DNA of 34,780 bases. It comes from Comamonadaceae bacterium CG2_30_57_122 (GTDB lineage Bacteria > Pseudomonadota > Gammaproteobacteria > Burkholderiales > Burkholderiaceae_C). The translations under genes were made by a program, and so were the position numbers. The notes beneath the pieces were generated by a model that was not told where the DNA came from, did not search any database, and was given only the letters and a program-made list of their open reading frames with translations. Shown here piece after piece: positions 1-34,780 of this stretch (within the stretch, counting starts at the first letter, position 1; each line of letters begins with the position of its first letter). The DNA lies in contig MNXW01000184.1 in the NCBI GenBank assembly GCA_001871515.1, forward strand, positions 10,180 through 44,959. Reading direction: 5' to 3'.

Positions 1-298
1 ACACAATCACCCGCTTGCGGCCAAAGCGGTCAGAAGCCAGGCCATACAAAAACTGTAAACAGGCTTGCGTCAGCCCGTAAATGCCCATGGTGAAGCCGAC
101 CATGGCGGCATCGTCGCCACCGGGATAACGCGTGGCCTCGATGGCGAACACCGGCAAAATCAAAAACAATCCCAGCATGCGCAAGGCAAAAATGGAGGCC
201 AACGAGAAACTAGTCCGCAACTCCAACGCCGTCATGGCGGTGGTGGCAACGGGCGGCGGCGCACTGGCTGAGGCCACAGAAACATTCACATCTGACAA
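1..298 (-). CDS. MFS transporter, N-terminal part (runs off the window edge)
   Basis: Manual reverse-strand translation gives ...SVASASAPPPVATTAMTALELRTSFSLASIFALRMLGLFLILPVFAIEATRYPGGDDAAMVGFTMGIYGLTQACLQFLYGLASDRFGRKRVIV, with the typical MFS TM1/TM2 and the loop motif GxxSDRFGRKRV. Start is uncertain (TTG at 298 or GTG at 289). Confidence 0.8.
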   Translation of the reverse strand, partial: MSDVNVSVASASAPPPVATTAMTALELRTSFSLASIFALRMLGLFLILPVFAIEATRYPGGDDAAMVGFTMGIYGLTQACLQFLYGLASDRFGRKRVIV

Positions 299-427
299 GG
301 GCTTCTCCGAAAAAACGCGATTGCAGTCCAACCGGGCTGTAAAAAGCAGATTGTCCCTGATTCTTTTCCTGGCCACGATTGACTATCATGGCGGGTTACC
401 AATTGCACTGTGAAGCACTGTGAAGAC

Positions 428-3400
428 ATGTTGAGCGCCTACCCTTTGACCCCTTTGTCCACCGCCCCACAAGCTGACGCGCTTGAGGGGCGCTACCTGG
501 GCGCAGCCCTGGCAGCGCAAACCATCAGCATTCGCGGCGCGCGTACGCACAACCTGAAAAACATCGACCTCGACATTCCACGCAACCAGCTGGTGGTGAT
601 CACTGGCTTGAGCGGGTCGGGCAAATCCAGTCTGGCGTTTGACACGCTGTACGCCGAAGGCCAACGCCGCTACGTGGAAAGCCTGTCCACCTACGCGCGC
701 CAGTTTTTGCAGCTGATGGACAAGCCAGATGTTGACATGATTGAGGGCTTGTCGCCCGCCATCTCCATTGAGCAAAAGGCCACCAGCCACAACCCGCGCT
801 CCACCGTGGGCACTGTCACAGAAATCCACGACTACCTGCGCCTGCTGTTTGCCCGCGCCGGCACGCCCTACTGCCCACAGCACAACTTGCCACTGCAAAT
901 GCAGACCGTCAGCCAAATGGTGGATGCCACGCTGGCGCTGCCCGAGGGCACCCGGCTGATGGTGCTGGCCCCGGTGGCGCGCGAGAAAAAAGGTGAATTT
1001 GCCGAGCTGTTTGCCGACATGCAGGCACAGGGCTACGTGCGCTTTCGCGTCAACCGCCAGACCTTTGAGTTTGACCAATTGCCCGCGCTGAAGAAAACCG
1101 AAAAGCACGACATCGACGTGGTGATTGACCGCATCAAGGTGCGCCACGCCCCACTTGAACCCGACACCGACCGCAGCGACTTTGACAACCTCAAGCAACG
1201 CCTGGCCGAGAGCTTTGAGGCGGCCCTGCGGGTCGCCAGCGGGCGCGCCATTGTTAATGAAATTGATAGCACCTTGCACAGTAATGACGAGGGCTACAGG
1301 CCAAAAGAGCACTTATTTAATGCCAAATTTGCCTGCCCGGTGTGCAGCTACTCGATCTCAGAGCTGGAGCCGCGCCTGTTCTCCTTCAACTCGCCTATCG
1401 GAGCCTGCCCGAGTTGCGACGGCCTGGGTGCCACCGAGGTGTTTGACGCGGCACGCGTCGTCGCTTTTCCCAGTTTGAGCCTGGCCAGCGGTGCCATCAA
1501 AGGCTGGGATCGGCGCAACGCCTACTACTTTGCCATGCTGGAGAGCCTGGCGGCACACTATAAATTTGATATTGAACAGCCGTTTGAATCCCTGCCCGAG
1601 CCGGTCCAACACGCCGTGTTGTATGGCTCTGGCGAGGTGGACATCAAGTTCAGCTACGAGCTGGGCTCCGGTGCATCGGCAGGCAAAAAGCTCAGCAAGA
1701 AGCACCCGTTTGAAGGCATCTTGCCCAACATGCAGCGGCGCTACCGCGAGACCGACTCTGCCGTGGTGCGCGAAGACCTGGCACGCCTGCGCAGCGTGCA
1801 GCCCTGCCCAGACTGCCAAGGCAGCCGCCTCAAGCGCGAGGCGCGCCACGTGAAGATTGGCGAAGGGGCGCAGTCACGCGCCATTTTCGAGCTCAGCCAC
1901 TACACCCTGGCCGAATGCTTTGCCTATTTCAACAGCCTGCAAATGCACGGCGCCAAGGGCGACATTGCCGCCAAAGTGGTGCGTGAGATCAGCCTGCGGC
2001 TGAAGTTTTTGAACGACGTAGGCCTGACCTACCTGAGCCTGGACCGCAGCGCCGAAACCTTGAGCGGTGGCGAGTCGCAGCGCATCCGCCTGGCCAGCCA
2101 GATTGGCAGCGGCCTGACTGGCGTGATGTATGTGCTGGACGAACCCAGCATTGGCCTGCACCAGCGCGACAACGACCGCCTGATCGACACCCTGAAGCAC
2201 CTGCGCAACATTGGCAACAGCGTGCTGGTGGTTGAGCATGACGAGGACATGATGCGCGCTGCTGACCAAATCATCGACATGGGGCCGGGTGCCGGCGTGC
2301 ACGGCGGGCGCGTCATGGCGCAAGGCACATTTGATGCGGTCAAAGCCAACCCCGACTCGCTCACCGGCCAATACCTCAGCGGACGCAAAAGCATTGCAGT
2401 GCCGACCCTGCGCACCGCCTGGCTGCCCACGCAAGCGCCAAAACCCTTCAACGGCGGCAAACCCAGCCGTTTTGCCCCCAGCCCAGCTGCGGTGCGTCGT
2501 GCCGAGCGCGAGGCGCAGCACAACGCCACGCTCGGCGAGTTGCAGGCTTTGAGAGTCATCGGTGCCAGCGGTCACAACCTCAAGGGGGTCGACGTGGCTT
2601 TTCCGGTGGGCTTGTTCACCTGCGTCACCGGCGTGTCGGGCTCGGGCAAGTCCACGCTGGTGAACGACACACTTTACAAGGCCGTGGCGCGCACCCTTTA
2701 CCGCGCCCATGACGAACCCTCTGAGCACGCCGCCATCGAAGGCATTGAGTACTTTGACAAAGTCATCAACGTGGACCAATCGCCGATTGGCCGCACACCG
2801 CGCTCCAACCCGGCCACTTACACCGGTTTGTTCACCCCGATTCGTGACCTGATGAGTGAGGTGCCCACCGCCCGTGAGCGCGGCTACGGCCCCGGGCGCT
2901 TCAGCTTCAACGTGGCTGGCGGCCGCTGCGAGGCCTGCGAGGGCGACGGCATGGTCAAGGTCGAAATGCACTTTTTGCCCGACGTGTATGTGCCCTGCGA
3001 CGTGTGTGCCGGCAAGCGCTACAACCGCGAAACGCTGGAAGTGCTCTACAAGGGCAAAAACATCGCGCAGATTCTGGACTTGACGGTAGAAGCCGCACAC
3101 GAGTTTTTCAAAGCCGTGCCGACCATTGAGCGCAAGCTGCACACGCTGCTGGACGTGGGTCTGAGTTACATCCGTCTGGGCCAAGCCGCCACCACCTTGT
3201 CTGGCGGCGAAGCCCAGCGCGTCAAGCTGGCCCTGGAACTGAGCAAACGCGACACCGGCCGCACGCTCTACATCCTGGACGAGCCCACCACCGGACTGCA
3301 CTTTGCCGACATTGATTTGCTGCTCAAAGTGCTGCACCAGTTGCGCGACGCGGGCAACACCATTGTGGTGATCGAACACAACCTGGACGTGATCAAAACC

Positions 3401-3532
3401 GCCGACTGGCTGATCGACATGGGGCCTGAGGGCGGCAGCGGCGGCGGCACGGTGGTGGGGGTCGGCACGCCTGAAACCCTGGCCACCAACCCGGCCAGCC
3501 ACACTGGGCGCTATTTGGCGCGGCTGCTGTAG
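428..3532 (+). CDS. uvrA: Excinuclease ABC subunit A (UvrA)
   Basis: ~1034 aa. Two ABC ATPase modules ([46 protein letters not shown]), signature motifs ([31 protein letters not shown]) and CxxC zinc motifs. ORF opens at GTG 410; ATG at 428. Confidence 0.98.
1255..1302 (+). repeat. Short dispersed AT-rich repeat inserted in frame in uvrA (copy a)
   Basis: ttaatgaaattgatagcaccttgcacagtaatgacgagggctacaggcc. Encodes the non-canonical [16 protein letters not shown] just before the conserved [14 protein letters not shown]. Shares the ...AAGGGCTAGAGGC-type 3' end with other copies in the window. Confidence 0.6.
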
Positions 3533-3558
3533 TCTGCACCCTGGAACTGGCTAGCCGA

Positions 3559-3750
3559 CTAGGAGGCTGTCGGACTTTCGGCATCGAAGCGTTCTCGAAG
3601 AGCGGCGTAGCCAAATTCGACCCCAGCGAGGGCAGTTTTTGCCGGATTTGCTGGCTCATAGCCGTAGCTATGGGCCAAAAAGACGGGAAAAAAAATGAAC
3701 CGCTGCGGTCGGATTACAGCCGATGTACCGAAAGTCCGACAGACTCCTAG
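3559..3750. mobile_element. MITE-like element, 192 bp, 23-bp terminal inverted repeats
   Basis: Left end CTAGGAGGCTGTCGGACTTTCGG (3559-3581) and right end ccgaaagtccgacagactcctag (3728-3750) are inverted with 22/23 identity. Internal hairpin TGGCTCATAGCcgtaGCTATGGGCCA at 3652-3677. No transposase ORF. Confidence 0.7.
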
Positions 3751-3832
3751 CGTCAGCCAAGGGGTTTAGACTGCTGCGCACCTGCAGCGGCGGTTGTCCT
3801 GCACGCAAAGATGGGGTTCCAAGGAGAAAACA

Positions 3833-5785
3833 GTGCACACCCAGTTCAATGACCTGCAGGCCACCGGTGCTAAACCCAACAAAGTGGTCAGCGCATTTGA
3901 TGCGGTTCGCCTGATTCATGACGGTGACACCGTGGCCACCGGGGGCTTTGTCGGCATTGGTTTTGCCGAAGAAATTGCCGTGGCGCTGGAGGCGCGCTTT
4001 GTGCAGACCCAAGCGGAAACCGGCCAGGGTGCGCCGCGTAACCTGACGCTGGTGTACGCCGCGGGTCAGGGCGATGGCGAAAACCGGGGTCTGAACCACT
4101 TTGGCCACACCGGGTTGGTCAAGCGAGTGGTCGGAGGCCACTGGGGCCTGGTGCCCAGGCTGCAACAATTGGCCGTGGCCAACCAGATTGAGGCCTACAA
4201 CCTGCCCCAAGGCGTGATCACCCACCTGTTTCGTGACATTGCCGCAGGCAAACCCGGGACGCTGACCCATGTCGGACTCGACACCTTTGTTGACCCGCTG
4301 TTTGGCGGCGGCAAGATCAATGCTTGCACCACCGAAGACCTGGTTCGCCGCATGACGATAGACGGCCGTGATTTTCTGTTTTACAAAGCCTTCCCCATCC
4401 ATGTGGGCATCATCCGCGCAACCACCGCCGACCCTGACGGCAACCTGAGCATGGAGCGCGAAGCCCTCACGTTGGAGGCGCTGGCCATTGCCATGGCCGC
4501 ACGCAACAGCGGCGGCATTGTGATTGCCCAGGTGGAGCGTTTGGCCGAGCGCGGCACCCTGCACCCGCGCAGCGTCAAGGTGCCCGGTGTGCTGGTGGAT
4601 GCGGTGGTGGTGGCCACCAACCCGGCGCACCACATGCAAACCTTTTGCGAGGCCTACAACCCGGCCTATTCGGGCGAAATTCGCGTGCCGATGGACTTGA
4701 TCGAACCCATGGCATTGAGCCAGCGCAAGGTGATTGCCCGCCGCGCCGCGCTGGAACTCAAAGCCAACAACGTGGTCAACCTGGGTATTGGCATGCCTGA
4801 AGGCGTGGCCACTGTAGCGGCCGAAGAAAAAGTGTTTGACCTGCTGACCCTGACCGCCGAGCCTGGCGTGATTGGCGGCATACCCGCCGGCGGCTTGAGC
4901 TTTGGCGCGGCAGTGAACGCGCAGGCGGTGATCGACCAGCCGAACCAATTTGACTTTTACGACGGTGGCGGGCTGGACGTGGCCGTGCTTGGTCTGGCCC
5001 AGGCCGATGCCCAGGGCAACCTGAACGTGAGCAAATTTGGCGACCGTCTGGCCGGGGCTGGCGGTTTCATCAACATCAGCCAGAATGCCAAAAAAGTGGT
5101 CTTTGTCGGCACGTTCACGGCCGGTGATTTGCAATGCAGCGTGCAAGCTGGGCGTCTGCGCATCCAAAGCGAGGGCACGCAGCGCAAATTTGTGCAGCAG
5201 GTGGAACACCGCACCTTCAGCGCGCGTGAATCGCGCCGCCGTGACCAACAGGTGCTGTATGTGACCGAGCGCTGCGTGTTCCGGCTGACTGGCACACCTG
5301 ATGCCCCGGCGCTGGAGCTGATTGAAATTGCCCCCGGTGTGGACTTGCAACGCGATGTGCTGGCGCTGATGGACTTTCAGCCCCTGATCAGCCCGCAGCT
5401 CAGCGCCATGGATGCGACCCTGTTTGCGCCACAGCCGATGGGCCTGCGTGAACGCCTGCTGGCCACGCCGCTGGCGCAGCGGCTTGAACTTGACGCGGCG
5501 CACCGCCTGCTGTTCATCAATTTTGAAGGTCTGGCGGTGGACACCCTGGACGACGTGGTGGCCATTGAACAGCAGGTGACGGCGCTGCTGGAGCCACTTC
5601 TTGAGCGCGTGGCAGTGGTGGTCAATTACGACCGCTTCACGATTGCGCCAACACTGTTTGAGGCCTACAGCCAAATGGTGCAGCAGCTCAAACAGCGCTT
5701 TTACAGCCGCGTGACCCGCTACGGCACCGGCAGCTTTTTGAAAGCGCGGCTGGATTTGGTTAGCGCTTTGCCGCCTGAAGCATAG
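3833..5785 (+). CDS. Acyl-CoA:acetate/3-ketoacid CoA-transferase (family I, fused alpha/beta), ~650 aa
   Basis: GTG start preceded by aaggag. N-terminal [22 protein letters not shown]; second half [20 protein letters not shown]...[24 protein letters not shown], typical of YdiF/PCT-like CoA transferases. Confidence 0.9.
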
Positions 5786-6584
5786 CCCGGGTTTTGAGTG
5801 CTTCCTGGCGTGCCGCGCTTGCAAAGTCAGCACCGCTTGAGGCATACAACACCGCCCGTGATGAGTTGACGATGATTGGCCCTGCCTCACGCCAGCCAGC
5901 CCTGACGGTCGCCAGTGCGTCGCCACCTTGCGCCCCCACACCCGGAATCAACAACGGCAGCGTGGGAGCCAGCGCGCGCACCCGCTCAATTTCTGCCGGG
6001 TAAGTAGCCCCCACCACCAGGCCTAGCTGGCCATTCAGGTTCCAAGGGCCTTGCGCCAGTTGCGCAATGTGCTCGTACAAACGCGGCTCACCCGCCACAC
6101 CGGCCAGGCGCTGGTTCTGAAAATCATCCCCCCCCGGGTTGGAGGTGCGGCACAGCAAAAACGCGCCCTTGCCGTGGTACTTCAAATACGGCTGGATGGT
6201 ATCGAACCCCATGAACGGTGACAGGGTGACCGCATCAGCGCCATAACGCTCAAACGCTTCATGCGCGTATTGTTCGGCGGTGCTGCCAATGTCGCCACGC
6301 TTGGCATCCAGAATAATCGGCACGCCGGGCGCGGCACGGCGCATGTGGGCCATCAGGCGCTCCAGCTGGTCTTCGGCGCGGTGCGCGGCAAAGTAGGCAA
6401 TTTGCGGCTTGAAAGCACTTACCAGGTCGGCTGTGGCGTCGACAATGGCCGCGCAAAAATCATAAATTTTGCTGGCATCGCCTTTAAAAGCAAGCGGGAA
6501 TTTAGCGGGCTCGGGGTCTAACCCGACGCACAGCATGGAAGCATTTTGGCGCTCTGCCTGGCGCAACAGGTTTAAGAAATTCAT
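5760..6584 (-). CDS. pyrF: Orotidine 5'-phosphate decarboxylase
   Basis: [30 protein letters not shown]...[27 protein letters not shown] is the OMPDC active-site signature. The ORF track extends further 5', but ATG at 6584 fits the family start. Confidence 0.95.
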
Positions 6585-6657
6585 GACTGAATTGTATGAA
6601 GCCAAACTGCGGTAAATTACCTTCATGTTTGACATCAGCGCAAGAACGGGAGTTTCC

Positions 6658-7692
6658 ATGAAAGTTGTGATCATTGATGACCTGCAAATGAATGTGGTGC
6701 TGATCAAGGCTTTGGTGAAAAAACTACCCGATGCCGAGCCGGTGTGCTTTACTGACCCCAACGCTGCGCTGGACTGGTGTCTGGCCAACGACCCCGATCT
6801 GGTGGTGGTTGACTACATGATGCCAGGCTTGAGTGGTACCGAATTGACGCAACGTTTTCGCACCCGCTACCCCGACACCCCGGTGCTGATGGTCACCGCC
6901 AACCACGAGATGGAACTGCGCCACCAAGCGCTAGAAATTGGGGTAACCGATTTTTTGAACAAACCCATCAACAACACCGAATTTTTGGCACGCGCCAAAA
7001 ACATGCTGGCCTTGAACAAAAGCCACAAACACCTGGCTGACGAGGTACGTAAAGCCACTGCCAAACTGGTGGAGCAAGCACGTGAAACCATTTTTTGCCT
7101 AGCCAAAGCCGCCGAATACCGCGACCCCGAAACCGGCGCGCATATTTTGCGCATGGCGCATTACTCCAAACACATTGCCCGTGTGCTGGGCTTGCCACCC
7201 GAGCAGCAAGACCTGCTGCTGCAAGCCGCCCCCATGCACGACATTGGTAAGGTGGGCACGCCCGACATGATCTTGCTCAAGCCCGGCAGACTCACCCCGG
7301 AAGAATTTGCGATCATGAAGCTGCACGCTGTGATCGGCTACGAAGTGCTTAACGCCAACAGCTCGCCGTTGTTGAAAGTAGCCGCTGAAATTGCCCATAA
7401 CCATCACGAAAAATTTGATGGCAGCGGCTATCCGTGTGGTCTCAAGGGCGAAGCCATCCCGCTGTTTGGGCGGATTGTGGCGGTGGCTGATGTGTTTGAT
7501 GCACTGACCAGTGAACGACCCTACAAGAAAGCCTGGAGCATTGAAGATGCCTGCAAGTTACTCAAGGAAGGCAGCGGTAGCCACTTTGACCCGGCGTGCG
7601 TAGCCGCTTTCTTCACTGATTTTGATGAGATTCTGACCATCAAGAACCAATTTGTGGATGACAAAAATGAACAACGTGATGACCCGTTTTAA
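6658..7692 (+). CDS. Response regulator with C-terminal HD-GYP phosphodiesterase domain (RpfG-like)
   Basis: REC domain (VVIIDDLQMNVVLIKALVKKL..LVVVDYMMPGLSG..LNKPI), then HD-GYP (HILRMAHYSKHIA..MHDIGKVGTPDMILLKPGRLTPEE..HHEKFDGSGYPCGLKGEAIPLFGRIVAVADVFDALTSERPYK). Alternative ATG at 6625. Confidence 0.93.
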   Translation: MKVVIIDDLQMNVVLIKALVKKLPDAEPVCFTDPNAALDWCLANDPDLVVVDYMMPGLSGTELTQRFRTRYPDTPVLMVTANHEMELRHQALEIGVTDFLNKPINNTEFLARAKNMLALNKSHKHLADEVRKATAKLVEQARETIFCLAKAAEYRDPETGAHILRMAHYSKHIARVLGLPPEQQDLLLQAAPMHDIGKVGTPDMILLKPGRLTPEEFAIMKLHAVIGYEVLNANSSPLLKVAAEIAHNHHEKFDGSGYPCGLKGEAIPLFGRIVAVADVFDALTSERPYKKAWSIEDACKLLKEGSGSHFDPACVAAFFTDFDEILTIKNQFVDDKNEQRDDPF

Positions 7693-8716
7693 ACCTAAAC
7701 CCGGGCGTGCCCTGCCCATGGCAGCGGCGGTGGCGGTGCTGGCAACCCTGCTGCTGGGCGGACTGTGGCTTAAATCGCTCAACAGTCCAGAAAATGCAGT
7801 CCCCCTCACGGCCCTGAAGGCCCCGGTTAGTTTTGCCTTTACCCAAGCACTACCGCAAACCGTGCCCTTGGATGGCCGCAAAGTGCGCCTGGGGCAGCAG
7901 CTGTTTCACGACCCACGCCTGTCCAGAGATGACACCATCAGCTGTGCGAGTTGCCACGGCTTGAACACCGGCGGGGTTGACAACCGTGCCCGCTCGATTG
8001 GCGTAGCCGGTGGCGTGAGCAGTGTCAACGCTCCCAGCGTGTTCAACAGCGGGTTGAACTTTGTGCAGTTCTGGGATGGCCGATCCCCCACGCTTGAAGC
8101 CCAGATTGAAGGCCCGGTGAACCACCCGCTTGAGATGGCTTCCAACTGGCTCCTGATAAACCAAAAACTTGCGGCCGATGCGCACTACCCTGAATTATTT
8201 ACGGCGCTGTATGCAGACGGCATCAGTGTCGTCAACATCAAGGATGCCCTTGCCACCTTTGAGCGCTCGCTGATCACCCCCAATTCGCGCTTTGACAAAT
8301 TCTTGAATGGCGACACCGCCGCCCTGAATGACAAGGAAAAGCAAGGCTATGAATTGTTTCAATCGTACGGTTGCGCCAGTTGTCACCAGGGTCAAAACCT
8401 GGGCGGCAACATGTTTGAAAAAATGGGGCTGATGGGCGACTATTTTGCCGAACGAGGCAACCTGACCGAAGCCGACAAAGGCCGCTTCAATGTCACCCAG
8501 GATGCAGATAACTTGTATGAGTTCAGGGTACCGAGCCTGCGTAACGTGGCACTGACTGCCCCCTACTTTCACGACGGCTACGCGGCCACGCTTGAGCAGG
8601 CGGTGGCCATCATGGCCAAGTACCAACTGGGCCGCCCCATGCCTGAAGAACATCTGAACGCCATCACTGCTTTCTTACGTAGCCTGACCGGGCAATACCA
8701 GGGACAACCACTTTGA
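7667..8716 (+). CDS. Diheme cytochrome c peroxidase / MauG-family protein, membrane-anchored
   Basis: N-terminal TM (MAAAVAVLATLLLGGLWL), two CxxCH motifs (CASCHG, CASCHQ), and LGQQLFHDPRLSRDDTISCASCH, typical of CcpA/MauG. Confidence 0.92.
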   Translation: MNNVMTRFKPKPGRALPMAAAVAVLATLLLGGLWLKSLNSPENAVPLTALKAPVSFAFTQALPQTVPLDGRKVRLGQQLFHDPRLSRDDTISCASCHGLNTGGVDNRARSIGVAGGVSSVNAPSVFNSGLNFVQFWDGRSPTLEAQIEGPVNHPLEMASNWLLINQKLAADAHYPELFTALYADGISVVNIKDALATFERSLITPNSRFDKFLNGDTAALNDKEKQGYELFQSYGCASCHQGQNLGGNMFEKMGLMGDYFAERGNLTEADKGRFNVTQDADNLYEFRVPSLRNVALTAPYFHDGYAATLEQAVAIMAKYQLGRPMPEEHLNAITAFLRSLTGQYQGQPL

Positions 8717-8717
8717 A

Positions 8718-8950
8718 CCTAGATTCCTCAGTTGGACGCACCCGTGTGGGCTGCTGGCGGCGCGGCTGGTTGACGTGACGACGTAGCGGGCTACTGCCCG
8801 CAAGGAGGACCAACGACCCCAGGCGCGTTGCCAGCGGCTCAAGCGGGTGCGTAGCGCTCGCACCCAAAAGGTGAATCTGACTGAGACTGAAATATTTAAT
8901 GTTCATATGCACTTATTGAAGAAAACAAGCGGTCAACTGAGGAATCTAGG
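8718..8950. mobile_element. MITE-like element, 233 bp, 17-bp perfect TIRs and 5-bp target duplication
   Basis: Left CCTAGATTCCTCAGTTG (8718-8734), right CAACTGAGGAATCTAGG (8934-8950), flanked by direct TTGAA repeats (8713-8717 and 8951-8955). Internal hairpins include CGGGCtactGCCCG and GGGTGCG..CGCACCC. No transposase ORF. Confidence 0.8.
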
Positions 8951-11900
8951 TTGAAAGGCCTGCCTTTCAAAACCCTGGGTGGTTTGGCAGCGCTGCTGCT
9001 GCTCGGTTGGCTGTACCAACAATCTGCCCAGGTCAACCCCAGCCTGCATGTGCGTACCGTCACCCACTTTGAACAGTTGCGCCAGCAGGACGCCCAGCTG
9101 AACCAATACGTGCTGCAGTCGCGCTACAACCTGCTGCGCAACTACGACCCGGTGGTGAGCAGCCAACAACGCATCCACGAGCTGTTAAATACCCTGCAAC
9201 AGGACAAACCAGATGACTTCAGCCCGGGCGAAACCCCCATTCAGCAAGAATTTACCCGCTACCGCAAGCTGTTTGAGACCAAGTTTGCAGTGGTGGAAGC
9301 TTTCAAGTCACACAATGCGGTGCTGCGCAATTCCTTGCGCTACTTTCCGCTGGCCGTGCAGCACTTGATTGATTTGCCAGGTAGCGATCCAAAACGCAAT
9401 GCCTTGCTGCATAACCTGCTTGAAAGCGTGCTCTTGTTCGACAACGCCCCCAGCGACGGACACCAACTGCATATTGAACAAGTCATGGGGCAATTGCTGC
9501 AACTTGACCCCAAAAACACCGAAGCCATGGGCATGCTGGCGCGCCATGTTGGCATCATTCTGGAATTCCAGCGGGACGTCAATCAATACACCCGTGACAT
9601 CACGCAGGCTCAAAGTACAGCTGCAGGTGACACGTTGTTTGCCATGTATAGCCAACGTTACACCGAGCGCCAGCAAAAGGCAGATCGGTTCCGGCTGGCT
9701 TTGGCGCTGCTGGCCGTGGCCATGCTGGCGTACCTGGCCTGGATGCTGACCGCGCTGCAACGTGCCCGGCGCAGCTTGCAGGGCTCGCTGCGCGAGTTAA
9801 AGTTTCAGAAGTTCGCGCTCGACACCCATTCCATCGTCAGCGTGGCAGACCGCAGCGGCAAAATTTTGGAAATCAACGACAAGTTCACCGAGATCAGCCA
9901 ATACAGCCGAGAAGAATTGATCGGACAAGACCACCGTGTGCTCAATTCGGGCTACCACCCGCACGACTTTTTTAAAACCATGTGGACCACCATTGGCCAC
10001 GGCCAGGTGTGGCACAACGAGGTGAAAAACCGGCGCAAAGACGGCACGTTTTATTGGGTGGACTCCACCATCGTACCGTTCATGGACGAAGCCGGTAAAG
10101 TGCTGCGCTACGTCTCCATCCGCACCGATATCACCAAGCGCAAGGCCGCAGATGAACTATTGACGCAGCAGGGCAGGTTTTACGAGCGCATCAGCGAAAC
10201 ACTGGGTGAAGGTATTTACGTGCAGGATGTGGACGGGCGTTGTATCTACATGAACTCTGAGGCGGAACGACTGCTTGGCTGGAGCCGCGAAGAATTCCTG
10301 GGGCGACCAGTCCACAACACCATCCACACCCAAACCGCTGACGGAACCAAGCTGCATGGTCGCGACTGCGCCATCATGCAGGCCATTCAGCAAACTGGTT
10401 CGGCGATGCTTGAAGACCAGGTTTTTGTCCGCAAAGACGGTACGGTATTCCCGGTGGCACTGACCTCCAGAGCCAGCACCAATGCACAAGGCAAAATGGA
10501 AACGCTGGTGGTGGCGTTCTCAGACATCACCGAGCGCAAGCAAACCGAGCTGGCCATGCGCCAAGCCAAAGAAGCCGCTGAACAGGCTGCGCGTGTCAAA
10601 GGCGACTTTTTAGCCAACATGAGCCACGAAATCCGCACCCCCATGAACGGCATCATCGGCATGACCCATCTGGCACTGGATACCGATCTCAACAGCGAGC
10701 AACGCGAGTACATTGGCATGGTCAAAACCTCGGCAGATGCCTTGCTGACCATCATCAACGACATTCTTGATTTTTCCAAAATCGATTCCGGCAAGATGAC
10801 AGTGGAAGTGATCGAGTTCTCGCTTGAAGCCATGCTGCGCGACACCATGAAAGCCCTGGCTGTACGCGCCCACCAAAAAGGGCTGGAGCTGCTGCTGCAT
10901 GTGGCATCCAACGTGCCAGACCGGGTGCAGGGTGACCCTGGGCGCATCCGCCAGGTGCTGCTCAACCTGGTGGGCAACGCCATCAAATTCACCGAACATG
11001 GCGAGATTGAAGTGGAGGTGACACGACTAGCCGATGCAACTGCAGCACATGCACGCTTGAGCTTTAGCGTACGCGACACTGGCATTGGCATACCGTCGGA
11101 CAAGTTCGATGCCATCTTTAACTCGTTCTCGCAAGCTGATACCAGCACCACACGCAAATACGGTGGTACCGGCCTGGGCCTGACCATTTCAGCCCAGTTG
11201 GTGGCCTTGATGGGTGGACAGATTCAACTGCAAAGTGCAGTCGGCGCAGGCAGCACTTTTTATTTCACGCTGGACATGCCCGCCATTTCTGACAACGCAC
11301 TGGCTCACTACCAAGCCACCGGACGCATCAAAGACCTGCCCGTGCTGGTGGTGGACGACAACCAGACCAACCGGCGTTTGCTGTGTGACATGCTGGCCAA
11401 CTGGCACATGCGCCCAACCGCTGTGGCTGACGGCCCAGCCGCGCTGGCCGAGTTGGCGCGCGCCGCCGCAACTGGCACGCCGTATGCGCTGGCGGTGCTG
11501 GACGTGCAAATGCCCGGCATGGATGGCTTCGAGCTGGCCGCACAAATGCGCCTTCAAACCAACCCCAAGGCAGCTACGGTGATGATGCTGACCTCGCAAG
11601 GTCAACGCGGTGACGGCGAACGTTGCCGCCAATTGGGGGTGAGCAGTTACCTGAGCAAACCCGTGTCGCAGTCAGACTTGTTGGATGCCCTGATGACCGC
11701 GCTGGGCGCCCCCTTGCCAGCCCATGCACCACTGATCACCCGCCACTCGTTGCGCGAAACGCGCCGCAAACTGAGCTTGCTGCTGGCCGAAGACAACCTG
11801 GTCAACCAAAAACTGGCCACTGTTTTGCTGACGCAACAAGGGCACAAGGTGACCCTGGCCAATAATGGCCTTGAGGCGCTGGAACACTGGCAAACCGGCA

Positions 11901-12532
11901 GTTTTGATGCCCTTTTGATGGATGTGGACATGCCCGAGATGAATGGCTACACCGCCACCGAGCGCATCCGCGCGGCAGAACTTGCCAGCGGCGCGCACAT
12001 TCCAATCATCGCCATGACGGCGCACGCCATGCAGGGCGCGCGTGAAGAATGTCTGAGCCACGGCATGGACGGCTACCTGTCCAAGCCGATCCACATTGAA
12101 AACTTGTGGCTTGAACTAGACCGTCTGATGCCGGAGCCGTCTGCCGAGGCTACAGCGCTGCGTGCCGCTTCCACCCCCGCACCGGCGAATGATGTCTACC
12201 AAACCCTGGAAATTGCGGATTTTTCCCAGTTGCGCGTCACCGTGGACAACAACCGGGCGCTGTTTGAAGAATTGGTAGCGCTGTACCTGGCGGATGCTCC
12301 GGTGCAACGCCAAAAACTGCAACAGGGATTGCAGGCTGGGGATGCACCAGCCATCCAGCACGCAGCACATGCACTCAAGGGCATGCTCGGCGTCTTTGCG
12401 GCCGAGCGATCCATGGCGGCCGCTCAAGCAGTTGAAACCCAGGCAAAACATCCAGAATGCGCTCGCAGCGTGGCATGCTTGGAGCTGGCACTGGACGAAT
12501 TTGATGCCACGCTACATGCCCATGTGTGGTGA
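8951..12532 (+). CDS. Hybrid sensor histidine kinase (TM sensor-PAS-PAS-HisKA-HATPase-REC-REC-Hpt)
   Basis: Two TM segments flanking a periplasmic region, two PAS domains, H-box [28 protein letters not shown]/G boxes ([25 protein letters not shown]), two receiver domains ([14 protein letters not shown]..; [24 protein letters not shown]) and an Hpt motif ([13 protein letters not shown]). TTG start lies at the MITE junction. Confidence 0.93.
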   Translation: [1193 protein letters not shown]

Positions 12533-12575
12533 ACCGCGTGGCCAGTGCAGCTAAGAAAACCTTAATCGTTGGCTA

Positions 12576-12599
12576 AGGGCTTGTTCATGAACAAGCCCT
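12576..12599. repeat. 24-bp perfect palindrome
   Basis: AGGGCTTGTTCATGAACAAGCCCT equals its own reverse complement; located 44 bp after the kinase stop codon. Confidence 0.85.
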
Positions 12600-12668
12600 A
12601 AGCTGGGCTTAAGGCCGGGGCGCGATGATTCACCCCATCGAAACATCCCCGTACCCAAGCAGTTCACC

Positions 12669-12857
12669 ATGAATACACATTTGAAACAATTTCTCGTCAA
12701 GTACCTGTCCGTCGTTTTCGGCACGCTGATGTCAGTGAGCTTTTTTGCCTTTGTGGCCATTCCCTACAGCTTTGGCGGCCACCCTGGTGAAGACAAGGTG
12801 GCACAAACCACGCTGCAAGCCCCGGCTAAAAGCCACAGCGAGGTGGCTCACACCTAA
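12669..12857 (+). CDS. Small putative membrane protein (62 aa)
   Basis: MNTHLKQFLVKYLSVVFGTLMSVSFFAFVAIPYSFGGHPGEDKVAQTTLQAPAKSHSEVAHT: one hydrophobic segment, ATG start, not antisense to a better ORF. Confidence 0.5.
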   Translation: MNTHLKQFLVKYLSVVFGTLMSVSFFAFVAIPYSFGGHPGEDKVAQTTLQAPAKSHSEVAHT

Positions 12858-12996
12858 CGTCCATGTTCAACAAGGACACCCCAAAGCATGAAACACGCGT
12901 GTTTTGCGTAGGGCGGGTTTCAACCCGCCATGGCCGACTGAAGTCGGCCCTACGACACGCCATTCTTGTCAGCTGTGGGCGTTGTTTCACGCTAAG
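12854..12996 (+). repeat. ~140-bp palindrome-containing repeat, copy 1
   Basis: ctaacgtccatgttcaacaaggacaccccaaagcatgaaac...gtagggcgggtttcaacccgccatggccgactgaagtcggccctac...gtgggcgttgtttcacgctaag. Near-identical in reverse orientation at 34609-34750. Confidence 0.9.
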
Positions 12997-13069
12997 GTCG
13001 GGTAAACCCTTGCTGCTTTGGTTTTGCCGCTAGACTCCAAGGCATCCCCGTTACTTGCTTTGGATGACC

Positions 13070-14032
13070 ATGAACCGCAACGATTTTCAAGAAGACCCTG
13101 AAGACAGCTCGTTCACCCCCGCCCAGCGCTCAGCGGCAGCCGCGCGCAGCACCTGGGTCAGCGTGGGGGTGAACCTGGTCTTGACGGTGGCGCAAATCGC
13201 AGCCGGTGTGCTGTCTAAATCGCAGGGTTTGATTGCCGACGGTATCCATTCGCTGTCTGACCTGGTGGCCGACTTTGTGGTGCTCACCGCCAACCACCTG
13301 AGCCAAAAAGATGCCGATGAAGACCACCCCTATGGTCACCAGCGCTTTGAGACTGCCGCCTCGTTGGTTCTTGGCGCGCTGTTGCTGGCGGTGGGCCTGG
13401 GCATGCTGTGGTCTGCCGCTGCCAAGCTGCAAAACCCAGAGTCGATTGCCACGGTACACATCACCGCGTTATGGGTCGCAGCGGGCGCACTGGTGGCCAA
13501 AGAGCTGCTGTTTCGCTACATGCTGGCGGTGGCCAAACGGGTCAAAAGCAGCATGTTGGTGGCCAACGCCTGGCACGCCAGATCTGATGCCGCGTCTTCC
13601 CTGGTGGTGAGCGTGGGCATCATCGGCAACCTGTTGGGCTACCCGATTCTTGACCCGATTGCCGCCGCCCTGGTGGGCTTTATGGTGACGCGCATGGGCT
13701 GGAGCTTTGGCTGGGACGCGCTGCATGACCTGATGGATCGTGCGGTGGACGAGGCCGAGGTGCAATCCATTCGCAGCACCCTGCTGGGCACCCCGGGCAT
13801 CAGCAATGTGCATGACGTGCGCACGCGCAAGATGGGCGACATGATTGTGCTGGACGCGCATCTGGAAGTGGATGCCACGCTGAGCGTGGAGCAAGGCCAC
13901 GACATTGCGGTGGCGGCACGTGCCCGTGTCATGCAGCACCACCGCGTGCTCAACATGATGACCCATGTGGACCCCTACAAACGCCCCGACCTGGACCACG
14001 CCGCGCCGGTGAAAACAACGTTATCGGTCTAA
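13070..14032 (+). CDS. Cation diffusion facilitator (CDF) family metal transporter
   Basis: STWVSVGVNLVLTVAQIAAGVLSKSQGLIADGIHSLSDLVADFVVL...DEDHPYGHQRFETAASL: CDF HxxxD and HPYGH motifs. ATG at 13070 (ORF opens at 13055). Confidence 0.93.
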   Translation: MNRNDFQEDPEDSSFTPAQRSAAAARSTWVSVGVNLVLTVAQIAAGVLSKSQGLIADGIHSLSDLVADFVVLTANHLSQKDADEDHPYGHQRFETAASLVLGALLLAVGLGMLWSAAAKLQNPESIATVHITALWVAAGALVAKELLFRYMLAVAKRVKSSMLVANAWHARSDAASSLVVSVGIIGNLLGYPILDPIAAALVGFMVTRMGWSFGWDALHDLMDRAVDEAEVQSIRSTLLGTPGISNVHDVRTRKMGDMIVLDAHLEVDATLSVEQGHDIAVAARARVMQHHRVLNMMTHVDPYKRPDLDHAAPVKTTLSV

Positions 14033-14111
14033 CTTTCATGGCCGAGACGGCCACCCCGCATCATGAAAAACGTCTTCGTTCAAAATTATTGAACATAAAT
14101 TTGTTGATTGC

Positions 14112-14128
14112 ACGTTGTTTCACGTTAA
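14112..14128. repeat. Orphan terminal fragment of the ~140-bp repeat
   Basis: acgttgtttcacgttaa matches the end of the repeats at 12996 (cgttgtttcacgctaa) and 34609 (ttaacgtgaaacaacg). Confidence 0.6.
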
Positions 14129-14130
14129 AT

Positions 14131-15102
14131 TCAGGTCACTGACTTGCCCTGCACCACGTCCAGCGCCAGGCACAAATCGGCCCAGGCCTTGCCCTTGTCC
14201 TGGCCGCTGCGCAGCAAATAGGCAGGCGGGTAAGTCACCACCACCGGCACCCCGGCAAAACGCCATACCTGGCCGCGCAGCTTGCCCAGCGGCTGTTTGG
14301 CTTGCTCGGGCGGGGTTTCGCTCAGCAGCAGGTGCATGGCGAAACGGCCCATGGCCAGAATCACTTTGGGTTGGGTGAGCGCAATTTCCCGGCGCAGGTA
14401 ATGGCTGCAGGTGGCCAGTTCATCAACGCTGGGGGCACGCGCCAGCGCTGGGCGGCACTTGAGCACAGGGGTCAGGTAAGCGCGCTTGGGCGCAGCATCT
14501 GCTGCACCGGCATCGACCCCTGACACCGTGCCAGGCTGCAGCCGCTGCACCCCGACGGCGCGCAGCATGTTGTCCAGCAACTTGCCTGGCGCATCGACAA
14601 ACGGCTGCCCCAGGCGTTCCTCTGTCTCATCCGGCGGATCGCCCACCACCAACCAGTCGCAGGGCACCAGCATGGACGGCGCATCCAGCACACTGGCGCG
14701 CCGCCCCAGACACATGGCGCAGGCCTGGCAAGCGGCCAGCGTTGCCTGCAGCTGCGGCCAGTCCATGTGGTCAATGCCCGGCGGCAAAGCGGTGACCCGG
14801 CTGGGCACAGCCCCACGCGGCGAGTCCGCCCGAACCGGCCGGTGCTCAACAACCGGTGGCACCTGTGGGGGAACTGCAGAAGCCGATGCCTCTGGCGCAG
14901 CTGCCACTGACACACCCAGCGGCGGCGCAACCGGCAAGGCCGACGGGCTTGCTTTGGCTTCTGGTTCTTGTGAACGATTTATGCCTCTAGCCCTTGTATT
15001 GTCTGTGCTAGTAGCTTCACTATCTGTAGCATCTGGCAGCCAGACGTGCACCCCCATCTCGTGCAGCATGGCGCGTTGGCGGGTGTCAAGGTCGAGGCTC
15101 AT
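14131..15102 (-). CDS. Uracil-DNA glycosylase (family 4/5-like) with long N-terminal linker
   Basis: CDWLVVGDPPDETEERLGQPFVDAPGKLLDNMLRAVGV...RAYLTPVLKCRPALARAPSVDELATCSHYLRREIALTQPKVILAMGRFAMHLLL...VVVTYPPAYLLR: UDG-superfamily motifs GDPPDxxE, GKLLDNML and TYPPAYLL. Confidence 0.88.
   Translation of the reverse strand: MSLDLDTRQRAMLHEMGVHVWLPDATDSEATSTDNTRARGINRSQEPEAKASPSALPVAPPLGVSVAAAPEASASAVPPQVPPVVEHRPVRADSPRGAVPSRVTALPPGIDHMDWPQLQATLAACQACAMCLGRRASVLDAPSMLVPCDWLVVGDPPDETEERLGQPFVDAPGKLLDNMLRAVGVQRLQPGTVSGVDAGAADAAPKRAYLTPVLKCRPALARAPSVDELATCSHYLRREIALTQPKVILAMGRFAMHLLLSETPPEQAKQPLGKLRGQVWRFAGVPVVVTYPPAYLLRSGQDKGKAWADLCLALDVVQGKSVT
14978..15032 (-). repeat. Short dispersed repeat in frame in the UDG gene (copy b)
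   Basis: Coding-strand sequence gatgctacagatagtgaagctactagcacagacaatacaagggctagaggcataaat; shares CAAGGGCTAGAGGCATA exactly with the copy in purK. Confidence 0.8.
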
Positions 15103-15117
15103 GGCTGCATTGTCCGT

Positions 15118-15597
15118 TCAAACCGGGGCGTCCAGCTTGCGGCTCATCACCACCGCATCTTCGCGCTGGCCATCGGCTGCCGGGTAGTAAGCCCGGCGTG
15201 TGCCCACGGTACGAAAGCCCTGCGCTTTGTAAACGTGGATCGCTCGGGTGTTGCCGGTGCGCGCTTCCAGCCAGAGCCACTGCACGCCTTGAGTGCGCGC
15301 CCAGGTGGCCAGCGCGTCCAGCATGACCCGCGCCCAGCCTTGGCGCTGGTAGCTGGGGGCCACGGTGATGTTGAGCAAATGCACTTCTTCAAAGCCTTTC
15401 ATGCCCACAAAGTAACCCAGCAAGGCATCGCCCGCCAGCAGCATCTGGCATGGGTAAGCACTTTCCAGACAGTCGGTGAAGTGGCGGCGCTGCCAGGGGT
15501 GCGGGTGAGCCTGGCGCTCCACGGCTACCACCGCCTCCAGGCTGGCCTCGGTCATGGGTTCGAAGCGGACTTCGATCGGGTTGGGCGGTCTCGTCAT
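15118..15597 (-). CDS. rimI: Ribosomal protein S18 alanine N-acetyltransferase
   Basis: GNAT fold signature VHLLNITVAPSYQRQGWARVMLDAL..WLWLEARTGNTRAIHVYKAQGFRTVGTRRAYYPA, the RimI hallmark; next to tsaB. Confidence 0.92.
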   Translation of the reverse strand: MTRPPNPIEVRFEPMTEASLEAVVAVERQAHPHPWQRRHFTDCLESAYPCQMLLAGDALLGYFVGMKGFEEVHLLNITVAPSYQRQGWARVMLDALATWARTQGVQWLWLEARTGNTRAIHVYKAQGFRTVGTRRAYYPAADGQREDAVVMSRKLDAPV

Positions 15598-15607
15598 GGT
15601 GTCAAAT

Positions 15608-16348
15608 TCAAGCCGATCTGCCCAGCACGGCTGGCGTGCCAACCGCCAGCGCAGCTTTGGCAGCCGCACGCTCCAGCGTGGTTTGTGCTACTTTGTCGCG
15701 AATGTAAATCGGCAGGGCCTGATCCGCTGGCAGCGCCGAGCCGTTAGCCAGCAAGCCAGGCGCCAGCCGCAACAGCGCCGCCGCCGTGGGCAGGGCATCC
15801 ACACGCTGTGCACCGGGCGTGTGCAGGCGTTCGCCATAAGCTGCAAACACATTGCCGGCCAGCACATCGGCTCCATTCCAGTTCAAATCTTCTGGATGAA
15901 TCAGGCTGTAACCCTTGTTTTTAATCCACAAGTCACTATTAAATGTATAGCTTGCTGTGTACAGCTCGTCCATCCGCGCATCGAGCAGGGCGGTCACCTG
16001 CAGGTTGGGCGCTGCGCCCAGTTGCAGGCGTGCGTCTTCGGCCACCGCCAGCAAGGTGTCTACCGGCAGCACCGGCAAGGCCGCGCCAAAGGCCAAGCCT
16101 TGCGCTACCGAGCAGGCGGTGCGCAAGCCGGTGAACGAACCCGGCCCGGCCCCGAAAACAATCGCCGTCAAGTCACCAAACTGCAGCCCGGCCTGCGCCA
16201 TCAGACGCTGAATTTCTGGAATCAGGTGGGTAGAAGTCAAGGCGCCACCAGCGGCGTTGTGCTGCCAGAGTTGCGCGCTGCTTCCCACGCCACGCTGCAA
16301 CGCAATCGACATGCGGTCAGTGCTGGTGTCAAAGGCCAATAGGTTCAT
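15608..16348 (-). CDS. tsaB: tRNA threonylcarbamoyladenosine biosynthesis protein TsaB
   Basis: MNLLAFDTSTDRMSIAL...STHLIPEIQRLMAQAGLQFGDLTAIVFGAGPGSFTGLRTACSVAQGLAFG: TsaB/YeaZ motif. Confidence 0.95.
   Translation of the reverse strand: MNLLAFDTSTDRMSIALQRGVGSSAQLWQHNAAGGALTSTHLIPEIQRLMAQAGLQFGDLTAIVFGAGPGSFTGLRTACSVAQGLAFGAALPVLPVDTLLAVAEDARLQLGAAPNLQVTALLDARMDELYTASYTFNSDLWIKNKGYSLIHPEDLNWNGADVLAGNVFAAYGERLHTPGAQRVDALPTAAALLRLAPGLLANGSALPADQALPIYIRDKVAQTTLERAAAKAALAVGTPAVLGRSA
15901..15953 (-). repeat. Short dispersed repeat in frame in tsaB (copy c)
   Basis: Coding strand gctatacatttaatagtgacttgtggattaaaaacaagggttacagcctga; aligns with the AT-rich repeat family and encodes SYTFNSDLWIKNKGYSLI. 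Confidence 0.6.
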
Positions 16349-16418
16349 AGGTTTCGATTTTAAAAAAGCCCCAACTTTCAAGTTGGAAAACTTAAAGTGA
16401 GGACGATGCAGCTTGAAT

Positions 16419-16446
16419 TTGACAGACAAGCCATACTATTTACAAT
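16419..16446 (+). promoter_or_regulatory. Sigma70-like promoter for the two-gene ATPase cassette
   Basis: Perfect -35 TTGACA (16419-16424), 16-nt spacer, -10 TACAAT (16441-16446), 31 bp upstream of the ATG at 16477. Confidence 0.7.
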
Positions 16447-16449
16447 GTT

Positions 16450-16463
16450 GAGTAAATTTACTC
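16450..16463. promoter_or_regulatory. 14-bp perfect palindrome at the predicted transcription start (putative operator)
   Basis: GAGTAAATTTACTC lies immediately after the -10 box. Confidence 0.55.
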
Positions 16464-16476
16464 AGTATGTTTTTTT

Positions 16477-17754
16477 ATGGTTTTCCAACGACATCAAGTT
16501 CAACTTCTGCAAAGCAGAATAGAAGAAGCACCACAGTTCATCACGATTGTGACCGGACCCAGGCAAGTGGGCAAAACCACCCTGGTACGCCAAGCGTTGG
16601 AACAATGCGCGCATCTTTTTTTGGCTGTTGACCAGCCCACAGAAGCACGCTCATTTTCCTACAGTAACTCCCGCACACAGAACATCATTGAGAACGAAGA
16701 TGCACCGCACGATGCCGCCTGGCTGATCCGGTGCTGGAAAGAAGCCCGCCAACGCTACCAAGCGTTTCAGCAAACCCACTCAGGGCAACCGTTTACCTTT
16801 GTGCTGGACGAAATTCAGAAACTGCCACGCTGGTCAGATACCGTCAAAGGCCTGTGGGACGCTGACCGCGCCCAAGGCCTGAACATGCACGTGATCCTGC
16901 TCGGAAGCTCACCTTTACTGATTCAAAAAGGTCTGACCGAAAGTCTGGCCGGGCGCTACGAGCTGATGCGCGTCATGCACTGGTCGTTTCTGGAAATGCA
17001 CCAGGCATTTGACTTCACACTCAATGAATACATCTACTTTGGCGGCTATCCCGGTGCGGCTCGCTTGATCCGTGACGAAGCCCGCTGGCGCAACTATGTA
17101 CTGGGCAGTCTGGTGCAGCCCAGCATCGACACCGACATCCTGCAAATGACCCGCGTGGACAAACCCGCTTTGCTCAAGCAGCTTTTTGAACTGGGGGCCA
17201 GCTATTCCGGCCAGTTGCTGGCTTTGGGCAAGGTCAAGGGTCAATTGCAAGACGCGGGCAACGAGACCACCCTGGCCGGATACCTCACCTTGCTGAGCAA
17301 TGCAGGCCTGCTCACCGGCCTGCAAAAATACCATGTGGGTGCAGCGCGGCGGCGTGCCTCGGCACCCAAGTTCAACGTGCTCAACACCGCCCTGATGTCC
17401 AGCGCCACACCCTACACCCTGACCCAGGCACAAGCGGATCGCAGCTACTGGGGGCGGCTGGTGGAAAGTGCGGTGGGCGCGCACTTGTGGAACACCGCCG
17501 CCAGTCATGAAGAAGTCAGCTACTGGCGCGAAAGCCCGCACGAGGTGGACTTTGTCATTTCCGATGCAGTACGCCTGACGGCGATTGAGGTAAAAAGCGC
17601 GGCCTCTGCGGGCAAGCTCAGCGGCCTGGAAGCATTTGCAAAACAACACCCCCATAGCAAACCCTTGCTGGTGGGCGCAGGCGGCATTGCGCTGACCGAG
17701 TTTTTGTCCTACCCCCTGGCCCATTGGCTGGATGGGCAATGCGTGCGGGCATGA
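16477..17754 (+). CDS. AAA_14/DUF4143-type ATPase with C-terminal PD-(D/E)XK-like motif
   Basis: Walker A VTGPRQVGKTTLVRQ, Walker B FTFVLDEIQKLPRWSDTVKGLWD, sensor HVILLGSSPLL, C-terminal YWRESPHEVDFVISDAVRLTAIEVKSA, typical of the family. Confidence 0.88.
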   Translation: MVFQRHQVQLLQSRIEEAPQFITIVTGPRQVGKTTLVRQALEQCAHLFLAVDQPTEARSFSYSNSRTQNIIENEDAPHDAAWLIRCWKEARQRYQAFQQTHSGQPFTFVLDEIQKLPRWSDTVKGLWDADRAQGLNMHVILLGSSPLLIQKGLTESLAGRYELMRVMHWSFLEMHQAFDFTLNEYIYFGGYPGAARLIRDEARWRNYVLGSLVQPSIDTDILQMTRVDKPALLKQLFELGASYSGQLLALGKVKGQLQDAGNETTLAGYLTLLSNAGLLTGLQKYHVGAARRRASAPKFNVLNTALMSSATPYTLTQAQADRSYWGRLVESAVGAHLWNTAASHEEVSYWRESPHEVDFVISDAVRLTAIEVKSAASAGKLSGLEAFAKQHPHSKPLLVGAGGIALTEFLSYPLAHWLDGQCVRA

Positions 17755-20700
17755 ATACCCGTTTCAGTCGCGATCAAGACCGCCTGCCGCTGGAGCGCAA
17801 AGCCCGAGCACGCAAAAAAGAGGATCGCCTAGGCAAGTCCCATCCCCTGAACCACTACCGAGACGTGCGCGCCTGGGTGCTGCTGGCTGACCCTGGTGCG
17901 GGCAAGTCAGATGTGTTCGCCACCCTGGCCTTCAGCGAAGGTGGCATCTACGTCAGCGCACGTGACTTTGTTGATTTGGATTTGCCCGCCAATTGGCAAG
18001 AGCCGCTGTTCATCGATGCCCTGGATGAAATCACCTCTGGCCATGCATCTGGGGCGACTCCACTGAGCCTGATACGTCAAAAGCTGCAACGGCTCGGTAC
18101 ACCCAAATTTCGCATCTCCTGCCGCGAAGCTGACTGGCGCGGCAATGCCGATGGGGATGCCCTCAAACGGCTGGCAGGTGACGACAACTTCGCCGAGCTG
18201 CACCTGACCCTACTGTCGCACAGGCAATCCGTGGCCCTGATCGCACACTGGCAAACCTGCCCAGAAGCACAAGCCGAAGCCTTCATGCAAGAAGCCCAAA
18301 AACGCGACCTTGAAGACCTGCTGGACAACCCGCAAACCCTGCGCTTGCTGGTTAAGGCAGTTGCCGCCCAGGGAGGTGACTGGCCCACCAGCAAAACCAA
18401 GACCTATGAAATGGCCTGTGCACAACTGGTGCGCGAGCACAACGACGAGCATCTGGCCAACAACCGTGACAGTACCCCGCCCGATGACCAGACGCTGCTG
18501 GCCGCCGGGTATTTGTGCGCTGTCATGTTGTTGTCGGGCAGCGCCGCCATCGCCTGGCAGCGGCAAGGCCAGCCGCCTGCAAGCGTGGTGATCTTGCCCG
18601 AGCTGCACAGCACCGCCCCGGCCCCCGACCTGCCCACCTGCCGGGTTGCGCTGCACACCCGCTTGTTCAGAGGCAATGGCACTGGCGATTTCTGGCCGGT
18701 GCACCGCACGGTAGCCGAATACTTGGGAGCACATTACCTTGCTGCTCGCATCAACGCTGGTCTGCCCGCCAGCCGCGTGCTGGCGCTGATGCTGGGCGAA
18801 GACGGTGGCCTGGTGCCCGAGTTGCGTGGCCTGCATGCCTGGCTGGCCGCTGTGGCCTCAACTGACTTGCGCCGCGAACTGATCGCACAGGATCCTTTGG
18901 GTGTGGTGCTGAATGGTGATGTGCGCAACTTCAGCCGCGCGCAAAAATTGCAATTGCTCAACGCCTTGCGTGATGAAGCCACGCGCTACACCTACTTCAG
19001 ACATCAAAGCTGGGGCAGCCATCCCTTTGGTGCGTTGGCCACGACAGACATGGAAGACGATTTCAAAGTCCTGCTGGCATCAGCCGACCGCAGCCCGCCG
19101 CACATGGCTGTGCTCGATTGCACGCTGAATGCCTTGACTCATGGGCTGCCCATGCCCGCATTGGCCCCGGCGCTTGAGCAGATTGTGCGAGACAAAACCT
19201 ATTGGACTGACTTGCGGCCTGATGCGCTGAATGTCCTTGTGATCTATGCGCAGGTTGAAAATGATGCTTCAACGCTCACTCACCTCCTGGCAAGCGTCTA
19301 CACCAACGTGGTGGAAGACCCAGAGGACGAGTTGCTGGGGACTCTGTTGCAGGCGCTTTACCCAGACCAAATTTCACCCAACCGGGTCTGGCAGTATTTT
19401 TGTGAGCCGAAGGCTAAAAATCTGCGGGGTGTCTACTGGCAGTTTTGGCACGAGTTACCTAAGCAAGCCGCCTCTCAAAACGAGATAGCCGTTCTGTTGG
19501 ATTCACTGGTTGGCATCGGCTACCAACTCAAAAATGAGTACGACCATTTAGGCTCAGCTGACATCGTTGGTGAATTACTGGTCTATGGCGTGCGCCAGCA
19601 CGGTGCTCAGATTGAAACGAAGCGTCTGTATGGCTGGCTATCTCTTGGCTTGGGGCCGCATGAGCACTGCCCGCTCAGCGCGGCGTTCAAGTCTGCACTT
19701 AAAGAATGGCTCAGTGACCAGCCATCACGCTACAAGGCTTTGTTTGAACATGGCCTGCAGTTACAAACGGCTGAAAGTGACAACGCATACCGCAATTTGT
19801 GGCGTGTTCGTGCACGACTCTATGGCGCAGCCGAGCCAGCCGATGCTGCGTCTTGGTATTTGTCCCTGGCAAATGCGAGCTCAAAAGATGCGTTACGACA
19901 ACAACTCGTTACCGAATCATTTCAACTTACCCGGCAAGAGGAAAGCGCGGATAAAGCACTACAACTGATTGAACAATGGGTTGCAAATTACCCCCTCGAC
20001 AACGCTTGGGCAGAAGATTTTTTACATTGTCCCTATCCACCCGAAGAATCCGAACAAGCGTACATTGATTCCGAGATCGATCACAAAAAAGACAAGGACG
20101 AGCAGAACCGTCAGCGCATCAACTTCTTTCGCAAAACTCTGCCAAACTTTGAGCACGGCCCGGCTCACCAGGGAGCGCTGGCGGAAGTGGCCAACGCCTA
20201 TCTCAACTTCTTTCGCCAATCACAACAAGAAACCCCGGATACGCGCCTGCTTGAGTTGCTGAATCAAAACAAAGAGTGGGTGCACCTTGCCTTGCGCGGT
20301 TTGCGTCAATGCCTGCTGCGCGACGACTTGCCGACTGCTGCTGACATCTTGAAGGTTCACGCGGAAAATCGCCGCTACACCTTGGCCAGCCCGTGCCTGG
20401 CGGCCATTGAACTGCGCTACACAAAAAATGCTGCGACAGCGTTTGATCTACCCACAAACACGCTTGAAACAGTTGCCTCTTTTCATCTGACCAACAATTT
20501 CTATGAAACTCCCGTGTGGTTCAAGCAACTGCTGACACAACGGCCAGAGGTTTTGATCAAGGTCATGGCCCCCCTGATTAGCCAACAAATTGCTGCCAAG
20601 TCTGAACACATAGAAGGCTTGTATAGCCTGGCCCGCAACCCTGACTATGCAACGGTTGCCAAGCAACTAGTGCCCCAATTGATTGCAGACTTTCCCATCA

Positions 20701-21854
20701 AGGCCAGCCAAAAGCAATTGAAAAACCTACGTTTGCTGATAGTTGCCGCCCTGAACCACCTGGATCAACAGAGCCAACTCACCTTGATTGCCAAAAAACT
20801 CAATACCAAGGGCATGGATGTGGCACAACAAGCATATTGGCTGGCTGCGGGCAGTTTGCTGGAACCCGATCTGTACCTTGACCGCTTACAGCAATTCGCC
20901 CATAAAACCCAGGCACGCGCCAGCCAGGTTTTCGCGCTGGTTCACGAGCTCAAAGGCACTGTTTTGACCACCGAACTCCCTGCCAAGACACAAACTTTCT
21001 TAGTTGGTTTATTAGGCCCTCGATGCAGTCGCAAAGAGCCCAGTACTGGGGTGTTTACCGTCACAGCAGAAATGGAAATGGGTGATTACGTGGCGGGTTT
21101 GATTTCAAACTTGTCGAACAACCCGGACGAAGCGGCCACACAAGCGCTGACTGACCTCCAGCAACGCCCTGACATGAAGCAATGGCATGACGCACTTAGT
21201 CGCGCCCTGTACGACCAACGCATCGCACGGCGCAAGGCGCTGTTCAAACCAGCCACGGTGAGGCAGGTATGCGCCACACTGGCCAATCTGCAGCCGGCCA
21301 ACGCGGCTGACTTGTGGGCGTTGACCGTCGCTCATCTGACTCACCTCATTCGCCAGATTCGCAACAGTGACAAAGACATCTACGACCAGTATTGGGACGG
21401 TGACACGCCAAAGTCTGAGGAGCGCTGCCGCAACGCCTTGTTGACGGCTCTCGAACCTCGCCTTTCACCCTTGGCGATTACTGCCATACCTGAGCGCCAG
21501 CTTGCTGACAAAAAACGGGCTGATATTGGCCTTGCCTCCGGGTTGATCCACATTCCGCTGGAAGCCAAGGGTGAGTGGAATCGCGACCTGTGGAAAGCCA
21601 TTGACAAGCAGCTGGTTGCCCAATACTGCAGAGAGCCAGCGTGTGGCGGGTACGGCATCTACCTGGTCTTCTGGTTCACCGGCGATATGAAAGCAGGAGC
21701 CACAGACGGCGGCAGTCCACCCAAAACGCCACAAGAGCTTCAGCAGCGCTTGGCAGCCACCGTACCGGACGCGCTAAAAAACAAAATTGCCGTTCTGGTG
21801 GTTGATTGCTCAAAACCGTCATCGACCAATTTCACAAAAGAAATCAGCCTCTAG
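17751..21854 (+). CDS. STAND/NACHT-like ATPase with long helical-rich middle region and C-terminal PD-(D/E)XK nuclease-like motif (1367 aa)
   Basis: Walker A LLADPGAGKSDVF, NACHT-type Walker B PLFIDALDEITSG, sensor-like FRISCREADW, post-NACHT motif FWPVHRTVAEYLGAHYLA. C-terminus RADIGLASGLIHIPLEAKGEWNRDLWKAIDKQLVAQY..GYGIYLVFWF gives D-x13-ExK...Q. ATG overlaps the upstream stop (ATGA). Confidence 0.8.
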   Translation: MNTRFSRDQDRLPLERKARARKKEDRLGKSHPLNHYRDVRAWVLLADPGAGKSDVFATLAFSEGGIYVSARDFVDLDLPANWQEPLFIDALDEITSGHASGATPLSLIRQKLQRLGTPKFRISCREADWRGNADGDALKRLAGDDNFAELHLTLLSHRQSVALIAHWQTCPEAQAEAFMQEAQKRDLEDLLDNPQTLRLLVKAVAAQGGDWPTSKTKTYEMACAQLVREHNDEHLANNRDSTPPDDQTLLAAGYLCAVMLLSGSAAIAWQRQGQPPASVVILPELHSTAPAPDLPTCRVALHTRLFRGNGTGDFWPVHRTVAEYLGAHYLAARINAGLPASRVLALMLGEDGGLVPELRGLHAWLAAVASTDLRRELIAQDPLGVVLNGDVRNFSRAQKLQLLNALRDEATRYTYFRHQSWGSHPFGALATTDMEDDFKVLLASADRSPPHMAVLDCTLNALTHGLPMPALAPALEQIVRDKTYWTDLRPDALNVLVIYAQVENDASTLTHLLASVYTNVVEDPEDELLGTLLQALYPDQISPNRVWQYFCEPKAKNLRGVYWQFWHELPKQAASQNEIAVLLDSLVGIGYQLKNEYDHLGSADIVGELLVYGVRQHGAQIETKRLYGWLSLGLGPHEHCPLSAAFKSALKEWLSDQPSRYKALFEHGLQLQTAESDNAYRNLWRVRARLYGAAEPADAASWYLSLANASSKDALRQQLVTESFQLTRQEESADKALQLIEQWVANYPLDNAWAEDFLHCPYPPEESEQAYIDSEIDHKKDKDEQNRQRINFFRKTLPNFEHGPAHQGALAEVANAYLNFFRQSQQETPDTRLLELLNQNKEWVHLALRGLRQCLLRDDLPTAADILKVHAENRRYTLASPCLAAIELRYTKNAATAFDLPTNTLETVASFHLTNNFYETPVWFKQLLTQRPEVLIKVMAPLISQQIAAKSEHIEGLYSLARNPDYATVAKQLVPQLIADFPIKASQKQLKNLRLLIVAALNHLDQQSQLTLIAKKLNTKGMDVAQQAYWLAAGSLLEPDLYLDRLQQFAHKTQARASQVFALVHELKGTVLTTELPAKTQTFLVGLLGPRCSRKEPSTGVFTVTAEMEMGDYVAGLISNLSNNPDEAATQALTDLQQRPDMKQWHDALSRALYDQRIARRKALFKPATVRQVCATLANLQPANAADLWALTVAHLTHLIRQIRNSDKDIYDQYWDGDTPKSEERCRNALLTALEPRLSPLAITAIPERQLADKKRADIGLASGLIHIPLEAKGEWNRDLWKAIDKQLVAQYCREPACGGYGIYLVFWFTGDMKAGATDGGSPPKTPQELQQRLAATVPDALKNKIAVLVVDCSKPSSTNFTKEISL

Positions 21855-21897
21855 CCCTTATTTAACCTGAGTAAGCAGCTTCTTTTTTAATAGCAAC
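21846..21897 (-). repeat. Short dispersed repeat between and within convergent gene 3' ends (copy d)
   Basis: Reverse complement ttgctattaaaaaagaagctgcttactcaggttaaataagggctagaggctgattt; includes AAGGGCTAGAGGC. Confidence 0.8.
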
Positions 21898-22872
21898 AGG
21901 CAAACTGGCACGCACGCCAAACAAAATCCCCAGCGTCACCAGCACCAGCCCGGCAGCCAGATTCCAGCGCAACGGCTCGCCCAGCAGCGCTACCGCCCCC
22001 AGGGCTGACAAACCCGGCACCAGCGCGGTGATCATGGTCGAACGCACCGGGCCATAGTGGCGAATCATCTGGGTAAAAGTAATGCCCGACACCACCACCG
22101 AGCCCCAGCCCTGAAATGCAGCCTGAAACAGCAGGTCGCGCCACGGTGCAGTAAACACATGGCCTTTCACCACACCGGTGAGCACCAGCACGCTGTAGCC
22201 GGGCAGATACACCACACAAGCCAGTGTGGTGATGGCAATGGTGGCACGCACCGCGTCCAGGCTGTGATGGCGCGCCAGCACGCTGTAGCTGGCCCAGCAC
22301 ATGGCCGCCAGCATGAACAACACGTCGCCCAACCAGACCTGGCCGCCGTCAAAAGCCCGCAGCAGGCTCAAGCCGCCCACCAACAGGTCACCCAGCACAA
22401 TCAGACCCAAGCCCATGAGCCGTGTCGGCGTGAGGCGCTCGCCTAACAACCACGCGGCCAGCAGCGCCGTCCACAACGGCAGACTCCCCGGCAACAACAC
22501 CGATGCGTGCAGCGCAGGTGCGTAGGCAAACCCGCTGTAAACCAGCAGGGCATACAGCAAGCCACCAAAAAAACCAGTTTTGACCGTGATCCCCGCCGCC
22601 AAAGGTGACACGCCCAACCAGGACGCGCCAACGCCGCCTTGGGCACGATCCCGCCACACCAGGTAAGCACCCCACGGCAGCAGGATCACACCCGCGCCAA
22701 GAATGCGGCAAAACGCAATGTCAAACGGGGTCAACACCCCGCCACGCGCCGGGTCGTTGGAGGCACGGGCGATCAGGATGAATGAGGTCCAGATCAGCAC
22801 CGTAACCACGGCCGCAGCCCAGCCCAGGCTGCGCGGGGAAAAACGATGCAATTTATGAGCGGACATAGGCAT
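21862..22872 (-). CDS. EamA/DMT-superfamily transporter
   Basis: About 10 TM segments; two EamA repeats (WAAAVVTVLIWTSFILIARAS.. and LGDVLFMLAAMCWASYSVLARHH). ORF opens further 5'; ATG at 22872 or 22866 is likely. Confidence 0.88.
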   Translation of the reverse strand: MPMSAHKLHRFSPRSLGWAAAVVTVLIWTSFILIARASNDPARGGVLTPFDIAFCRILGAGVILLPWGAYLVWRDRAQGGVGASWLGVSPLAAGITVKTGFFGGLLYALLVYSGFAYAPALHASVLLPGSLPLWTALLAAWLLGERLTPTRLMGLGLIVLGDLLVGGLSLLRAFDGGQVWLGDVLFMLAAMCWASYSVLARHHSLDAVRATIAITTLACVVYLPGYSVLVLTGVVKGHVFTAPWRDLLFQAAFQGWGSVVVSGITFTQMIRHYGPVRSTMITALVPGLSALGAVALLGEPLRWNLAAGLVLVTLGILFGVRASLPVAIKKEAAYSG

Positions 22873-22939
22873 GGCGCGATTATCCGTGCGCCGCCCATCG
22901 CTTGGCATCGCGATGCGCCGTAGCGCCCATAATTCAAGC

Positions 22940-24400
22940 ATGACCACCACCACTTTCAAACGCTTGTCCACCCTGGTGTTGCTGTGCACCGCCACATGGG
23001 TCAGTGCCGCGACACCTGCCCAGGTTCAAGTTTTACCCACTGAAGTCAGCGCCGCCCTGACCCGTGCCCATGTGCCTGCCCAGGCCTTGTCCGTCTGGGT
23101 GCAAGCCGCCGATGTCCAAGCCCCGGCTCGCCTGAGCCACCGTGCAGATGCCCCCATGAACCCGGCCTCGGTGATGAAGTTGGTGACCACTTACGCAGCC
23201 CTGGATGTGCTCGGCCCAGCGTTTGTCTGGCACACCCCAGTGTGGCTCGATGGCCCGGTGGAAAACGGTGTGCTCAAGGGCAACCTGGTGATTCAGGGCC
23301 AGGGCGACCCCAAGCTGGTGCAAGAGCGCCTGTGGCTGCTGCTGCGCCGGGTGCAGGGCTTGGGCGTGCAGCGCATTGCCGGCCACATCGTGCTCGACCG
23401 CCAGGCGTTTGCTGTGCCCGCCAGCGACCCCGGTGACTTTGATGGTGAGCCGCTGCGCCCCTACAACGCCGCGCCCGATGCCCTGCTGCTCAACTTCAAA
23501 TCCATCCTGCTGACCTTCACCCCAGATGCCACAGCAGGCATCGCCCGGGTGCAAATGGACCCGCCTCTGGCCGGGGTGCAGTGGCCCACGCAGATACCGC
23601 TGTCAAGCACCCCGTGTGGCAACTACCGCGCCGCGCTGGGGGCTGATTTTGCCGACCCGCAACACATCCGGCTGGCGGGCAGCTATCCGGCGGCGTGTGG
23701 TGAAAAAGTCTGGCCGGTGGCCTACGCCGACCCCGCCAGTTACAACGCCCGCGCCCTCGAAGGCCTGTGGCGCAGCATGGGTGGCCAGTTAGACGGCAAG
23801 GTGGTGGACGGCACAGCACCCGCCACTGCGCCCAGTTTCGAGATGCTGTCGCCCACGCTGATGGAGTTGGTGCGCGACATCAACAAGTTCAGCAACAACG
23901 TGATGGCGCAGCAACTGTTTTTGACGCTTGGCCGACCCGATGCCCCGCCCAACCAGGCTCAGCCAGCCAGCACGGGAGCAGCCACACCCGCAACATCCCG
24001 CGCCGCGCTGCACCAGTGGTGGCAGCGCCGCATCAGCGCCAGCAACGTGCCCGCCATCGACAACGGCTCGGGCTTGTCACGCCAGACCCGCATCAGCGCC
24101 GCGCAATTGGGGCTGCTGCTGCAAACCGCCTACGCCTCACCATGGATGCCAGAGCTGATGTCTTCGCTGCCGATTGTGGGGGTGGACGGCACGCTCAAGC
24201 GCAGCCAGGCGGGCGTGGGCAGTGCGCACCTGAAAACCGGCAGCCTGCGCGAGGTCACGGCCCTGGCCGGCTATGTGCACGCCGCCAGTGGCAAGCGCTA
24301 TGTGCTGGTGGCCATCGTCAATCACCCCAACGCCGCAGCAGCACGGCCTGCATTGGATGCGCTGGTGAACTGGGTGGTAAGAGACAATCTGCAACATTGA
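22940..24400 (+). CDS. dacB: D-alanyl-D-alanine carboxypeptidase/endopeptidase (PBP4, DacB)
   Basis: Signal peptide; SxxK in MNPASVMKLVTTYAALDVLG; SxN in FSNNVMAQQLFL; KTG in HLKTGSLREVTALAGYV. Confidence 0.93.
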   Translation: MTTTTFKRLSTLVLLCTATWVSAATPAQVQVLPTEVSAALTRAHVPAQALSVWVQAADVQAPARLSHRADAPMNPASVMKLVTTYAALDVLGPAFVWHTPVWLDGPVENGVLKGNLVIQGQGDPKLVQERLWLLLRRVQGLGVQRIAGHIVLDRQAFAVPASDPGDFDGEPLRPYNAAPDALLLNFKSILLTFTPDATAGIARVQMDPPLAGVQWPTQIPLSSTPCGNYRAALGADFADPQHIRLAGSYPAACGEKVWPVAYADPASYNARALEGLWRSMGGQLDGKVVDGTAPATAPSFEMLSPTLMELVRDINKFSNNVMAQQLFLTLGRPDAPPNQAQPASTGAATPATSRAALHQWWQRRISASNVPAIDNGSGLSRQTRISAAQLGLLLQTAYASPWMPELMSSLPIVGVDGTLKRSQAGVGSAHLKTGSLREVTALAGYVHAASGKRYVLVAIVNHPNAAAARPALDALVNWVVRDNLQH

Positions 24401-24437
24401 TGCCAAAGTTGCACACCGTCCATTTTTATTGCCCACC

Positions 24438-24692
24438 ATGACCCTCACCGACCTGATTGGTACCCTGGCTGCCGTGCTCACCACCATCAGCTTTTTGCCC
24501 CAAGCCCTGCACACCTTTCGCACCAAAGATGTCCGAGGCATTTCGCTGGGCATGTACAGCGTTTTTACCGTGGGCGTTGCCATGTGGCTGGTCTACGGCC
24601 TGCTGCTGAATGCCTGGCCGGTGGTGATTGCTAACTGCGTCACGCTGGCGCTGGCCAGTGCCATTTTGGCGATGAAGCTGCGCTACAAGTGA
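24438..24692 (+). CDS. SemiSWEET / PQ-loop family transporter
   Basis: MTLTDLIGTLAAVLTTISFLPQALHTFRTKDVRGISLGMYSVFTVGVAMWLVYGLLLNAWPVVIANCVTLALASAILAMKLRYK: three TMs and a PQ motif. Confidence 0.92.
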   Translation: MTLTDLIGTLAAVLTTISFLPQALHTFRTKDVRGISLGMYSVFTVGVAMWLVYGLLLNAWPVVIANCVTLALASAILAMKLRYK

Positions 24693-24806
24693 GCTGACTC
24701 TATAGCTGACGCGGGTTTACCCCACTCATCATTTGCGGTTAAAAACGTTAGCATTGATCTGCGAAAAATAGTACGGTCGTTCTTTTTAACTTTTTGGAGA
24801 TACTCG

Positions 24807-26348
24807 ATGAGGCAATTTAAATTATTGGGCGCAGCTTTGGTGGCTCCACTGTGGTTAGCAGCATGTGGTGGTGGTGGAGGTGACACATTTGGCACTCAGG
24901 TCGCCGCTCCGGCACGCGGGCAATTGATGCAAAGCCCACCCGCAATCATTACCTCGCTGACACCCACTGGTTTTACGGCTTCCCTGAACGCCAGTCCGAC
25001 TGGGCAAGGTCTGCTGCAACTGACCGGCACACCGGTTTGTGGCGTCGATGTCCAATACATCAAGTATGGCACCGTGGGTGGCAAGAATGAAGCCACAGAT
25101 GCCTCTGGCGTGCTGATGGTGCCTACCGGCACCGCCCCCCAATGCAGCGGAGCGCGGCCGATTGTGGTGTATGCCCACGGCACCAACATTACCAAACGCT
25201 ACAACCTGGCAGAAATTGCAGACAGCACCAATCCGGCCAACTCGGAGTCGGTATTGCTGGCGGCCATGTATGCGGCTCAAGGCTATATTGTGGTTGCGCC
25301 CAACTATGCAGGGTATGACAGCTCGTCCCTGAGCTACCACCCCTACGTCAATGCAGATCAGCAGTCCAAGGACATGATCGATGCCCTGGCCGCTGCCAAA
25401 TCTGCGCTGCCTGCAGGCAAAGCCAGCGCCAAGCTGTTTGTCACCGGGTATTCGCAAGGTGGCTTTGTCGCAATGGCAACGCAACGTGCCCTGCAGTTAG
25501 CTGGCACACCGGTCACCGCCTCGGCTCCCTTGTCTGGTCCTTATGCCATGGCCGCCTATCTGGATGCCATTTTCTATGGCAACGTGGCGCTGGGTTCAAC
25601 GGCTTTTGCGCCGCTGACCACCAACAGCTACCAGCAAGCTTATGGCAACATTTACACCACACCTGCAGACTTTTACGAAACCACTTTTGCCACTGGCATC
25701 GAGTCATTAGTGCCCGGGAACTTTGATTTCACGACCGTGTTCAGCAACGGCAAATTGCCGCAAACAGCTTTGTTTAGCAGCACGCCGCCCGCTCCACCTT
25801 TCGCGGGCATCACGCCACCCACAGGTACCGGTGCCACGGATGCGCTCTTTGCGCTCGGGTTTGGAACAAATAACCTGATCAACAACGCAACCCGCCTTGC
25901 CTATTTGTCGGATGCCATTGCCCACCCGGACGGTGCCGTCCCAAGCCCGACAGCGCTGCCTCTGCCTGCCGCGGCTCCAACAAACACGATTCGCATCGCT
26001 GCCAAACTCAACGACTTGCGTGCTGGCTGGACTGGACCGACCACGCCGACGTTGCTGTGTGGTGGTAACGCAGACCCCACGGTTTTCTTCCAAGTCAATA
26101 CCGCATTGATGGCCGGTATCTGGTCTGCCAAAGTAGCTTCGCGTTTGGTGACCGTGCTGGATGTGGACTCTGCTCCTGGCACACCTGGACCGACCAATCC
26201 ATTTTTTGCTGCCAAGGCAGGTTTTGCACAGCAAAAAGCCGCGCTCTTCGCCTCTGCCGGTGCCAATGCGGTGGTGCAAAGTTACCACGGCAGTCTGGTT
26301 CCACCCTTCTGCAATGCAGCTGCGCGCGGTTTCTTTAGTCAGTTTTGA
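24807..26348 (+). CDS. Secreted lipoprotein alpha/beta hydrolase (lipase-like)
   Basis: Lipobox LWLAAC followed by GGGGGD; PIVVYAHGTN; nucleophile elbow GYSQGGF; PNYAGYDSS; about 500 aa. Confidence 0.85.
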   Translation: MRQFKLLGAALVAPLWLAACGGGGGDTFGTQVAAPARGQLMQSPPAIITSLTPTGFTASLNASPTGQGLLQLTGTPVCGVDVQYIKYGTVGGKNEATDASGVLMVPTGTAPQCSGARPIVVYAHGTNITKRYNLAEIADSTNPANSESVLLAAMYAAQGYIVVAPNYAGYDSSSLSYHPYVNADQQSKDMIDALAAAKSALPAGKASAKLFVTGYSQGGFVAMATQRALQLAGTPVTASAPLSGPYAMAAYLDAIFYGNVALGSTAFAPLTTNSYQQAYGNIYTTPADFYETTFATGIESLVPGNFDFTTVFSNGKLPQTALFSSTPPAPPFAGITPPTGTGATDALFALGFGTNNLINNATRLAYLSDAIAHPDGAVPSPTALPLPAAAPTNTIRIAAKLNDLRAGWTGPTTPTLLCGGNADPTVFFQVNTALMAGIWSAKVASRLVTVLDVDSAPGTPGPTNPFFAAKAGFAQQKAALFASAGANAVVQSYHGSLVPPFCNAAARGFFSQF

Positions 26349-26394
26349 TTTTCTAGCCCACTCATCTTTTCATCATTTTGAATAAGGACACCCA

Positions 26395-27672
26395 ATGAAC
26401 GCCCCCTATTCCATGAAACTGCTCCCGGCGCTGATTCTCAGCTTGCTGGCTGGTAACGCAGCAGCATCAGCTTTTCAGTTGCTTGAACAAACTGGCAGCG
26501 GCTTGGGCAATGCCTACGCCGGCTCAGCCGCTGTGGCCGAAAACGCCAGTACCATTTTTTACAACCCAGCCGGCATGACGCAGCTGAAAGAACATGAATT
26601 CTCAACTGGCGGTGTATTGGTGGCCGCCAGCTTCAAGTTCAACGACACAGGCTCAAATGTCGGCTTTTTGACAGGCACAGGCTCTGGGGGCAATGCGGGT
26701 GTCTTAGGATTCCTGCCAAATGCTTACATGTCGTGGGCGCTCAACAAAGATTTGTATGTAGGGCTTGGGTTTGGCGCGCCGTTTGGCTTGAAAACCAAGT
26801 ACGACAACCCCTGGGTTGGCGCGGCACAGGCCATCTCTTTTGATGTCAAAACCTACAACATCAACCCCTCGGTGGCGTACAGGGTCAACGATAGCGTGTC
26901 GGTGGGTGCGGGCTTGAACTGGCAACGGCTGACCGCCGAATACAAAAGACAGGTTGCTGTCGTCAGCGCAGTAACCGCGGTTTCGCCCCTGGTTCTTGAC
27001 CTTCAGGATGAAGCGTTAGGATGGAATGTTGGGGCGCTCTTCACGCTTACACCTGCTACCAAAGTGGGGGTGTCGTACCGGTCAGCGATTAAATATAAAC
27101 TCACCGGTGATATTGGCATCACAGGACCTAGTGCAGCACTTAATGCTTCACGTTCCAGCGATGCAAAAGCAAGTCTGAAGTTACCTGACACGTTTATTCT
27201 GAGCGGTACGCATCAACTGTCCGACAAGGTGCAACTGTTGGGCGACATTTCCTGGACGGGATGGAGCACCATTCCCAAACTTGACGTGTTAAGAACATCA
27301 GGCCCGTTCTCAGGTCAAATTGCCCAGACGCTTGACACCGCATTTCATGACTCCGTTCGAGTGGCAATCGGTGCCAATTACCAGTATCTTGGCGACTTGA
27401 AGTTGAAATTTGGCATCGCGCACGACCAGACACCGGTCAGGAGTGCCGCAACACGGCTGGTGTCCTTGCCAGACAAAAACCGCATCTGGTTGTCGACTGG
27501 TGCGCAGTGGGAAATCAACAATGACAGCGTTTTGGACTTTGGCGTCACTTACTTGCTGCTGAAAAAATCGAAAATTGACAACGACCAACTCGCTGATGGG
27601 CGTGGTCGGGTGACTGGCAATTTTCAAGCCAATGCCTGGTTGTTTGGTGTGCAGTATTCACGCTCTTTCTAA
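26395..27672 (+). CDS. FadL/TodX-family outer membrane transport protein
   Basis: Signal peptide, then SAFQLLEQTGSGLGNAYAGSAAVAENASTIFYNPAGMTQL, the FadL N-terminal hatch signature (NPAG); C-terminal aromatic residue (..QYSRSF). Confidence 0.95.
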   Translation: MNAPYSMKLLPALILSLLAGNAAASAFQLLEQTGSGLGNAYAGSAAVAENASTIFYNPAGMTQLKEHEFSTGGVLVAASFKFNDTGSNVGFLTGTGSGGNAGVLGFLPNAYMSWALNKDLYVGLGFGAPFGLKTKYDNPWVGAAQAISFDVKTYNINPSVAYRVNDSVSVGAGLNWQRLTAEYKRQVAVVSAVTAVSPLVLDLQDEALGWNVGALFTLTPATKVGVSYRSAIKYKLTGDIGITGPSAALNASRSSDAKASLKLPDTFILSGTHQLSDKVQLLGDISWTGWSTIPKLDVLRTSGPFSGQIAQTLDTAFHDSVRVAIGANYQYLGDLKLKFGIAHDQTPVRSAATRLVSLPDKNRIWLSTGAQWEINNDSVLDFGVTYLLLKKSKIDNDQLADGRGRVTGNFQANAWLFGVQYSRSF

Positions 27673-27684
27673 TCCAAGCCGCAT

Positions 27685-27713
27685 CAAAAAAAGCCCCACT
27701 TGGGGCTTTTTTT
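27685..27713 (+). terminator. Rho-independent terminator (bidirectional-looking)
   Basis: aaaaaaaGCCCCacttGGGGCttttttt just after the fadL-like stop codon. Confidence 0.92.
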
Positions 27714-27811
27714 ACGCCGGTTGAGTCAAAAACTTCACCCGGCTCATGCTGCTTTGCAATGCCGCAATGCACACAAACATGCCGGGCAAAGTGCTCGCCA
27801 TGGCGTTGGTT

Positions 27812-28969
27812 TCAGTGCGCCGCGCGTTGCAACCGATCGCGCACACCATCCCAATCGGGCACTGGCGGCGGCGTTTCGACCCATATCTGCGCCACGCCCT
27901 GGTCGTCGAGCGCGCGCAGGGTGGCAAACAGTTGCTGCGCCGCGAGCGCCGCATCCGACGGCATGGTTTGATAAATGGCTTGTGCTGCGGGCGCCGCCAG
28001 CGCCGTGCGCGACCAGACGGCAACAGCAGGTGCCGCGCCAACCTTCCCGTGTTGGTTTTGCAGTTTGTTCAGCGCAGTTTGCAATGCAGCAGCATCCAGC
28101 AGCCGCACCCGGGCTCGCGGCGCATAGTGAGAATCAAGCGTCCCAGAGGCCTTTGGCTTGGGCAATGTCTGCACAGGTAGCTCTTCATTCAATAGCACTT
28201 TGATGCCGCACGCCGCCTGCACCTGCGCCGTCGAGATGCCTCCCGGACGTAACAGCACCGGCACACCGCGTGTGCAGTCGATGATGGTGGACTCGATGCC
28301 CACGCGGCACGACCCACCATCGAGCACCAGCAGCGCATCACCAAACTCGTCTTGCACATGCTGCGCCGTGGTCGGGCTGACGCGGCCAAACTGGTTGGCG
28401 CTGGGCGCGGCCACGCCGTACAGGTGGGCAGGCATGGATTGCCGCGTCGCCTCGCTCTTCGCCATGGATACCCCCGCCATTGCGAACGAAGTGATGCAAT
28501 CCAGAACTTCCGACTGCCTGGACTGCAGCGCCTCGCTCGCAGTGACGAAGTCTCTGTTCAACGAATTAATTGGAATCTGACCCCAATTAAGCAGGGCTTG
28601 AGCCACCGGGTGGGCGGGGCAACGCAGGCCGATGGTGGGGTTGCCGCCGGCCGCCGCATTGGCGACGCCGGGGCGGCGCGGCAGGATCAGCGTCAGCGGG
28701 CCGGGCCAGAAGGCGGCCATCAATGGGGTGGCAAAGTCGGGCACATCGCAAGCGTAGTGCGCCACCGCAGCAGCAGAGGCCACATGCACGATCAGCGGGT
28801 GGTCAGCCGGGCGGCCTTTGGCGACAAAAATCTGCGCCACCGCCGCGTCGTTGTCAGCATCGGCCGCTAGCCCGTAGACCGTTTCGGTTGGCAAGCCCAA
28901 TAATCCGCCAGCCCTTATGAAACGGGCGGCAGTAGCTATTGATTCAGGTGCATCACCCGGCAGGATCAT
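27812..28969 (-). CDS. L-threonylcarbamoyladenylate synthase (Sua5/YwlC type) with in-frame insertion
   Basis: FIRAGGLLGLPTETVYGLAADADNDAAVAQIFVAKGRPADHPLIVHV...APSANQFGRVSPTTAQHV...STIIDCTRGVPVLLRPGGIS plus a C-terminal Sua5 domain. Confidence 0.93.
   Translation of the reverse strand: MILPGDAPESIATAARFIRAGGLLGLPTETVYGLAADADNDAAVAQIFVAKGRPADHPLIVHVASAAAVAHYACDVPDFATPLMAAFWPGPLTLILPRRPGVANAAAGGNPTIGLRCPAHPVAQALLNWGQIPINSLNRDFVTASEALQSRQSEVLDCITSFAMAGVSMAKSEATRQSMPAHLYGVAAPSANQFGRVSPTTAQHVQDEFGDALLVLDGGSCRVGIESTIIDCTRGVPVLLRPGGISTAQVQAACGIKVLLNEELPVQTLPKPKASGTLDSHYAPRARVRLLDAAALQTALNKLQNQHGKVGAAPAVAVWSRTALAAPAAQAIYQTMPSDAALAAQQLFATLRALDDQGVAQIWVETPPPVPDWDGVRDRLQRAAH
28145..28200 (-). repeat. 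Diverged short dispersed repeat in frame in sua5 (copy e)
   Basis: Coding strand gtgctattgaatgaagagctacctgtgcagacattgcccaagccaaaggcctctg, in the interdomain linker VLLNEELPVQTLPKPKASG. Confidence 0.45.
28430..28590. repeat. Composite palindromic repeat inserted in frame in sua5
   Basis: TTAATTggaatctgaccCCAATTAA at 28566-28590, then inverted copies of an AYTGCGAGCGA-RGYG-NNGCARTCCA motif (ccattgcgaacgaagtgatgcaatcca; cctggactgcagcgcctcgctcgcagtgacgaagt; tggattgccgcgtcgcctcgctcttcgccatgg). Confidence 0.75.
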
Positions 28970-28993
28970 GACAGTTCGCGCCTCAAGGAAAAA

Positions 28994-30286
28994 TCAAAAC
29001 GGCGCAATGCCCAGCCACGCTGCGGCTTGCAACGCCACCGCGTTAGCCTGGTCGGGCGTGGCAGCGGTGACGGTCAGATGCCCCATCTTGCGCCCCTTGC
29101 TGGCCTTGAGCTTGCCGTACAGGTGCAGGTGCACGCCGGGCAACGCCAGCACTTTTTGCCATGGCGGCAAATAATTGGAATAGTTGGTGGAATTATTGGG
29201 GTCAGATTCCAATTGTTTTATATCGAGATTTTGATGATTTAAATTAATGGGAATCTGACCCCTATTATTTAGCCAAAGGTCGCCCAACAGGTTGAGCATG
29301 ACAGCAGCGCTGTGCTGGCGTGGTTGCGTCAAAGGCAGGCCTGCCAGGGTGCGCACTTGCAGCTCAAATTGCGACACATCGCAGGCATCCAGGGTGTAGT
29401 GGCCGCTGTTGTGCGGGCGCGGTGCCATCTCGTTGACCACCAGGCCGCCTAGCTGGGCGCGCTCGGGTGAGCCCTCTTGCAACACAAAAAACTCGACGCA
29501 CAGCACGCCCACGTAATTCAACTCTTTTGCTATTTCTTTAGTAGCTGCTACCGCTTGTTCTGCAAGGGCTAGAGGCATATTTCCTTCATAAGCCTGGGTC
29601 ACCGCCAAAATACCGTCGCGGTGCAGGTTGAGCTGGGGTGCAAAGTGGACACAGTCGCCGTTCCAGCCGCGCGCCACAAGCACCGAGCATTCCGCGGCCA
29701 GGGGCAGCATCTGCTCCAGCACACAGGGCACCCCTTTCAAGGCCTCCCAGGCAGCGGCCAACTCAGCGCGGTTGCGGCAGCGCACCTGACCCTTGCCGTC
29801 GTAACCCAGGCGTGCGGTTTTCAAGATGCCAGGCAGCAGGCTGTCTGGCACGGCCAGCAATTGCTCAGGCGTTTCAATCACAGCGTAGGGTGCGACAGAC
29901 ACCCCGGAACGCGCCAAATGGGATTTTTCCAGAATGCGGTCTTGGGCAATGGCCACCGCATCAGCACTCGGTGCCGTGGGGCGCGCCGCACCCAGGGTGA
30001 CCAGCGCACCGGCGGGCACGTTTTCAAACTCGGTGGTGACGGCGGCGCAGCGCTGCAGCAGTTGCGTCAGGCCAGCCTCGTCCAGGTAATCGGTCTGAAT
30101 GTGGTAGTGGCTGACCAGACCGGCCGGGCTGATCACGTCGGGGTCTAGCACCGCTGTGAAATAGCCCATGGTCTGAGCCGCCTGGACAAACATGCGCCCA
30201 AGCTGACCGCCGCCCATCACCCCCAGCGTGGTTTGCTGGCCACTGCCATTGCCGGTGGCACCGGGCAGCAACACCGAGCCGCTCAT
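28994..30286 (-). CDS. purK: 5-(carboxyamino)imidazole ribonucleotide synthase
   Basis: [32 protein letters not shown]...[37 protein letters not shown]...[13 protein letters not shown]: PurK ATP-grasp signature. Confidence 0.97.
29188..29268. repeat. ~80-bp inverted-repeat mini-element inserted in frame in purK
   Basis: Inverted ends: attattggggtcagattccaatt and ttaatgggaatctgacccctattatt around an AT-rich core; encodes [30 protein letters not shown], absent from canonical PurK. Confidence 0.8.
29526..29584 (+). repeat. Short dispersed repeat in frame in purK (copy f)
   Basis: ttgctatttctttagtagctgctaccgcttgttctgcaagggctagaggcatattt (plus strand; purK is on minus). Confidence 0.8.
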
Positions 30287-30777
30287 GGCTTGGGTGGCAG
30301 CGTCATGCCGCGCGCCATTTGGGTTTGTTCGGCGCGAAAGTCTTCCAAGCGGGCGCGCAGCACGATGTCGGAGTTGGCCAGCATGGCCACGGCAAACAGC
30401 GCTGCATTGGACGCACCGGCCGCACCAATGGCAAAAGTGGCCACCGGAATGCCCTTGGGCATTTGCACAATGCTGTGCAGCGAATCCACGCCACTCAAAT
30501 GTTTGCTGGCCACCGGCACGCCCAGAATCGGCACCGTGGTTTTGGCCGCCAGCATGCCCGGCAGGTGCGCTGCACCACCGGCCCCGGCAATGATGGCTTT
30601 GAGGCCACGGCCGACCGCCGTTTCGGCATAGGCAAACATGTCATCAGGCATTCTGTGGGCAGACACCACCCGGGCCTCATAAGCAATGCCAAACTGTTGG
30701 AGAATGTGGGCTGCGTGTTGCATGGTGTCCCAGTCGGAGCTGGAGCCCATGAGCACACCGATTTGAATTGAGTTCAT
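30283..30777 (-). CDS. purE: 5-(carboxyamino)imidazole ribonucleotide mutase
   Basis: [48 protein letters not shown]...[19 protein letters not shown]; its end overlaps the purK start by ATGA. Confidence 0.97.
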
Positions 30778-30814
30778 GGCCGAATTTTACGTTTGGCCCC
30801 AACAAGTGCCCACC

Positions 30815-31771
30815 ATGATTGAAGTGACCCTGAAAAATTTTGAAACCGACGTGATTGCCGCGTCCATGAGCCAGCCGATCCTGATCGACTTTTGGGCACC
30901 CTGGTGCGGTCCATGCAAGTCACTTGGACCCATTCTGGAACAGCTTGAAGTGGACTACAACGGCCGTTTTACGCTGGTCAAAATCAACTCTGACGAAGAG
31001 CAACAACTGGCGCAGGCCTTTGGCATTCGCAGCATTCCCACCTGCATTTTGATGATCGGTGGCAAGCCCGCCGACGGCTTCATGGGTGCACAAACCGCTG
31101 GCCAGGTGAAAGCTTTTCTGGACAAGCACCTGCCCACCGAGGGCGAGCTGGTGGCCGAGTCTGAATCCGATGAAGCCGCCGAGCTGCTGGCAGCAGGCGA
31201 CCCGCAAGCCGCCCTGGAGAAACTGGCCGATGCGCTGGCGCTGGATCCGGGCAACGACGACACCCGTTTTGACTACATCAAGTTGCTGATCGAGCTCGGT
31301 GGCCTGGAAGAAGCCGAGGCCGCGCTGGCCCCCAAGCTCACCGAAATCCCACGCCAGCTGCGCTTTGAAGCCCTGTCGCAGTGGATGAATGCTATTAAAT
31401 ACGCAGCTACAAACGCTTATTCTAATTGGGCTATAGAGCAATTTGATGCCAAAATTGCCGAGAACAAACGCGACTTTGAATTGCGCTTTGCCAAGGCCTG
31501 CCTGCTGATGGCCGTGAGCCAATGGACTGCCGCCATGGATGAATTGCTGGAGATCATCATGCGCGACAAAAAATGGCACGACGAAGCGCCGCGCAAAGCC
31601 ATGGTGGCGATTCTGGAACTGCTCACGCCACCCAAGCCCAAAGCTGGCGCGCCGATACCTGGCAAAACCGCTGGAGGCATCGAGGTGCTGGGCAAAGCCG
31701 CGGTGCAGGAAGACCCGCAAGCTGCGCTGGTGTCAAGCTACCGGCGCAAACTGAGCATGATGCTCAATTGA
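30815..31771 (+). CDS. Thioredoxin/TPR co-chaperone (CnoX/YbbN-like)
   Basis: Thioredoxin domain with WAPWCGPCKSLGP and SIPTCILMIGGK, followed by a TPR-like C-terminal region. Confidence 0.93.
   Translation: MIEVTLKNFETDVIAASMSQPILIDFWAPWCGPCKSLGPILEQLEVDYNGRFTLVKINSDEEQQLAQAFGIRSIPTCILMIGGKPADGFMGAQTAGQVKAFLDKHLPTEGELVAESESDEAAELLAAGDPQAALEKLADALALDPGNDDTRFDYIKLLIELGGLEEAEAALAPKLTEIPRQLRFEALSQWMNAIKYAATNAYSNWAIEQFDAKIAENKRDFELRFAKACLLMAVSQWTAAMDELLEIIMRDKKWHDEAPRKAMVAILELLTPPKPKAGAPIPGKTAGGIEVLGKAAVQEDPQAALVSSYRRKLSMMLN
31388..31445 (+). repeat. Short dispersed repeat in frame in the thioredoxin gene (copy g)
   Basis: atgctattaaatacgcagctacaaacgcttattctaattgggctatagagcaattt; encodes NAIKYAATNAYSNWAIEQF. 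Confidence 0.75.
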
Positions 31772-31817
31772 TCCGCAGACATCGCATCTCGCTCATTCAA
31801 CCCAAACAGCCCCACAA

Positions 31818-34559
31818 ATGAAAATTCAGTCCTTCCTTTTCGCCTTACTGATGGCCTTTGCGCCGTTGGGTCTTGTCGCAGCTGCTGAACCAGTAGCCAC
31901 CCAACTCAGCACGGTTGAGGGCATCACCGAATACCGCTTGCCCAACGGCTTGCGGGTCTTGCTGGCGCCAGACACCTCCAAGCCCACCACCACCGTCAAC
32001 ATCACCTACCTGGTAGGCAGCCGCCATGAAAACTATGGCGAAACCGGCATGGCGCATTTGCTGGAGCACATGGTGTTCAAAGGCACGCCCAAGCAGGGCA
32101 ACATCATGATCGAACTGGGCAAGCGCGGCATGAATTTCAACGGCTCCACCTTCACCGACCGCACCAACTATTTTGAGACCTTTCCCGCATCTGAAGACAA
32201 CCTGCAATGGGTGCTGGGCATGGAGGCCGACCGCATGGTCAACAGCTTCATTGCCCGCGCTGACCTGGAAAAGGAATTCAGCGTGGTGCGCAATGAAATG
32301 GAATCGGGCGAGAACCGACCCACCTCGGTCATGTACAAGCAGCTCACTGCAGCCTCCTTTGACTGGCACAACTACGGCAAAACCACCATTGGTGCGCGCA
32401 GCGACGTGGAAAACGTGCGCATCGAAAACCTGCAAGCCTTCTACCGCAAGTATTACCAGCCGGACAACGCGGTGCTAACAGTCACTGGGAAATTTGACGC
32501 AGCCAGCACCCTGGCCAGCATCGAAAAGCACTTTGGCGTGATCCCCAAGCCCAGCCGCGTGCTGCAGCCCACCTACACCCGTGAAGCCACGCGAGACGGC
32601 GCCCGAGAAATCACCATCAACCGCGTGGCAGACACCTATTTGCTTGCCGCCTTGTACATGACACCGGCAGGCGCACACCCAGACTCGACCGCCCTCGCCG
32701 CACTGGGTGAAATATTGGCCAGCCCGCCTGCTGGTCGGCTGCATAAAGCCTTGGTCGAGAAGAAAAAAGCCGCCAGCACCTCGGTCTGGTCGTTTGATTT
32801 TGCCGAGCCGGGTTACAGTATTTTTTGGGTTCATCTGGACAAATCGCACTCCATGCCCGAGGCGCGCAAGCTGATGCTGCAAACCTTAGAAGGCGTTAAA
32901 ACATCGCCTATCACCGCCGACGAGCTCAAGCGCGCCAAAGCCAGCATGCTCAGCGACATTGACAACACCATCAACAACGCCCAAAGCCTGGCCATTGCGC
33001 TGTCTGAGTCGATTGCCAAAGGTGACTGGCGCTTGTTCTTTTTGTCACGCGACCGGGTCGAAGCCCTGACGGTGGCCGATGTGCAGCAAGCTGCAGAACA
33101 TTACCTCAAGGAAACCAACCGCACGCTGGGTCAGTTTGTGCCGACCAAAGTGATTGACCGTGCCGAGATGCCTGCCACCCCCGACCTCACCACGCTGCTG
33201 GCCAACTACAAAGGCAAAGCCGCGGTGACCGAAGGGGAAGCCTTTGACGTCACACCCGATGCCATTGAAAAACGCACCCTTCATCAAACCCTGCCCAATG
33301 GCATGAAACTGGTGCTGATCCCCAAAAAAACACGCGCGCAGGCGGTTGCTGGCCAGATCATGCTGGAGCTGGGCGACGAGAAGAGTCTTTTTGGCCAGTC
33401 CACCAACCTCAACCTGGCAGCGAGCATGTTGTTGCGCGGCGCGGGCAAGCGCAACCGTGCCGACATCAGCACCGAGCTCGATGAGCTCAAAACCAAGCTC
33501 AGTGTGTCAGGTCAAGGTCAGTCCATCAACCTGAGTTTTGAGACCGTGCGCGCCAGCTTGCCCGCCTTGATGGCCTTGATTCATGACGTGCTGCGCAAGC
33601 CAACTTTCCCCGAATCTGAGTTTGTGCAGTTGCGCGACCAATCCATCACCTTCACCAGCGCCCAGCGCAGCGAGCCCAATGCGATTGCCTCCAACGCGCT
33701 CAGCCGTGCGCTCAATCCCTACCCCAAGGGCGACATCCGCTACGTGCCAAGCTTCGACGAGCACATTGCAAACTTCAAGGCCGCCAAGCTGGCCGATGTC
33801 AAACGCATTTACAGCACCATGGCCGGCGCCAAGAGCGGACACTTTGCCTTGGTGGGTGATTTTGATGCCCAAGAAATGCAGTCTGCAGCCAATAAACTGT
33901 TCGGCGACTGGAACAACAAAGTGGCTTTCAAACGCGCCCCCAAGCCGGCCAGCGCAGCCGTACCAGACACCAAACTGTTTGAAACCCCCGACAAAGCCAA
34001 TGCCATCTTCCTGGCTGGTTTACCTTTGGCAGTGCAAGACAATGCGCCCGACTTCGACACCCTGGTGGTCATTGACGAAATACTGGGAGGTGGCACGCAG
34101 TCGCGCATGATGCAGCGCTTGCGTCAAAAAGACGGCATGAGCTACGGTGCGGGCAGCCAAATTGCTGCTTCATCATTTGAGCCCAATGCACAAATCAAGC
34201 TGTATGCCATTTTTGCACCGCAAAACCGCGACAAGGTGGAAAGCGCCATGAAGGAGGAGTTGGCACGTCTGGTCTCCGACGGCATCACAGAAGCTGAACT
34301 GGCCGATGCCAAGAAGAGCATTGAACAGCAGCGAAAAACCAACCGATCAGAAGACAGTGCGCTGGCCTGGTTGCAACTCAACAACGGCCGCACCGGTCGC
34401 AGCATGGCGTTTAACGCCGAGTCCGACGCACGCATCGCCAAACTCAGCGTGGCCGACGTGAACGCCGCGATCAAAAAATACATAGACCCAGCCAAGTTGC
34501 TCAACGTCTATGCCGGTGACTTTGCTGGAGCCGCGAAGAAAGCGACCGCTGGCAAGTGA
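31818..34559 (+). CDS. M16 family zinc metallopeptidase (two-domain, secreted)
   Basis: Signal peptide; YLVGSRHENYGETGMAHLLEHMVFKGTP (HxxEH zinc motif); second inactive-like M16 half. 913 aa. Confidence 0.95.
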   Translation: MKIQSFLFALLMAFAPLGLVAAAEPVATQLSTVEGITEYRLPNGLRVLLAPDTSKPTTTVNITYLVGSRHENYGETGMAHLLEHMVFKGTPKQGNIMIELGKRGMNFNGSTFTDRTNYFETFPASEDNLQWVLGMEADRMVNSFIARADLEKEFSVVRNEMESGENRPTSVMYKQLTAASFDWHNYGKTTIGARSDVENVRIENLQAFYRKYYQPDNAVLTVTGKFDAASTLASIEKHFGVIPKPSRVLQPTYTREATRDGAREITINRVADTYLLAALYMTPAGAHPDSTALAALGEILASPPAGRLHKALVEKKKAASTSVWSFDFAEPGYSIFWVHLDKSHSMPEARKLMLQTLEGVKTSPITADELKRAKASMLSDIDNTINNAQSLAIALSESIAKGDWRLFFLSRDRVEALTVADVQQAAEHYLKETNRTLGQFVPTKVIDRAEMPATPDLTTLLANYKGKAAVTEGEAFDVTPDAIEKRTLHQTLPNGMKLVLIPKKTRAQAVAGQIMLELGDEKSLFGQSTNLNLAASMLLRGAGKRNRADISTELDELKTKLSVSGQGQSINLSFETVRASLPALMALIHDVLRKPTFPESEFVQLRDQSITFTSAQRSEPNAIASNALSRALNPYPKGDIRYVPSFDEHIANFKAAKLADVKRIYSTMAGAKSGHFALVGDFDAQEMQSAANKLFGDWNNKVAFKRAPKPASAAVPDTKLFETPDKANAIFLAGLPLAVQDNAPDFDTLVVIDEILGGGTQSRMMQRLRQKDGMSYGAGSQIAASSFEPNAQIKLYAIFAPQNRDKVESAMKEELARLVSDGITEAELADAKKSIEQQRKTNRSEDSALAWLQLNNGRTGRSMAFNAESDARIAKLSVADVNAAIKKYIDPAKLLNVYAGDFAGAAKKATAGK

Positions 34560-34576
34560 GTGGAAGGTGGCCATTT

Positions 34577-34596
34577 CCACCGCGTCAGCGCGGTGG
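34577..34596. repeat. GC-rich perfect hairpin after the M16 peptidase
   Basis: CCACCGCGtcagCGCGGTGG, 8-bp stem, 4-nt loop; no clear T-run, so terminator function is uncertain. Confidence 0.6.
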
Positions 34597-34608
34597 CTGC
34601 CAAAAACC

Positions 34609-34750
34609 TTAACGTGAAACAACGCCCACAGCCGACAAGAATGGCGTGTCGTAGGGCCGACTTCAGTCGGCCATGGCGGGTTGAAACCCGCCCTACGCAG
34701 GGCACGCATGTTTCATGCTTTGGGGTGTCCTTGTTGAACATGGACGTTAA
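34609..34750 (-). repeat. ~140-bp palindrome-containing repeat, copy 2 (opposite orientation to copy 1)
   Basis: ttaacgtgaaacaacgcccacagccgacaagaatggcgtgtcgtagggccgacttcagtcggccatggcgggttgaaacccgccctac...catgctttggggtgtccttgttgaacatggacgttaa. Confidence 0.92.
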
Positions 34751-34780
34751 CGTGAAACAACGCCCACAGCCTACAAGAAT
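34747..34780 (-). repeat. Start of a tandem third copy of the ~140-bp repeat (truncated by window end)
   Basis: ttaacgtgaaacaacgcccacagcctacaagaat matches the first ~34 nt of copy 2 except for one base (ccgac vs cctac). Confidence 0.85.

Follow-up and report, generated by a model that had tools for sequence, protein, structure and literature searches.

The window, by which we mean the whole 34,780-nt stretch of DNA analysed here, carries two forward-strand genes between a tsaB gene and an EamA transporter gene that both face the opposite way. The stop codon of the first gene and the start codon of the second share the letters ATGA (17751-17754). Both reading frames, their overlap and their place between the two flanking genes are all present as described in an earlier note made from the sequence of this DNA. 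The features of the locus are as follows.

15608-16429, minus strand: tsaB, flanking the pair in the opposite direction
16419-16446, plus strand: sigma-70-like promoter, TTGACA - 16 nt - TACAAT, 11/12 (consensus scan, consensus match only)
16449-16464, no strand: putative operator, the perfect 16-bp palindrome TGAGTAAATTTACTCA, spanning the predicted transcription start
16477-17754, plus strand: DUF4143 protein gene, 425 aa, AAA_14 ATPase with DUF4143 PD-(D/E)XK-like domain, PDC-S01 subfamily PDLC04791
17751-21854, plus strand: EruA-type NACHT protein gene, 1367 aa counted from ATG, NF058535 match
17871-18785, plus strand: NACHT NTPase and the helical/winged region that follows it, residues 41-345, model pLDDT 86, Foldseek matches NOD2 (3.8e-7), NLRC4 and NLRP3
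18786-21104, plus strand: alpha-solenoid, putative sensor, residues 346-1118, all-helical model
21417-21806, plus strand: C-terminal PD-(D/E)XK nuclease core, residues 1223-1352, with E1223, E1248, D1258, E1271-x-K1273 and Q1287
21862-22995, minus strand: EamA transporter gene, flanking the pair in the opposite direction

The large protein aligns over its full length, and collinearly, with the NCBIfam model of the antiphage NACHT protein EruA (NF058535; protein residues 17-1354 against positions 2-1318 of 1318), and its score of 988.8 bits narrowly misses the curated cut-off of 1000. The second-best NCBIfam match, HyoA (NF058534), reaches 157 bits, far under the HyoA cut-off of 1200. Pfam (including its NACHT family), PHROGs and PADLOC returned no match to the large protein, searches with it against PDB sequences gave none, and the PDB sequence searches overall yielded nothing useful. 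Walker A (ADPGAGKS, 46-53), Walker B (LFIDALDE, 86-93), the post-NACHT motif (HRTVAEYL, 318-325) and the C-terminal motif are all present as previously read, but the last is spaced D1258-x12-E1271-A-K1273, followed by Q1287-L-x3-Y1292, rather than with the thirteen residues given for it. In 28 full-length homologues, drawn from several classes and including some above the EruA cut-off, the residues of the NTPase side (G49, G51, K52, D89, D92, E93, R125, H318 and E323) and of the nuclease side (E1223, E1248, D1258, E1271, K1273, Q1287 and Y1292) are invariant (28/28), and the motifs are therefore not chance occurrences. In 64 members of the pair, the same residues vary little or not at all.

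AlphaFold models, built from the large protein and its relatives, reveal a P-loop NTPase followed by a long alpha-solenoid in the N-terminal part (pLDDT 86) and a PD-(D/E)XK core of alpha-beta-beta-beta-alpha-beta topology in the C-terminal part (pLDDT 88). For the first 1119 residues, Foldseek finds NOD2, NLRC4 and NLRP3 nearest (best 3.8e-7) and Avs3 lower (8dgc, 7e-4), and these folds, together with the conserved motifs, identify a NACHT module. Matches to the C-terminal model are each weak (E at least 0.014) and fall mostly on PD-(D/E)XK nucleases, its structural neighbours being Can1, Can2/Cdn1, EcoT38I, Bax1, McrC, SfsA, EndoMS and Hjc; the D...ExK residues sit on the core that defines this fold. 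Motifs, invariant residues, AlphaFold and Foldseek thus agree on the STAND/NACHT ATPase with a C-terminal nuclease that the earlier note had proposed, with confident models for the NTPase half and the nuclease half. By its sequence and its models, the large protein is kin of EruA, built like NOD-like immune receptors and with a predicted DNA-cutting domain at its tail.

This architecture differs from that of bNACHT and NLR-related proteins with an N-terminal effector, as the ATPase begins at about residue 41 and the nuclease occupies residues 1223-1352. The reversed layout pointed out earlier is real but is not special to this locus: all EruA family members aligned have a C-terminal nuclease and, since the residues of this nuclease are invariant in homologues that include over-cut-off EruA, the layout belongs to the whole family. 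The suggestion that the protein might be undescribed finds no support, because a named family, EruA, has the same architecture. In bNACHT25, a bacterial NACHT protein that also has a PD-(D/E)XK DNase effector, the N-terminal PD-(D/E)XK domain degrades DNA upon infection (PMC12169576); bNACHT proteins carry the effector N-terminally and the sensor C-terminally (PMC12169576), whereas the nuclease of the window protein is C-terminal. Avs (AVAST) proteins likewise join a STAND ATPase to a long helical sensor, and Avs3 appears in the fold search, but the window protein has no N-terminal effector and no sequence match to the PADLOC Avs models. Compared with its homologue in Rhodoferax sp. U11-2br, which belongs to the same genus as the Rhodoferax-like MAG of the window, the large protein shows identities of 0.46-0.47 over residues 500-1130 and of 0.72-0.76 in the NACHT part. 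The solenoid is thus the fastest-changing region, which fits the expectation for a sensor. Over whole proteins, the identities between these two loci (window against G751, L161) are 85% for the DUF4143 protein and 59% for EruA.

The small protein matches AAA_14 (4.5e-23) and DUF4143 (1.2e-24) in Pfam, and its best PADLOC model is PDLC04791 of PDC-S01, matched over its full length (residues 1-417 against 1-393 of 395, 1.1e-161), which confirms the AAA_14/DUF4143 partner named before. Walker A and Walker B, together with E356, D358, E371 and K373, are kept in 64 pair members, and the nuclease residues of the DUF4143 domain show no variation in either pair or solo members. A survey of defence in archaea and bacteria ranks PDC-S01 fourth in prevalence among prokaryotic defences; it describes a fusion of an ATPase with a PD-(D/E)XK member, listed as a single-gene candidate without experimental support (PMC12988326). 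The small protein has the same make-up, an ATPase with a PD-(D/E)XK-like domain, but is half of an EruA operon rather than a single gene, and an operon with EruA is found in 69 of the 80 nearest EruA loci. We note that two genomes of the same class, each below 2 Mb (G016 and G050), hold 20 and 21 DUF4143 matches, an unusual expansion.

These loci come from a profile scan of genome contigs that found 410 EruA-type relatives, the best 80 of which were retained; a single-sequence scan of the same contigs with the large protein gave no match. A DUF4143 gene lies directly upstream on the same strand in 69 of these best 80 of 410 loci, a count that takes in loci showing just the DUF4143 3' end where the contig begins; the pairing noticed earlier is thus conserved. 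Among the other 11, three have a split or remnant DUF4143 gene, five have none despite room for it, and three are not judgeable. According to record titles, pairs among the best 80 of 410 loci occur in nine phyla (Pseudomonadota, Acidobacteriota, Chloroflexota, Nitrospirota, Nitrospinota, Latescibacterota, Gemmatimonadota, Dadabacteria and Binatota), the records being mostly MAGs, of which single labels may be wrong. The exact 4-bp overlap of stop and start (ATGA, GTGA or TTGA) is found in 55 of 68 pairs by script and in 57 of 68 by eye.

In a FastTree phylogeny of 106 EruA proteins, whose outgroup is not clean, every pair falls into one clade with a local support of 100. Five changes suffice on this tree if remnants are scored as pair, and a slower 31-row tree agrees, bar one row whose upstream DNA ends with the contig. 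We read this distribution as a DUF4143 partner that was probably gained once and lost a few times while EruA was kept. Pairwise identities of the DUF4143 and EruA proteins correlate across 64 loci (r = 0.91, shared species history included). Both the DUF4143 partner and the operator are missing from all nine over-cut-off EruA loci that we fetched (0/9). The pair loci thus form a two-gene variant of EruA, a widespread and tightly linked pair whose window member lies just under the EruA cut-off. The partner is nonetheless dispensable for EruA, which several lineages retain without DUF4143. Among DUF4143 genes that have no EruA, the nearest show 48-53% identity and have housekeeping genes as neighbours.

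The palindrome TGAGTAAATTTACTCA directly follows the promoter-like site and lies 12 bp ahead of the DUF4143 start. It is a single copy in the 2.95-Mb host genome when up to two mismatches are allowed, and with this one site in the genome we reject a host regulon. Of the 65 pair loci with room for it, 60 carry the palindrome at the corresponding place (62 of 65 after two start-codon corrections), compared with 1 match in 1.5 Mb of shuffled control at the same stringency. Its outer arms covary to about 18 bp per side, with 80.9% of cells paired against 33-42% in slid alignments, and changes on both sides occur in 128 cells against 38-60 in the slid controls; at the window locus, the arms beyond the 16-bp core are poor. 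An mRNA hairpin is unlikely in the window because the predicted transcription start falls inside the palindrome. An Rfam scan gave no match in the window. In three pair loci (L172, L232 and L239), tandem double TGAGTAAATTTACTCA palindromes precede the DUF4143 gene.

EruA loci without a DUF4143 partner, whether inside or outside the clade, have no palindrome at the promoter. Conversely, DUF4143 genes without EruA in other Pseudomonadota and in Bacteroides are preceded by direct repeats of the same half-site, TTGAGTAA, at 22-bp spacing, and such a gene in Collinsella by tandem palindromes of TACTCAGTATACTGAGTA. As the half-site stands before solo DUF4143 genes and is absent from partnerless EruA, the motif goes with DUF4143 and not with EruA. 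In our view the most informative features of the system, both absent from the earlier note, are the operator, a conserved palindrome, and the translational coupling seen throughout the clade, and the shared palindrome suggests that the small protein controls the pair.

We therefore favour, with moderate confidence, a two-gene NLR-like antiphage cassette in which EruA serves as sensor, switch and nuclease and is held in check by a promoter-binding DUF4143 ATPase. The fast-evolving alpha-solenoid of EruA would sense an infection cue, the NACHT domain would switch and, with ATP, oligomerise, and the C-terminal PD-(D/E)XK domain would cut DNA, by analogy with bNACHT25, with abortive infection as the probable outcome. 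The DUF4143 protein, a co-translated ATPase for which we assume a DNA-binding part, would recognise TGAGTAA half-sites in the promoter of its own cassette and, by binding to the operator, would repress expression of the cassette; its ATPase or nuclease may couple release to infection. In this picture the domains, catalytic residues, pairing, coupling, single clade and operator are computational results, while sensing, cleavage, binding by the DUF4143 protein, repression and defence by the pair are inference. An antiphage role of the pair, a candidate reading of the earlier note, is likely in view of the NF058535 match, the term antiphage being applied to the window protein because of the NCBI curation of its relatives.

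The DUF4143 protein may instead be a second effector or a co-sensor complexed with EruA, the palindrome being bound by a host-encoded regulator or forming a structured site. The invariance of all DUF4143 nuclease residues, in pair and solo members, is more than a pure repressor needs, and the overlapping genes suggest a fixed stoichiometry. However, the half-site also accompanies DUF4143 genes without EruA, EruA outlives the loss of its partner, and a host regulator is hard to reconcile with a TGAGTAAATTTACTCA site that occurs once in the host genome and is common to nine phyla. We consider this explanation unlikely.

The genomic neighbourhood bears on whether the pair serves defence at all. 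In most genus relatives with a readable site, tsaB adjoins the EamA gene and the pair is missing (empty site), while in the window and in Rhodoferax sp. U11-2br (G751) the pair is inserted between the two; the same tsaB-dacB site contains the pair in five more loci of Comamonadaceae or relatives. The udg-rimI-tsaB / eamA-dacB site recurs for the pair in Comamonadaceae (L160-L163, L165, L185 and window 14131-24400) and represents a fixed position or an insertion hotspot. A defence-island context, which the earlier note had raised, was not found: among 123 nearest neighbours of pairs, assessed with no control set, PADLOC gave a handful of matches and no sign of defence-island enrichment, and several of these matches are helicases that may be housekeeping. 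Housekeeping genes make up most of the immediate neighbours, and guilt by association therefore lends no support. Elsewhere in the window, PADLOC mad3/mad8 matches at 410-3529 fall on UvrA and are likely false positives of those models.

Housekeeping neighbours and the recurrent position beside tsaB would suit a DNA-maintenance or stress module that kept its NACHT-nuclease layout by descent. We find this improbable given the patchy presence of the pair, with the tsaB-eamA site empty in most genus relatives with a readable site, the match to the curated antiphage family NF058535, and the solenoid as the fastest-changing region. Also against it, single-gene EruA relatives (about 25-33% identical; L017-L026) reside on conjugative or large plasmids, where some adjoin Ppl, Abi, AbiE or TIR genes. 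Equally doubtful is a toxin-antitoxin-like unit, in which direct contact with the DUF4143 protein would keep a toxic EruA nuclease in check, with autorepression in the style of type II modules: upstream position, coupling and palindromic operator resemble antitoxin-first operons, but a cell that loses a true antitoxin should die, while five clade loci have an intact EruA and no DUF4143 gene, three have a remnant or split gene, and single-gene EruA relatives are common.

The EruA architecture and the PDC-S01 candidate family were known; the pairing of DUF4143 with EruA-like genes, the coupling and the operator are new. A link is thereby drawn between a very abundant, functionally blank defence-candidate family and an NLR-like antiphage nuclease that already has a name, and the palindrome offers a concrete candidate DNA target. 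If the DUF4143 protein does bind the operator, survey counts of PDC-S01 may tally regulators or switches and not effectors.

Promoter repeats extend beyond the pair. Of 59 DUF4143 genes, 32% have exact promoter repeats of 10 nt or more, compared with 5% of 258 control ORFs. Since some of these genes are interrelated and many of the control ORFs are possibly spurious, the wider claim is provisional. The spacing of the repeats gathers at 22-23 and 45-46 bp. Tentatively, DUF4143/PDC-S01 proteins in general could be self-recognising, operator-binding ATPase-nucleases, each lineage reading its own 22-23-bp-spaced or palindromic promoter repeats. The EruA pair would then be a case of such a switch coupled to an NLR-like nuclease, perhaps acting as a guard: disturbance of the promoter complex by infection would set the cassette free. 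The repeat sequence differs by DUF4143 subfamily, examples being TTTACAATTGGACG, AATAACGAATAGACGA and ATTGAGTAAAATTA (L121-L159, L242-L295). The host genome itself holds a second, distant DUF4143 gene (L157, G000:C153) with its own promoter palindrome, AATAGTCGCGACTATT, and a half copy 32 bp on.
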